Shown in pieces: positions 1 through 64,000 of a stretch of 64,000 nucleotides of DNA. Both the position numbers and the translations under genes were made by a program. Below the pieces are notes generated by a model. That model had not been told where the DNA came from. It worked only from the letters and a program-made list of their open reading frames with translations, and made no database searches. Positions within the stretch are counted from its first letter, which is position 1; the number at the start of each line of letters is the position of its first letter. This stretch comes from Conexibacter sp. DBS9H8 (GTDB lineage: Bacteria > Actinomycetota > Thermoleophilia > Solirubrobacterales > Solirubrobacteraceae), in assembly GCF_023330685.1 (NCBI RefSeq), contig NZ_CP097128.1, positions 2,480,001-2,544,000 of the forward strand, given 5' to 3'.

Positions 1-188
1 GCGGCGTCGGCGTCGGCCAGGGCGATCCGTCTCACCCCGAGCCGGAGGGCCTGCTCGAGCAGCGGCTCCCATGCGGTCCCCGCCGCAAGCCCACAGATGG
101 TCAGCTCTCCGTCTGAACGGGCGACCACGTCGAGGGCCTGAAGGCCGACCGAACCGGTCGCACCGAGGATCACGACACGGCGTGGCAT
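1..188 (-). CDS. dxr: 1-deoxy-D-xylulose 5-phosphate reductoisomerase, N-terminal part
   Basis: Only the first 62 residues lie in the window; the gene runs off the left edge. They start MPRRVVILGATGSVG and continue to a LDVV motif, which is the NADPH-binding Rossmann start of DXR, the enzyme that converts DXP to MEP in non-mevalonate isoprenoid synthesis. The ATG at 188 is the first in frame before the motif. It is the last visible gene of the rpsB-to-dxr minus-strand block, 106 nt after cdsA, a conserved bacterial neighbourhood that also supplies undecaprenyl synthesis. No sign of damage in the visible part. Confidence 0.85.
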   Translation of the reverse strand, partial: MPRRVVILGATGSVGLQALDVVARSDGELTICGLAAGTAWEPLLEQALRLGVRRIALADADA

Positions 189-294
189 CGGCCCATAGTA
201 GGCAGCGCGAGCCCGTCGCGGTGGTCCCGGTGGACCACCGCGACGCCACAGGCGTGTGGCGGGCTCGGGGCCGCGGAGCCGACGGTGATCTGCT

Positions 295-1224
295 CTAGTG
301 CGGGACGAGCGCCCAGAGGTAGTAGCCGGCGATGACGGTGAAGGCGACTGCGTCGAGGCGGTCGAGCACCCCGCCGTGGGCACCGAAGACCCGCCCCGCG
401 TCCTTGGCGCCGGCATCCCGCTTGACGAGCGATTCGAACAGATCCCCGACCGGTCCGAGCAGGGCGATCGCGAGCCCGAGCCCGAGCGCCTCGGTCTGAG
501 TCATCCATGTCGACTGATACAGGTGGGCGACGAACACGGCGACGATCGCGACGATCATCCCGATGATCAGCCCCTCGACCGTCTTGTTCGGGGAGATCTC
601 CGGCGCGAGCCGGCGGTGGCCGAAGGCGCGACCCCCGAAGTAGGCCCCGATGTCCCCGAAGAACGTGCCGACGAGCACGTCGATGACGACCCCGCCGCCG
701 TGGGGGAGCTGGCGCAGCAGCACCGCGTGGGCGAAGGCCATCCCGAGCCAGAAGACGCCGAGCAGCGTCCCGGCGATCGCGACCGTCGCGTCCTTGACGG
801 CCGGCCGGGTCGCGACGGCGACGAGCAGCAGCGGGAGGGCGAGCATCGCCACGCCGATCACATCGACAAGCCCGCCGAACCGGGCGGCCGCGCACATGCC
901 GACGAGGACGACGTAGCCGACCCACGGGACCGGCCGCCAGCGGTCGAGCATCCGGTAGAGCTCGGTCAGCCCGAGCACGCCGAAGACGGCCATGAACAGC
1001 GCCCAGCCGGTCCCGCCGAGGTCGACGAAACCGATCGCCAGAAGTGCCGCGGGGATCGCGACGATCACCCGGGCCGACAGGTCCGAGCCGCCCGACCGGG
1101 CGCCCGCCGACGTCCCGCGCGCGCCGCGTCCGCCCGCACCGCCGCGGCGGCTCGCGCCGACGGGACGGCTCGACGTGGCGCGCCGGCGCGGATCCCCGGC
1201 CGGCGGGCGGCGGTCGGCGGACAC
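295..1224 (-). CDS. cdsA: phosphatidate cytidylyltransferase (CDP-diglyceride synthase)
   Basis: Integral membrane enzyme making CDP-diacylglycerol from phosphatidate and CTP for phospholipid synthesis. About 309 residues: an Arg/Gly-rich cytoplasmic N-terminus (about 45 residues), then several hydrophobic helices, then the family signature near the C-terminus (SLVKRDAGAKDAG followed by HGGVLDRLD). The frame is open upstream to 1350, but that part overlaps uppS; the GTG at 1224, 2 nt after the uppS stop, is the likely start and implies translational coupling. Family knowledge gives the function; the start is inferred from coupling. Confidence 0.9.
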   Translation of the reverse strand: MSADRRPPAGDPRRRATSSRPVGASRRGGAGGRGARGTSAGARSGGSDLSARVIVAIPAALLAIGFVDLGGTGWALFMAVFGVLGLTELYRMLDRWRPVPWVGYVVLVGMCAAARFGGLVDVIGVAMLALPLLLVAVATRPAVKDATVAIAGTLLGVFWLGMAFAHAVLLRQLPHGGGVVIDVLVGTFFGDIGAYFGGRAFGHRRLAPEISPNKTVEGLIIGMIVAIVAVFVAHLYQSTWMTQTEALGLGLAIALLGPVGDLFESLVKRDAGAKDAGRVFGAHGGVLDRLDAVAFTVIAGYYLWALVPH

Positions 1225-1226
1225 GC

Positions 1227-1984
1227 TCAGCGCCCCCCGAAGCGGCGTTGACGACGGGCGTACTCGGCGAGGGAGTCCGCGAACGCCTCCCGGGTGAAGT
1301 CCGGCCACAACTCCTCCCGGAAGATGAACTCGCTGTAGGCCGATTGCCACATGAGGAAGTTGGAGGTCCGGAACTCGCCGCTCGTGCGGATGATCAGGTC
1401 GGGGTCATGCATCTCCGGCGCATACAGGAGCGACCGGAACTCCTCCTCGCTGTCACCGGAGAAGCGCCGGGCGGCGTCGACGATCTCGGCCCGGCCGCCG
1501 TAGTTGAAGGCGACGAACAGGGTGATCCGATCGTTGGCGGCCGTCTCGGCCTCTGCCCACTCCATCATCTCAACGAGGCGGGTCGAAACCGGGCTGCTCC
1601 GTCGCCCGATGAAGCGCATGCGGACGCCCTGGTCCTTCAGTTCGGGTGTCTCGATCCGGATCCGTCGGGCGAACAGACGCATCAGGCCGCTCACCTCCGC
1701 CCGCGAGCGGCCCCAGTTCTCGGTGCTGAAGGAGTACAGCGTCAGCTCACGGATCCCGAACCGGACCGCGTCACGGAGGCGCTCCTTGACCGTGTCGGCC
1801 CCGGCCTCGTGCCCACGGAGAGCCGACAGGCCACGCTGCTGGGCCCAGCGTCCGTTGCCGTCGGTGATGATCGCGACGTAGCGGGGGTGCTCGTCGCTCC
1901 CCTCCCCCGCCGCGGCGGGGGCCGGGCCCGACGTGGGCGGGCCCGGCAGATCGGTGCCGACTTCCCCGGCGGGCACGGCGCTCA

Positions 1985-1985
<1 letters not shown>
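1227..1985 (-). CDS. uppS: isoprenyl (undecaprenyl) diphosphate synthase
   Basis: Cis-prenyltransferase that extends farnesyl diphosphate to the lipid carrier for peptidoglycan. 252 residues, usual size, with a 30-residue Gly/Pro-rich N-terminal extension. The diphosphate-binding loop reads ITDGNGRWA (family MDGNGRWA), YSFSTENW follows, and the C-terminal signature is RTSGEFRTSNFLMWQ, where most homologues have E-x-R-L-S-N. The GTG start shares one base with the frr stop. Position between frr and cdsA is typical. The altered signature is still within what the family tolerates. Confidence 0.92.
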
Positions 1986-3923
<1,938 letters not shown>

Positions 3924-5183
3924 CTAGTTCTCCTCAGCGGTCGGGGTGGCCTCAGCGGGTTCAACGACGCCCGCCTCCGGCGCGGTGGTCGGGGCAGGCT
4001 CGGCCGCGACCGGGGTCTCGGGGGCCTCGGCCGTCTCCGGAACCGATGGCGCCTCGGCGGGCGCCGCTGCGGCCGGCGCGGCCGCGGCGGGGGTGGGCTC
4101 GGCGAGCGCGGGTTCGGCGGGGACAGACTCGGCGGGCGTCTCCTCGGCGTGGGTGGGCTCGGCGGCCGCAGGCTCCTCGCTCACCTCGGTGACGGGCGGG
4201 ATCGGCTCCTCGCTCACCTCGGTGATCGGTGGGATCGGCTCTTCGATCTCGGTGATCGGCGGAATCGGCTCGTGGTCCTCGATCTCGGTGATCGGCGGAA
4301 TCGGCGTGTTCGCCTCCGCCTCGAGTCGAGCCGCCTCCGCGGCCGCGGCCGCTTCGGCCTCGGCGCGAGCCCTCTCCTCCGCCTCGGCGCGAGCCTTCTC
4401 CTCCGCCTCGCGGCGGGCGCGCTCCTCCGCCTCGCGGCGGGCGCGCTCCTCCGCCTCCCGGCGCTCGCGCTCGAGGCGGGCCTTCTCCTCCTCCGCTCGG
4501 AAGGCCTGGCGACCGTTGGCGACGACGTCGCCGATTGCCGCGGCGATCGCCTGGCAGGAGCGGATCGCGTCGTCGTTGCCGGGGATGACGAAGTCGATCC
4601 CCTCCGGGTCACAGTTCGTGTCGACGAGCCCGATGATCGGGATCCGCAGGCGTCGCGCCTCCTGGATGGCGATCGCCTCGGTCTTCAGGTCGATCACGAA
4701 CACGGCGTCGGGGGGCCGCTGCATGTGCTTGACACCGCCGAGGTTCGCCCGCAGCTTGGCGAGGTCGGCCTGCGCGGCCATCCGCTCGCGGGTCGGCAGC
4801 AGCGCAAGCTGACCCTCGGCCTCATAGCGCTCGAGATCGTGGAGGCGCTTGATCCGCCCGGAGATCGTCTGGAAGTTCGTCAGCAGACCGCCGAGCCAGC
4901 GGTGGTTGACGTAGGGCATGTCGGCCGCTTCGGCCGTGTCCTTGATCGCGTCCCGGGCCTGCTTCTTGGTCCCGACGAACATCACCGTACCGCCCCGGCG
5001 GGCGACGTCGGCGGCGAAGTTCTGGGCGGTCTGGAGCAGATCCTCGGTCTGCAGCAGGTCGATGATGTAGATGCCGTCACGCTCACCGTGGATGAAGCGC
5101 CGCATCTTGGGGTTCCAGCGCCGCGTCTGATGGCCGAAGTGCACACCGGCCTCGAGCAGCTCTTTGATTCCGACCTGAGCCAT
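3924..5183 (-). CDS. rpsB: 30S ribosomal protein S2 with long repetitive C-terminal tail
   Basis: Residues 1 to about 228 are a complete S2 protein (VGIKELLEAGVHFGHQTRRWNPKM, FVGTKKQA, NHRWLGG, DTNCDPEG). Most bacterial S2 proteins end near residue 230-270; this one continues to 419. The tail has two parts: a charged helix-forming stretch (about 231-291) made of an 8-residue unit like REAEERAR, then four copies of an IPPITEIE-like unit (295-335) and an acidic Ala/Pro/Glu-rich end. A good Shine-Dalgarno (GGGAG) precedes the ATG. The S2 identity is certain; the role of the tail is unknown. Transcription probably starts in the 120-nt gap before it. Confidence 0.96.
   Translation of the reverse strand: MAQVGIKELLEAGVHFGHQTRRWNPKMRRFIHGERDGIYIIDLLQTEDLLQTAQNFAADVARRGGTVMFVGTKKQARDAIKDTAEAADMPYVNHRWLGGLLTNFQTISGRIKRLHDLERYEAEGQLALLPTRERMAAQADLAKLRANLGGVKHMQRPPDAVFVIDLKTEAIAIQEARRLRIPIIGLVDTNCDPEGIDFVIPGNDDAIRSCQAIAAAIGDVVANGRQAFRAEEEKARLERERREAEERARREAEERARREAEEKARAEAEERARAEAEAAAAAEAARLEAEANTPIPPITEIEDHEPIPPITEIEEPIPPITEVSEEPIPPVTEVSEEPAAAEPTHAEETPAESVPAEPALAEPTPAAAAPAAAAPAEAPSVPETAEAPETPVAAEPAPTTAPEAGVVEPAEATPTAEEN
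4172..4320. repeat. tandem coding repeat in rpsB (IPPITEIE unit)
   Basis: Four near copies of a 30-39 nt unit encode PIPPITEIE, PIPPITEIE, PIPPITEVS and PIPPVTEVS in the rpsB tail. The copies differ by silent and conservative changes, so the peptide unit is better preserved than the DNA. Confidence 0.85.
4365..4480. repeat. tandem coding repeat in rpsB (REAEERAR unit)
   Basis: A 24-nt unit repeated about five to six times encodes the charged Arg/Glu/Ala helix of the rpsB tail. Neighbouring copies are almost identical at the DNA level, suggesting recent expansion by slippage or unequal crossing-over. Confidence 0.85.
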
Positions 5184-5303
5184 GTTGTCTCCCTTGTTGG
5201 ACGTCCCCGGCAGGTGGACGCGGACTTCCCGGGCGGGAAGCAGGGCCGCGCACCGACAATAAATCCGCCGGGTGTGAGATGGTTGGTACTGCGGCGAGCG
5301 AGT

Positions 5304-6233
5304 TTAGCCGCCCCGGGCCGCGGCGAGCGCACGCTCGAGGTCGCCGGGCAACGGGCTGTGCAGATCGATGGGCTCGCCGGTGCCCGGGTGGGTGAAGGCG
5401 AGCCGGGCGGCGTGGAGGAACTGTCGCTCGAGGCCAAGGGCGGGCCCTGCTCCGTAGGTCGGATCGCCGATCACCGGGTGGCCGATCGCCTGGAGGTGGA
5501 CACGGATCTGGTGGGTGCGGCCCGTCTCGAGGCGCACCCGCAGCAGAGTGGTGGCCGCGCACGCCTCAACGATCTCAAAGTGGGTCACCGCCGCCCGCGG
5601 CGTGTCGGTGTCAAGCGAGTGCAGCGTCCGGCTGTGCCGATCGCGGCCGATGGGCGCGTCGATCGTCCCGGCGCGCGCCTCCGGTCGGCCGCCGACGAGG
5701 GTGAGGTACTCGCGGCGCACCTCACGCGCCTTGATCTGAGCCTGCAGTTCACGCTGAATCCGCTCGGTGCGGGCGACGACGAGCAGGCCCGAGGTGTCCC
5801 GGTCGAGGCGGTGGACGATCCCGCCACGGTCGACGCTGAGGCCGAGGGCCTGGGAGAGCGTTCCCTCCCGGTGGCCGCGGCCGGGGTGGACGACGAGTCC
5901 GGCCGGCTTGTCGACGACGAGCAGATACTCGTCCGTGTAGGCGACCGTGTAGGCGACCGTGGGGCCGCCGGGCTCACTGCCCGGCGCCGGCGGCGGAGGC
6001 TCTCCCGTCAGAGGCTCCGCGGGGGCGGTGAGGGCGGGTGCGGGCGCGGCAACGCGCACGCACTCGCCGGCACGGACGGCGTGGCGTTTGAGGACCTGGA
6101 CGCCGTCGACGGTCACGCTCGCCTCCGCGATCAGCGTCACCGCCTGGGTCCGTGAGCCCACGTGGGGGGCCAGGAACGCGTCCAGGCGCATCCCGTCCGC
6201 CTCCGCCGGGACGTCAAGTTCCAGGTCGGCCAC
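5304..6233 (-). CDS. rluD: 23S rRNA pseudouridine synthase, RluD/RluA family
   Basis: 309 residues: an S4 RNA-binding domain (about 12-62), a Pro/Gly-rich linker (about 65-95), and the RluA catalytic domain. The catalytic motif HRLDRDTSGLL places the nucleophilic aspartate at D144; the C-terminal part has LETGRTHQIRVH. It isomerises uridines in 23S rRNA. The start overlaps lspA by 20 nt, the usual lspA-rluD pairing. RluD rather than RluA or RluC is chosen from this context and the S4 domain; exact target sites cannot be read from sequence. Confidence 0.9.
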   Translation of the reverse strand: MADLELDVPAEADGMRLDAFLAPHVGSRTQAVTLIAEASVTVDGVQVLKRHAVRAGECVRVAAPAPALTAPAEPLTGEPPPPAPGSEPGGPTVAYTVAYTDEYLLVVDKPAGLVVHPGRGHREGTLSQALGLSVDRGGIVHRLDRDTSGLLVVARTERIQRELQAQIKAREVRREYLTLVGGRPEARAGTIDAPIGRDRHSRTLHSLDTDTPRAAVTHFEIVEACAATTLLRVRLETGRTHQIRVHLQAIGHPVIGDPTYGAGPALGLERQFLHAARLAFTHPGTGEPIDLHSPLPGDLERALAAARGG

Positions 6234-6708
6234 CGAACTCCACCAGGAGCACGAGGATGATCACGCCGAAGGTGATCGACATGTCCGCGACGTTGAAGGC
6301 CGGCCAGTGCGGCAGCTTGATGAAATCGATCACGCTGCCGCGCGTGACGCGGTCGATCAGGTTGCCGATCGCGCCGCCGACAAGCATCCCCGTCGGCAGC
6401 CACAGCCAGCGCCGGGTCACCCCGAAGATGAGGTACCCAAGCAGACAGGCGAGCGCCACCGCGGTGGCGACGTAGACGGCGATCCCGCCACCGGCCAGCA
6501 CCCCGAAGGCGACGCCGGTGTTGCGGACGTAGACGAACTCGAGCACCGATCCGATCACGTGCCGGTGCTGGCCGGGAGCGATGCTCGTCCCGATCGTGTG
6601 CTTGGCCAACTGATCGAGCCCGACGACGATGAGGACGACGACCCCGGCGCGGAGCGCCGCCGTGCGCCGCCGCAGCGGCGCGGGAGCGGCGGCGGTCAGC
6701 TCAGGCAT
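6214..6708 (-). CDS. lspA: lipoprotein signal peptidase
   Basis: Inner-membrane aspartyl protease that removes signal peptides from prolipoproteins. 164 residues with four hydrophobic helices. The catalytic aspartates are D119 in GNLIDR and D142 in FNVAD; NTGVAFG lies in the second conserved box. It overlaps yggT by 8 nt upstream and rluD by 20 nt downstream, so the three are one transcript. Confidence 0.95.
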   Translation of the reverse strand: MPELTAAAPAPLRRRTAALRAGVVVLIVVGLDQLAKHTIGTSIAPGQHRHVIGSVLEFVYVRNTGVAFGVLAGGGIAVYVATAVALACLLGYLIFGVTRRWLWLPTGMLVGGAIGNLIDRVTRGSVIDFIKLPHWPAFNVADMSITFGVIILVLLVEFGGRPGT

Positions 6709-7012
6709 TGAGCAGCGATCGGATCACCTCATTGAGGATGAGCAGGACGAAGATCGCGACCATCGGACTGAGGTCGACCGGGCCCAGCGGCGGGATGAAC
6801 TTGCGGAAGATCCGAAGGTAGGGCTGGGAGACCTCGGCGAGAAAGCTCAGCACCGCATCGGACCAGCGGGCATACGGTGGTCGAACCCCGAAGCCGAGCA
6901 GCAGGTTGGTCAGCAGAAAGAGCAGCAGCAGGACGATGTAGACGACGATGACGGCGCCGATGTAGCTGCCGATCTGGGAGGTGACGGAGGCGCCGAGCAG
7001 CATCGCAATCAC
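6701..7012 (-). CDS. YggT family membrane protein
   Basis: 103 residues with two strongly hydrophobic segments (about 12-42 and 78-98) separated by a loop containing SQPYLRIFRKFIPPLG, the YggT family signature. GTG start overlapping the proC stop by 4 nt (GTGA). YggT proteins cluster with sepF, proC and yggS in Gram-positives and are linked to cell division or envelope homeostasis, but the molecular role is not established. Confidence 0.9.
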   Translation of the reverse strand: MIAMLLGASVTSQIGSYIGAVIVVYIVLLLLFLLTNLLLGFGVRPPYARWSDAVLSFLAEVSQPYLRIFRKFIPPLGPVDLSPMVAIFVLLILNEVIRSLLNA

Positions 7013-7764
7013 TTCCGGGAGGGTCCGACGACCGCGTCAGCGGCCTGGTGGAAGGCGGACCGGAGCCCGGCCGCCTCAAGCGCGGCGAGCCCGCGGGCGG
7101 TCGACCCGCCTGGGCTCGTCACCTCTCGCCGGACCGCCAGCGTGTCGCGGTTGCGGCGCAGGAGCAGCTCGGCGGTCCCGGCCATCGTCTCAATCACGAG
7201 GTTCTCGGCATCCCAGGGACGCAGGCCGAGCCGGATTCCCGCGTCGATCTGCGCCTCGGCGAGCAGCGCCTGATAGGCGGGCCCGACGCCGCTGAGGCTC
7301 GTCGCGGCGTCGAGCAGACCCTCGGGCACGCTGACGACGACACCGAGTTCCCGAAACAGGCCCAGAATGGTGGCCTCCACCGCCGGATCCGCCTCCGGGT
7401 CCGCGGCGTAGACGATCGCCCCGCGCTGCACCTCGACGGGCGTGTTCGGCATGATCGCGAAGCAGCGGGCTCCCGGCAGCGCGGCGCGCAGCGCCGCCGT
7501 CGGGGTCGCCCCGAGAACGGAGACGACGGTCGTCGCGGCCCCTGAGATCTCGGCGGCCACCTGCGCGAGCTGATGGGGCTTGTGGGCGAGCACGAGGACG
7601 TCCGCCCGTTGCGCCGCCTCGAGGTTGGAGACCCGCTCCCCGCCCACCTCGTCGACGATCGCCTGGGCCCGTCCGGACCCGGCGTCGGAGACGAGCACCG
7701 GGCGGCCCCACCCGCGCGCAAGGGCGCGAGCCATGTTTCCGGCGCCGATCAGGCCGATCACCAT
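7009..7764 (-). CDS. proC: pyrroline-5-carboxylate reductase
   Basis: Last step of proline synthesis, NAD(P)H-dependent. 251 residues: N-terminal Rossmann fold (IGLIGAGNMARALARGW), AHKPHQL, FAIMPNTPVEVQ and the C-terminal dimer signature SLSGVGPAYQALL. The ATG at 7764 follows a TAGGCT box by 7 nt, so the message is likely leaderless and starts a unit proC-yggT-lspA-rluD. The position beside sepF and yggS matches other actinobacteria and Firmicutes. Confidence 0.95.
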   Translation of the reverse strand: MVIGLIGAGNMARALARGWGRPVLVSDAGSGRAQAIVDEVGGERVSNLEAAQRADVLVLAHKPHQLAQVAAEISGAATTVVSVLGATPTAALRAALPGARCFAIMPNTPVEVQRGAIVYAADPEADPAVEATILGLFRELGVVVSVPEGLLDAATSLSGVGPAYQALLAEAQIDAGIRLGLRPWDAENLVIETMAGTAELLLRRNRDTLAVRREVTSPGGSTARGLAALEAAGLRSAFHQAADAVVGPSRK

Positions 7765-7771
7765 GAGCCCA

Positions 7772-7777
7772 AGCCTA
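7772..7777 (-). promoter_or_regulatory. -10 box of leaderless proC transcript
   Basis: TAGGCT on the minus strand ends 7 nt before the proC ATG, placing the transcription start at or next to the start codon. No clear -35. Confidence 0.6.
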
Positions 7778-7841
7778 GTTGGTCTGTGTGCCGCTGATCG
7801 CCTCGGGCCGAGTGGGAACCGTCCCGGAACCGCCCTGACGG

Positions 7842-8423
7842 TCAGCTCTGGTTGAAGAAGTCGTTGGAGGCGAGGCTCGCCCGCTCCTCCGCCGACAGCT
7901 CGACGCCCTCGGGGGTGAGCAGAAACACCTTGTCCGCGATCCGCTGCATCCCACCGTCGAGTGCGTAGGTGAGCCCGGAGACGAAGTCGATCAGCCGCTT
8001 GGACAGGTCGTGGTCGGCATTCTGCAGGTTGAGGATCACCGGGATCGACGCCTTGAACTTGTCACCGACGTCCTGGACGTCGTTGAAGTTCTTCGGGGCG
8101 ACGAAGTGGAAGCTCTGGCGGCTGCTGCGGGTCGCCACCGGCCGCAGGGTCGCGGTCGGGCGGCTGTACCCGCTGTCCTCGTCGGCGAAGATGTCGTCGT
8201 AATCGTCGCGCCGGCGGCGGGACTGGGGAAGGCGGCGGACGGTGGGTCGTTCGCGATAGGTGTCCTGCATCTGAACCTCCGGCTCCGAGTAGGGCTCGAA
8301 CTCGTCCTCATAGGCCTCATCTTCGGCGAGGCCGAAGTAGACGAGGGTTCGGTGCCATGTGTCGCGCATTGCCATATCGCCGAGTGGTTCGCCTTCGTCC
8401 GGAATTTCCCTGCCCGCACCCAT
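7842..8423 (-). CDS. sepF: cell division protein SepF
   Basis: Membrane-associated partner of FtsZ that anchors and bundles the Z-ring. The C-terminal SepF/DUF552 domain spans about residues 105-175 (FNDVQDVGDKFKASIPVILNLQ, DFVSGLTYALDGGMQRIADKVFLLTP). The N-terminal half contains a likely amphipathic membrane helix and an acidic/Arg-rich linker. I take the ATG at 8423, which overlaps the yggS stop (TAATG), giving 193 residues; ATGs at 8375 and 8369 are alternatives, and none has a clear Shine-Dalgarno. ftsZ itself is not in the window. Confidence 0.92.
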   Translation of the reverse strand: MGAGREIPDEGEPLGDMAMRDTWHRTLVYFGLAEDEAYEDEFEPYSEPEVQMQDTYRERPTVRRLPQSRRRRDDYDDIFADEDSGYSRPTATLRPVATRSSRQSFHFVAPKNFNDVQDVGDKFKASIPVILNLQNADHDLSKRLIDFVSGLTYALDGGMQRIADKVFLLTPEGVELSAEERASLASNDFFNQS

Positions 8424-9085
8424 TATGACGCGGTGAACAGACCGCGTCCGAGCCGAATGATCGTCGCCCCCTCCTCGAGCGCGACACGGTAGTCCTGGCT
8501 CGTGCCCATGCTCAACTCCCTCAGGCCGTGCGCGTCCGCAAGTTCGGCGAGGGCGCGAAAGGCGGGTCGGCTCTCCTCCGGCGCCGCCGCCCGGGGCGGC
8601 ATCGTCATCAACCCGGCGACGGGAACCGGGCAGCGGGCGAGGAAGCGCGCGAGTCCCGCGGGCGCGATCCCGGCCTTGGCCGGGTCGGCGGCGACGTTGA
8701 CCTCGATCAGCACCTGGGTGTCGCCCGGATCGTGGCGGGCGAGCTGGGCGAGCGCGCTCTCGGAGGCGAGTGAGTGGATGTAACGGACCCGGCCGAGCAG
8801 CGCCGCGACCTTGCGGCTCTGCAGCGCGCCGATGAAGTCCCAGTGGGCGAACCGGTCGATCCCGGTCTGCTCCTGCTTGGCGAGCAGGTCTTGGACGCGG
8901 TTCTCCCCGACCGTGACAATCCCGCCGGCCGCCAGCGCGGGCAGCAGCTCGCCGGGAAGGTACTTGATCGCCGCGAGGATCTCGACCGTGGCGGGATCCC
9001 GTCCGGCCGCGGCGATCTCGGCCCGGACGCGCGCGAGGTTCGCGGCAACGTCGCCAGGCTCGAGGTGGTGGACGGGCTCGATCAC
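8423..9085 (-). CDS. yggS: YggS family PLP-binding protein
   Basis: Pyridoxal-phosphate homeostasis protein with an alanine-racemase-like TIM barrel. The PLP lysine is K41 in EILAAIKYLP; later motifs are VGENRVQDL, WDFIGALQSRK, MSMGTSQDY-like (ELSMGTSQDY) and IRLGRGLF. The GTG at 9085 overlaps the pgeF stop by 4 nt (GTGA) and gives 220 residues, the normal family length; the open frame upstream to 9175 lies inside pgeF and is unlikely to be translated. Family members buffer PLP and affect amino-acid metabolism. Confidence 0.92.
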   Translation of the reverse strand: MIEPVHHLEPGDVAANLARVRAEIAAAGRDPATVEILAAIKYLPGELLPALAAGGIVTVGENRVQDLLAKQEQTGIDRFAHWDFIGALQSRKVAALLGRVRYIHSLASESALAQLARHDPGDTQVLIEVNVAADPAKAGIAPAGLARFLARCPVPVAGLMTMPPRAAAPEESRPAFRALAELADAHGLRELSMGTSQDYRVALEEGATIIRLGRGLFTAS

Positions 9086-9777
9086 GTGAGCCAACCGATG
9101 CCGGCCTGACGGCCCGTGTCGCCGTGGTCGCGTCGGTGGCTGAAGAACCGTCCCGGATCCGAGCAGATCGTGCACAGGCCGACGTCATGGACCTCGGCGA
9201 CCCCGGCGTCCCGGAGCTGGGTCGCGGCGATCAGCTTGAGGTCGAGGTTGGCCCCACGGCTCGCCCCGTAGCCGGTGAAGGTGTCGCGCAGCTCGTCGCC
9301 GACCGCATAGCAGCAGGGGCCCGCACCCGGTCCGATCGCGGCCCCAACCGGGCCGGAGCCGAGCCGACCCAGTTGGGTGACGGCGGTCGCGAGAATCCCG
9401 TCCGCCAGACCCCGCCACCCGGCGTGGACGGCGGCGACCGCGGCCCCGTTGGCGAGAATGACCGGGAGGCAGTCGGCGGCGAGGACGAGCGGAGCGACCC
9501 CCGGCGTGGCGGTGAGCAGACCGTCCGCCTCGATCCACGGTGCCGCCGGGTCCGTCGCGACGTCGACGATGTCGACCCGGCTACCGTGCACCTGCTTGCG
9601 CCAGGCGAGCCCGACGCCGAGCCGAGCGGCGAGCCGCGCCCGGTTGGCGGGGGCGCGAGGGTCCCCGGTCAGCAGCCCGAGGTTGCCGGCCGCGACGGTG
9701 CTGAAGAGCGCACGGGCTCCCGGCAGGTCGACGGTGATCTGATCCGTATCCCAGACGAACGGCGCCGGCAGAACCAC
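9082..9777 (-). CDS. pgeF: peptidoglycan editing factor (YfiH/laccase-domain protein)
   Basis: Cytosolic multicopper-oxidase-like fold, known as YfiH or PgeF, which removes wrongly incorporated amino acids from peptidoglycan precursors. About 231 residues. The metal triad is visible as H64 (KQVHGS), C103 (AADCLP) and H118 (VHAGWRG), with a C-terminal CTICSDPGRFFSHRRD. The GTG at 9777 is chosen because it directly precedes the conserved domain and has GGAG just upstream, though the spacing is short. It sits between cca and yggS, the usual place beside sepF. Confidence 0.88.
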   Translation of the reverse strand: MVLPAPFVWDTDQITVDLPGARALFSTVAAGNLGLLTGDPRAPANRARLAARLGVGLAWRKQVHGSRVDIVDVATDPAAPWIEADGLLTATPGVAPLVLAADCLPVILANGAAVAAVHAGWRGLADGILATAVTQLGRLGSGPVGAAIGPGAGPCCYAVGDELRDTFTGYGASRGANLDLKLIAATQLRDAGVAEVHDVGLCTICSDPGRFFSHRRDHGDTGRQAGIGWLT

Positions 9778-9841
9778 CGCTCCAGCGTACCGGGTGGCTG
9801 GGTCCCGGTTCGGCTGCGGCGGGGGCTCTCGCGGGGCAGAC

Positions 9842-11047
9842 TCACAGGGCAGCGAGCGCGGCGGCGAGCTGGCTGGCGGCATCTGGGGCCTCGTCGTCGA
9901 GCATCGCCGCCCGGGCGGCGGCAAGTCCGCGCGCGATCGCCGGACCGGCGGGAACGCCGGCGGTGAGGAGGTCGGCGCCGCCGATCGCCAGGCGGCGGTG
10001 ACGGAGCTCAACGAGCCACTCACGCGCCGCGTTGGCGGGATGGATCGCGCCGGCGAGGGCGATAAGTTCAGGGTCGCTGTCGGGCCCGCCGGCCGCCCAG
10101 TCGATCTCGGACGGCGCGCTCGCATACTCGAGGCGGCGGGAGACCCGCTCGGCCTGGGCGACCGTGCGGGCAATCACGTCGCGGTCCTCGGCAGGGAACC
10201 CCCAGCGATCAAGCAGTTGGGCGGCCACCTCAGCGGAGCTGCCAAGGAGGGCGGCGGCAAGGACCGTCCGGTCGCGCCGGTCCTCGGGCTCGAGCAGGGC
10301 GAGCGCTCGGCGGGCGAGTTGATCGTCGATGAGGCCGAGTTGCGTGGCGATCCGTCCGTCGATTTTCAGCTCCCGGAGGGCGACCATCGCCCGCACAGGG
10401 TCGGGCTCGCACAGCAGCTTGCGTAACTCGTTGCCGATCCGCACGCCGGTGACCGTCGTGAGCACCCCCGCCGTGAGAGCGGCCTCGATCTCGTCCCGTG
10501 TCCGCTCCTCGACGGAGAAGTCGAGCCGAGCCGCGTAGCGAGCGAGGCGCACCAGGCGGGTCGGATCGTCGAGGAACGATCGCTCGTGCAGGGTCGCCAG
10601 CTGCCGTTCTGCGAGGTCGCGCTCGGCCGTCGGTGCGCAGCGGAGCGTGCCGCGTTCGGGCCCGGTGAGACAGACCGCGAAGGTGTTGACGGTGAAGTCA
10701 CGCCGGCGGAGGTCCTCCGCCACGGTGGCCGGCGCGACGGTCGGGAGCGCTCCGGGCCGGGGATAGGTCTCGCGCCGGGCGCGGGCGAGGTCGACACCGC
10801 CGACCCGTGCGGTGAGAAACCGCTCATGTCGAACCGGCTCGCCGCCGAGCGCGGCGGCAACCGGCCCCAAAGGCCCGTCGACGATCAGGTCGACGTCGGC
10901 GGGAACCCGCCCGAGCAGGAGATCGCGGACCGCACCGCCGACGACCCACAGGGCCGGGGTGAAACCCCCGCCCAGTCGGGCGATCAGGCGGCTCGGCTCG
11001 GTCAGGTCCTCAAGCGCGGACAGCAGGTCGGCGGGTCGCGTGGCCAT
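9842..11047 (-). CDS. CCA tRNA nucleotidyltransferase / poly(A) polymerase family protein
   Basis: Class II nucleotidyltransferase. VVGGAVRDLLLG starts near residue 36 and the catalytic aspartates lie in ADVDLIVD; RRRDFTVN and DPTRLVRLARYAARL follow. The C-terminal part is helical and variable. 401 residues from the ATG at 11047. Such proteins add or repair the CCA end of tRNA; without a longer comparison a poly(A) polymerase or A-adding role cannot be excluded. It faces the divergent PQQ-repeat gene. The open frame continues upstream to 11335 but that overlaps the neighbour and lacks homology. Confidence 0.85.
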   Translation of the reverse strand: MATRPADLLSALEDLTEPSRLIARLGGGFTPALWVVGGAVRDLLLGRVPADVDLIVDGPLGPVAAALGGEPVRHERFLTARVGGVDLARARRETYPRPGALPTVAPATVAEDLRRRDFTVNTFAVCLTGPERGTLRCAPTAERDLAERQLATLHERSFLDDPTRLVRLARYAARLDFSVEERTRDEIEAALTAGVLTTVTGVRIGNELRKLLCEPDPVRAMVALRELKIDGRIATQLGLIDDQLARRALALLEPEDRRDRTVLAAALLGSSAEVAAQLLDRWGFPAEDRDVIARTVAQAERVSRRLEYASAPSEIDWAAGGPDSDPELIALAGAIHPANAAREWLVELRHRRLAIGGADLLTAGVPAGPAIARGLAAARAAMLDDEAPDAASQLAAALAAL

Positions 11048-11192
11048 GGCGGGATCTTGCCAAGCCGACCGGGATCTCCGCCGCCCGTCCCGGGTCTCGA
11101 CACGGCGGCGTTCGCGGCGAACGCCAACCCGATCACAACCGACGCGCAACCCGGGGAGCGTCCGTTGACCATCACCGGCGGCGAGGGGCCGG

Positions 11193-11198
11193 TAACCT
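11193..11198 (+). promoter_or_regulatory. -10 box of the PQQ-repeat protein gene
   Basis: TAACCT ends 7 nt before the ATG at 11206. A TTGACC lies 22 nt upstream of it, longer than normal spacing. Confidence 0.5.
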
Positions 11199-11205
11199 GA
11201 CGACG

Positions 11206-12675
11206 ATGCCGGACGACGACGAACGCCCAAGCGGGCGTCGGCTGAACGGCAGGTTGGCGCGCCGGCTGATGGCCGGTGCGGGCGCTGCGGTGCTGCTCGT
11301 CGTGGCCGCCGTCGTCTTCGTTCTGGTGCATGCACCTCACAACGTCTCGCACCCCAACCTGTCCTTCACCGCCCCGACGACCTCCACCACCACCACCGCC
11401 GCCCCGCCCCCGCCTGACCACTTCCTGTGGCCGCGCTACGGCTACGACCTCGCACGCACCCGGGCGTTCACCGGTGCCCCCGATCTGCACCCCCCGTTCC
11501 GGCGGGGCTGGACCGTCGGTCAAAACGCGCTGCTGGAGTTTCCGCCCGTCATCGACGGCCACACCCTCTGGTACATGGATGACAACGCCACCGTCAAGGC
11601 GGTCGACACGATCACCGGTCGCGTCCGCTGGCAGCGGCGGATCGGCCGTCTCGCCGCCGCCAGTCCGGTGCTCGACCCCGCCAAAGGACTGCTCATCGTG
11701 CCGACCCTGTCGGACACGGGCTCCTCCCCCGGCAGCGGCCAGGTGATCGCCCTGTCGATGCGAACCGGCGCGACCATCTGGCATCACTTTCTGCCCTCCG
11801 GCAGCGAGTCCTCCGGGCTCATCGCCGGCGGTTCTGTCTACTTCGGCGACCAGGCCGGGACGGTGTACTCGATGAACGCCGCGACCGGTCACGTCAACTG
11901 GACCTTCCAGGCGAGCGGCGCGGTCAAGGGCGGAGCGGCGCTCTCCGGGGAGAACCTCTATGTCGACGACTATGGCGGTCACGTCTACGACATCAACGCC
12001 CGAACCGGCCACCAGATCTGGGCGGCGTCGGCCAACGGCGCCGCGCTCGGCTTCTCCAGCGGGACGTTCTACACGACGCCGGCGGTCGCTTTCGGCCGCG
12101 TCTACGTCGGCAACACCTCCGGGTACGTGTATTCCTTCACCGCCAACACCGGGCAGCTCGCCTGGTCCTACGGCACGGGGGCTTACGTCTACTCATCGCC
12201 GGCGGTCGCGGACATCCCCGGACTGGGACCGACCGTCTACCTCGGCTCCTACAACGGCGACTTCTACGCCTTCAACGCGCGCTCGGGCGCGGTCCGCTGG
12301 GTACACCGTGACGCCTACGGCGACCGGATCTCAGGCTCACCGACGATCGTCAACGACGTCGTCTACTACTCCGATCTCGACGACAAGCTCACGACCGGCC
12401 TCAACGCCCGCAGCGGCAAGGTCGTCTTCACCTTCCACGACGGAGCCTTCTCCCCGGTCGTCGCGGACCCGACCCACCTCTATCTCGTCGGCGGCTACAC
12501 GCTGTATCAGCTGCTCCCCGCCTCCACACGGCGGACGAGTCGCCCGCCCGCCGCTCCGCCCCGAAGCCGTACCGGACACTCCGCCCCTCGGCAGAGCCGA
12601 TCCGGTCCGTCGGTGGTCCGCCGGAGCCGCCCGGTCAGTCGGAAAGCTCGAACTGGACGCGGGCGATCTCACTGA
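11206..12675 (+). CDS. membrane-anchored PQQ-like beta-propeller protein
   Basis: 489 residues. A short basic N-terminus and one membrane helix (about 22-43) are followed by a Thr/Pro linker and then six to seven PQQ-like blades (about 75-440), with repeated pieces such as GRVRWQRRIG, GATIWHHF, GHVNWTF, GHQIWAA and GAVRWVH. The fold resembles BamB-type propellers that bind proteins or act in envelope assembly; no PQQ enzyme residues are apparent. The last 40 residues are Arg/Ser-rich and overlap the convergent Dabb gene by 41 nt. Probably acts outside the membrane; the exact role is unknown. Confidence 0.8.
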   Translation: MPDDDERPSGRRLNGRLARRLMAGAGAAVLLVVAAVVFVLVHAPHNVSHPNLSFTAPTTSTTTTAAPPPPDHFLWPRYGYDLARTRAFTGAPDLHPPFRRGWTVGQNALLEFPPVIDGHTLWYMDDNATVKAVDTITGRVRWQRRIGRLAAASPVLDPAKGLLIVPTLSDTGSSPGSGQVIALSMRTGATIWHHFLPSGSESSGLIAGGSVYFGDQAGTVYSMNAATGHVNWTFQASGAVKGGAALSGENLYVDDYGGHVYDINARTGHQIWAASANGAALGFSSGTFYTTPAVAFGRVYVGNTSGYVYSFTANTGQLAWSYGTGAYVYSSPAVADIPGLGPTVYLGSYNGDFYAFNARSGAVRWVHRDAYGDRISGSPTIVNDVVYYSDLDDKLTTGLNARSGKVVFTFHDGAFSPVVADPTHLYLVGGYTLYQLLPASTRRTSRPPAAPPRSRTGHSAPRQSRSGPSVVRRSRPVSRKARTGRGRSH

Positions 12676-12925
12676 CCTGCAGGGCGAGCCGTGCCCGCAG
12701 CCGGTTGTGCTCGGCGTCCAGGTCATAGGCCCGGTAGCTGACCTCATCCTCGAAGTCGGCGACGATGGCAAAGCTCCAGTTCCCGTCCCGCAGGCCGAGG
12801 TCGTCGCCGAGCGTGTAGCGCCGACATCCAGGTGGGTCGAGCGCGCGAAAGCCAGCCTGAACCGCGGCGACCTCCGCGCGGTCGTGGTCCTCTCGTAGGG
12901 CCACCATCACGACGTTGCGGATCAT
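12635..12925 (-). CDS. stress-responsive A/B barrel (Dabb) domain protein
   Basis: 96 residues from the ATG at 12925: MIRNVVMVALRED, a YTLGDDLGLRDGNWSFAIVADFEDEVSYRAYDLDAEHN core and a short tail. That core is the Dabb dimeric ferredoxin-like fold, where one domain fills the protein. Dabb proteins include small cyclases and proteins of unknown function; no catalytic assignment is possible here. A TAAGAT box ends 7 nt before the ATG. The gene converges on the propeller gene and overlaps it by 41 nt. Confidence 0.8.
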   Translation of the reverse strand: MIRNVVMVALREDHDRAEVAAVQAGFRALDPPGCRRYTLGDDLGLRDGNWSFAIVADFEDEVSYRAYDLDAEHNRLRARLALQVSEIARVQFELSD

Positions 12926-12932
12926 CGAGTCG

Positions 12933-12938
12933 ATCTTA
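12933..12938 (-). promoter_or_regulatory. -10 box of the Dabb gene
   Basis: TAAGAT on the minus strand, 7 nt before the ATG at 12925; supports this short start over the longer open frame upstream. Confidence 0.55.
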
Positions 12939-13049
12939 GTGGTTGGCGAGGGCATTCCTGAACGACCGCCACCGCATGATCCCTGGCGGCGATCGGTTGC
13001 AGCCGACCGCCGGCGCGGCCCGGTTTCCTCCAAACTGCAGCACAAATCC

Positions 13050-13078
13050 TTGCTCGTTGAAGGACTCTCTGGTATCCT
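13050..13078 (+). promoter_or_regulatory. promoter of the double zinc-module gene
   Basis: TTGCTC at 13050-13055 and TATCCT at 13073-13078 are 17 bp apart, the best-formed -35/-10 pair among the plus-strand genes here. The ATG follows the -10 by 9 nt, so the transcript is leaderless or nearly so. Confidence 0.6.
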
Positions 13079-13087
13079 TCTACTGAT

Positions 13088-13336
13088 ATGCGCTGTCGTA
13101 GTGGAAGTCACTGTCAGGAACCGGCCCTCAGCGGCCGGCGCTTCTGTGCGGAGCACGCAGCCGAGCTCGATCGCATGCGCGAGGAGCTCAAGGATGCTGC
13201 GGCTGCCCGCATTGGCCGGGGTCGTCCCAAGCGGTCATCGACCTGCTGCCGTCCCGGCTGTTATGAACCACGGGTCCCTCCCGCTGCGTACTGTGATGCC
13301 TGTGCAGCGGCGGGATACGTGGAAGAGGCCGCTTAG
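13088..13336 (+). CDS. small cysteine-rich protein with two zinc-ribbon-like modules
   Basis: 82 residues with two similar Cys clusters: C3, C9, C20, H23 and C53/C54, C58, C69, C72. Both halves share C-x-E-P, ten residues between the middle cysteines and a C-x2-(H/C) end, so the protein looks like an internal duplication that binds two metals. Between them is a charged helix and GRGRPKRS, which contains the RGRP core of AT-hooks. A DNA- or RNA-binding role is plausible but is inference; I do not recognise a named family. It stands alone, convergent with hisF. Confidence 0.65.
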   Translation: MRCRSGSHCQEPALSGRRFCAEHAAELDRMREELKDAAAARIGRGRPKRSSTCCRPGCYEPRVPPAAYCDACAAAGYVEEAA

Positions 13337-13397
13337 CGTAACCTCGGCGCCGGGCACTCCGTGTCCGCCGCACCGATCTGCCTGACCGCGGTGGGAA

Positions 13398-14171
13398 TCA
13401 CGGGTCCGGGACCGGCCGAACCGCGATTCCCGCCGCCGCCAGGTGGTGTTTGACGTCGGCGACGCTGAAGCGACCGTAGTGGAAGATCGAGGCGCACAGC
13501 ACCGCGTCGGCGCCGGCCCGCAGGGCGCTGACGAGGTGGTCGAGTTCGCCGGCGCCGCCCGAGGCGATCACCGGCACCGACACGGCAGCCGCCACCGCCC
13601 CGAGCAGCTCGAGGTCATAGCCGGTGCCGGCGCCGTCCTGATCCATCGATGTGAGCAGGATCTCCCCCGCCCCGAGTGAGACCCCCTCCACCGCCCAGGC
13701 GACCGCGTCTCGTCCCGTGGGGCGCCGGCCGCCGGCGACGTGGGCCTCCCAGTGCCCCGGCGTTTCGGCGCGCTTGGCGTCGATGGCGAGCACGACACAC
13801 TGGCTGCCGAATACCTCGGCGAGCTCGGAGATCAACTCGGGCCGGGCGAGCGCCGCCGAATTGACCGACACCTTGTCGGCGCCGGCGTCGAGCACGGCCT
13901 GGGCGTCGCTGACCGAGCGGATCCCCCCACCGACGGTGAACGGAATGAACACGTCATCGGCGGCGCGTCGCGCGAGGGCGCGCACCGTCTCGCGCGTGTC
14001 GGAGGTGGCGGTGATGTCGAGGAACACCAGCTCGTCCGCGCCCGCCCGGTCATAGGCGCGGGCGAGCTCGACCGGGTCCCCGGCGTCGCGGATGTCAAGG
14101 AAGCCGACGCCCTTGACGACCCGCCCGCCGTCCACGTCGAGGCAGGGGATGACCCGTTTGTAGTGGCTCAC
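13398..14171 (-). CDS. hisF: imidazole glycerol phosphate synthase, cyclase subunit
   Basis: TIM-barrel subunit that uses ammonia from HisH to form IGP and AICAR. 257 residues; [15 protein letters not shown] at the start carries the first catalytic aspartate (D12), VLAIDAKR the second, and GGIRS, ITSMDQDG-like ([15 protein letters not shown]) and SGGAG phosphate loops follow. Last gene of the his operon; its ATG overlaps the hisA stop by 4 nt. Full length, nothing unusual. Confidence 0.97.
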
Positions 14172-14908
14172 CGCTCCGAAGCCCCGGCCGACAGCGCCGC
14201 CTGCCCCTCCGCGACGGTGAAGCGGCCCTCAAACAGCGCCTTGCCGACGATCACCCCGCGGAGGCGGCGCAGCGCGAGGCTGCCAAGCTGCTCGAGGTCG
14301 GCGAGGGAGGAGATGCCGCCGGAATATACGTAGCTGCCGTCAACCATCTCGTCGACGGCCCGTGCTCCCTCGAGGTCCGGTCCGCTCAACATCCCGTCCC
14401 GGTCGATGGAGGAGAACACGAACCGCCGGACGCCCTGCTCCTGCAGGCCGGTGAAGGCGGCAGCGAGGGACAGGTCGGTCTGCTCGAGCCAGCCGGCCGA
14501 CGCGACGTGCCCGGCGCGTGCGTCGACGGAGACGATCACCCGCTCCCCGTGAGCGGAGAGGATCCGCTCGAGAAACGCGGCGTCCTTGAACGCGGCGGTG
14601 CCGATGATCACCTCGGCCGCCCCGGCGGAGAACGCGTCCGCGACCGCGGCATCGCTGCGCAGGCCACCCCCGAACTCGACGGGCACTTCGAGCGACTCGA
14701 CGATCCGGTAGAGGTGCCGCAGATTCTCCGGTGCGCCGGTGCGGGCACCGTCGAGGTCGACGACATGCAGCGCCTCGGCTCCCTCCTCCACCCACCGCTT
14801 GGCGGCATCGACCGGGTCGGGGTAGTAATCGGTCCGCCGTGCGTAGTCTCCCTGATCCAGGCGCACCGCCCGGCCCCCGAGCATGTCGATCGCCGGCAGC
14901 AGGATCAT
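14168..14908 (-). CDS. hisA: ProFAR isomerase (HisA)
   Basis: Isomerises ProFAR to PRFAR, the substrate of HisHF. 246 residues, a TIM barrel related to HisF, with [30 protein letters not shown] and [14 protein letters not shown]. In many actinobacteria HisA is the dual-function PriA (also TrpF); that cannot be decided from sequence alone. Overlaps hisH and hisF by 4 nt on each side. Confidence 0.95.
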
Positions 14909-15609
14909 GCCGCCTCCCGCGTCGGCGCGGGCGCGGCCGCGTCGGTCTCGACGCCACCCACCCCGGGCCTCGCCGCCGTCGGCTCGGCGCGAGCTCCTTC
15001 ACAGAAGCGGCGCAGCAGCGCGAGACCGTCGGTCGAGGACTTCTCGGGGTGAAACTGCACCCCGAGAACATTCGCTCGCCCGACCGCGGTGGCGAACCTC
15101 TCGCCGTAGTGGGCGGTGGCGATGACGTCGGCGGGGTCGGCGGGCACGGCGCAGTAGGAGTGCACGTGATAGAAGGGTGCGTTCCGCTCGAGCAGTTGCG
15201 AGGACCGGACGAGCGTCACCTCGTTCCAGCCGATGTGCGGGACCGGCAGCCGTCCGGCCGCGAGTGCGCGCACCTCCCCGGGGAGGAGGCCGAGACCGCG
15301 AGCGCCCCCGAGTTCGCTCGAGCCCTCAAAGAGCAACTGCATGCCCAGACAGATCCCCAGCAGCGGTGTCCCGGACGCGGCCTGGTCGCAGATCAGTCCG
15401 ATCAGCCCGCGTTCGCGGAGCTGGGCCATGCCACGGGCAAAAGCGCCGACTCCCGGCAGCACGAGCGCGTCCATGCCGGCAAGCTCGTCCGTGTCGTCGC
15501 TCACCCGGACGTCGGCCCCGACGTGGACGAGGGCCTTCTCGACCGAGCGGCGGTTGCCCATCCCGTAGTCGATGATGCCGACCCGGACCGGGCCGGAGGC
15601 GGCGGTCAT
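14905..15609 (-). CDS. hisH: imidazole glycerol phosphate synthase, glutamine amidotransferase subunit
   Basis: Class I glutaminase that feeds ammonia to HisF. 234 residues: IIDYGMGNRRSVEKAL at the N-terminus, nucleophile cysteine in GICLGMQLLFEGS, and the His-Glu pair in VQFHPEKSS. The last 30 residues are an Ala/Pro-rich extension not needed for the domain. Overlaps hisB and hisA by 4 nt. Confidence 0.96.
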   Translation of the reverse strand: MTAASGPVRVGIIDYGMGNRRSVEKALVHVGADVRVSDDTDELAGMDALVLPGVGAFARGMAQLRERGLIGLICDQAASGTPLLGICLGMQLLFEGSSELGGARGLGLLPGEVRALAAGRLPVPHIGWNEVTLVRSSQLLERNAPFYHVHSYCAVPADPADVIATAHYGERFATAVGRANVLGVQFHPEKSSTDGLALLRRFCEGARAEPTAARPGVGGVETDAAAPAPTREAA

Positions 15610-16196
15610 CGGAGCGTCCCCTTGGTTGACGGGATCCCCGGTTCGCTCGGGTCGAGACTGACGGCGATCCTCAGCGCGCGCGCGGTCGCCTTGAAGATCG
15701 CCTCGATGATGTGGTGGACGTTGGCGCCGGCGAGCACGCCGACGTGCAGGGTCAGCTTCGCGTTGGTCGCCACCGCATGGAGGAACTCGCGACAGAGTTC
15801 ATGCTCGAAGCCGTTGATCGACCCGGGCGGGAGATCGGCGTCGAAGACGAGCAGACCCCGCCCGGAGATGTCGATCACCGCCTCCGCTCGGGCCTCGTCC
15901 ATCGGCACGACCGCATCACCGAAGCGAGTGATGCCGCGGCGGTCCCCGAGCGCTTCGTCGAGCGCGCGGCCGATGGCGATCCCCACATCCTCGACGGTGT
16001 GGTGGGCACCGGTCTGGAGATCCCCGGTTGCGGCGACGGACAGGTCGAGGCGACCGTGACGGGCGAGCAGGTCGAGCATGTGGTCGAAGAACCCGACGCC
16101 GGTGGCCCGCTCGCCCCCCCCGGCCCCGTCGAGGGCGAGGCTGACCGTGACGGCCGTCTCCCCGGTGCTGCGTTCAATCGTCGCGGTGCGCGTCAT
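15606..16196 (-). CDS. hisB: imidazoleglycerol-phosphate dehydratase
   Basis: Mn-dependent dehydratase of step six in histidine synthesis, monofunctional. 196 residues from the ATG at 16196, the usual size. Metal-binding motifs are FFDHMLDLLARHG, HHTVEDVGIAIG and, near the C-terminus, HHIIEAIFKATARALR. The upstream open frame to 16415 lies within hisD and is discarded. The start overlaps the end of hisD by 23 nt. Confidence 0.96.
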   Translation of the reverse strand: MTRTATIERSTGETAVTVSLALDGAGGGERATGVGFFDHMLDLLARHGRLDLSVAATGDLQTGAHHTVEDVGIAIGRALDEALGDRRGITRFGDAVVPMDEARAEAVIDISGRGLLVFDADLPPGSINGFEHELCREFLHAVATNAKLTLHVGVLAGANVHHIIEAIFKATARALRIAVSLDPSEPGIPSTKGTLR

Positions 16197-17445
16197 CGGC
16201 TGGATTCTCCCCGATCCGGGCCTCCATCGACGCGCCGTGGAGCTCGAACCCCTCCGCCCGGGCGATCGGTGCCGCCGCCTGAGCGAGCGCCGCGGGCGAG
16301 GAAATCCGGACCTCGGTGTAGACCCGGCGGAAGTGCCAGGGACCGAGCGAGGAGGCAAAACGGGCCGACCCGCCGGTCGGGAGGGTGTGGTTGGAACCGG
16401 CGATGTAGTCGCCAAAGGCGGTCCCAGTCGACAGAAACACGCAGCCGGCGTGAGTGATCCGGTCCGCGAGCGCCTCGGCGTCGGGGCCGAGCAGCTCGAG
16501 GTGCTCGGGAGCGAAGGCCTGGGCGAGGGCGAGGGCGTACTCGGCGGAGGGGACGTGGATGAGCCGGCAGACGGCCGGTGAGGCGGCGAGTGCGCCGGCG
16601 AGACGCTCGCTGAGGGCGTCGATCACCGCCGCGGACACCGACACGCCGACGACGAGGGTTCCGGAGCCGTGCTCGGCCTGGGCGAGCAGGTCGAGGGCGA
16701 CCGGCTCAAGGTCGGCACCGGCGTCGATGATCGCCATCAGGTCCGACGGCCCGGCGAAGGAGTCGATCGCCACCCGGTCACAGACCTGGCGTTTGGCCTC
16801 CTGCACGTAGAGGTTGCCAGGCCCGCAGATGACATCGACGGGCCGGATCGATTCGGTTCCGTAGGCGAGAGCGGCGACCGCCTGCGCGCCACCGACCGCG
16901 TAGACCTCACTCGCCCCGCACATCCGCGCGGCGGCGAGCACCGTCGGGTTGACGTGGCCATCCGCGCCGGGCGGTGAGCAGAGCACGACGTCTCGGACGC
17001 CTGCGGTGCGGGCGGTGACGACACCCATCACGACCGTTGACGGGTAGGGTGCCCGCCCGCCGGGGACGTAGATACCGGCCCGGTCGAGGGGCACCTCCCG
17101 CACGATCACCTCGTGGGAGCCGAAGTCCACGGCGCGCGGCCGGCGGACCCCGGCCGCGGCGACCCGGCCGACGTTGGTGATGGCGAGCTCGAGACCGCGG
17201 GCGACGGCGAGGTCGAGCGCCTCCAGGGCGGCGTCGATCTCCGCCTCGGGGACCGCCAGCGCGGCCAGCGGACCGTCATAGCGGCGGGTGAGCGCGAGCA
17301 GGGCGGCGTCTCCGTCGCTGCGGACATCGGCGATGATCTCCAGGACCGCATCGGCGACGTCGGCACCCGACAGGATCAGGCGGCGCAACCCCGCTGCGAG
17401 TTCGTCGGGCGCCCGGCCGGCCGCCTCCGCGCGCTCAACGTCCAC
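16174..17445 (-). CDS. hisD: histidinol dehydrogenase
   Basis: Zn enzyme oxidising histidinol to histidine in two NAD-dependent steps. 423 residues. GIYVPGGRAPYPSTVVMGV, VYAVGGAQAVAALAYGTESI, AEHGSGT and FAPEHLEL carry the known ligand and catalytic residues; GSNHTLPTGGSARF is close to the C-terminus. Overlaps hisG by 11 nt and hisB by 23 nt, so translation along the operon is tightly coupled. Confidence 0.97.
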   Translation of the reverse strand: MDVERAEAAGRAPDELAAGLRRLILSGADVADAVLEIIADVRSDGDAALLALTRRYDGPLAALAVPEAEIDAALEALDLAVARGLELAITNVGRVAAAGVRRPRAVDFGSHEVIVREVPLDRAGIYVPGGRAPYPSTVVMGVVTARTAGVRDVVLCSPPGADGHVNPTVLAAARMCGASEVYAVGGAQAVAALAYGTESIRPVDVICGPGNLYVQEAKRQVCDRVAIDSFAGPSDLMAIIDAGADLEPVALDLLAQAEHGSGTLVVGVSVSAAVIDALSERLAGALAASPAVCRLIHVPSAEYALALAQAFAPEHLELLGPDAEALADRITHAGCVFLSTGTAFGDYIAGSNHTLPTGGSARFASSLGPWHFRRVYTEVRISSPAALAQAAAPIARAEGFELHGASMEARIGENPADDAHRDD

Positions 17446-18070
17446 CGATACGCTCCAGGAGACCGTCGATCGCGCGGGCCCTCAGCTTGTCCGACACCGG
17501 ATTGGCGATCAGCCGGGCGGTGCAGAGGGCGATCTCCTCTCGGATGACGAGGTTGTTCTCCGCGAGGGTCGTTCCCGTCGCGGTCAGGTCGACGATCGCC
17601 TCCACCATCCCGGTGAGCGGCGCCAGCTCGACCGACCCCTTCACCTCGACGATCTCGGCCTGCCGTCCGGTCGCCTCGAGGTACGTGGTGGCGATCCGCG
17701 GGTACTTCGTTGCGATCCGGACGACGCCGAGGCGCTTGAGCGCCTCGGCCGCCTTGTCCGGCCCGGCCTCGGAGGCGAGGACCATGCGGCAGGCTCCGAA
17801 GCCGAGGTCGGCGAGCTCGTACACCTCCCGCTCGGCTTGCTCCATCAGCACGTCCTTGCCGGTCACCCCGAGGTCGGCGGCACCGGACTCGACGTAGATC
17901 GGCACGTCGGAGGGTCGCATCGTGATGATCCCGACCTCTTCGAACCACAGCCGACGGTCGTTGGCGCGCACCGGTGCGGTGTCGATCCCGAGGAAGTCAA
18001 GCAGGTCGAGGGTGCCGTCCATCAGCGCCCCGCGGGGCACGGCGATCCGCAGCGGTCGGTCAGCCGACAC
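17435..18070 (-). CDS. hisG: ATP phosphoribosyltransferase, short catalytic subunit
   Basis: First enzyme of histidine synthesis. 211 residues, the short HisG form without the C-terminal histidine-binding domain; it needs HisZ for activity and feedback control. Motifs: IAVPRGALMDGTLDLL, DLGVTGKDVLME and a late VEAIVDLTATGTTLAENNL phosphate loop. Overlaps hisZ by 11 nt. Most Actinomycetia carry the long HisG alone, so the split form is a taxonomic hint. Confidence 0.95.
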   Translation of the reverse strand: MSADRPLRIAVPRGALMDGTLDLLDFLGIDTAPVRANDRRLWFEEVGIITMRPSDVPIYVESGAADLGVTGKDVLMEQAEREVYELADLGFGACRMVLASEAGPDKAAEALKRLGVVRIATKYPRIATTYLEATGRQAEIVEVKGSVELAPLTGMVEAIVDLTATGTTLAENNLVIREEIALCTARLIANPVSDKLRARAIDGLLERIGGR

Positions 18071-19016
18071 GCCGACGGTCCTCCATCATCAGGGCGACGT
18101 GGACGCTCTCGACGTTGAGAGCGAACCCGACCGCCGGCAGGGGCCGCCCGAACCGTCCCAGCAACTCGTCGTAGCGCCCGCCGGAGCCGAGCGGCTCGCC
18201 GTGGGCCGGGTCGTAGACCTGAAACACTGCGCCGGTGTAGTAGCCGAGCGAGCGCAGCAGGCCAAAGTCGAAGATGATCCGGGCGGCAACCGAGTCGGCG
18301 AGCCGGTCATAGACGGCCCGCAGCCCGGTCACCGCGGCGCCCACCCGCCCGTCGAGGCCGTCAAACAGCTCAGCGCCTCCCCGCAGGCGCGGGACCCGCG
18401 TGAGCAACGCCGTCTCCTCCACTGGGAGGCCGAGGGCGACGATCTCTCGCTCCACCCCGACAAAGTCCCCGTCGGTGAGCTCGGCGAGGATCCGCCCCCG
18501 GGCCGGTTCGGCGACCGACAGGCTGTCGAGCAGGGCCGGATAGAGCATCGCGTCCCCAAGTCCGATCCGGTAGTCGGTGAGCCCGGCCGCGTCGAGGGCA
18601 CCACAGAGCACGGTGAGGACCTCAGCAGTGCCTTCGGGGGCGGGCGCGCCGATCAGCTCGACGCCCGCCTGCAACAGCTCGCGAGATTGGCCGCGATGGG
18701 TGCGCACGGCCCGATAGGAGTGGGCGAAATAACAGAACCGCAGCGGCGGCTCGACGGTTGCGTACCGGGCGCCGACGAGCCGGGCGATCGGGACCGTCAT
18801 GTCCGAGCGCAGCACGAGCACGTTGCCGTGCTGGTCGAAAGTGCGGTAGGCCGCACGGGCCCCGTCATCACCACGGTCGTACTCGAGGGCGGGCGTGGCG
18901 ACCTCGCCGTACCCGGCTTGGTCAAACACGGTGCGAATCCGCTCGGTGAGTGCGCGCAGCTCCCGCATCTCGTCGGGCAGGACGTCACGGGTCCCGCTGG
19001 GAGTGCGTTCGGGCAT
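18060..19016 (-). CDS. hisZ: ATP phosphoribosyltransferase regulatory subunit
   Basis: Histidyl-tRNA-synthetase paralogue that lacks the anticodon-binding domain and serves as the regulatory partner of short HisG. 318 residues: TPSGTRDVLPDEMRELR, VLRSDMTVPIARLV (motif 2-like), RGQSRELLQAGVELIG and a GSGGRYDELLGRFGR glycine loop. Start ATG at 19016, 14 nt after murA. Placement directly before hisG supports HisZ over a true HisS. Confidence 0.93.
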   Translation of the reverse strand: MPERTPSGTRDVLPDEMRELRALTERIRTVFDQAGYGEVATPALEYDRGDDGARAAYRTFDQHGNVLVLRSDMTVPIARLVGARYATVEPPLRFCYFAHSYRAVRTHRGQSRELLQAGVELIGAPAPEGTAEVLTVLCGALDAAGLTDYRIGLGDAMLYPALLDSLSVAEPARGRILAELTDGDFVGVEREIVALGLPVEETALLTRVPRLRGGAELFDGLDGRVGAAVTGLRAVYDRLADSVAARIIFDFGLLRSLGYYTGAVFQVYDPAHGEPLGSGGRYDELLGRFGRPLPAVGFALNVESVHVALMMEDRRRVG

Positions 19017-19030
19017 GGCCCTGTAGAGAA

Positions 19031-20344
19031 TCAGTCTTCGAAGACCGGTGCCTTGGCGGTGTCCTCGACGCGGGCGATCCGGGCCCCGAGTTCGCGCAGG
19101 CGTTCGTCGATCCGCTCGTACCCGCGGTCGATCTGGCGGATGTTGCCGATCTCCGTGATCCCGTCCGCGCACAGGGCGGCCATCAGCATCGCCATGCCGG
19201 CACGGATGTCGGGTGACTCAAGGCGCTGGCCGCGCAGCTTCCGGGCACCGACGACGATCGCGCGATGTGGATCACAGATCGTGATCGCCGCCCCCATCGA
19301 CTGCAGCTTGTCGGTGAACACAAGCCGGTTCTCGAACATCCACTCGTGGATGAGGACCGACCCCTCCGACTGGGTGGCAAGCGCGAGGGCGATGCTCGTG
19401 AGGTCGGCGGGGAACTTCGGCCACGGACCATCCTGCACGGTGGGGGTGTGGTTACCCGCGTCATTGACGACGGCGAGCTTCTGTCCGCCGGGGACGATCA
19501 CGTCCGAGCCGCGCAGCTCGGAGCGCAGACCGATCTTCTCGAACACGAGCCGAATCATTCGCAGGTCCTGGGGCACGGTGTCCTTGATCGTCAGCTCGCC
19601 ACCGGTGACACCGGCGAGCGCCATGAACGATCCGATCTCGATGTGATCGGGGGCGATCGTGTGGCTCGTGCCGCGCAGCTCGGCGACCCCGTGAACGGTC
19701 ATCACGTTCGAGCCGATGCCATCGATCGGGGCGCCCATCGACACGAGCATCCGCGCGAGGTCTTGGACGTGGGGCTCGGACGCCGCGTTACGGATCACCG
19801 TCGTCCCACGGGTGAGGGCAGCGGCCATCAGCGCGTTCTCGGTCGCCATCACCGACGGTTCGTCCATCAGAAAGTCGCACGGGGTGAGCCCGAGCGGCGG
19901 GGCGCGGAACTCGATCTCGTCCCCGTAGCGCACCTCGGCCCCGAGCGCCCGGAAGGCGTCGAGGTGCGGATCGAGCCGGCGGCGGCCGATCACGTCCCCT
20001 CCGGGCGGCGGCATCGTCGCGGAGCCAAACCGGGCGAGCAGCGGGCCGGCGAGGAGGAAGGAGGCACGGATCCGCGACGCGAGCGCATAGTCGAGCATCG
20101 TCGAGTTGATCCCGGAGCAGTCGACGGAGACGACACCGTGACCGAGCCAGCCGATCTCCGCGCCAAGCCCGACGAGCAGTTCGAGCATGTCGTATACGTC
20201 GGAGATCGGTGGCACGTTGCGCAGCACGACCCGTTCGTCGGTGAGCAGGCAGGCGGCGATGATCGGAAGCGCGCCGTTCTTGTTGCCGGCGGCGGTGATG
20301 GTCCCAGACAGCGGCACGCCGCCTTCAATGACGAACTTCTCCAT
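19031..20344 (-). CDS. murA: UDP-N-acetylglucosamine 1-carboxyvinyltransferase, Asp-type
   Basis: First committed step of peptidoglycan synthesis. 437 residues, MEKFVIEGGVPLSG start, GNKNGALPI substrate loop at 20-28. The active-site loop reads PPPGGDVIGRR: residue 117 is aspartate where most enzymes have the fosfomycin-reactive cysteine, as in Mycobacterium tuberculosis MurA. It leads the murA-his block. The ATG at 20344 is chosen because the domain begins there; a weak TAACCT box about 52 nt upstream may be its promoter. No strong Shine-Dalgarno. Confidence 0.95.
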   Translation of the reverse strand: MEKFVIEGGVPLSGTITAAGNKNGALPIIAACLLTDERVVLRNVPPISDVYDMLELLVGLGAEIGWLGHGVVSVDCSGINSTMLDYALASRIRASFLLAGPLLARFGSATMPPPGGDVIGRRRLDPHLDAFRALGAEVRYGDEIEFRAPPLGLTPCDFLMDEPSVMATENALMAAALTRGTTVIRNAASEPHVQDLARMLVSMGAPIDGIGSNVMTVHGVAELRGTSHTIAPDHIEIGSFMALAGVTGGELTIKDTVPQDLRMIRLVFEKIGLRSELRGSDVIVPGGQKLAVVNDAGNHTPTVQDGPWPKFPADLTSIALALATQSEGSVLIHEWMFENRLVFTDKLQSMGAAITICDPHRAIVVGARKLRGQRLESPDIRAGMAMLMAALCADGITEIGNIRQIDRGYERIDERLRELGARIARVEDTAKAPVFED

Positions 20345-20396
20345 GGGGGGCTTTCTGGTCGGGGGAAGCGGGTCCCTCTCAGATCGAGCTTCGCGG

Positions 20397-20402
20397 AGGT
20401 TA
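20397..20402 (-). promoter_or_regulatory. possible -10 box for the murA-his operon
   Basis: TAACCT on the minus strand, 52 nt before the murA ATG, in the 130-bp divergent gap shared with the HD-domain gene. Weak: no matching -35 was seen. Confidence 0.3.
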
Positions 20403-20461
20403 GCTGCTCGGATCGGCCCGATGGGATCGAGTGCGCGTCCGTGCGCGGTACGAGTGTGGGC

Positions 20462-20467
20462 TATGGT
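20462..20467 (+). promoter_or_regulatory. -10 box of the HD-domain gene
   Basis: TATGGT ends 7 nt before the ATG at 20475, which favours that start over the in-frame ATG at 20463 inside the box. Confidence 0.5.
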
Positions 20468-20474
20468 GGCGGCC

Positions 20475-21068
20475 ATGATGGATCGGGATTCGCGCCCCGC
20501 CGCGTGGGACCTGCTGTGTGAGTGGACCGAGTCGGACTCCCTGCGTCGCCACATGCTCGCCGTCGAGGCGGCGATGCGCGCCTACGCGCTCCACTTCGGC
20601 GAGGACGTCGATCTCTGGGGTCTCACCGGCCTCCTGCACGACCTCGATTACGAACGCCATCCCGACCTGTCGGCCTCCGACGGGCATCCGCGGACGGCGA
20701 TGGCACTGCTGAGCGAGCGCGGGTACCCTGCGGAGCTCGTCCGCGCGATCGGCTCACACGCCGACGGGCTCGGGATTCCTCGCGAGTCGCTTCTCGAACG
20801 GGCTCTGTTCGCCGTGGATGAGCTGTCGGGGTTCATCCTCGCCGTGGCCTATGTCCGGCCCGACGGCCTCTCCGGGATGACCCCGCAGTCGGTGAAGAAG
20901 AAGATGAAGTCCGCCGCCTTCGCCGCCGCGGTGAGCCGGGATGACCTCCGCCACGGCGCCGAGGCGCTCGGGATCGACTTCGACACTCACGTCGCATTCG
21001 TCATCGCCGCCCTCCTCCCCCACGCCGACCGGCTCCTGCCCGGCCCCGCCGACGCTGGGGCCGGCTGA
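20475..21068 (+). CDS. HD-domain protein (putative metal-dependent phosphohydrolase)
   Basis: About 197 residues. Metal-binding HD-fold residues are visible: H in RRHMLAVEAAMRAYA, the HD pair in LTGLLHDLDYERHPD, a later H in DGHPRTAMALL and H in AIGSHADG. The layout matches small HDIG-type proteins that cleave phosphomonoesters or nucleotides. A basic KKKMKSAAF segment follows and the C-terminal 60 residues are helical. The substrate is unknown. Divergent from murA; the next gene starts 88 nt downstream. Confidence 0.8.
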   Translation: MMDRDSRPAAWDLLCEWTESDSLRRHMLAVEAAMRAYALHFGEDVDLWGLTGLLHDLDYERHPDLSASDGHPRTAMALLSERGYPAELVRAIGSHADGLGIPRESLLERALFAVDELSGFILAVAYVRPDGLSGMTPQSVKKKMKSAAFAAAVSRDDLRHGAEALGIDFDTHVAFVIAALLPHADRLLPGPADAGAG

Positions 21069-21142
21069 CGGCTCGCCACCCCGACCGACCGTGACGACCG
21101 CTGCCTCCGCCGGCTCGAAACCCCGTCGAGACGGCGATCTTC

Positions 21143-21148
21143 TAAGGT
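21143..21148 (+). promoter_or_regulatory. -10 box of the dehydrogenase gene at 21157
   Basis: TAAGGT ends 8 nt before the ATG; predicted leaderless start. Confidence 0.5.
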
Positions 21149-21156
21149 GACCGGAA

Positions 21157-22260
21157 ATGTCTGAGATCACGATCGTGGTCCTGGACGGCGACGAGACCGG
21201 CCAGGAGTTGTTGGAGCAGTCGCTGTCGGTTCTCGACCCAGAACTGCTGGGGCTTCCCGTCTCCCTCGAGCACTTCGACCTCTCGCTGGAGAACCGCCGG
21301 GCGACGCGTAACGGTGTTGTCGACGCGGCCGCGGCGGCGATGGGAGAGGCCGGCCTCGGGTTGAAGGCGGCGACGATCACGCCGGAGGGCAAAGATGACG
21401 TCGGTTCCCCGAACCGGATCGTCCGCGAGGGGATCGGCGGCAAGGTGATCCTCCGCACCGGTCGACGTCTGCCCGGGGTCGCGCCGATCGCCGGGGTGCA
21501 CTACCCGATCTGCGTCGTGCGGATGGCCGTCGATGACGCCTACGGCGCCGAGCAGTGGCGCGAGGGCGCTCCCGGCGGCGCGGAGGAGATCGCCTATCGG
21601 ACCGAGAAGATCAGCCGCGGGACCTGTCGCGCGGTCGCCGAGTTCGCCTTCCGCACCGCCGTGATGATGGACGGGCGCGTCTACGGTGGCCCGAAGTGGA
21701 CGGTGTCTCCGGTGTACGAGGGGATGCTCAAGGAGGAGATGGACGCCGCAGCGGCCCGCCACCCCGAGGTCGACTACCAGCCCGTGCTGATCGATGCGAC
21801 CTACGCCGGCCTGCTGTCCGGCGCGACCGACCGTCCGCTCGTCATCCCCGCTCTCAACCGGGACGGCGACTGTCTCTCTGACATGGTCCTGCCGATGTTC
21901 GGGTCGATCGCCGGCGCCGAGTCGATCCTGCTCGCCTTCAACGACTCAGACGAGCTCACCTGCGCGATGGCCGAGGCACCGCACGGTACCGCTCCGACGC
22001 TACGGGGCAAGGACATCGCCAACCCGCTCGCGATGATCCTCGCCTGCGGCGCGGTGATGCATTACGCCGCCGAACGCCACGGTCCGGCGGCTGAACGGGC
22101 CTCGCGGGCGATCTATGAGGCGGCGCTCGAGACGATCGCCGCCGGCACCAAGACGGTCGACCTGGGCGGGTCGGCCGGCACCACCGAGTTCACCTCCGCC
22201 GTCGTGCAGCGGATCGCGCACAAGCTCGACGTGTGGGCCTCCCTCGGCCCCGGCACCTGA
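21157..22260 (+). CDS. isocitrate/isopropylmalate dehydrogenase family protein
   Basis: 367 residues of the beta-decarboxylating dehydrogenase fold: IVVLDGDETGQELLEQ at the N-terminus, YRTEKISRGTCRAVAEFAF, a metal-binding aspartate region NRDGDCLSD and the C-terminal AEAPHGTAPTLRGKDIANPLAMI and DLGGSAGTTEF. It differs clearly from the true LeuB at 38287: the usual GDGIGPE loop is GDETGQE and the substrate arginine helix is altered. It might be an isocitrate or a non-standard hydroxyacid dehydrogenase; the substrate cannot be fixed. Standalone gene. Confidence 0.75.
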   Translation: MSEITIVVLDGDETGQELLEQSLSVLDPELLGLPVSLEHFDLSLENRRATRNGVVDAAAAAMGEAGLGLKAATITPEGKDDVGSPNRIVREGIGGKVILRTGRRLPGVAPIAGVHYPICVVRMAVDDAYGAEQWREGAPGGAEEIAYRTEKISRGTCRAVAEFAFRTAVMMDGRVYGGPKWTVSPVYEGMLKEEMDAAAARHPEVDYQPVLIDATYAGLLSGATDRPLVIPALNRDGDCLSDMVLPMFGSIAGAESILLAFNDSDELTCAMAEAPHGTAPTLRGKDIANPLAMILACGAVMHYAAERHGPAAERASRAIYEAALETIAAGTKTVDLGGSAGTTEFTSAVVQRIAHKLDVWASLGPGT

Positions 22261-22348
22261 CGCTCCGTCACGTCCGTCACCCTTCGCTGACGTGATCCCG
22301 TATCGGCCGGGGCCCGGAGATCAACCCCACGGCCGCGACGTCAGGTGG

Positions 22349-22354
22349 TATAAC
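22349..22354 (+). promoter_or_regulatory. -10-like box before the secreted protein gene
   Basis: TATAAC ends 6 nt before the ATG at 22361. It lacks the final T of the usual box. Confidence 0.45.
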
Positions 22355-22360
22355 GGCGGG

Positions 22361-22897
22361 ATGGCGAGATCGTGGGCATACCGGGGCTTTGTCCTCGCAC
22401 TTGTATGCGGCACGGTCCCCGTCGCGCTGACCGCCGCGGCGCTCGCGGCTCGCACCGTCCGCGCAGCCATCTATGAGGGCTCCGGTAGGCAGTATTACAA
22501 CAATGCCCCTTGCCCGAAGGCCCCCAAGGAGCAGTGCTACCGCTCTCCGGCCGGGCGCCAGCGCTTCTCGTTCACGGTCACCGACCGGAAGGGCACTACC
22601 CCGGCCAGGATCGTCGACTTCCTCGCCCACTACAGCTACTACTGTGGTTCCGGTCACGCCGTGGCGAAACCGGCGGGCCCCATCACGATCCGGCCCAACG
22701 GCAGCTTCTCCTACGCCTTTAAGGTGGCCTCGACGGCTCCGGACGGCAAGGTTGACGGGACGACCGCCTTCACCCTCGTCGGGCGCTTCTTCAGCCCGCG
22801 CGCTGCACGCGTCCAGTACACGGTCGCGACGCGCTTCTCCAGCGGGCCCGCGTTCGTCTGTGGCAGCCGCGTGAGTGGCATCGCCCACGCTGCCTGA
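22361..22897 (+). CDS. secreted protein of unknown function
   Basis: 178 residues. Residues 1-36 look like a signal peptide (basic start, hydrophobic core LVLALVCGTVPVALTAAAL-like, AxA near 28-36). The mature part has four cysteines, in APCPKAPKEQCY, SYYCGSG and FVCGSR, that could form two disulfides, and alternating beta-like stretches (FSFTVTDRK, GSFSYAFKVAS, TAFTLVGRFFS). It resembles small actinobacterial secreted beta-sandwich proteins but I recognise no named family. Two hairpins follow the stop. Confidence 0.65.
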   Translation: MARSWAYRGFVLALVCGTVPVALTAAALAARTVRAAIYEGSGRQYYNNAPCPKAPKEQCYRSPAGRQRFSFTVTDRKGTTPARIVDFLAHYSYYCGSGHAVAKPAGPITIRPNGSFSYAFKVASTAPDGKVDGTTAFTLVGRFFSPRAARVQYTVATRFSSGPAFVCGSRVSGIAHAA

Positions 22898-22935
22898 CGC
22901 TGAGCCGCGCCTCCCCACGGGGACCGACACGCAGG

Positions 22936-22983
22936 GGCGACGCAAAACGTCGCCGACCCTGTGCCCCCGCCCTGGCGGCACAG
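22936..22983 (+). terminator. two consecutive hairpins after the secreted protein gene
   Basis: Stem GGCGACG/CGTCGCC with a 5-nt CAAAA loop at 22936-22954, then CTGTGCC/GGCACAG at 22959-22983. No T-tract follows, so termination is inferred from position only. Confidence 0.5.
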
Positions 22984-23083
22984 GATCTGCCCGACCACGA
23001 GCCCGGCCGGCCTCTGGGCCTGCGCGGCGCCAGGTTGGGTGAAAACGTGCAGCCTCGCGGGCGCTTCCGTCCGACCCCCCGGC

Positions 23084-23089
23084 TAGCGT
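23084..23089 (+). promoter_or_regulatory. -10 box before the small ORF at 23099
   Basis: TAGCGT ends 9 nt before the ATG at 23099. Confidence 0.4.
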
Positions 23090-23098
23090 TGCGAACAC

Positions 23099-23359
23099 AT
23101 GTTCCGTACCTTCGTGCATAGCCTCAGCCTCTGGTGGCAGGACTTCAGCGAGGACATCCTCGGGGCCGACCTGCCTCTCCACGTCTATGAGGAGGACCTC
23201 CTCACCTATCACCGCGCCCACCCCCACCGCCGGGGTGAGCTGTCTTCCACCGGTGCCGGCGGGGTTCGCCGTCCCGGAGGCGTGCCTCCCGCTGAACCCG
23301 TCTGCCTATGCCCCGTTCCGCGCGCCGGAAAGCGACCGCGCGCCGCCGCACCCCGCTGA
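23099..23359 (+). CDS. hypothetical protein
   Basis: 86 residues. The first 45 look protein-like (MFRTFVHSLSLWWQDFSEDI, then DLPLHVYEEDLLTYHRAH), the rest is Gly/Pro/Arg-rich and could be read-through of non-coding DNA or a frame-shifted end. A -10-like box 9 nt upstream gives some support. No family recognised. An overlapping frame at 23187-23468 is equally open, so the true end is uncertain. Confidence 0.35.
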   Translation: MFRTFVHSLSLWWQDFSEDILGADLPLHVYEEDLLTYHRAHPHRRGELSSTGAGGVRRPGGVPPAEPVCLCPVPRAGKRPRAAAPR

Positions 23360-23546
23360 GCGGCCCGCCCGTGTCACCGGCGCCGCGGCGCGATCACCGC
23401 TCCCACGACCGGCCCTTGGCGCTGTCACAGCCGAGGTTTTGATTCAAACCCCACGCTCAGGGGAATGAGATCGTCTGCCGATGGAGAATGGATGAGCGCG
23501 GCACGGCATCCGCCTCAGCTGCCATTGTGTATGAGGAGAGAGACAA

Positions 23547-23582
23547 CCTCCGGAGCGCGGCGCCACGTTGGCGCCTCGGAGG
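23547..23582 (+). terminator. strong nested hairpin upstream of the coiled-coil gene
   Basis: Outer stem CCTCCG/CGGAGG and inner stem GGCGCC/GGCGCC around an ACGTT loop. It lies between two small ORFs, 30 nt before the ATG at 23612, so it is either a terminator for the first or a 5' leader structure for the second. Confidence 0.4.
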
Positions 23583-23611
23583 CCACCGAGTGAGAGGGCA
23601 GGTGCTTTGCC

Positions 23612-24061
23612 ATGTACACCAATGAACCGGTCGACACAAGTCGACGGCGCCTGCCCGGTGTGGGCAGCCTTCCCGGCGCGGGTTTCTTCAACGATCGGCT
23701 CAATGACGCCGTCATGCTCCTCGGCGCTCTCCCGGAGATCGTCGTCGCACTCCGCTCGATCCAGGAGCACATCATCCACCTGGACGGCGAGGTTGTCCTC
23801 ATGCGCACCGGGGTCGACTCCCTCGAGCAGGAGGTCCGCGACATGCGCGGGGAGCTCGGCGTCCTCGCGGATGGGATGCACGAGGTAAGCGCAGCGGTCG
23901 CCCGCCTCGAGCCGCACATCGCTGATATCAGCCGGTTGACGCGCCCGCTCAAACGCCGACGGAGCCGCCTGAGCGAGCACGATGCCGGCGGAGCCGTCGT
24001 CACCCCGCTCGTGCCACGCAGCATCGACCCAGCTTCGGCCATCGGCGACACGGCAGGCTGA
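23612..24061 (+). CDS. hypothetical coiled-coil protein
   Basis: 149 residues. Residues about 33-110 form a long amphipathic helix with heptad-like spacing (ALPEIVVALRSIQEHIIHL, VDSLEQEVRDMRGELGVL, MHEVSAAVARLEPHIADI), followed by a basic patch PLKRRRSRL and a disordered tail. The N-terminus has GVGSLPGAGFFNDRL. No transmembrane segment. Such layouts occur in small scaffold or phasin-like proteins, but that is only a resemblance. The upstream 250 bp (23360-23611) contain the hairpin at 23547 and nothing else I can name. Confidence 0.55.
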   Translation: MYTNEPVDTSRRRLPGVGSLPGAGFFNDRLNDAVMLLGALPEIVVALRSIQEHIIHLDGEVVLMRTGVDSLEQEVRDMRGELGVLADGMHEVSAAVARLEPHIADISRLTRPLKRRRSRLSEHDAGGAVVTPLVPRSIDPASAIGDTAG

Positions 24062-24134
24062 GGTCACCGGCACACGGGCGAAGCTCCAATCGCCACCTTC
24101 ACCGGCCACAGTCGCACATGACGTTAAACGCTTC

Positions 24135-24154
24135 GGGCCGCCCTCGGGCGGCCC
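24135..24154 (-). terminator. terminator hairpin of the rRNA operon
   Basis: Perfect 8-bp stem GGGCCGCC/GGCGGCCC with a CGAG tetraloop on the minus strand, 10 nt past the 5S 3' end. Followed by only a short T-containing stretch (GTTTAACG). Confidence 0.7.
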
Positions 24155-24164
24155 GTTGCAGAAG

Positions 24165-24282
24165 ACACCGGCGGCGACCTACTCTCCCGGACCCTTTCGG
24201 GTCAAGTACCATCGGCGCTGAGGGGCTTAACGGCTCTGTTCGGAAAGGGAAGAGGTGTTTCCCCCTCGCCATAGCCACCGGA
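24165..24282 (-). rRNA. rrf: 5S ribosomal RNA
   Basis: About 118 nt. The ends pair through CCGGTGGC and GCCGCCGG (helix I), and the conserved CCGAACAGAGCCGTTAAGCC and GAGAGTAGG segments are present. Last gene of the 16S-23S-5S operon. Ends are estimated to within a few bases. Confidence 0.93.
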
Positions 24283-24325
24283 AATTGTCGAGAGTCCGCC
24301 CGCCTAGGACGAGAGTCCCTCATGC

Positions 24326-24354
24326 GGACCTTCAAAACCACACAGTAACCAATG
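24326..24354 (-). ncRNA. 3' strand of the 23S processing stem
   Basis: This 29-nt stretch pairs with 27466-27494 in the spacer before 23S: 28 of 29 positions pair, three as G-U, with one G-G mismatch. It would form the base of the pre-23S stalk cut by RNase III. Confidence 0.7.
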
Positions 24355-24434
24355 CCGGGCGCACGCGCCCGCTCTCTCGCCTTGCATGTCGCGCTCGTGG
24401 CGCGGACGAGGAGTCGGTATCACAAAGATGTAAA

Positions 24435-27385
<2,951 letters not shown>

Positions 27386-27732
27386 TGATCTATTCAACGA
27401 CGCACCGTAAGGATGGTGCGCCGTCCGAGACGACGGCAAAGCCGTCGCCCGGTGATACCCGTTTACATTGGCTACTGTGCAGTTTTCAAGGTCCGCAAAG
27501 AGGCACCGCACTCGGACTGAGTGCCGGTCTCTCAAAACTCAACAGCATGCGGCCGCCCCTGCGGACTGAGAAGCTGGCTTCTCATGAACAGTGCGGCCTT
27601 CCAGGTCCGGTCGACATCTCTAGTACCAATCTCTGCAGAAGCCGGGGAACTCGAGGTTCCACCTATTGCCACTGACTCGACCGACGGTATTGCCGGCCGG
27701 GCTTGGTGCGCCTGCTCAAGGCAGACTCCCTA
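27386..27732 (-). other. 16S-23S internal transcribed spacer without tRNA
   Basis: 347 nt. I looked for T-loop and acceptor patterns of tRNA-Ile and tRNA-Ala and found none. It holds a boxA-like antitermination stretch before 23S (minus TTGAAAACTGCACAGTAG, 27473-27490), the spacer halves of both processing stems (27466-27494 for 23S, 27526-27550 for 16S) and a GGTATCAC element (27452-27459) that can pair with 24416-24423. Confidence 0.8.
27526..27550 (-). ncRNA. 3' strand of the 16S processing stem
   Basis: Pairs with the leader at 29601-29625 over 24 of 25 positions, including a 17-bp uninterrupted match, leaving 16S in the loop. Expected RNase III substrate. Confidence 0.7.
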
Positions 27733-29280
<1,548 letters not shown>

Positions 29281-29693
29281 GAACTGCTGCCGGCCGTTGT
29301 GCGGCCGGCTCACGAAAAGCTGTCAAAGAGCTCGCGTCCTCATCTCCGTAGGCGCTTGGCCTCCGGCGAGCGATGCGAGTCTTGGGCCTCCCTCTTGGCA
29401 GAGGTTATGAGGCCCTCGTGTACCGGCCAACCTCTCAGAGAGAAGCGGCGTCGGAGAGCTCGATGTACACGGTGAGCTCTCAACACGAGACGGGTTCAAT
29501 CTTGGCACCGTCTTTTCGGATGCCCCCGTATGACCGGGCGCTCCGAGACGGTGTCGAACCTGGACACACCTTCGGCCTACTAGGCGTATGGCCGAGGTGC
29601 GCATGCTGTTGAGTTTTCAAAGACCGCCGCGCCTCCGTGAGAGGGTTTCTCTCGTTTCGGCGCCCGTGGCCGAGGCCACGAGGCAGGCAGAGG
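29281..29693 (-). ncRNA. rRNA operon leader
   Basis: About 410 nt between promoter and 16S, no gene. It contains a short perfect hairpin (CGTGGCC/GGCCACG, 29665-29680), a boxA-like GGTCTTTGAAAACT (29612-29625) that also forms the 5' strand of the 16S processing stem (29601-29625), and an 8-bp stem GAGAGCTC/GAGCTCTC at 29454-29481. This layout is typical for rRNA antitermination and processing. Confidence 0.65.
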
Positions 29694-29723
29694 AGTATAG
29701 CCATTCGAGTCGGCGGAGTAAAA
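29694..29723 (-). promoter_or_regulatory. rRNA operon promoter
   Basis: Minus-strand TATACT (29694-29699) preceded by TTTTAC (29718-29723) at 18-bp spacing; the -10 is the closest to consensus in the window. A further TACCTT lies upstream near 29791. The stretch 29724-29971 holds an A/T-rich run near 29816-29827 that could act as an UP element, and otherwise nothing I can name. Confidence 0.6.
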
Positions 29724-29929
29724 CGACCCGTGGGCGGTTTGTCCTCCGCAGCGCCCGAACCGGCCGGACTTCTTCTGCGGTCGGCAAAGGTAGCAGGGGT
29801 CACGCCGATCGCCGCGAAAACTTTTTTCCCAGTTCTCCCGGCCCGGTGTTCAGCCTGCAAATCCCCTCAGTCTTCGGTCCTGTCCGGGCTCATGGACCGC
29901 CCAACATCGCGTGCCCGCCCTGCGGCTCG

Positions 29930-29962
29930 GTGCGCTGGGGCGGCGTCGACCTCGCAGCGCAC
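29930..29962 (-). terminator. possible tyrS terminator hairpin
   Basis: Stem GTGCGCTG/CAGCGCAC, 10 nt after the tyrS stop, no T-tract. Would separate tyrS from the rRNA promoter. Confidence 0.4.
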
Positions 29963-29971
29963 CGGGCCGGA

Positions 29972-31150
29972 TCAGGTGAGGTGTAACCGGACGTGTCGGC
30001 GCTTGCCGAGGGAGAGGACCCGTCCGCCAAGGGCGACGGCGTCGCGGTCCAGTGGTTCGGCGGCCAGCGGTTCTCCGTCGAGCCGGACGCCGCCTTGGCT
30101 CAGCAGTCGGCGCGCCTCGGACGTTGAGAGGCGAAAGGCGGCGGCCATCAGCGCCGGCAGGTGGACCGCCTCCCCACCCGTGTCGTAGTGGAACTCGGGG
30201 ACCTGAATCGGCAGCTCACCGCGTACGAAGACGCGATCAAAGGCGGCCTCCGCCTCCGCTCCTCTGCCGGGGCCGGCAAAACGGTCCGCCAGCGCCCTCG
30301 CAAGCGCGCGCTTGGCGTCGCGGGGGGATACGTCCGTTGGCAGTGGCTCGCCGAGGAGGAGGTCATACCACTGAGGAAGTGCCGCATCGGGCACCGACAG
30401 CGTCTTGCCGTAGATCTCGGCGGCGGGTTCGGCCACCCCGACGTAATTGCCCAGTGACTTCGACATCTTCTTCTCACCGTCGGTCCCGACGAGCAGCGGA
30501 ACGGTGAGGATCGCCTGGCCGGGGAGCCCGTAAGCTCGTTGAATCGAGCGGCCCATCAGCAGATTGAAGGTCTGGTCGGTGCCTCCGAGCTCGACGTCGG
30601 CCCGGACGGCGACGGAGTCGTATCCCTGCAGAAGCGGGTAGAGGAGTTCAAGCATCGAGATCGGGGTTCTGTCCGCCAGGCGGCGCGCGAAGTCTTCGCG
30701 CTCGACGACGGTCGCGACGGTCGTCGTGGAGAGCAGGCGAAAGAGCGCCGGCATCCCCATCATCAGCCAGTCGGCGTTATGGCGGATCTCGGTGCGGTCG
30801 CGGTCGAGAATCTTGAACGCCTGCTCCTGGTAGGTGGCGGCGTTGGCGGCGATCTGCTCCGGATCGAGCATCGGCCGGGTGCTCGAGCGACCGCTCGGAT
30901 CACCGACCTGAGTGGTGCCATCACCGATGATCAGCACCGCGGTGTGACCGAGCTGTTGGAACTCTGCGAGCTTCTGGAGGACCACGGTGTGGCCGAGCGT
31001 GAGATCGGGGGCCGTCGGATCGACTCCGAGCTTGACTCGGAGGGGCCGCCCCTCGGCGAGTTTGCGCTCGAGGTCGCCATCGGGAAGACATTCGACGCTG
31101 TTGCGGGTCAGCCAGCGGGCGGCGCCGCCGGGTGTCGAGCGCTCGTCCAT
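29972..31150 (-). CDS. tyrS: tyrosyl-tRNA synthetase
   Basis: Charges tRNA-Tyr. 392 residues of class I fold: HIGH-type motif in PDLTLGHTVVLQKL, KMSKS motif in EKKMSKSLGN, and a C-terminal S4 RNA-binding domain from about residue 330 (LMAAAFRLSTSEARRLLSQGGVRLDG). The GTDQTFNLLMGR segment is the TyrS class that resembles TyrZ. The ATG at 31150 has AGGA 8 nt upstream and a TAGGAT box 7 nt before it; an ATG at 31159 is the alternative. The open frame upstream to 32557 is a shadow of the divergent PBP gene. Confidence 0.96.
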   Translation of the reverse strand: MDERSTPGGAARWLTRNSVECLPDGDLERKLAEGRPLRVKLGVDPTAPDLTLGHTVVLQKLAEFQQLGHTAVLIIGDGTTQVGDPSGRSSTRPMLDPEQIAANAATYQEQAFKILDRDRTEIRHNADWLMMGMPALFRLLSTTTVATVVEREDFARRLADRTPISMLELLYPLLQGYDSVAVRADVELGGTDQTFNLLMGRSIQRAYGLPGQAILTVPLLVGTDGEKKMSKSLGNYVGVAEPAAEIYGKTLSVPDAALPQWYDLLLGEPLPTDVSPRDAKRALARALADRFAGPGRGAEAEAAFDRVFVRGELPIQVPEFHYDTGGEAVHLPALMAAAFRLSTSEARRLLSQGGVRLDGEPLAAEPLDRDAVALGGRVLSLGKRRHVRLHLT

Positions 31151-31157
31151 GGCCGCC

Positions 31158-31163
31158 ATCCTA
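31158..31163 (-). promoter_or_regulatory. -10 box of tyrS
   Basis: TAGGAT on the minus strand, 7 nt before the ATG at 31150. The AGGA inside it could alternatively serve as Shine-Dalgarno for a longer transcript. Confidence 0.5.
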
Positions 31164-31378
31164 GAGGCCGACTCGGTCGCGGCACCCGACGGCCGCGACC
31201 GTGCAGATGCGCGCGTCGGTGCCTGGTAGCGCAGAGCCTCCACACGCGACGTCCGTCCGGGGTCTAAACTGCTCGCCCCGGTTGCCGCCACCGCACTCGC
31301 TCCTGCGCCGTCTCTCGGTCCGGGCAGTCTGACCGCTCCCCGGGTTGGGGGTCGAACGCTGGGCCTGGCACCGCTGAT

Positions 31379-33826
31379 ATGACCGTCGAAGATCACACCT
31401 TCACCGACCGGCCGGCTCGTGGCGCTGGCGTGGACCCGCCATCGCTCACCGTCAGCGGTCCGCGACGCGAGCGGGTTCGACGCCGGGGAGAGGGACCGCG
31501 CCCGCGCCTGCGCAAGCTTCGGGTCGTGGTCGTCACCCTGAGCCTGCTGGTGATCGCCGGGATCGCCGCCGTGTTCGGGATGTTGACAGCGGTCGCGTCC
31601 GACCTGCCACAGCTCTCCAACCAGGTGCAGTATCAGGCGAACGTCGACTCGGTCCTCTACGACGACACGGGCAAGCCGATCGGGGTCCTCGCCCCGCCCA
31701 ACCAGCCGGTGATCGACCGCTGGAGCCAGATCTCTCAGAACATGGTCCACGCGATCGTCTCGGTGGAGGACAAGCACTTCTGGACCGACCCGGGGATCGA
31801 TCTCAAGAGCATCGCCCGGGCCTTCCTCAACGACATCGCCGGGGGGCCGACCCAGGGTGCGTCGACGATCGCTGAGGAGTTCGTCAAGAACGCCTTGGCC
31901 GAGCAGAACAACCGGACGATCCTCGAGAAGCTGCGGGAGGCCGGACTCGCCTTCCAGCTCGTCCACCGCTGGAAACGGACCAAGATCCTCACCCAGTACC
32001 TCAACATCATCTACTTCGGCAACGGTGCGTACGGAATCGAGTCCGCCGCCCGGATCTACTTCGGCAAGCAGTTGGGGTATGACCCAACCGACCCGAGCGC
32101 AGGCCGGTGCGGGACGGCCACCGTCCAGAACCCTCACTTGCCATCCTGTGCGAGCCTGCTCAAGCCCTATCAGGCTGCTCTGCTCGCCGGAATCGTCGCA
32201 AACCCCGGCGGGTTCAATCCGCTCTACTACCCGAGCGCCGCCCGCGCCCGCCGCAACCTCGTCCTGTCGGACATGCTCGCCCAGCGCTACATCACCCGCC
32301 AGGTCTTCACCCACGCCAACGCCCGTCCGCTGCCGACCGTCAACGACATCCAGCAGCCCGCCGAGCCTCCGTCGGCGCCGTACTTCACCAGCTGGGTCCG
32401 CCCCCAGATCATCACCGCGCTCGAGCGAGAGGGGGTCCCGGCCAAGATCGCCCCGTACGAGGCCTACTACGGTGGGCTCAAGATCAAGCTGACAATCAAC
32501 CTCGCGATGCAGCAGGCCGCCCAGCAGGCCGTCGACGAGTTCATCGCCCAGGCCCACGGCCCGTCGGCGACACTCATCTCGATCGACAATGCAACCGGCG
32601 AGGTCCGGGCGATGGTGTCAGGCAACGGCGACTACCAGGCGGACCCGTTCAACCTCGCGACGCTCGGGTACCGCCAGCCCGGGTCGGCCTTCAAGCTCTT
32701 CACGCTCGCTCAGGCGCTCGGGACCGGCGATTACACGCCGAGCTCGATCATCGATTCGCACCCGCTCGACATCCCCTTCCGCCAGCCTGACGGCGCAATC
32801 GGGCACTTCATCGTCCATAACTACGCCAACGTCTACACCGGCCCGACGACGCTTGCCCAGGCGACTGCGGTGTCAGACAACAGCGTGTTCGTCCAGGTCG
32901 GCATGCACGTCGGGACCGTCAACATCGCGCGCCAGGCGCACCTGCTCGGGATCCGTTCCCCGGTCTCCACCAACCCGGCGATGATCATCGGCGGGCTCAG
33001 CCAGGGAGTCTCGAACCTCGACCTCACCCACGCGTATGAGACGGTTGCCAACGGGGGCGAGAAGGTCTACAACCCGATCCTCGGCGACGTCGACGAGGGC
33101 CCGATCGGAATCCACTCGATCGCCGGGTGTGGCGCGTGCGCCCAGCATGACATCGTCAACCACCCAACGGACCGGCGTGTCATGTCCGCGAGCGTCGCCG
33201 CAACGATCCACAGCCTGCTGCAAGGGGTCGTCGCGACAGGCACAGGCGGCTTGGCGGCGATTCCGGGAGTCGACGTGGCCGGTAAGACGGGTACGACCAA
33301 CAACGAGGTCGATGCCTGGTTCTGTGGCTGGACCCCGCAGCTGACGACGTGCGTGTGGATGGGCTACCCCAACAGCGGCAAGGCGATGCTTACCAACTGG
33401 AACGGCCAGCCCGTCGTCGGCGGCAGTTTTCCCGCAGAGATCTGGAAGGCCTACACGGAAGCGGCGCTGAACCTCCTAGCTGGGCAGTCCTCGGGGACGA
33501 GCGCTCAGACCAGCGCCGGCTCATCGACGGCAACGGCCGTCACCGCCGGCGGATCGAGCAGCGCTCCCTCCTCCGCGACGGTTCCATCGGGGGCGGTGGG
33601 CGCCGCCACCCCCCCGGCGACCGTGACCACTCCAGCGGGTAACGGTCCAGCCGGCACGACCCCGGCGACCACGACGCCTGCCAGTACGACCCCCGTCACC
33701 CCGGCCGGTACCACCCCGGCCGCGCCGGTCAGCACCACCCCGGGCACCAGCACCGGCGGGTCGCCGCCCCCCCCAACCACGGGCACCGGCGGCGCAAGCT
33801 CCGGAGGCGCCGGCCTCGGGGGCTGA
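31379..33826 (+). CDS. class A penicillin-binding protein
   Basis: Bifunctional peptidoglycan synthase, 815 residues. N-terminal basic segment, one membrane helix (about 47-72), a GT51 transglycosylase domain (about 95-290; VEDKHFWTDPGIDLKSIARA and GASTIAEEFVKN), then a transpeptidase domain with the catalytic serine in QPGSAFKLF, SDNSVF and KTGTT. The last 110 residues are Ser/Thr/Pro/Gly-rich and low complexity, probably a cell-wall-spanning tail. The gene stands alone; a TAAACT at 31264-31269 might be its -10, giving a leader of about 100 nt. Confidence 0.95.
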   Translation: MTVEDHTFTDRPARGAGVDPPSLTVSGPRRERVRRRGEGPRPRLRKLRVVVVTLSLLVIAGIAAVFGMLTAVASDLPQLSNQVQYQANVDSVLYDDTGKPIGVLAPPNQPVIDRWSQISQNMVHAIVSVEDKHFWTDPGIDLKSIARAFLNDIAGGPTQGASTIAEEFVKNALAEQNNRTILEKLREAGLAFQLVHRWKRTKILTQYLNIIYFGNGAYGIESAARIYFGKQLGYDPTDPSAGRCGTATVQNPHLPSCASLLKPYQAALLAGIVANPGGFNPLYYPSAARARRNLVLSDMLAQRYITRQVFTHANARPLPTVNDIQQPAEPPSAPYFTSWVRPQIITALEREGVPAKIAPYEAYYGGLKIKLTINLAMQQAAQQAVDEFIAQAHGPSATLISIDNATGEVRAMVSGNGDYQADPFNLATLGYRQPGSAFKLFTLAQALGTGDYTPSSIIDSHPLDIPFRQPDGAIGHFIVHNYANVYTGPTTLAQATAVSDNSVFVQVGMHVGTVNIARQAHLLGIRSPVSTNPAMIIGGLSQGVSNLDLTHAYETVANGGEKVYNPILGDVDEGPIGIHSIAGCGACAQHDIVNHPTDRRVMSASVAATIHSLLQGVVATGTGGLAAIPGVDVAGKTGTTNNEVDAWFCGWTPQLTTCVWMGYPNSGKAMLTNWNGQPVVGGSFPAEIWKAYTEAALNLLAGQSSGTSAQTSAGSSTATAVTAGGSSSAPSSATVPSGAVGAATPPATVTTPAGNGPAGTTPATTTPASTTPVTPAGTTPAAPVSTTPGTSTGGSPPPPTTGTGGASSGGAGLGG

Positions 33827-33860
33827 GCGCGCCCTCACGACGGGCCGGCCGAGGCGGCGC

Positions 33861-34523
33861 TCAGCGCGGAGGTACCGATACGCACGCCGACTGAACCGCA
33901 CAGAACCGCCAAGGCAGACCGACAGCCTTGGTGATGCCGATCCGCGTGGCCGTGGTGATCTCCGGTTCCTCCCAGCCAGGGCCCCGGGACAAGATGCTCA
34001 GCCGTCCCCGACTGAGCTCGCTCCCGTTGTCCGTGAGCGTGATCCCGAGCGCCTGGCTGAGCCGCCCAGGACCCGCGCACAGAGCGCGGGCATGGGCGCG
34101 GTCGCTGCGCGGCGGCATCGTCAGAGAGTCGATTCGGCGGCGCAGAGCCATCCGCTCCTGTCCCCAGACCGGCTCGAGGCCGCGGATGAGCACCGCCGCC
34201 CCCACTCCCTCCGGCTCACAGACGGCGTTGACGAGCGCGTGCACCCCGTAGGAGCGGTAGACGTAGGCGATTCCCGGCGGCCCGAACAGGGTCGCGGTCC
34301 GTGCGGTGAGGCCGACGTGGGCATGGCAGGCGGGCTCAGAGTCGTGATAGGCCTCGGTTTCGACGATCACCCCGGCCGCATCGCCCGTGGCAAGGACGCA
34401 GCCGATGAGCTCGGCGGCAACGGTCAGCACCGGCCGGGCGAAGAATGCTCGGCCGAGGCGACGCCGGCCGATGAAGGGCGGCGCCACCGCGACCGGGCTC
34501 GTCAGATCGTCTTGCCCGGTCAC
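33861..34523 (-). CDS. 3-methyladenine DNA glycosylase (AAG/MPG family)
   Basis: Base-excision repair enzyme that removes alkylated purines. 220 residues: ARPVLTVAAELIGCVL, the active-site glutamate in IVETEAYHDSEPACHAH, GIAYVYRSYGVHALVNAV and GPGRLSQALGIT. The final 30 residues are a divergent tail. It overlaps nothing and follows the DegT-type aminotransferase by 6 nt on the same strand, so it may be the last gene of the leuB-ilvE-cimA transcript although it is functionally unrelated. Confidence 0.92.
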   Translation of the reverse strand: MTGQDDLTSPVAVAPPFIGRRRLGRAFFARPVLTVAAELIGCVLATGDAAGVIVETEAYHDSEPACHAHVGLTARTATLFGPPGIAYVYRSYGVHALVNAVCEPEGVGAAVLIRGLEPVWGQERMALRRRIDSLTMPPRSDRAHARALCAGPGRLSQALGITLTDNGSELSRGRLSILSRGPGWEEPEITTATRIGITKAVGLPWRFCAVQSACVSVPPR

Positions 34524-34529
34524 TCGCCG

Positions 34530-35675
34530 TCACGTCGGCGCGACGCGCCCGAGCACCGCGGTGAGAGCGGCGACGACGGTCGCCACCTGCGCCTCGGTCA
34601 TCGCCGGAAAGAACGGGAGCGCAAGGGAGCGCGCGGAGACCTCCTCAGTCACGGGAAACTGGCCGGACCGATAGCCGAATCGCTCGCGGTAGTAGGACAT
34701 CAGGTGGATGGCGGGGAAGTACGGCTTGGCGGGTACGCCGCGTTCCGCCAGGGCGCGCACCGTCGCATCGCGGTCCTGCCCGGAGGGCAGTTGGACGACG
34801 AAGACGAACCACCCGCGACGAGCCGCGCTCCCACCGACTCCGTCGGCGCAGGGCAACCCGAGCCCGCGGTCCGTCAGCGCACCGAGGTACTGGCGGTACA
34901 GCGCCGCCACTCGGGCGCGGTCGGCGAGCATGGCATCGAGCCGCTCAAGCTGGGCGATGCCAAGGGCGCAGTGAAGGTCAGAGAGTCGGTAGTTGAAACC
35001 GAGGCGATCATGGTCGAGCCAGCCCATGTCCGGCGCGCGCCCTTGGTTGCGCTCGCTGTCGATCCGCTCCTTCTGGGCCGGGGAGGCACACACGACCATG
35101 CCGCCCTCGCCGGTGGCGATCTGCTTGTTCGCGTAGAACCCGAACACGGCCGGATGTCCGCGGCTCCCGACCCGCTCCCCGGTGTCGGCATAGGTGCCGC
35201 CGAGCGCCTCACAGGCATCCTCGACGATCGGCAGCCCGTGGCCTTCGAGGGCGGCCAGGTCAGCCGGGTATCCGAACACGTGCACGGGCAGAAGGGCGGC
35301 TGTCCGCGGCCCGATCGCGGCGGCCGCAGCATCGGGATCGAGGTTGAGGGTGACGGGGTCGATGTCGGCGAACACGGGGGTCGCTCCCTCGTACAGTGCG
35401 ACGTTGGCGGAGGCGACGAAGCTGAACGGTGTGGTGACCACCTCGGTCCCGGGAGCCACCCCGACGGCGCGCAGGGCGAGGTGCAGTCCGGCGGTCCCCG
35501 AGGACACCGCGCTCGCGTGGACTGCGCCGACGCGGTCAGCGAACGCGTGCTCGAACCGAGCCAGACGCGGGCCGAGCGAGAGGTGTCCGGAGCGGAGCAC
35601 CTCGAGCACAAGCTCCTCCTCGCGGGCCCCGAGCACAGGTTGGGCAAGCGGCAGCGGGCCGCCGGGCTCGCTCAC
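34530..35675 (-). CDS. DegT/DnrJ/EryC1 family aminotransferase
   Basis: PLP-dependent sugar aminotransferase family, 381 residues. EEELVLEVLRSGHLSLGP, SGTAGLHLALRAVG, VVTTPFSFVASANVALYEGATPVFADID, the PLP lysine in FYANKQIATGEGGM and MEWLDHDRLGFNYRLSDLHCALG-like residues are typical. Members transfer amino groups to nucleotide-activated keto sugars for surface glycans or antibiotics. Its start overlaps the cimA stop by 4 nt, an odd coupling of a glycan enzyme to branched-chain amino acid synthesis; the substrate is unknown. Confidence 0.88.
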   Translation of the reverse strand: MSEPGGPLPLAQPVLGAREEELVLEVLRSGHLSLGPRLARFEHAFADRVGAVHASAVSSGTAGLHLALRAVGVAPGTEVVTTPFSFVASANVALYEGATPVFADIDPVTLNLDPDAAAAAIGPRTAALLPVHVFGYPADLAALEGHGLPIVEDACEALGGTYADTGERVGSRGHPAVFGFYANKQIATGEGGMVVCASPAQKERIDSERNQGRAPDMGWLDHDRLGFNYRLSDLHCALGIAQLERLDAMLADRARVAALYRQYLGALTDRGLGLPCADGVGGSAARRGWFVFVVQLPSGQDRDATVRALAERGVPAKPYFPAIHLMSYYRERFGYRSGQFPVTEEVSARSLALPFFPAMTEAQVATVVAALTAVLGRVAPT

Positions 35676-37291
35676 GGCTCGCGTCCCGCCAGCCGGGCTC
35701 CCCGGGCGGCATGGGTGGACGCGGTCTGCATCCCGTACTCGAGTGAGTCAAGCAGCGCTTCCCAGGAGGCCTCGATCACGTTGGCGGAGACGCCAACGGC
35801 GCCCCACTCGCGGCCGTCCTCGCCCGTCGAGTCAAGCAGCACTCGGGTGACGGCCTCCGTTCCCTTGTTGCCGTCGAGGATCCTCACCTTGAAGTTCGCC
35901 AGCTCGATGCCCGCCAGATCGGGGTAGATCGCCGCGAGCGCGCCGCGCAGCGCCGCGTCGAGGGCGTTGACGGGCCCGTTGCCCTCGGCGGTCTGGACGT
36001 AGCGCACGGCGTCCGGGCCGGGCGGCGCCCACAGCTTCACCGTCGCCTCCGTGGCGACACGGTCCTCGGCGCGCTTCTCCACGATCACCCGCCAGGACTC
36101 GAGCACGAACAGCGGCTCGTAGTCCCCGGTGGCCTTGCGCAACAGGAGCTCGAGCGAGCCGTCGGCCGCCTCATAGTGATAGCCCCGGTGCTCACGCTCC
36201 TTGACGTCTTCGAGGACGCGGGCGGCGACGTTGTCCTCAAGCGAGATCCCGGCGCGCTCGGCGTGTGCGAGGATCGTCCCGCGGCCCGACAGCTCGGAGA
36301 CGAGGACGTCGCGACTGTTGCCGACGAGCACCGGGTCGATGTGCTCGAAGGTGGCCGGGTCGGCTGCGATGCCGGCCACGTGCATGCCTCCCTTGTGGGC
36401 AAAGGCGTTGCGTCCCACGTAGGGCTGATCTGGATTGGGGGCGAGGTTGAGCAGCTCGTTGAGAAAGCCGGATGCGGCGGTGAGCTGGGCAAGCTGGTCC
36501 GGCCTGACGCACGCGTAGCCGAGCTTGAGCTGGAGGTTCGCCACCGCGGTCGTGAGGTTCGCGTTGCCGCAGCGCTCCCCGTAACCGTTCTGGGTGCCTT
36601 GGACCTGCCGGGCACCGGCCGTGACGGCCGCGAGCGTGTTGGCCACCCCGAGTCCGGCGTCGTCGTGGCAGTGGATTCCGACCGCCACCGCCGGAGGAAG
36701 CGTGGCTCGGACGGCAGCGATCGCCTCGGCGATCTGCTCGGGCAGGGAGCCACCGTTGGTGTCGCAGCAGACGACCGTGTCGGCTCCGGCGCGTGCGGCC
36801 GCCATCAGGCAGGCGAGCGCGTACTCGCGGTCGGCACAGAAGCCGTCGAAGAAGTGCTCGGCGTCGTAGATCACCCGCTTCCCCGCGGAGACGAGGAACG
36901 CGACCGAGTCCGCGATCATCGCGAGATTCTCGGCCGGGCTCACCTTCACGACCTTCTCAAGGTGCAGCGACCACGTCTTGCCGACGATCGTGGCGATCGG
37001 GGCAAAGCAGTCCGCGAGCACCGCGAGTGCCGGGTCCTCGGCGGCGCTGAGGTCCTTGCGGTGCGTCATGCCGAATGCCGCCACCTGCGCGTGGTCGAAG
37101 CGCTCGGCGCTGAGCAGCCCGAACAGTTCGAGTTCCTTCGGGTTCGAGCTGGGGAAGCCGGCCTCGATGACGTCGATGCCGAGCTCGTCGAGGGTATGGG
37201 CGACCCGGAGCTTCTCATGCGCCGACAGCGACATTCCCTCCCCCTGCATGCCGTCACGCAGGGTCGTGTCGTAGAGCTCGATCCGCGTCAT
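35672..37291 (-). CDS. cimA: (R)-citramalate synthase
   Basis: Condenses acetyl-CoA and pyruvate to citramalate, the threonine-independent route to isoleucine. 539 residues: HMGL TIM barrel with YDTTLRDGMQGEGMSLSAHEKL, HCHDDAGLGVANTLAAV and GNANLTT; a C-terminal LeuA-type regulatory dimer domain follows. CimA rather than LeuA is preferred because of the GMQGEGMSLS loop, the length and the true LeuA at 54527. A functional pair with LeuCD and LeuB, which act on citramalate derivatives too. 15 nt after ilvE. Confidence 0.9.
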   Translation of the reverse strand: MTRIELYDTTLRDGMQGEGMSLSAHEKLRVAHTLDELGIDVIEAGFPSSNPKELELFGLLSAERFDHAQVAAFGMTHRKDLSAAEDPALAVLADCFAPIATIVGKTWSLHLEKVVKVSPAENLAMIADSVAFLVSAGKRVIYDAEHFFDGFCADREYALACLMAAARAGADTVVCCDTNGGSLPEQIAEAIAAVRATLPPAVAVGIHCHDDAGLGVANTLAAVTAGARQVQGTQNGYGERCGNANLTTAVANLQLKLGYACVRPDQLAQLTAASGFLNELLNLAPNPDQPYVGRNAFAHKGGMHVAGIAADPATFEHIDPVLVGNSRDVLVSELSGRGTILAHAERAGISLEDNVAARVLEDVKEREHRGYHYEAADGSLELLLRKATGDYEPLFVLESWRVIVEKRAEDRVATEATVKLWAPPGPDAVRYVQTAEGNGPVNALDAALRGALAAIYPDLAGIELANFKVRILDGNKGTEAVTRVLLDSTGEDGREWGAVGVSANVIEASWEALLDSLEYGMQTASTHAARGARLAGREP

Positions 37292-37306
37292 CGATCGCCG
37301 GTGGCG

Positions 37307-38248
37307 TCAGGGTGCGGCGCTGGCGGCGGGCACGTCGACGATGTCGAGCCAGGCGGCATAACGGTCGTCCAGTCCACGCAGCGCCCGCTCGAAGACGTCG
37401 GCGACCTGGGCGGTGATCGGTCCCCGCTCACCGTCACCCACGACATGATCGTCGACCCTGGTCACCGGCACGAGCTCAGCGGCGGTGCCGGTGAGGAACA
37501 CCTCGTCAGCGACGTACAACTCGGCCCGGGCGATGTTGCGCTCGATCAGCTCGAAACCGCAGTCCCGGGCGATCTCGATGATCGAAGCGCGCGTGATCCC
37601 GTCGAGAATCGCGGCCGACTGGGGCGGGGTGAGCAGCTGACCGTTGCGCACGACGAAGATGTTCTCCCCGCTGCCCTCGGAGACGAAGCCGTGGTCGTCG
37701 AGCATGATCGCCTCGTCGTAGCCGGCCTTGAGGGACTCGAGCTTGGCGAGGATCGAGTTGAGGTACTGGCCGGAGGCTTTGGCGTGGGGAATGAGCGCGT
37801 CGGCCGACATCCGCCGCCAGGAGGAGACCTTCGCGTGGATCCCGGCGAGCTTGGCGTCTTCGCCGAGGTAGGCACCCCACGGCCAGGCGGCGATTGCGAC
37901 CTCGACCGGGGCCGCGAGCGGGTTGAGCCCCATCGAGCCATACCCCCGGAAGGCGATCGGCCGCAGGTAGCACTCGCGCAGTCCGTTGGCCTTGAGCAGG
38001 TCGTGGGCGGCTTCGCGGATCTCCGCCTTGGAGAACGGGATGTCCATGTAGTAGAGCGCGGCGGACTGAAAGAGCCGATCGATGTGGTCGGCGTGGCGGA
38101 AGATCGCCGATCCGCGCGACGTTTCGTACGCACGGACCCCCTCGAAGACGCCGGTGCCGTAGTGCAGACCGTGGGTCAGGACGTGTACCTTCGCGTCCTC
38201 CCAGGCAACGAGCTCCCCGTTTTGCCAGATGAGGTCCGCTTGATCCAC
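37307..38248 (-). CDS. ilvE: branched-chain amino acid aminotransferase
   Basis: Class IV PLP aminotransferase making Ile, Leu and Val from their 2-oxo acids. 313 residues: HYGTGVFEGVRAYETSRG, the PLP lysine region ASGQYLNSILAKLESLKAGYDEAIMLD and SEGSGENIFVV. The GTG at 38248 has a good Shine-Dalgarno (AAGGAGA). It lies between leuB and cimA. Confidence 0.95.
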   Translation of the reverse strand: MDQADLIWQNGELVAWEDAKVHVLTHGLHYGTGVFEGVRAYETSRGSAIFRHADHIDRLFQSAALYYMDIPFSKAEIREAAHDLLKANGLRECYLRPIAFRGYGSMGLNPLAAPVEVAIAAWPWGAYLGEDAKLAGIHAKVSSWRRMSADALIPHAKASGQYLNSILAKLESLKAGYDEAIMLDDHGFVSEGSGENIFVVRNGQLLTPPQSAAILDGITRASIIEIARDCGFELIERNIARAELYVADEVFLTGTAAELVPVTRVDDHVVGDGERGPITAQVADVFERALRGLDDRYAAWLDIVDVPAASAAP

Positions 38249-38286
38249 GTCGTTTCTCCTTGCTTGTGGCGACCGTGGCCGGACGC

Positions 38287-39327
38287 CTACAGGTGTGCGA
38301 GTACGGCCTGCGCGGCCTGCGCCGTCGACGCGGAACCGCCCAGATCCCGTGTCCTGAGGCCGTCGGCCAGGGCCTGGTGAACCGCTGATTCTACCGCCGC
38401 CGCCGGGTCCTCCAAACCGAGGCCGTGACGGAGTAGGAGGGCGGCAGAGAGGAACATCGCGAGGGGATTGGCAACCCCCTGGCCGGCGATGTCGGGGGCC
38501 GAACCGTGGACCGGCTCGAACACACCCGGGGCACCGGGGGCGCCGAGGCTCGCGCTCGGGAGCATGCCGATGCTGCCGGTGAGCGTCGCGGCCTCATCCG
38601 AGAGGATGTCGCCGAACATGTTCTCGGTGACGAGCACGTCGAACCCGGAGGGGTGCGAGACAAGCTGCATCGCGGCGTTGTCGACGAGCACGTCGGTGAG
38701 TTCGATATCGCCGTACTCGGCGGCGTGCAGCGTGTGCACGACCTCCCGCCACAGGCGGCTTGTCTCCAGCACGTTGGCCTTGTCAACGGAGGCGACCCGC
38801 CCTGAGCGTCCGCGCGCGGCCTCGAAGGCGACGCGGGCGATCCGCTCGATCTCAGCGGCGGTATAGGTGCACAGGTCGCTCGCCTGAGTGGCCGTCCGCG
38901 TCTTCTCCCCGAAGTAGATGCCTCCGGTGAGCTCCCGGATGACGAGCAGATCGGTTCCGGCGATCACCTCCCCCTTGAGCGGGCTGGCCGCCGACAGGGC
39001 CGGGATCGGCTTGACGGGCCGGAGGTTCGCGTACAGACCCAGGCCCTTGCGCAGGCCGAGGAGGCCCTGCTCGGGGCGCGGCCGCTGGGGATCCGTGCTG
39101 TCCCATTTGGGTCCGCCGACGGCGGCGAGCAGGACGGCGTCGGCGTTGGCGCACGCGGCAAGGGTGTCGTCGGTGAGCGCAGCCCCGTCGGCATCGATGG
39201 CTGCCCCGCCGAAGCGATGCTCCTCAAAGCGCAGGTCGAGTCCGAGCCGCTCGAGCAGCGTCACGGTCGGGGCGGTGATCTCGGGACCGATCCCGTCCCC
39301 CGGGAGAAGAACGATCGTGTGTGACAT
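38287..39327 (-). CDS. leuB: 3-isopropylmalate dehydrogenase
   Basis: Oxidatively decarboxylates 3-isopropylmalate; may also serve the citramalate pathway (3-methylmalate). 346 residues with LLPGDGIGPEITAP, VGGPKWDS, RELTGGIYFGEK and EPVHGSAPDIAGQGVANPLA. The ATG at 39327 has a TAGGGT box 9 nt upstream. First gene of leuB-ilvE-cimA-aminotransferase-mpg. Confidence 0.96.
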   Translation of the reverse strand: MSHTIVLLPGDGIGPEITAPTVTLLERLGLDLRFEEHRFGGAAIDADGAALTDDTLAACANADAVLLAAVGGPKWDSTDPQRPRPEQGLLGLRKGLGLYANLRPVKPIPALSAASPLKGEVIAGTDLLVIRELTGGIYFGEKTRTATQASDLCTYTAAEIERIARVAFEAARGRSGRVASVDKANVLETSRLWREVVHTLHAAEYGDIELTDVLVDNAAMQLVSHPSGFDVLVTENMFGDILSDEAATLTGSIGMLPSASLGAPGAPGVFEPVHGSAPDIAGQGVANPLAMFLSAALLLRHGLGLEDPAAAVESAVHQALADGLRTRDLGGSASTAQAAQAVLAHL

Positions 39328-39336
39328 GGGTCCGCG

Positions 39337-39342
39337 ACCCTA
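39337..39342 (-). promoter_or_regulatory. -10 box of leuB operon
   Basis: TAGGGT on the minus strand ends 9 nt before the leuB ATG; leaves no room for an attenuator leader here. Confidence 0.5.
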
Positions 39343-39356
39343 GCAGCGCGAACCGT

Positions 39357-41771
39357 TCAGGCGCTGTCGGGCGCGGGTGTCAGCCGCGCCTCGGGCCCGG
39401 CCGGTTCCGCCGGCGAAGGGGTGGCGGGCCCGGCGAGTGTCGGCTGCCCGAGGCGCGAGGGCCACCAGTTCCAGCGCCCGAGCAGCATCACCGTGGAGGG
39501 GACGAGCAGGGTGCGCACGAGAAAGGTGTCCATGAGGATGCCAAGGGCGAGTCCGAACCCGATCGGCGTGAACGAGCTCGCGCCCTTCCCGCCGCCACCG
39601 CCACCCCCGACGATCGCGAAGACCGCGAACGTGCCACCGAGGATGATGCCGGCGGTCGTCACCGTCGACCCGCTGCGAGAGACGGCCTTGATCACCGCCT
39701 CGCGCAGCGGCATGTGCCGCGCCTCCTCACGGATCCGGGTCATCACAAGGATGTTGTAGTCCTCGCCGAGGGCGAGCAGGAAGATGAACAGGAGGAACGG
39801 GAGGACGAAGGTGATCCCGCCGTAGTTCCCGAAGTCGAGGAAGACGATCGTCGCCGCCCCGAGCGCGGCAAGGAAGGACAGGCCGACGCTGACGATGAGA
39901 TAGAGCGGCGCGATGGCGGAACGGAGCACGAGGGCGAGCAGGAGGCCGATCGCGACAATCGCGATCGGCACGATCAGCGCGAGGTCGCTGTTGGCGGCGC
40001 TGTTGATGTCGTAGACCGCGGCGGCCTCACCGGACACGCCGGTCTGGGTTGCCCCTGACGTAGCACCCGCGCGGTGAACGGCCGCCCGGATCTGCGGGGT
40101 GGCGTTCATCGCCGCCGTCGAGTCCTGGGCGCCGGCACGCAGGGCCGCCTCGAACTGCAGTATCCGTCCGTCTGCGGAGAGGAACAGCGCATCAGCTCGG
40201 TAGGCGTCGTAGACCGGCGCGGGCACACCGACCCCGGCCGGAACCCTCAGCGGCAGTTGCTGAGGCGGGCCGAGGCGATGGTGGAGCGCGACGAACTCGG
40301 CCGGACTGAGGGTGGTTCCGTTCGGATCGAGCGGCCCGCTGAGCGCAGTGAACTGTCCGGAGCGTTCGAGCGAGCGTTCGGCGGCGTTGATCGTCGCCGG
40401 ATCGTTCCAGACGTTGTGGCCGAAGGCGAAGACGAGGTTCGCGGGGTTGTTCGCCGACCGCGGGAAGTGCCGGGCAAGGGCGGCGTTCCCGGCGGCCGCG
40501 CTCGTCCCGGCGGGGGCGGTCGTGCTCCCGCCGAAACCACCGGCCTGATATCCCAGGGCGCCGAGGGCGAGCCCACCGAAGATGATCAGCCCGACGACGA
40601 GCGTGACGCCGGGCCGGGCGACGAGCCGCTTGGCGACCGTGCCCCACACCCCCTCCTTCTGGGCGCCTGGGCGGGGGATGACCGGCCAGAACGCCTTGGT
40701 GCCGAAGATCGCCAGCAGTGCCGGCTGCAGGGTGAGGCCGATCAGCAGCATCACGAACACGCCGATCGCGAGCGGCAGACCGAGGTCGTGGTAGAGCCCG
40801 AAGCTGGCGAACAGCAGCGTGAGCAGGGCGAGGATGACCGTTCCTGCCGATCCGGTGATCGACTCACCGACGCTCACCACCGCCCGGGCCACACCGGCCC
40901 GCGCCTCGAGCCCATCGCGCATGTTCTCGCGGACCCGGAAGACGAGGAACAGTCCGTAGTCGGTGCCCGCCCCGATCAGCAGAACGATCAGGAGGATCTG
41001 GGTGATCGCGGAGATCTGCAGCACACCGGCGGAGGCGATCGCCGCGACCACCCGCATCGAGATGAGCAAGGCGAACACGCTCGGTATGAGGGTGATGACC
41101 GCCGCGAGCGGTGAGCGGAAGACGAGCAGCAGCAGCACCACGACGAACAGGATCGAGAACAGCTGGGTTTGGTTTCCCTGCTTGTTGGATTGGTTCTGGC
41201 TCGCGACGACCGTGGCGATCTGGCCGGCGACGTTGAGCGACAGGCCGGGGGGCGCGCCCGCCTTGGCGAGCGTGGCCGTGATCTTGTCGATCAGGGTCTT
41301 GTCCTTGGAGATCTCTGACTGGCTCGCCGTCGCACGGATGAGGAGTTCGGCCGCCTCACCGTCCCGGGCGACCCCGCCGAGGCGAACCGAGTGGACGGCG
41401 GGTACCGCGAGCAGAGCGCGCGCGAGGCGCTGGAGGGTGGCCGTGTCCGCCGGCGTCAGTGGCGTTGAGGCGGAGGCGACGACCTGGATGCTCGTGTTCT
41501 TGGTGCCGATCCCCGCCCCGGTGAGAGGAGCGGCGAGGTTGGCGGCCCTGATGCTCGGCTCGCTCGGCTTCAGAAACGCCGAGTTGTTCCCGTTGATCTC
41601 ATTGGCGATGTTCGGCATCACCGCCGAGGTGAACGCAACCGCGAGAACCCAGAAGACGAGGATCGCCCAGCGGAAGCGGACGACGAAGCGCCCCAGGCCG
41701 GCATAGACGGTGGCGATCCGGCCATGCGGCGGCTCGTTCGGCGACGGAACGCTCGGGGCGGAGGCGGTCAT
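39357..41771 (-). CDS. MMPL family RND transporter
   Basis: 804 residues, twelve predicted membrane helices in two halves, each with a large extracytoplasmic domain. Proton-relay type motifs are visible: IGAGTDYGLFLVFRVRE in the first half and ALGEDYNILVMTRIREE in the second. Members export lipids, polyketides or drugs. The ATG at 41771 is preferred over the GTG-extended form because a TACCTT box ends 7 nt before it. The cargo is unknown; it lies downstream of the ABC exporter genes. Confidence 0.88.
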   Translation of the reverse strand: MTASAPSVPSPNEPPHGRIATVYAGLGRFVVRFRWAILVFWVLAVAFTSAVMPNIANEINGNNSAFLKPSEPSIRAANLAAPLTGAGIGTKNTSIQVVASASTPLTPADTATLQRLARALLAVPAVHSVRLGGVARDGEAAELLIRATASQSEISKDKTLIDKITATLAKAGAPPGLSLNVAGQIATVVASQNQSNKQGNQTQLFSILFVVVLLLLVFRSPLAAVITLIPSVFALLISMRVVAAIASAGVLQISAITQILLIVLLIGAGTDYGLFLVFRVRENMRDGLEARAGVARAVVSVGESITGSAGTVILALLTLLFASFGLYHDLGLPLAIGVFVMLLIGLTLQPALLAIFGTKAFWPVIPRPGAQKEGVWGTVAKRLVARPGVTLVVGLIIFGGLALGALGYQAGGFGGSTTAPAGTSAAAGNAALARHFPRSANNPANLVFAFGHNVWNDPATINAAERSLERSGQFTALSGPLDPNGTTLSPAEFVALHHRLGPPQQLPLRVPAGVGVPAPVYDAYRADALFLSADGRILQFEAALRAGAQDSTAAMNATPQIRAAVHRAGATSGATQTGVSGEAAAVYDINSAANSDLALIVPIAIVAIGLLLALVLRSAIAPLYLIVSVGLSFLAALGAATIVFLDFGNYGGITFVLPFLLFIFLLALGEDYNILVMTRIREEARHMPLREAVIKAVSRSGSTVTTAGIILGGTFAVFAIVGGGGGGGKGASSFTPIGFGLALGILMDTFLVRTLLVPSTVMLLGRWNWWPSRLGQPTLAGPATPSPAEPAGPEARLTPAPDSA

Positions 41772-41778
41772 GATCACA

Positions 41779-41784
41779 AAGGTA
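41779..41784 (-). promoter_or_regulatory. -10 box of the MMPL gene
   Basis: TACCTT on the minus strand, 7 nt before the ATG at 41771. Confidence 0.55.
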
Positions 41785-41866
41785 GTCCGTGGCAGGCGGC
41801 GGCTGAAGGGACCCAAGGGCTGATCTGTGATTCATCCCACGGGCGGAGAACGCGGTCCCCGCCGGG

Positions 41867-42723
41867 TCAGCTGCGCAGGTACCGGCCCCGGGTGAAGATC
41901 CACAGATCCACGGCGAACAGCGCGGCGGTCGCCGCGGCGAGCGCCAGGAACGAGACGAGGATCGACGTCTCCCGGAAGCCGATGAACCCATACCGGGTGA
42001 GCGAGATCATGTAGTAGATCGGGTCGAAGTGGGTGAGGGTCCCGAAGGGCTGGGGTAACGAGGAGGCCGAATAGAAGACCCCGCCGAGGAAGATGAGCGG
42101 CTGGATGACGAAGGTCTGATAGAGGGCGACATCATCGAACTGTTTGGCCCGCACCCCGACGAGCACCCCGGCGAGAGCGAAGAAGAGGCCGACGAGCGCG
42201 ATCGACGGCAGCAGCACGAGCAGGTGGCGAACCGGCTCGCCGACGAGCGCCCCGGCAACGGCGTAGGAGATGCCCGAGACGAGCAGGCCCCGGAGGAAGC
42301 CGCCAAGGGTGAAACCGAGCAGCAGCTCGAGCGGGGAGGCGGGGGAGCTGAGTTGATCGTCGATCGCGTGGGTGAACTTCTGCTGCAGGATCGAGCTGGA
42401 GTTGTTCGCGAACGCGTTGGTCGCGAACGCCATCATGATCAGCCCCGGGAGGACGAAGACGATATAGCGGAAGCCGTGGACGAGGTGGATCGCCGCCCCG
42501 AGCGCCGCACCGAACACCGAGATATAGAGGAACGTCTCGAGGATCGGCGCCCCGAGCGTCTGGCGTTTGATCTTCATGAAGCGGGCGACTTCACGGCCGA
42601 CGAGCGCACGCATCCGGATGCGGCGGGTGCCGACGGTCACCGGCCCGCCGCTGACGAGCGGGCGGCGCCCGTCCCGGCGGGGTGAGCCGAAGGCACTGAG
42701 GCCGGAATCGGAGTCGAGGCTGC

Positions 42724-42727
<4 letters not shown>
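41867..42727 (-). CDS. ABC-2 type transporter permease
   Basis: 286 residues with about six hydrophobic helices in the second half and a 50-residue hydrophilic N-terminus. Conserved ABC-2 features: FATNAFANNSSSILQQKFTHAIDDQLSSP and FFALAGVLVGVRAKQFDDVALYQTFVIQPLIFLGGVFY. Overlaps the ATPase gene by 4 nt, so the two form an exporter like DrrAB (drug or lipid export). Substrate unknown. Confidence 0.9.
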
Positions 42728-43467
<740 letters not shown>

Positions 43468-43476
43468 CAGGCGCCG

Positions 43477-43482
43477 AGCTTA
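43477..43482 (-). promoter_or_regulatory. -10 box of the ABC exporter operon
   Basis: TAAGCT on the minus strand, 9 nt before the ATG at 43467. Confidence 0.45.
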
Positions 43483-43489
43483 TTTCGGA

Positions 43490-44272
43490 TTAGTCAACCG
43501 CTTCAGTCGACTTTGTTGCGACGATGTTGAGGCGAACGTAATCGAGGACGAGCGGATGCGTGCACCGTTCGAGCACCCGGTCGACGAAGACCTCGCGCAG
43601 CGCGGGGGGGAGCGCGTCGAGGTGGCGGACAAGGCAGACGCTGGTCAGGAACGGCTTTGGATCGTCGATCGCGGTCGGCGCCGGCGCGAGCCAGGTGTGG
43701 ACGTCACGGAACCCGGCGTCGGTGAGCCGGACGGCGGTCGCGTCTGCACCGGCGTAGTGCCAGGGCCGGGTCCAGTCCTGGAAATACTGGGCAAACGGTG
43801 CCTCGGTGAAGGCGACGTCGTCTGCGATCGCGCGGAAGGCGTCGATGTTGCCCTCTCCCCCACATTGGGCGACGAGGCGTCCGCCGGGCCGGAGGGCCAG
43901 CGCGAGCCGGCGAAAGAGCGTGTCGTGGTCGGCGATCCAGTGAAAGGTGGCGCTCGAGAAGATCGCGTCGACCGGCTCGGGCAGGGTGAGCTCCGTCAGC
44001 TCCTGGGCGAGCACGGTGACCGGCCGTCCGGCGAGCGTCTCGCGGGCGTGGGCGACCATCGACGGAGCCACGTCGACGGCGTAGATCCGGCCGGCCGGGA
44101 GCGCATCGGCGAGCATCGCCGTGACCGCGCCCGACCCACACCCGGCGTCACAGACCGTCTCGTCCCCGCGCAGCTCGAGACGGTCGATCAGCGCCTTGGC
44201 CCACCCCCGGTGGGGCGTGGAGACCCGATGGTAGGTGCGGGCGTCCCAATCCCGATTCGCGCTCGGCATCAC
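43490..44272 (-). CDS. class I SAM-dependent methyltransferase (trans-aconitate methyltransferase-like)
   Basis: 260 residues. SAM-binding motif I is VCDAGCGSGAVTAMLAD, followed by YAVDVAPSMVAHARE and FSSATFHWIADHDTLFRRLALALRPGGRLVAQCGG. This pattern, HW in motif IV in particular, resembles trans-aconitate 2-methyltransferase and related small-molecule methylases. The start is GTG 44272 or ATG 44269. It sits between leuD and the ABC ATPase with only about 22 nt gaps, so it may be cotranscribed with leuCD. Confidence 0.85.
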   Translation of the reverse strand: MMPSANRDWDARTYHRVSTPHRGWAKALIDRLELRGDETVCDAGCGSGAVTAMLADALPAGRIYAVDVAPSMVAHARETLAGRPVTVLAQELTELTLPEPVDAIFSSATFHWIADHDTLFRRLALALRPGGRLVAQCGGEGNIDAFRAIADDVAFTEAPFAQYFQDWTRPWHYAGADATAVRLTDAGFRDVHTWLAPAPTAIDDPKPFLTSVCLVRHLDALPPALREVFVDRVLERCTHPLVLDYVRLNIVATKSTEAVD

Positions 44273-44294
44273 CCGGGCACCCCGGTGGCTGGGC

Positions 44295-44855
44295 TCACAG
44301 CGCCGTGGTCACCGGACCCTGGCGCTCCCGTTGGCTCTCATAGGCGGCGATCGCCTCCTCCTGAGAGAGGGTGACGCCGATGTCATCGAGCCCGTTCAGC
44401 AGGCGGTGCTTGATCTCCGCGTCGATGGCGAAGGTGGCTGACCCGCCGGGCCAGCGGACCTCCTGGGCGGCGAGGTCGATCTGGGCGCTGCCGGCCTCCG
44501 CGATCGCCGCGCACGCCTCCGCCGGCAGCGGGATCGGAAGCAGGCCGATCTTCGTGCAGTTGGAGTAGAAGATGTCGGCGAAGCTCTCGGCGATGATCGC
44601 CTGGAACCCGTAGTCCTCCAGTCCCCACGGGGCGTGCTCACGACTGGAGCCACAGCCGAAGTTGCGCCCGGTGACGAGGATCGGGTTGGCCGGGAGGTGC
44701 CAGTCCGGCTCCTTGGCCCAGTCGTAGAAGAGGAACTCGCCAAAGCCGGTCCGCTGGACCCGCTTGAGGAACTGCTTGGGCATGATCTGGTCGGTGTCAA
44801 TGTCATCACGCCGGAGCACGGACACCTCGCCGGTGATCGTTTCGATCGCTCGCAT
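44295..44855 (-). CDS. leuD: 3-isopropylmalate dehydratase small subunit
   Basis: 186 residues. DIDTDQIMPKQFLKRVQRTGFGEFLFYDW and NFGCGSSREHAPWGLEDYGFQAIIAESFADIF are the family marks. Forms the isomerase with LeuC that turns 2- into 3-isopropylmalate (and citramalate into methylmalate). It starts 4 nt after the leuC stop. Confidence 0.96.
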   Translation of the reverse strand: MRAIETITGEVSVLRRDDIDTDQIMPKQFLKRVQRTGFGEFLFYDWAKEPDWHLPANPILVTGRNFGCGSSREHAPWGLEDYGFQAIIAESFADIFYSNCTKIGLLPIPLPAEACAAIAEAGSAQIDLAAQEVRWPGGSATFAIDAEIKHRLLNGLDDIGVTLSQEEAIAAYESQRERQGPVTTAL

Positions 44856-44859
44856 GGGT

Positions 44860-46254
44860 TCAGGCCTCCGCGGTGGGTGAGTGGGTGGACGGGGTGGATG
44901 GTGACCAGGTGCGGATGTCGACGAAGTGTCCCTCGATCGCCGCGGCCGCCGCCATCTGTGGGGAGACGAGGTGGGTCCGTGCTCCCCGGCCCTGGCGCCC
45001 CTCGAAGTTGCGGTTCGAGGTCGAGGCGATCCGCTCCCCGGGGGCGGCGACGTCCGGGTTCATGCCCAGGCACATCGAGCAGCCGGCCGCCCGCCAGTCG
45101 AAGCCGGCGGCCCGGAAGATCTCGTCGAGCCCCTCGGCCTCGGCCTGGGCCTTCACCTGAACCGAGCCGGGCACGACCATCGCGTAGACGCCGTCGGCGA
45201 CCCGGCGGCCGCGGACCATGTCGGCGGCGGCGCGGAGATCGCCGATCCGCGAGTTCGTGCAGGACCCGATGAACACCCGGTCGAGGGTGATCTCCTCGAT
45301 CGGGGTGCCGCCACGGAGGCCCATGTAGTCGAGGGCGCGCTCATCCTGCTCAGAACGCGGGGCCGGCACGTCATCGGTGACGGGCGCGACCATCGCCGGG
45401 TTGGTGCCCCAGCTCACCATCGGGGAGATCTGCCCACAGTCGATGACGAGCTCCCTGTCGAAGCGAGCCCCCTCATCACTGCGCAGCTCCCGCCAGTCGG
45501 CCGGTACCTCCGCCGGGGCAGCGGGTCGGCCGATGACGTAGGCGAAGGTCGTCTCGTCCGGCGCGATCATCCCGGCCCGGCCGCCCCCCTCGATCGTCAT
45601 GTTGCAGACGGTCATCCGGCCCTCCATCGAGAGCGCCTCAATCGCCGGGCCCGCGAATTCGACCACGTATCCGGTCGCCCCGGCGACGCCCATCTGGCCG
45701 ATCGTGTAGAGGATCAGGTCCTTGGCGGTGACCCCGTAGCCGAGCGCCCCGTCATACCGGATCCTCATCGACTTGGGCTTGGTCTGCACAAGCGTCTGGG
45801 TGGCAAGCACATGTTCCACCTCAGAGGTGCCGATCCCGAAGGCAAGCGCGCCGAATGCACCGTGGGTGGCGGTATGGGAGTCGCCGCAGACGATCGTCAT
45901 CCCCGGCTGGGTGACGCCGAGCTCGGGGCCGATCACGTGCACGATCCCCTGATGCTCGGAGCCGAGCGAGTAGATCGGAATCCCGAACTCCGCCGCGTTC
46001 GCCTCGAGGGTCTGGACCTGCACTCGGGAGAGCTCGTCCGCGATCAGGCGGGCGGCCGCGGTCCCGTCGGTCGGCGTGTTGTGGTCGGCGGTCGCGAGCG
46101 TGCGGTCGGGCCGGCGCACCTGACGGCCGGACAGCCGCAAGCCGTCAAAGGCCTGCGGGCTCGTCACCTCGTGCACGAGGTGAAGGTCGATGTAAATGAG
46201 GCCCGGCGCGACCTCGTGGCGCTCCCAGATCTTGTCGAACAACGATTGAGGCAT
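44860..46254 (-). CDS. leuC: 3-isopropylmalate dehydratase large subunit
   Basis: 4Fe-4S aconitase-family subunit, 464 residues. Cluster cysteines lie in [12 protein letters not shown] and [13 protein letters not shown]; substrate segments are [24 protein letters not shown] and APDETTFAY. The ATG at 46254 has a strong Shine-Dalgarno (AGGAGA), which decides against the longer frame to 46296. It follows the HTH-cupin regulator by 59 nt on the same strand and may share its transcript. Confidence 0.95.
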
Positions 46255-46313
46255 ATCTCTCCTCTGTCGGGACGGGGTGGGTCGGGTGACGTTCACGGTC
46301 TCAGCGGAACGCG

Positions 46314-46967
46314 TCAGCTGCGCCGCAATCCGGCGCTGAGGATCGCGTACAGGGTCGCCTCCCCCGGGCCGCGATTCTCGAAGTGGTGGGGCAGGTCGGC
46401 GTCGAAGGTGACGGCGTCGCCGGGACCGAGCTCAAAGCGCTCGCCGTCACAGGCGAACGTGACCGTCCCCTCCCGGATGAGAGCGGTCTCACGGCTACCC
46501 GGCTCATGCATCGGCGGGTCTCCGGCCCCGCCCGTGGATGCCCCGGGGGCGAGCACATGTTCGGAGAGCTCGACCCGTTGGCCGGGCAGCGGCGGGGTGA
46601 GAATCTCGTAGCGATGCCCGGCGACGCCGCCCGGTCCCTTGCGCCGCTCACCGGCCCGGACGACGCTGACCGCACCCTCCTCATCGAGTCGCAGCAGCTG
46701 CGACAGGCGCAGCTCCAGTCCAGCCGCGATCTTGGCGGCGATCTGCAGGGTCGGGCTCGTCTCCCCCCGTTCGACCTGAGAGAGCATCGGTGCCGAGACC
46801 CCGCAGCGGTCGGCGAGGTCACGGAGGGAGAGGTCCATCGCCTCTCGCAGCGCCTTGACCCGCGGTCCCAACGGCCCGGGGCCCGCCGGCGAGCCCGCAG
46901 CCGACTCCCCCGCGGGCATCGCTGCGGGTATGCCTTGGCCGGGTTCGGTGATTGAGTCGGTCCTCAC
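46314..46967 (-). CDS. HTH-cupin (XRE family) transcriptional regulator
   Basis: 217 residues. A Gly/Pro-rich N-terminal arm, an XRE helix-turn-helix (about 29-83; [35 protein letters not shown]) and a C-terminal cupin domain (about 105-212; [48 protein letters not shown]). Cupins of this class sense small metabolites. The GTG at 46967 is preferred because the sequence after it matches that of the decayed copy at 53280 in frame, while the few bases before differ in length. Likely cotranscribed with leuCD, so a branched-chain amino acid role is possible (inference). Confidence 0.88.
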
Positions 46968-46977
46968 GACCCGATGT

Positions 46978-46997
46978 ACGCTATCACATACGTTTGT
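46978..46997 (-). promoter_or_regulatory. operator-like palindrome and -10 box of the HTH-cupin regulator
   Basis: Imperfect palindrome ACATACGTTTGT at 46986-46997 abuts a minus-strand TAGCGT at 46978-46983, 10 nt before the GTG. The same arrangement is kept before the pseudogene copy (53286-53311, where CATAC-N4-GTATG is a perfect inverted repeat), suggesting an autoregulatory operator. Confidence 0.5.
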
Positions 46998-47023
46998 AAG
47001 CTCAGGGAAGGGCCGGGCTGATC

Positions 47024-47027
47024 CTAG
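47024..47027. repeat. CTAG target site, left end of the IS pair
   Basis: CTAG here, at 48700-48703 and at 50376-50379 flanks both element copies; a 4-bp target duplication is the simplest reading. Confidence 0.7.
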
Positions 47028-48699
47028 GAGCGTGGGTCGGTAACGGTTCTGGGCAGGAGTGAGCGCGGCTTGGACAGGCCAGGTTCGCGGTGGGCGGGAT
47101 CGGTTGGTTGCGGACAATCGGGTTGAGCGCGTCGGTGGCGCCGCTCAGGGCACGTTGGGGCGGGTCATCCGGCCGAGATCAGCACCAGCCCGCCGTTGCG
47201 GTGCAGCTTGAGCAGGTTGTGCACCGCGCAGTGGAATCGCCATTGAGCACGAGCGGCGGCCTTGCCGCGTAGCCTCAGCTCACGCGCGTTCTGGACGGTG
47301 CTCATCTGTCCGAACACCGGCTCAACGATCGCTTTGCGCCGCTTGTAGACAGCTGCGCCGTTCTTGGTCTTCAGCTTCCGTGCCATCAACTGCTTCGGTG
47401 TCGCGTCCTTCGGGATCCGCCCACGCGGCGCCGGCACGGGCGGTTCTGTGTGCTTGAACCGGCCGGTCGCGAGATACGGGTCAAGGCTGTGCTGAGCAGT
47501 AACCCGAACGTTCTCCTCGGAGAAGTAGCCGGCGTCAGCGACCAGCGCCGCCTTGTCCGGCAATGACGCGTCGATCGCCGCCAAGTTCTCATCAAGCTGA
47601 TCCAACGCCGGCTCCAGTTGCCGGGCATCCGGGGCCTGGTCAGAGACATCTGCGACCACGATCACCTGGGTGTGAGAGTCAACGACAGCCTGGGCGTTGT
47701 AGCACTGATGAAACGCCCCATCTGACGTTTTCATGATCTTGGACTCAGGGTCGGTGAAGTTCCGTTGCGCCTTGGGTTTGGGCTTGAAGGGATCACGCCC
47801 CGACGGTGAAGTCCGCGGCTCGCGACCCTCCTCACGCATCTCCGCCCGCCGGGCTTCCTCAGCCGCTTTGGCCTCAGCCTCCAATGCCTCTTTCGCTTCA
47901 CGGATCACAGCGAGACGACTTTCGCGCCGCTGAAGCTCATCGGGCAACTCATCACCACGACGATCCACGCCGAACTCAACATCCTCAGCGGCATCGGTCG
48001 CGGCAGCGTCCGCGAGAACATCCTTGACCTGGGCACGCAACGCGGCGATCTCCACATCAAGCTCGGTCTCTTTCTTGACCATCCGCCCGTAGCTCATCGC
48101 CTTATGCCTGGACGCGTTCGCACGGAGCTTGGTGCCATCCAACGCCAGGGTGCCCAACCCGACCATGCTCGCCTTCTGACACAACCTCAGAGCCTGGACG
48201 AACAACTCTCCCAACGCCTCAAGATGACGTTCACGGAACCGGCCGATCGACCTGAAGTCCGGATGCTGATCTGCGCACAACATCCGGACCGCCACGTCAC
48301 GGTAGGTCGCACGCTCCAGCTTGCGAGACGACGTCACCGCGTTCGCGTACCCATAGATCAACAGCTTGAGCATCAGGCGCGGGTCATAGGGCGGAAAGCC
48401 ACGCTGCTCCGTGTAATCCGCATAGATCGCGGACAAGTCCAAAACACCGGAATCGACCAGGTCCGACACGAAGTGCGCCAGATCCCCCTCAGGCACCCAG
48501 TCCCGAAGCACCGGCGCCATCAACAACACCTGCTCAGGGTCATAGGCCCGGAACGTCTTCTCCACCGCCAGCCGCTCCGCGGCCACCGACACCTCGGGCA
48601 GGGCCTCTACCTCAACCAGCCGGTCCTGAACAATCGCGCTCATGACCACATGGTCTTAAACCCGCCGGACGGACCCGGCCGGGTTACCGACCCACGCTC
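47028..48699 (-). mobile_element. IS1182-like insertion sequence, copy 1
   Basis: 1672 bp between CTAG sites. Perfect 17-bp terminal inverted repeats GAGCGTGGGTCGGTAAC at 47028-47044 and, inverted, 48683-48699. One transposase gene. The sequence appears base-identical to copy 2, so the duplication is very recent. It lies 30 bp upstream of the HTH-cupin operator. Confidence 0.92.
47165..48649 (-). CDS. IS1182-like family transposase, copy 1
   Basis: 494 residues, intact. N-terminal DUF772 region (about 50-150: PPYDPRLMLKLLIYGYANAVTSSRK) and a DDE nuclease: D in LALDGTKLRANASRHKAM, D in LVADAGYFSEEN and E in RRKAIVEPVFGQM. Between them is a long charged coiled-coil insert (about 195-285). GTG at 48649 or ATG at 48643. 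Same protein as copy 2. Confidence 0.92.
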   Translation of the reverse strand: MVMSAIVQDRLVEVEALPEVSVAAERLAVEKTFRAYDPEQVLLMAPVLRDWVPEGDLAHFVSDLVDSGVLDLSAIYADYTEQRGFPPYDPRLMLKLLIYGYANAVTSSRKLERATYRDVAVRMLCADQHPDFRSIGRFRERHLEALGELFVQALRLCQKASMVGLGTLALDGTKLRANASRHKAMSYGRMVKKETELDVEIAALRAQVKDVLADAAATDAAEDVEFGVDRRGDELPDELQRRESRLAVIREAKEALEAEAKAAEEARRAEMREEGREPRTSPSGRDPFKPKPKAQRNFTDPESKIMKTSDGAFHQCYNAQAVVDSHTQVIVVADVSDQAPDARQLEPALDQLDENLAAIDASLPDKAALVADAGYFSEENVRVTAQHSLDPYLATGRFKHTEPPVPAPRGRIPKDATPKQLMARKLKTKNGAAVYKRRKAIVEPVFGQMSTVQNARELRLRGKAAARAQWRFHCAVHNLLKLHRNGGLVLISAG

Positions 48700-48703
48700 C
48701 TAG

Positions 48704-50375
48704 GAGCGTGGGTCGGTAACGGTTCTGGGCAGGAGTGAGCGCGGCTTGGACAGGCCAGGTTCGCGGTGGGCGGGATCGGTTGGTTGCGGACAATCGGGTT
48801 GAGCGCGTCGGTGGCGCCGCTCAGGGCACGTTGGGGCGGGTCATCCGGCCGAGATCAGCACCAGCCCGCCGTTGCGGTGCAGCTTGAGCAGGTTGTGCAC
48901 CGCGCAGTGGAATCGCCATTGAGCACGAGCGGCGGCCTTGCCGCGTAGCCTCAGCTCACGCGCGTTCTGGACGGTGCTCATCTGTCCGAACACCGGCTCA
49001 ACGATCGCTTTGCGCCGCTTGTAGACAGCTGCGCCGTTCTTGGTCTTCAGCTTCCGTGCCATCAACTGCTTCGGTGTCGCGTCCTTCGGGATCCGCCCAC
49101 GCGGCGCCGGCACGGGCGGTTCTGTGTGCTTGAACCGGCCGGTCGCGAGATACGGGTCAAGGCTGTGCTGAGCAGTAACCCGAACGTTCTCCTCGGAGAA
49201 GTAGCCGGCGTCAGCGACCAGCGCCGCCTTGTCCGGCAATGACGCGTCGATCGCCGCCAAGTTCTCATCAAGCTGATCCAACGCCGGCTCCAGTTGCCGG
49301 GCATCCGGGGCCTGGTCAGAGACATCTGCGACCACGATCACCTGGGTGTGAGAGTCAACGACAGCCTGGGCGTTGTAGCACTGATGAAACGCCCCATCTG
49401 ACGTTTTCATGATCTTGGACTCAGGGTCGGTGAAGTTCCGTTGCGCCTTGGGTTTGGGCTTGAAGGGATCACGCCCCGACGGTGAAGTCCGCGGCTCGCG
49501 ACCCTCCTCACGCATCTCCGCCCGCCGGGCTTCCTCAGCCGCTTTGGCCTCAGCCTCCAATGCCTCTTTCGCTTCACGGATCACAGCGAGACGACTTTCG
49601 CGCCGCTGAAGCTCATCGGGCAACTCATCACCACGACGATCCACGCCGAACTCAACATCCTCAGCGGCATCGGTCGCGGCAGCGTCCGCGAGAACATCCT
49701 TGACCTGGGCACGCAACGCGGCGATCTCCACATCAAGCTCGGTCTCTTTCTTGACCATCCGCCCGTAGCTCATCGCCTTATGCCTGGACGCGTTCGCACG
49801 GAGCTTGGTGCCATCCAACGCCAGGGTGCCCAACCCGACCATGCTCGCCTTCTGACACAACCTCAGAGCCTGGACGAACAACTCTCCCAACGCCTCAAGA
49901 TGACGTTCACGGAACCGGCCGATCGACCTGAAGTCCGGATGCTGATCTGCGCACAACATCCGGACCGCCACGTCACGGTAGGTCGCACGCTCCAGCTTGC
50001 GAGACGACGTCACCGCGTTCGCGTACCCATAGATCAACAGCTTGAGCATCAGGCGCGGGTCATAGGGCGGAAAGCCACGCTGCTCCGTGTAATCCGCATA
50101 GATCGCGGACAAGTCCAAAACACCGGAATCGACCAGGTCCGACACGAAGTGCGCCAGATCCCCCTCAGGCACCCAGTCCCGAAGCACCGGCGCCATCAAC
50201 AACACCTGCTCAGGGTCATAGGCCCGGAACGTCTTCTCCACCGCCAGCCGCTCCGCGGCCACCGACACCTCGGGCAGGGCCTCTACCTCAACCAGCCGGT
50301 CCTGAACAATCGCGCTCATGACCACATGGTCTTAAACCCGCCGGACGGACCCGGCCGGGTTACCGACCCACGCTC
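48704..50375 (-). mobile_element. IS1182-like insertion sequence, copy 2
   Basis: 1672 bp, same length, orientation and inverted repeats as copy 1; the two are separated only by one CTAG at 48700-48703, so the copies form a direct tandem that shares a target site. Right flank CTAG at 50376-50379. Confidence 0.92.
48841..50325 (-). CDS. IS1182-like family transposase, copy 2
   Basis: 494 residues, identical in amino acid sequence to the copy at 47165, offset by exactly 1676 bp (element plus CTAG). The DDE residues are intact, so both transposases could be active. The start is GTG at 50325 or ATG at 50319. Confidence 0.92.
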   Translation of the reverse strand: MVMSAIVQDRLVEVEALPEVSVAAERLAVEKTFRAYDPEQVLLMAPVLRDWVPEGDLAHFVSDLVDSGVLDLSAIYADYTEQRGFPPYDPRLMLKLLIYGYANAVTSSRKLERATYRDVAVRMLCADQHPDFRSIGRFRERHLEALGELFVQALRLCQKASMVGLGTLALDGTKLRANASRHKAMSYGRMVKKETELDVEIAALRAQVKDVLADAAATDAAEDVEFGVDRRGDELPDELQRRESRLAVIREAKEALEAEAKAAEEARRAEMREEGREPRTSPSGRDPFKPKPKAQRNFTDPESKIMKTSDGAFHQCYNAQAVVDSHTQVIVVADVSDQAPDARQLEPALDQLDENLAAIDASLPDKAALVADAGYFSEENVRVTAQHSLDPYLATGRFKHTEPPVPAPRGRIPKDATPKQLMARKLKTKNGAAVYKRRKAIVEPVFGQMSTVQNARELRLRGKAAARAQWRFHCAVHNLLKLHRNGGLVLISAG

Positions 50376-50451
50376 CTAGTGCGCAAGCAGGCAGCCCGCC
50401 CCGGACACCCACGAGGCTGCCGAGACCGCCAGGGGGAAATGGACCGACTGG

Positions 50452-50457
50452 TACGTT
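50452..50457 (+). promoter_or_regulatory. -10 box before the small ORF and thioesterase
   Basis: TACGTT ends 7 nt before an ATG at 50465. The 70 bp between the IS and this box hold an inverted repeat GGCAGC/GCTGCC only. Confidence 0.45.
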
Positions 50458-50464
50458 TCTTCAG

Positions 50465-50548
50465 ATGTTCGCCACACTCCCCCCTCCCCACGCAGAGCCG
50501 ACGCGCCCGCCACGATCGACCCCGCCAACTGAATCGGAGCGGCCGTGA
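50465..50548 (+). CDS. short upstream ORF coupled to the thioesterase gene
   Basis: 27 codons (MFATLPPPHAEPTRPP and on to SERP), too Pro-rich to be a folded protein. Its TGA overlaps the GTG of the thioesterase (GTGA), and a -10-like box lies 7 nt before its ATG. It probably serves to load ribosomes for the downstream gene; that is inference. Confidence 0.4.
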   Translation: MFATLPPPHAEPTRPPRSTPPTESERP

Positions 50549-50991
50549 CCACGGGCGGCCTGAAGGAACGCTACAACGCGGAGCTCGCCCGCGGGATACT
50601 CGAATGGGGTAACAGCACGGAAGGGCTGCCCGGCTATCTCGGGATCCGCTTCATTGACGTCTCCCCTGGGCGGCTCTCGGCTGAAGCGGACCTCCGCCCC
50701 GAGCTGGTCACCATCTCAGGGAACGTCCACGGCGGCGCACTCGCCGCCATCCTCGACCACATCACCGGCGCGGCTGTGTACCCGCTAATGCCGACGGGCA
50801 GTTGGGCGGCGACGACCGACCTCAAGATCAACTACATCGCGGCGGTCAAGGACGGCCGGGTCCGCGCGGAGGCGAGCGTGCTCGCGATGACGACGCGCAG
50901 CGCAGTCGTCCGCGGCGAGATCTACCAGGCGGAACGCCTGGCCTGCGCCGCCCAGGGCACGATCACCATCGTCGCGCCACGCTCCGACTGA
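50545..50991 (+). CDS. PaaI/hotdog-fold thioesterase
   Basis: 148 residues with the hotdog core: LGIRFIDVSPGRLSAEADLRPE, NVHGGALAAILDHITGAAVYP (catalytic Asn/His-Gly-Gly region and Asp) and TTDLKINYIAAVKDGRVRAEASVLAMTTRSAVVRGEIY. Hydrolyses acyl- or aryl-CoA thioesters. GTG with GGAG 6 nt upstream. First gene of a plus-strand pair with P450; a role in aromatic or steroid degradation is plausible but unproven. Confidence 0.85.
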   Translation: MTTGGLKERYNAELARGILEWGNSTEGLPGYLGIRFIDVSPGRLSAEADLRPELVTISGNVHGGALAAILDHITGAAVYPLMPTGSWAATTDLKINYIAAVKDGRVRAEASVLAMTTRSAVVRGEIYQAERLACAAQGTITIVAPRSD

Positions 50992-51041
50992 TCGGCCCGG
51001 TGATCGGCTGCGCATTCTTCACCGGTCGGTGCAGAATGCGG

Positions 51042-51047
51042 TAGAAT
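51042..51047 (+). promoter_or_regulatory. -10 box of the P450 gene
   Basis: TAGAAT ends 6 nt before the ATG at 51054; predicted leaderless. Confidence 0.55.
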
Positions 51048-51053
51048 GGCTTC

Positions 51054-52286
51054 ATGGCGATTTCCACCCAGCAACCGCTCGACTCCCTCCGCGTCGCTGA
51101 CGACGCCCTCTGGACGGAGGGAGCCCCTCACGACGTGTTCCGCCGGCTCCGTCGCGAGTGCCCCGTGCACTGGAGCAGCGGGATCTCCCAGTCCCCTGCG
51201 GACGCCGGCTTCTGGTCGGTCACGACCGCCGAGCTCATCCACGAGGTGAGCCGCGACTGGGAGACCTACTCCTCAGCCCAGAACATCATCCTCACCGACC
51301 ACGCGGTTCCCCTCGAGCTTATCCAGGGCATGTTCATCGGCATGGACCCACCCAAGCACGACCGGATCAAGGCGCTCTTCCAGCGTGGCTTCACCCCGAA
51401 GGCGATCGCTCGTCACGAAGAGAAGATCCTGGAGATCACCACGCGCGTCCTGGACACCGTCGCAGACCGTGAGACCTGCGACCTCGTCTCAGATGTCGCC
51501 CAGCCCGTCGTCGCGCGCGTGATCGGCAGCTTCATGGGCCTCTCCCCAGAGGACGACATTCCGTGGGCGACCGCGATCAACACGCTTCTAGGCTTCGGCG
51601 ACCCCGACCTCAACCCCAAGGGCATCGAGCAGCTCGTCGCCGAGGATGTGCCGATGCTCTTTGAACGCTGCATGACGCTCGTCGCCGAGCGGCGGGCCAA
51701 CCCGACCGACGACCTGCTCAGCACCCTCATCTTTGCGGAGGTCGATGGCGACCAGCTCACCGACGTCGAGATCTTCGCCGGCTTCGTGCTGCTGATGGCC
51801 GCCGGCAACGACTCGACGAAGGCAACCTACACGAGCTGCATGCGGGCGCTGATGGAAAACCCGGATGAGCGACAGAAACTCATTGACGACCCCAGTCTCG
51901 TCCCAAGCGCCGTTGAGGAGGCCCTGCGGATGTTCCCGGCCTTTGCCCACTTTCGCCGCACCGCCACGAAGGAGACGACCCTCGGCGGGTGCCCGATCCA
52001 CGCGGGCGACAAGGTCGCGCTCTGGTACCCGTCCTCCAACCGGGACGAGAGCGTCTACAGCGATCCTGACCGCTTTGATGTCACCCGTAACCCCGAGCAC
52101 CAAGCCTTCGGCGCCGGGGGCAGGCACTTCTGCCTTGGAACCGCGCTCGCCCGCCTGGAGCTGCGGATTCTCGTCGCCGAGACGGTCCGCCGCTTCCCCA
52201 GGATGGCCATTGACGGGGCCCCGACCTGGGTGCTCTCTCAGTTCTCCAGCCAGCTCAAGTCGCTTCCGGTGCGGCTGCACACCTGA
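51054..52286 (+). CDS. cytochrome P450
   Basis: 410 residues, soluble bacterial type. The I-helix oxygen-binding motif is AAGNDSTKA, the K-helix ExxR is EEALR, and the heme-ligand loop is FGAGGRHFCLG with the axial cysteine. The PTDDLLS segment and general layout resemble the CYP125/CYP142/CYP124 branch that hydroxylates sterol or fatty side chains, but the substrate cannot be set from sequence. Needs a ferredoxin and reductase encoded elsewhere. Convergent with the TetR gene 3 bp away. Confidence 0.93.
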   Translation: MAISTQQPLDSLRVADDALWTEGAPHDVFRRLRRECPVHWSSGISQSPADAGFWSVTTAELIHEVSRDWETYSSAQNIILTDHAVPLELIQGMFIGMDPPKHDRIKALFQRGFTPKAIARHEEKILEITTRVLDTVADRETCDLVSDVAQPVVARVIGSFMGLSPEDDIPWATAINTLLGFGDPDLNPKGIEQLVAEDVPMLFERCMTLVAERRANPTDDLLSTLIFAEVDGDQLTDVEIFAGFVLLMAAGNDSTKATYTSCMRALMENPDERQKLIDDPSLVPSAVEEALRMFPAFAHFRRTATKETTLGGCPIHAGDKVALWYPSSNRDESVYSDPDRFDVTRNPEHQAFGAGGRHFCLGTALARLELRILVAETVRRFPRMAIDGAPTWVLSQFSSQLKSLPVRLHT

Positions 52287-52289
52287 GGG

Positions 52290-52904
52290 TCACGCTCGCG
52301 GCGCAAACGCCTCGCGGGCGAGAAAGTGCTGAAAGGTCGCGATCGCGGTGCGCAGGGGCGCGACGTCCCCGTGCTCGAGGTAGTAGGTGGCGAGTCCCTG
52401 GACGTTGGCGACCACCAGTACCTCGACCGCCGCTCGGTCGTAGCGCAGGACTCGCCCCCGCTCGAGCTGGATGGTGATCAACTCCGTGACGATCTGCTCG
52501 AGCCGGCCGCTGATGTAACGCGCGGCGCAACGGAAGGCGGGCGTGGTCACGGCCTCGGCGTGAAGGCCAAACCACGCCGCAAGCAGGGCACGGTCGGTGG
52601 TGATCGCCGCCCACAGCACCTCAAAGCCACGTGAGACGATCTCAACAGGGTCATCGACCCCGCGCACGACCGCTTCGAGCTCGTCGAGCATCCCATCGCC
52701 AACGCGGCGGATCACCGCATCCAGGAGCCCCGCGCGGGTTCCGTAGTAGTAGACCACCGATCGCTTGGCCACCCCGGCCTCATCGGCGATCCGCTGCATC
52801 GAGGCGGCCGCGAGTCCATCCCGGGCCACGCACCTCACGGCCGCCTCGAGAATCTCCTGCGCCGCCCGTTCGCCCTTGGGAGTGAGGGTTGCTGGGCGGG
52901 TCAT
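52290..52904 (-). CDS. TetR family transcriptional regulator
   Basis: 204 residues. DNA-binding helices in KGERAAQEILEAAVRCVARDGLAAASMQRIADEAGVAKRSVVYYYGTRAGLL; the rest is a helical ligand domain. ATG at 52904 is preferred because a TAGTCT box ends 7 nt before it; the upstream frame to 52937 reaches the pseudogene. Ends 3 bp from the P450 stop, so it may control the P450 locus. Confidence 0.9.
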   Translation of the reverse strand: MTRPATLTPKGERAAQEILEAAVRCVARDGLAAASMQRIADEAGVAKRSVVYYYGTRAGLLDAVIRRVGDGMLDELEAVVRGVDDPVEIVSRGFEVLWAAITTDRALLAAWFGLHAEAVTTPAFRCAARYISGRLEQIVTELITIQLERGRVLRYDRAAVEVLVVANVQGLATYYLEHGDVAPLRTAIATFQHFLAREAFAPRA

Positions 52905-52911
52905 ACCCTCG

Positions 52912-52917
52912 AGACTA
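52912..52917 (-). promoter_or_regulatory. -10 box of the TetR gene
   Basis: TAGTCT on the minus strand, 7 nt before the ATG at 52904. Confidence 0.5.
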
Positions 52918-52944
52918 GCCGTGATGAGGCCCCGCACCGTCGAG

Positions 52945-53280
52945 ATGGCAACCCCGGCGGGACCCTTCGCCGCTCACCCGCCCGGACGATGCTGACGGCA
53001 CCTTCCTCATCAAGGCGCAGCAACTGCGACAGGCGCAGCTCCAGTCCAGCCGCGATCTTGGCGGCGATCTGCAGGGTCGGGCTCGTCTCCCCCGTTCAAC
53101 CTGTGAGAGCATCGGCGCCGACACCCCGCAGCGGTCGGCGAGATCGCGGAGGGAGAGGTCCATCGCCTCCCGTAGCGCCTTGACCCGCGGTCCCAACGGC
53201 CCGGGGCCCGCCGGCGACGCCGTGAGCGACTCCCCCGCGAGTGCGCCGTAGTCGGATTCGATCATCGAGTCGGTCGACAC
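52945..53280 (-). pseudogene. decayed copy of the HTH-cupin regulator
   Basis: From the GTG at 53280 this is nearly identical to the start of the regulator at 46967 ([19 protein letters not shown] and on through SQVERG), then loses one G of a six-G run (53089-53093), which shifts the frame right after the helix-turn-helix. Sequence similarity continues to about 52947, close to the start of the TetR gene; the whole cupin domain is missing. The promoter and operator region is conserved. A recent partial duplicate in the same orientation as the intact gene. Confidence 0.85.
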
Positions 53281-53285
53281 GGTGG

Positions 53286-53311
53286 CGTTCGCTATCACAT
53301 ACGCTTGTATG
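53286..53311 (-). promoter_or_regulatory. operator region copy before the pseudogene
   Basis: CATAC-GCTT-GTATG inverted repeat at 53298-53311 next to TAGCGA, parallel to the operator of the intact gene at 46978-46997. It also faces the patatin promoter 100 bp away. Confidence 0.4.
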
Positions 53312-53410
53312 GCTACTCACCGGCCGTGTTTCCGCCGGATGTTCGTCCAAACCGAGGGCCCGACCGTCCGGCGCCCATCTGTGCGACAGCGGTCGGCGGC
53401 GCACCCTCGC

Positions 53411-53416
53411 TAAGGT
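53411..53416 (+). promoter_or_regulatory. -10 box of the patatin gene
   Basis: TAAGGT ends 7 nt before the GTG at 53424. Confidence 0.5.
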
Positions 53417-53423
53417 CTCGCCC

Positions 53424-54458
53424 GTGCTGACCGGCCCGGACATCCTCGTGCTCGGTGGCGGCGGCGTCACCGGGGAGGCGTGGATGACCGGCGTCCTCGC
53501 CGGGCTCGAGGACGCGGCCGGCTGGGATCTGCGCACCTGCGGCCACTACGTCGGTACGAGTGCGGGGGCGATCGTCGCCGCTCGCCTCGCCAACGGGGAG
53601 CGACCACGGCGACCCCGGACAGATCCGGACCTCCTCCCTGCCCTCCCCGAGGTGCGCTTCCGCCGGACGATGCCGGACCTCGTGGCCAGCGCCGGAGTTC
53701 CCGTACGGTCGGTGACTGACGCGCTCATGGCCCCGCTCGAGGCCGCTGCGCGCAGTCTCGGCGGGCCGGCGGCGAGCCTCGCCGTCAGCCTCGCGGCGCC
53801 CTTTGCCGCCGCCGCACTCGGGCTGGCCACCCCTGCGGGGGCGCTCGCCCGGATCGCCGCTCTGCGCCTGTTGCCCCAGCCAACCCGGTCCCTCGAGGAT
53901 CTCCGTGCCCACCTCGAGACCGTTGAGCGGTCATTTGACGGTCGCCTCACCGTCACCGCCGTCGATCGGGCGACCGGACGGCGCGTCCTGTTCGGTGCCG
54001 TCGGAGCGCCGCCGGCGAGTGTCGCCGCAGCCGTTCACGCGAGCTGCACGATCCCGTGGCTCTTTCCCGCCGTGTCAATCGCGGGGGCGGAGTACGTCGA
54101 CGGTGGTATCTGGAGCCCGACGAACCTCGACGCCGCACCGGTGACCCGCTCCAGCCGCGTGCTCTGCCTCAACCCGACCGCCGGCCTGCACGGCAACCAT
54201 CCGCTCATCACCCTCGCGCGCGCCGCGTCGCGGTCGACGGCGGGGATCGAGGCGGCCGCGCTGCGGAGCCGGGGCGCGGAGGTGACGATCGTCAACCCGA
54301 GCGCCGAGGCCTCCGAGCTGATCGGGACGAACCTGATGGCCGCCGGTTCACGCCGCGAACTGCTCGCTGCCGGGTACCGGCAGGGCATCGGCCTCGCCCA
54401 GCCGGATCCGGAACCCGAGCCCGACCGGCGGGTCCGGCCGGCCGCGCGCGTCGCCTGA
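53424..54458 (+). CDS. patatin-like phospholipase family protein
   Basis: 344 residues. Oxyanion loop GGGGVTGEAWMTGVL, nucleophile serine in GTSAG, and the dyad aspartate in VDGGIWSPTNLD, so the lipase is complete. The middle has an Ala-rich stretch. Cytoplasmic lipid acyl hydrolase; substrate unknown. GTG at 53424 is chosen because the conserved fold begins just after it and a -10 box precedes it; the frame continues open upstream to 53241. Convergent with leuA. Confidence 0.87.
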   Translation: MLTGPDILVLGGGGVTGEAWMTGVLAGLEDAAGWDLRTCGHYVGTSAGAIVAARLANGERPRRPRTDPDLLPALPEVRFRRTMPDLVASAGVPVRSVTDALMAPLEAAARSLGGPAASLAVSLAAPFAAAALGLATPAGALARIAALRLLPQPTRSLEDLRAHLETVERSFDGRLTVTAVDRATGRRVLFGAVGAPPASVAAAVHASCTIPWLFPAVSIAGAEYVDGGIWSPTNLDAAPVTRSSRVLCLNPTAGLHGNHPLITLARAASRSTAGIEAAALRSRGAEVTIVNPSAEASELIGTNLMAAGSRRELLAAGYRQGIGLAQPDPEPEPDRRVRPAARVA

Positions 54459-54526
54459 TCGCAACGACCCATCACCGCCACCTACGCCTGCGCACCCGGG
54501 CCCCGGCCCTGCCATCACGGCGCCGC

Positions 54527-56098
54527 TCAGGGAAGGACCGCGGGCTGGGCCTCGATCGGCGTCGGCTCGGCCCGCCGCCGCATCACGGTTGAGAGCGCTC
54601 GGACATACGCGCGGGCGGCCGCCTCGATGATGTCGGTGGAGACCCCCTGCCCGGCGCCGCTGACGCCGCCGACCTCGAGCACGACCGAGGTTTCCCCAAG
54701 GGCGTCCTGCCCGGCGGTCACCGCCCCGATCCGAAACTCGACGAGCGCAGCGTCGACCCCGGTGGCGGCATTGATCGCGTGAAAGATCGCGTCGATCGGT
54801 CCGTCGCCGGTGAAACTGCCCTGCAGCTCCTCCCCGGCCGACGTGCGCAGGGTCACTCGCGCGTGGGGCGGCCGCTCGCTGCTGGACTCGACGTGGAAGG
54901 CAACGAGGGTGAGACCATCGGCGTCGGCGTCACGGACCTCGTCGGCCACGAGCGCCTCAAGATCGAGCGCGGTCACCTGCTTCTTCTTGTCTGCGATCTC
55001 CTTGAACCGCTTGAACGCGACGTTGAGCGCCTGGCCGCTCACCTCGATGCCCATGTCCGCGAGCGCCTGGGCGAGGGCGTGGCGGCCCGAATGCTTTCCG
55101 AGGACAAGGCTGTTGGAGTCAAGCCCGATCGTCGTCGCATCCATGATCTCGTAGGTGCTGCGCTCCTTGAGCACTCCGTCCTGGTGGATGCCGGCCTCAT
55201 GGGCGAACGCGTTGCGTCCGACGATCGCCTTATTCGGCGGAACCGCGTACCCGGTCAGCCGGCTCACGAGCCGGGAGGTGCGGGCGATCTCCCGGGTGAC
55301 GATCCCGGTGCTCAGACCAAGCCGGTCCCGCCGGGTGGCGAGCAGCATCACGACCTCCTCCAGGCTCGTGTTCCCGGCCCGCTCACCGATCCCGTTGATC
55401 GCGCACTCGACCTGGCGGGCGCCGACGGCGAGCCCGGCCACCGAGTTGGCGACCGCCAGCCCGAGATCGTCGTGACAGTGGACCGAGACGACGACGTCCC
55501 GAAGTGCGGGCACGAGCTCATAGAGAGTGACGAACATCCCCGCGTACTCCTCCGGAGTCGCATAGCCGACGGTGTCGGGGATGTTGATCGTGCTCGCTCC
55601 CGCCTCGATCGCCGCGGCGATCACCTCGGCCTGGAACGCGCGGTCGGAGCGAAAGCCGTCCTCGGTGGAGAACTCGACGTCCTCCACGAGTTCGCGAGCG
55701 TGGCTGACCGCTGCTCGGGCCTGGGCGACCACGTCCGCCCGTGTCGTCCGCAGCTTGTGCTCGATGTGGATGTCCGATGTGGCGATGAACGTGTGAATCC
55801 GAGGTCGGGCGGCGTCCCGGACCGCTTCAAAGGCGGTCTGGATGTCCCCGGCAGCCGTCCGCGCAAGCCCGGCGATGACGGGCCCCTGCACATGCCGGGC
55901 GATCGTCTGCACCGCCTCAAAGTCGCCGGGCGAGGAGACGGGAAAGCCCGCCTCGATGATGTCGACCCCGAGCCGCGCGAGCTGCTGGGCGATCTCGAGC
56001 TTCTCCTGAGCGTTGAGGGAGATGCCCGGCGACTGTTCGCCGTCGCGCAGGGTGGTGTCGAAGATGAGAACGCGGTCGTCGTCGCGTTGTGGGGTCAT
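54527..56098 (-). CDS. leuA: 2-isopropylmalate synthase
   Basis: First committed enzyme of leucine synthesis, acetyl-CoA plus 2-oxoisovalerate. 523 residues of the long bacterial LeuA: DTTLRDGEQSPGISLNAQEKLEIA, HCHDDLGLAVANSVAGLAVGARQVECAINGIGERAGNTSLEEV, and a C-terminal leucine-binding allosteric domain from about residue 395. The ATG has an AGGAGA Shine-Dalgarno 6 nt upstream; that site is complementary to leucine codons of the leader ORF at 56175-56228. Follows serA-serC by a terminator hairpin. Confidence 0.96.
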   Translation of the reverse strand: MTPQRDDDRVLIFDTTLRDGEQSPGISLNAQEKLEIAQQLARLGVDIIEAGFPVSSPGDFEAVQTIARHVQGPVIAGLARTAAGDIQTAFEAVRDAARPRIHTFIATSDIHIEHKLRTTRADVVAQARAAVSHARELVEDVEFSTEDGFRSDRAFQAEVIAAAIEAGASTINIPDTVGYATPEEYAGMFVTLYELVPALRDVVVSVHCHDDLGLAVANSVAGLAVGARQVECAINGIGERAGNTSLEEVVMLLATRRDRLGLSTGIVTREIARTSRLVSRLTGYAVPPNKAIVGRNAFAHEAGIHQDGVLKERSTYEIMDATTIGLDSNSLVLGKHSGRHALAQALADMGIEVSGQALNVAFKRFKEIADKKKQVTALDLEALVADEVRDADADGLTLVAFHVESSSERPPHARVTLRTSAGEELQGSFTGDGPIDAIFHAINAATGVDAALVEFRIGAVTAGQDALGETSVVLEVGGVSGAGQGVSTDIIEAAARAYVRALSTVMRRRAEPTPIEAQPAVLP

Positions 56099-56174
56099 GG
56101 ATGTCTCCTCTGATGAAGGGCTCGAATCGGATCTCTGCTTCGTGAGTTCGCGGCTGTGTGCGGCCGCCGGCGCG

Positions 56175-56228
56175 CTATTCCCCCCGAGGGGGGAGGAGGA
56201 GAAGCAGAAGTCGAGCGCGGAGGGTCAT
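56175..56228 (-). CDS. leucine-rich leader peptide of leuA
   Basis: 17 codons ending in TAG: MTLRARLLLLLLPPRGE, with six leucine codons in a row (CTT CTG CTT CTC CTC CTC). It is too short for a folded protein but has the design of amino-acid operon leader peptides, where slow translation at the repeated codon signals shortage. The ATG lies 11 nt after a TAGACT box. 76 nt upstream of leuA. Confidence 0.75.
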   Translation of the reverse strand: MTLRARLLLLLLPPRGE

Positions 56229-56239
56229 CGCCGCTTGGA

Positions 56240-56245
56240 AGTCTA
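56240..56245 (-). promoter_or_regulatory. -10 box of the leuA transcript
   Basis: TAGACT on the minus strand, 11 nt before the leader ATG, so the leader peptide message has a 5' end of only a few bases. Confidence 0.5.
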
Positions 56246-56256
56246 CCGCGTTGCGG

Positions 56257-56288
56257 TCTGCCTGTGGTCCTTGACGACCACAGGCAGA
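56257..56288 (-). terminator. terminator hairpin after serA
   Basis: Perfect 13-bp stem TCTGCCTGTGGTC/GACCACAGGCAGA with a 6-nt loop, 24 nt past the serA stop and just upstream of the leuA promoter. No T-tract, but the longest perfect stem seen in the minus-strand gaps. Confidence 0.7.
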
Positions 56289-56311
56289 ACCGGCCGTCAC
56301 GGCCCCCGGGC

Positions 56312-59328
<3,017 letters not shown>

Positions 59329-59371
59329 TCAGCGCCAGTCGCGCAGGCCCACGGTCAGTCTAATCGCTGAC

Positions 59372-59956
59372 ATGATTCCGAGCGGTGCCCGGCACCTTTC
59401 CACCCTTGCATCGGGATGGGATGACGTCAGCCACGACTCGGCCCGCACACGGTCTGCCAGGCGACGGATCGCCCGGGCCTTTGCCGCCTCACCCGTCCTG
59501 TGGTTGACGGACGCCACAGGTGCGCCGCTGTCCGTCGGCGAGCTTGGCGCGCCGCGATTACTCACTTTCAGCGATCAGGAGGCCGCCGACCACTCCATGC
59601 GCGTACGCCGGGGCGCCGCCGAGGCACTCAGGCTCGCCGCACCGTTCGGCTGGGACGCGGTAACCCGCACCGAGTTCGGTCACGCCGTCACTCGCGAGAG
59701 CTCCGAGCCGGTTCGCTTCAATCCCTCGGGCCCCGACGGGACCCTCATCTCTACTCGTGAAAGGCGGTGTCGATCCAGGACATCTGGCTGCGCAGGTCCT
59801 TGCCGACGCTCTCCACCTGGGTCCCCGCCTGTTCGGCGCGCATCCGCCGGAAGCTCTCCTGTCCCGCGTTGTTCTCGGCGATCCACTCCCGGGCGAAGGC
59901 CCCGGACTGGATCTCGGCGAGGATCTGCTTCATCGCCGCGCGCGTCTGATCGGTGA
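59372..59956 (+). CDS. hypothetical protein, doubtful 3' end
   Basis: 194 codons. The first 125 look protein-like ([62 protein letters not shown]); the remainder is antisense to ilvC and reads as Arg/Ser/Pro-rich noise. Either a real gene whose end overlaps ilvC by 200 nt, or a remnant whose original stop has been lost. No family recognised. Confidence 0.35.
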
Positions 59957-60743
59957 TCACCCGCTTGCCGCGTGTGTAGTCGCCGTACTCGGCCGTGTTC
60001 GAAATCGAGTAGCGCATCCCGGCGAGCCCCTTCTCATACATCAGGTCGACGATCAGCTTGAGCTCGTGCAGGCATTCGAAGTAGGCCATCTGCGGGTTGT
60101 AGCCGGCCTCGACGAGCGTCTCGAAGCCGGCCTGGACGAGCTCGGAGGCGCCGCCGCAGAGGACCGCCTGCTCACCGAACAGGTCGGTCTCGGTCTCCTC
60201 CTTGAACGTGGTCTCGAACACGCCACCGCGCGTGCAGCCGATGCCCTTGGCGTAGGCGAGACCGATGCGCTGGGCCGAGCCGGTCGCGTCCTGGTGGATG
60301 GCGATCAGGCCGGGCACGCCGGAGCCCTCGAGGAACTGGCGGCGGACCATGTGGCCGGGGCCCTTCGGCGCGATGAGCGCGACGTCGATGTCCTGGGGCG
60401 GTTCGATCAGTCCGTAGAGGATGGAGAAGCCGTGCCCGGTGAGCAGCAGGTTGCCGGGCTCGAGGCCGCCCTTGATCTCGTCCCACACCTTCCCGTGCAG
60501 CTCGTCGGGGACGAGCACCATGACGACGTCACCCGCGTCGGCAGCGGCGGCGGGATCGAGGACGCGCAGGCCGTTGGCCTCCGCCTTGGCGACGCTGTCT
60601 GACCCGGGGCGCAGCCCGACGACGACGTCGACGCCTGAATCCTTGAGGTTCAGAGAGTGGGCGTGGCCCTGGGAGCCGTACCCGATGATCGCGACGGTCT
60701 TGCCGTCGAGCGCGTGGAGGTCAGCGTCGTCGTCGTAGAACAT
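59751..60743 (-). CDS. ilvC: ketol-acid reductoisomerase
   Basis: Second common step of valine and isoleucine synthesis. 330 residues, short class [39 protein letters not shown] Rossmann start and [43 protein letters not shown] (metal ligands). The S in RPGSDS points to NADPH use. TACGCT ends 7 nt before the ATG. Confidence 0.96.
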
Positions 60744-60750
60744 GGCGCTG

Positions 60751-60756
60751 AGCGTA
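60751..60756 (-). promoter_or_regulatory. -10 box of ilvC
   Basis: TACGCT on the minus strand, 7 nt before the ATG; no room for a leader peptide, in contrast to leuA. Confidence 0.5.
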
Positions 60757-60838
60757 CAACGGCCTTCTCGGCGAGCCTTTTACCCCCGCGGTGAGCCCGG
60801 CCCGGCACCGGGCGGGTCCGAGAGCGACCGCACGTCCG

Positions 60839-61699
60839 CTAGGCCCGTGCGGTCGCCAGCACGGCGCGACCGGACACCGAGAAGCTCCCGTCCCCACCCC
60901 TCTCGGCCGACGCGAGCTCCCGCAGCCGACGGCGGAGCTCAGACCGCTGGGCGTCGTCGAGGCTGCGCCAGAGCGCGGCAAAGCTCGGAGAGTGGTCGAG
61001 CTTCTCCCCGATCCAGTCGCGCTCATCGCGGTAGCACCACAGGAACGGAACCTCCCACAGGCTGATCTCGCCGAATCCGGCGGCACCGATCAGCTCCTCG
61101 AGAACGCCCGGTTCGGCGAGGGCGAACGGCCCCGGACCGCCATCGGCCCCCTGTGCGGGCGTGTCCGGGGCCCCGGCGCCAAGCCCGAGCGTCGCCGCCG
61201 CCGCAAGCGGCAGGGTGAGCCAGCGGTTGGCCACCGCGGCGGCTTGGACGGCGAGGACGAGCCGGCCCCCGGGAGTGAGGACACGCCGGCATTCGCGCAG
61301 GGCGGTCTCGGGGTCGACGGCGTGCATCAGCCCGAACCGGCAGAGGATGACGTCGACGGTGGCGGCCGGCAGGTCGATCCACTCGAGGCGGGCGGTCTGG
61401 AAGACGATGTTCGCCGGGCCCCCGTCCTCGTTGAGTTCACGGGCGACGTCGACCATCGCCCGGACGGCGTCCGTGCACAGCACCGCTGTCGGCGCGACGG
61501 TCGGTGCGGCCCGCCGGCTGAGATCGCCCGGGCCGGCGGCGAGCTCGAGCACCCGTGTCCCGGGGGCGAGCCCGGCGGCGGAGAGCATCGCCTCGGTGAC
61601 CGGGGCGACTGCCTCCGCCCACCGTTCGGCTTGACGGGCCCAGCCGGGGGCCGCCTGTTCCCAGGAGTCGAGGAGCTCCTCACGCAGATCGTCGGTCAC
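60839..61699 (-). CDS. class I SAM-dependent methyltransferase
   Basis: 286 residues. Motif I is VLELAAGPGDLSRRAAP, then VLCTDAVRAMVDVARE, ILCRFGLMHAVDPETALRECRRVLTPGGRLVLAV. The FGLMHAVD and late WRSLDDAQRSELRRRLREL segments resemble UbiE/MenG-like and small-molecule methylases. Proximity to menE and menB makes a menaquinone role thinkable, but a MerR gene lies between and no menaquinone-specific residues are certain. GTG start at 61699, 60 nt after the MerR stop, probably cotranscribed. Confidence 0.82.
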   Translation of the reverse strand: MTDDLREELLDSWEQAAPGWARQAERWAEAVAPVTEAMLSAAGLAPGTRVLELAAGPGDLSRRAAPTVAPTAVLCTDAVRAMVDVARELNEDGGPANIVFQTARLEWIDLPAATVDVILCRFGLMHAVDPETALRECRRVLTPGGRLVLAVQAAAVANRWLTLPLAAAATLGLGAGAPDTPAQGADGGPGPFALAEPGVLEELIGAAGFGEISLWEVPFLWCYRDERDWIGEKLDHSPSFAALWRSLDDAQRSELRRRLRELASAERGGDGSFSVSGRAVLATARA

Positions 61700-61759
61700 C
61701 GTCGACCCCCTCGCCGGCCGCGGGACGCGCCCGGCCGCGGCGCGGCCGCGGGGGGCACC

Positions 61760-62161
61760 TCAGGTCTCCCGGGTCGCGTCGAGGGCGTCCAGGATGACGC
61801 TGAGCGGCACGCCGCGCTCGGACAGCTCGGCGGCGATCGAGAAGAGCCGCTTGATCCCACGCAGGTTGAATCCAGCCGCCTGCAGGTCACGGATGACCCG
61901 CAGCTGTTCACGGTGCTCGGGCCCGTAGTAGCCGACCCGGAGGCGGACCTCGGGCGGACTGACGAGCCCCCGGGCCTGATGGGAGCGGATGTTGCGGACG
62001 GTCATCTGGGTGGCGGCGGCGAGCTGCTCGATCGTCATCTCATTGGGCGACGCCTCCGCGGCGGCCTCCGGAGCGCCCGCCGCGTTCGCCGGCGCGCCCG
62101 TGGCGTGTGGCGTGGACGGGGTGGCGGTGGGAGTCGGAACCCGGCGCGAATCGACGATCAT
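61760..62161 (-). CDS. MerR family transcriptional regulator
   Basis: 133 residues. An Ala/Pro-rich arm (1-38), then a MerR helix-turn-helix (about 40-75; MTIEQLAAATQMTVRNIRSHQARGLVSPP, VGYYGPEHREQL) and a short dimer helix; no C-terminal effector domain. Start ATG at 62161, 8 nt after a TAGGAT box; the upstream ATG at 62179 is less likely. It is probably cotranscribed with the methyltransferase. Confidence 0.88.
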   Translation of the reverse strand: MIVDSRRVPTPTATPSTPHATGAPANAAGAPEAAAEASPNEMTIEQLAAATQMTVRNIRSHQARGLVSPPEVRLRVGYYGPEHREQLRVIRDLQAAGFNLRGIKRLFSIAAELSERGVPLSVILDALDATRET

Positions 62162-62169
62162 CTCCGGCG

Positions 62170-62175
62170 ATCCTA
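62170..62175 (-). promoter_or_regulatory. -10 box of the MerR gene
   Basis: TAGGAT on the minus strand, 8 nt before the ATG at 62161, in the 27-bp gap after menE. Confidence 0.5.
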
Positions 62176-62188
62176 ACATCGGCTAATG

Positions 62189-63403
62189 TCACATCAGTTG
62201 GCGTCTGAGCAGCTTTCCCGAGGCCGTCCGTGGTAACTCGTCGGCGAACTCGATCGCCTTGGGAACCTGGAAGGTCGCGAGCCGCTCACGGCAGAGGTTG
62301 AGGAGAGCCTGCCCCAGCTCGGGAGTCCCGCGCCCGCGGGCGACAACCCGGGCGCAGACGGCCTCCCCCCAGACCGGGTCTGGGCGGCCGAACACGCCGA
62401 CGTCGATCACGTCGGGGTGGCCGACCAGGACCGCCTCCACCGCGGTGGGGGCGACGTTCTCCCCACCGGAGACGATCGTCTCGGACTTGCGACCGATGAT
62501 GCGGAGGCGCCCATCCGCGCCGAGGCTGCCGAGGTCACCCGTGTCGAGCCAGCCGTCGGCTCCGAGCGCGCCGGGCGCGACAACTGTGCCGCGGACGCGG
62601 ATCTCCCCGTCCGCGGCACAGGCGATCTCGACGCCGTGGAGGGCCCGGCCGAAGGTGGCGATCTGGGAGCAGGCCTCCGTCATCCCGTAGGTCGGGGCGA
62701 CCGGGACGCCGGCGGCCGCTGCGCGGTCGAGCAGCGCCGGTGGGATCGGCCCGCCGCCGAGGAGAACCCAGCGCAGCGTCGGCGGTGCCTGCAGGCCGGC
62801 GTCGAGCAGCCGGGCGAGCATCGTCGGCACGAAGGAGGCGAGGGTGATCGCCGCCGCCGGGTCCATCAGCTCGGTGAGGACCGCCTCGGGGTCAAAGCGC
62901 TCGTGGACGACGACGGTGCTCGCGTAGATCGCCGAGCGCAGGAGGATCATCAGGCCGCCAACGTGGGCGAGGGGCATCACCGCCAGCCACCGCTCGGCCG
63001 GGTCGAGTCCGAGGGCGAGCGCAGAGCCGGCGGCGTTGGCGAACACGTTCGCGGCGGTCAGCTCGACGGGCTTGGGCTCCGAGGTGGTGCCGGAGGTGTG
63101 CATCACCACGACCGTCCCGGGCGTGCCCGCCGGGCCGGGCATTCGGCGCCGGGCCTGGTCGGCGGCGGGAAGACGCGGGTCGATCGGGACGGCGGCCGCC
63201 CCGGCGAGCAGGCACCCGTGCAGGGCGGCGGCGAAGGCGAGCCGGTCGGCGTCCTCGAGGGGCACCCGCGCGCCTGGCTCGACGGCCGGGCGGCGGCGCT
63301 CGGCCTCGGCGAGCAATTGGGTGTAGGTGAGGCGGTCATCGCCCCGCTGCAGGGCGACCCGGTCGGGGCGGGCCGCGGCGGCCCGGGTGAGCCAGTCGAT
63401 CAT
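62189..63403 (-). CDS. menE: o-succinylbenzoate-CoA ligase (acyl-CoA synthetase)
   Basis: Activates o-succinylbenzoate for menaquinone synthesis. 404 residues of the AMP-binding family: ATP loop [16 protein letters not shown] (the usual glycine after TSGTT is serine), [32 protein letters not shown] and a C-terminal [15 protein letters not shown] with the catalytic lysine. The short length and adjacency to menB support MenE over other ligases. ATG at 63403 has TACCGT 7 nt upstream; the open frame beyond lies in the divergent menB. Confidence 0.88.
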
Positions 63404-63410
63404 CCTCCAC

Positions 63411-63420
63411 ACGGTAGTCT
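63411..63420. promoter_or_regulatory. overlapping divergent -10 boxes of menE and menB
   Basis: In ACGGTAGTCT, menE uses TACCGT on the minus strand (63411-63416) and menB uses TAGTCT on the plus strand (63415-63420); the two share the central TA and each ends 7 nt before its start codon. Confidence 0.55.
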
Positions 63421-63427
63421 CGCCGAC

Positions 63428-64000
63428 GTGACCAGCTGGCAAGACACGCATCCCTACGAAGACATCCGCTATGAGCTCTCCACCGGCGAGGACGCCGGCA
63501 TCGCGAAGATCACCATCAACCGTCCCGAGGTCCGCAACGCATTCCGACCCGAGACGGTGATCGAGATGATGGACGCCCTCAACCGGGCGCGCGAGGACCC
63601 GTCGGTCGGCGTGATCATCCTCACCGGTGAGGGTGAGAAGGCGTTCTGCTCGGGCGGGGACCAGCGGGTCCGCACCGCCCGCGGGGGGTACGCCAGTGAC
63701 GCCGATCCCGCTGAAGCCGGCCAGCAGACCGCGGTTGGCCGCTTTCACGTCACCGACCTCCACGTCCAGATCCGCCGTCTCCCCAAACCGGTGGTGGCGA
63801 TGGTCGCCGGCTACGCCGTCGGCGGCGGCCACGTCATCCAGGTCATCTGCGACCTGACGATCGCCGCCGACAACGCGATCTTCGGACAGACCGGACCGAA
63901 GGTCGGCTCCTTCGACGGCGGCTTCGGCGCCTCGGTGCTGTCGCGGCTCGTCGGCCCGAAGAAGGCGAAGGAGATCTGGTTCCTCTGCCGCCAGTACACC
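63428..64000 (+). CDS. menB: 1,4-dihydroxy-2-naphthoyl-CoA synthase, N-terminal part
   Basis: Crotonase-fold enzyme that closes the naphthoate ring from o-succinylbenzoyl-CoA in menaquinone synthesis. 191 residues visible, truncated at the right edge: [94 protein letters not shown]-type MenB signature (quoted piecewise: [26 protein letters not shown]). GTG start, TAGTCT 7 nt upstream; divergent from menE. Confidence 0.93.

Follow-up and report, generated by a model that had tools for sequence, protein, structure and literature searches.

Why does an open reading frame (ORF) of only 17 codons, six of them consecutive leucine codons, stand just before leuA in a Conexibacter genome, and could it sense leucine on behalf of that gene? 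The genome carrying this leader is a single contig of 3.6 Mb. Its features are described here within the window, by which we mean the whole 64,000-nt stretch of DNA that was analyzed, and are compared with leuA loci of the genus, family, order and class.

The leader ORF, its conservation and its predicted promoter

The leader lies between leuA and its upstream neighbors, serA (ending at 56312) and serC, with the following elements.

56228-56175, minus strand: leader ORF MTLRARLLLLLLPPRGE, 17 codons, with its ATG at 56228-56226 and its stop TAG ending at 56175
56210-56193, minus strand: six consecutive Leu codons (CTT CTG CTT CTC CTC CTC), the last four in a fixed register 5´ of the hairpin P2
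54527..56098, minus strand: leuA, encoding 2-isopropylmalate synthase of the TIGR00973/NF002086 type, 523 aa
56105..56109, minus strand: leuA Shine-Dalgarno (SD) sequence AGGAG
56245-56240, minus strand: -10 box TAGACT, 11 nt before the leader ATG
56288-56276 / 56269-56257, minus strand: perfect 13-bp inverted repeat without a T run, directly after serA

The codons of the leader are ATG ACC CTC CGC GCT CGA CTT CTG CTT CTC CTC CTC CCC CCT CGG GGG GAA TAG, and a gap of 76 nt separates the stop from the leuA ATG (56098). The sequence-only reading had proposed just such a six-Leu ORF 76 nt before leuA, and both its coordinates and its codons were confirmed in the sequence; so short an ORF may, as that reading pointed out, readily escape gene callers. 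Among 580 ORFs of 8-50 aa in the window, this one alone has a run of four or more Leu codons. Ten order-1 Markov resamples of the window, a chance background drawn from these 64 kb alone, gave two ORFs with four consecutive Leu in total and none with five or six. Since CTC is the commonest Leu codon (60.9%) in the four window genes counted and window GC is about 70%, conservation, and not rarity alone, is our main argument. The window also holds a second LeuA-like gene (35729-37297, minus strand), a citramalate synthase (TIGR00977), and a possibly foreign stretch (24001-28000) with a GC content of 0.58 vs about 0.70 in most of the window and a GC skew of -0.13.

From the genus, family and order, 60 of 61 genomes contain a LeuA match, in some as a paralogue or fragment alone, and 57 leuA loci were read upstream (L001, which is the window, and L003-L058; the paralogue L002 was excluded). 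A short Leu-run ORF precedes leuA in 54 of the 57, the window included, and typically reads M-x-x-x-L-D-L-R-L-L-L-L-P-[LP]-R-G-E; the expectation of the sequence-only reading that the ORF and its Leu run be kept in relatives was thus borne out. The three other loci are L030, which has no upstream DNA, L054, which starts inside the leader with the Leu run and hairpin still visible, and L055, which has no leader. The interval from the leader stop to the assigned start of leuA measures 62-88 nt in 51 of the 54 loci. Our MAFFT alignment A1 holds 50 leaders, omitting L011 (its leader is that of L010), L028 (misassigned leuA start), L039 (140-nt gap) and L053 (25-aa ORF); alignment A3 holds 40 of these 50. 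Within the leader's own family, strong primary-sequence conservation is also seen outside the stems described below, for example around GGGGGGAATAGCGCG.

The -10 box points to a promoter dedicated to the leader. In 49 of 54 leaders, a TANNNT motif has its last base 6-12 nt upstream of the start codon, compared with 0 or 1 of 54 at nine shifted control positions (53 leaders at one shift), and from this spacing we predict a near-leaderless transcript. A consensus scan of 56000-56500 called no sigma-70-type promoter. LeuL1 of Streptomyces lividans (MRFGLLLLSCRGEGL) is reported in PMC8079986 as transcribed leaderless and without a typical terminator. The sequence-only reading had cited both a -10 box and a serA terminator upstream of the leader: the box is present and kept in relatives, while the terminator fared less well, as the inverted repeat after serA has no T run and a terminator scan of 56000-56500 called none at the locus. 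The repeat is a possible serA terminator, a label that the missing T run makes a guess.

Codon register and RNA stems

The RNA around the leader is predicted to form two hairpins and, in the window's minimum free energy (MFE) fold, a long-range stem that encloses both.

56179..56194, minus strand: hairpin P2, U-CCCCC (CUCG) GGGGG-A, within the ORF and overlapping the last Leu codon
56150..56167, minus strand: hairpin P3, GCGGC...GCCGC, downstream of the leader stop
56216-56211 + 56209-56201 with 56125-56120 + 56141-56133, minus strand: long-range stem P1 of the MFE fold, enclosing P2 and P3

The Leu codons keep a strict register with P2. By the positions in A1, P2 begins at the second base of a codon in 50 of 50 aligned leaders, and the four codons ending at P2 encode Leu in 47, 50, 50 and 49 of 50, compared with at most 32 of 50 farther upstream. 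Codon choice within the run is biased as well. The longest Leu runs (235 codons) consist of 54.5% CTC, 38.3% CTT and 5.1% CTG, and the downstream leuA stretches as fetched (1274 Leu codons) of 40.0% CTC, 4.6% CTT and 51.2% CTG, such that CTY accounts for 218/235 (93%) in the runs vs 567/1274 (45%) in the leuA stretches. CUU and CUC are both decoded by the tRNA-Leu with anticodon GAG.

Of all parts of the element, P2 varies least. RNAalifold on the 50 sequences of A1 returned P2 and P3 alone, with a covariation term of -0.24 and P1 absent from the consensus. Across 40 sequences, paired cells make up 98.8% for P2, 97.5% for P3 and 98.2% for both, compared with 96.8% in shuffles, and two-sided changes occur in six cells. 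Because the stems vary so little, covariation provides limited evidence for P2 and P3.

P1 was evaluated by its pairing partners. In the window's MFE fold, it joins the Leu codons and their upstream neighbors to GAAGCAGAG...TCGAGC, and the window's CTG codon is mirrored by CAG in the opposing strand; the fold z-score is only -1.18 for the window leader and -2.54 for L014. The mean P1 duplex energy is -22.2 kcal/mol vs -16.4 kcal/mol for shuffled partners, with p<0.05 in 28 of 50 leaders; the window taken by itself gave p=0.060, with 63% of foreign partners pairing equally well. When partners were permuted among leaders, the native mean was reached in 0 of 20000 permutations, both for all 50 and for family f1 (31 sequences), and the corresponding values were p=0.00075 for the leader's own genus (24), p=0.0034 for f3 (8) and p=0.073 for f2 (8), in a test that controls only partly for relatedness among the sequences. 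P1 reaches into the SD motif in 22 of 50 leaders and in the window ends 10 nt upstream of AGGAG. These comparisons support co-evolution of the two strands of P1, a predicted stem between the Leu codons and a purine tract at or before the leuA SD. An alternative pairing could form between GAGGAGA (56110-56104) and UCUCCUC of the Leu run (56202-56196).

Distribution in Thermoleophilia

The nearest named kin among the LeuA matches listed are Conexibacter and Solirubrobacter, of the class Thermoleophilia, the order of Conexibacter being Solirubrobacterales; Conexibacter arvalis and a Solirubrobacter sp. share 74% identity with the window LeuA, the highest among those matches, a listing from which records very close to the window may be missing. 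The first four of the 80 named loci listed (L059-L062) match our RNA model R1 at 3.1e-14 or better, and the remaining 76 gave no R1 match below E 0.04. A single strong R1 match occurs in the leader's own genome, and the second-ranked one has E 0.02 (L140). L062 comes from a metagenome-assembled genome titled Bifidobacterium breve; its leuA and leader resemble those of Thermoleophilia, and the title or the binning is probably wrong.

Among 159 genomes drawn from the class, 114 have a TIGR00973-type LeuA and 103 have an R1 match anywhere (E<=0.01). We read 83 further class loci, six of them in f1 and 77 outside the order; the latter represent all but five (G232, G460, G538, G547 and G480) of the 82 class genomes that lie outside the order and have a TIGR00973 match. 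An R1 match (E<=0.02) lies on the leuA strand upstream of leuA in 74 of the 83 loci, directly upstream in 72 of these and upstream by coordinates in L228 and L251. The nine other loci have, by eye, a C-rich hairpin (P2) with TAG or TAA in its loop. The Leu-run ORF pattern was found in 68 of the 83, including an unrelated ORF in L312; in eight leaders (L234, L238, L245, L246, L282, L283, L284 and L288), TTG was chosen as the start, which makes their N termini uncertain. The relation of the frame to the hairpin differs among families. Leaders of f5, f7 and f9 mostly end in LLPR or LLPL followed by a stop in the hairpin loop, as do a few of f1 and f2, and in f6 and f78 the reading frame passes through the hairpin. 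In 13 of 17 f6 loci (for example L161 1547-1580, L243 and L227), a hairpin GTTTGCC-CGTGC-GGCAAAC directly follows the leader, with T-rich sequence some way downstream of it.

Over 396 genomes of the phylum, R1 gave hits in 115 at E<=0.05. Eleven of these hits, outside the class (L157, L158, L160, L162, L164-L167, L169, L170 and L172), were taken as chance because the stretches fetched around them have no match to the window LeuA, a comparison that a distant LeuA could escape. The predicted RNA form is best described as widespread in Thermoleophilia, a class of soil bacteria.

The element also precedes a second family of LeuA. A TIGR00970-type LeuA occurs in 20 of the 159 class genomes, and in 11 of the 20 a Leu-rich leader and a hairpin with a stop in its loop precede it (L205-L207, L316, L317, L319, L322, L324, L325, L326 and L330). 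In three more of the 20 (G528, G521 and G524; loci L313, L314 and L315 of f8, genus g292), a leucine leader like MLSRTKSQTLLLSLAAAG precedes leuA and a hairpin with TTTTTT comes after it, an arrangement that looks like a classical attenuator; five (G212, G265, G491, G507, G529) show neither. In G254, both LeuA types are present, each behind a P2-like hairpin. In G159, the element (R1 match at 25886-25952 of contig C85, locus L203) lies upstream of leuS, with a TIGR00970-type leuA next in line; judged from the gene order, the putative cassette has either been transferred to a different leucine gene or remained with it. In L205-L207, L316, L317 and others, all before TIGR00970-type leuA, a motif like ACATACCCGTC comes after the P2 hairpin.

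Output on leuA and relation to known leucine leaders

Leucine sensing by ribosome stalling at the leader is very likely. We suggest that the element is a cis-acting, ribosome-mediated leucine sensor for leuA whose output is leuA translation, exerted through P1, a reading to which we give somewhat better than even confidence. In this model, the dedicated promoter would start the transcript at or a few bases from the leader ATG, so that a ribosome loads directly onto the leader and decodes four to six Leu codons, nearly all CUU or CUC, with P2 just ahead of its A site. When charged tRNA-Leu is scarce, the ribosome would stall on the Leu codons and occupy the 5´ strand of P1; P1 would then be unable to form, and the region upstream of leuA would be kept open. 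When leucine is ample, the ribosome would complete the leader and depart, P1 would re-form, and leuA initiation would decrease. We infer this direction of the response, as well as an output on translation rather than transcription; control of translation via P1 is our best guess, with control of transcription as the main rival.

Simulated folding was also applied to this output. With the leader forced open, mean SD accessibility rose from 0.39 to 0.60 (up in 31 of 50 leaders, down in 7), and in the window SD accessibility rose from 0.31 to 0.39 as that of the start codon fell from 0.65 to 0.46. Shuffled leader ORFs gained as much: the rise was +0.20 for native leaders and +0.23 for the controls (Wilcoxon p=0.25), with the native gain exceeding its control in 21 of 50, and in the window it was +0.08 native vs +0.23 control. 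Folding therefore lends no specific support to a translational output.

The same leucine sensor could instead act on transcription, with P2/P3 as a pause or termination hairpin or with Rho terminating unless the ribosome stalls, and this we regard as a real possibility, although one well short of even. The constancy of P2, greater than that of any other part of the element, counts toward such an output, and so do loci elsewhere in the class and beyond it. In f6, TTTTT occurs within 100 nt before leuA in 13 of 17 loci, after a P3-like hairpin (GTTTGCC...GGCAAAC), and a terminator scan of two of these loci called one terminator in L161 (0.4 expected) and none in L243; the T-rich tract after P3 favors transcriptional control in this family and tips the balance slightly away from a translational output and toward a transcriptional one. 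In the f8 loci L313-L315, a hairpin and TTTTTT come after the leucine leader of leuA, with a terminator called in L313, and a similar hairpin and T run follow the leader, by eye, in the Acidimicrobiales locus L067. Against this, no terminator was called at the window locus, and none of the 54 leaders of the order has TTTTT in the interval from its stop to the assigned start of leuA (misassigned in L028). A transcriptional output alone would also leave the co-evolution of P1 unexplained. Were P1 an antiterminator, it would compete with ribosome occupancy, and no terminator partner was found for it. The leader peptide put forward by the sequence-only reading is supported, its ORF, Leu run and -10 box being kept in relatives; the likeness to a classical attenuator finds no support in the terminator scan of the window locus or in the 54 leaders of the order.

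Three further readings are less probable. The RNA might be a binding site for a regulatory protein with the peptide secondary, an idea that PMC1262725 put forward for the LEU element; in the leader's own family, the conserved sequence outside the stems, for example in the surroundings of GGGGGGAATAGCGCG, would suit such a site, but reading frame, start and stop codons, promoter spacing and the register of the Leu codons are all preserved, and we consider it improbable. Still less probable is that the short ORF, without sensing leucine, just aids leuA translation, through re-initiation or by keeping the RNA open; the 62-88 nt that part its stop from the assigned start of leuA at 51 of 54 loci would allow for this role, but the presence of Leu at each of four set positions, in 47-50 of 50 leaders, would go unexplained. 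A chance low-complexity ORF, for which the prevalence of CTC (60.9% of Leu codons in the four window genes) in GC-rich DNA might speak, is contradicted by conservation across order and class, and we reject it as scarcely credible.

In a more speculative reading, the four Leu codons would be decoded exactly while the ribosome opens P2, coupling leucine decoding to a mechanical barrier. The hairpin and the termination site would then form the core of the device, because the stop lies in the hairpin loop (LLPR*) in several families and some loci keep hairpin and stop while the Leu run decays to scattered Leu. The module would precede two LeuA families and, once, leuS-leuA. This reading as a whole, in which Thermoleophilia share one RNA class with an in-frame hairpin gating a leucine sensor, an exchangeable cassette with translational or transcriptional outputs depending on the branch, is one that we offer tentatively and consider rather doubtful. 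The natural variants (stop in or after the loop, T-rich tract or none, two LeuA families, leuS) could separate the sensor from the switch.

Leucine leaders before leuA are already known in Actinobacteria, and none from Thermoleophilia appeared among the open-licence PMC papers listed. The classical leucine attenuator (enteric leu leader, RF00512) has in common with the present locus a short leader with consecutive Leu codons before leuA; it differs in that no terminator was called at the window locus. A known Rfam RNA at the leader was rejected, as a search of 55000-57000 gave three matches, none of which fell on the leader or came near its gathering score. The ilvB-II and other ilvB uORF motifs (PMC10272879) are described as transcription attenuation; they likewise are conserved RNA motifs that are actually uORFs rich in branched-chain amino acids, but they precede a gene other than leuA. 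Closer in position are the f8 loci L313-L315, of the same class, and L067, of another, where a Leu-run leader precedes leuA as it does here, but a hairpin and T run follow and no P2-type hairpin was noticed. In L067 (Acidimicrobiales AG-414-N20), the ORF upstream of leuA reads MITKNLLLLM, with the terminator-like hairpin and T run recognized by eye.

The nearest counterpart is the LEU element, found in leuA leaders with a pseudoknot in most Actinobacteria (Seliverstov et al., 2005, PMC1262725). Like the present RNA, it combines a Leu-run leader before leuA with pairing, predicted in the present case, between the Leu codons and the SD region and has no obvious terminator; the same source tells of leader mutations in Streptomyces coelicolor leuA with some effect, results that, as recounted there, do not fit classical attenuation. 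The base stem of LEU, between the Leu codons and the SD box, has a possible equivalent here: a stem with the Leu codons is supported, but it overlaps the SD in 22 of 50 leaders and not in the window fold. The two differ in architecture, a pseudoknot in LEU vs two consecutive simple hairpins with the Leu run abutting P2 here, and in leuA family, TIGR00973 in the window vs TIGR00970 at the loci behind our LEU-type model. Outside the class, a Leu-run ORF was present at 30 of 30 TIGR00970 loci and at 12 of 14 more, and in their aligned leaders a helix CCGCGRCGRG/CYCGUCGCGG interleaves with a second possible pairing, the latter seen by eye.

The model R2, built from 23 of these TIGR00970 leaders from outside the class with the pseudoknot left out, recovered, at E<=3.2e-7, 13 of 25 loci that were held out or served as controls and missed the TIGR00970 loci L214-L216 and L218-L222. 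On 60 Thermoleophilia loci, R2 gave no match at the leader below E 0.3 (L319 at 0.37 and L061 at 0.91 overlap it), and R1, run on 42 TIGR00970 loci of other classes, likewise had no leader match under E 0.5 (L192 at 0.68). As the reciprocal models fail to recognize each other, identity with the LEU-type RNA is not supported. A remote common origin is not excluded, both leaders often reading LLLLxxRGE. By these models, the two appear to be alike in logic and place and not recognizably the same RNA, such that Thermoleophilia, if our reading is correct, would hold a second, structurally different RNA that apparently does the same job as LEU in a neighboring class, with a strict register between codons and hairpin.
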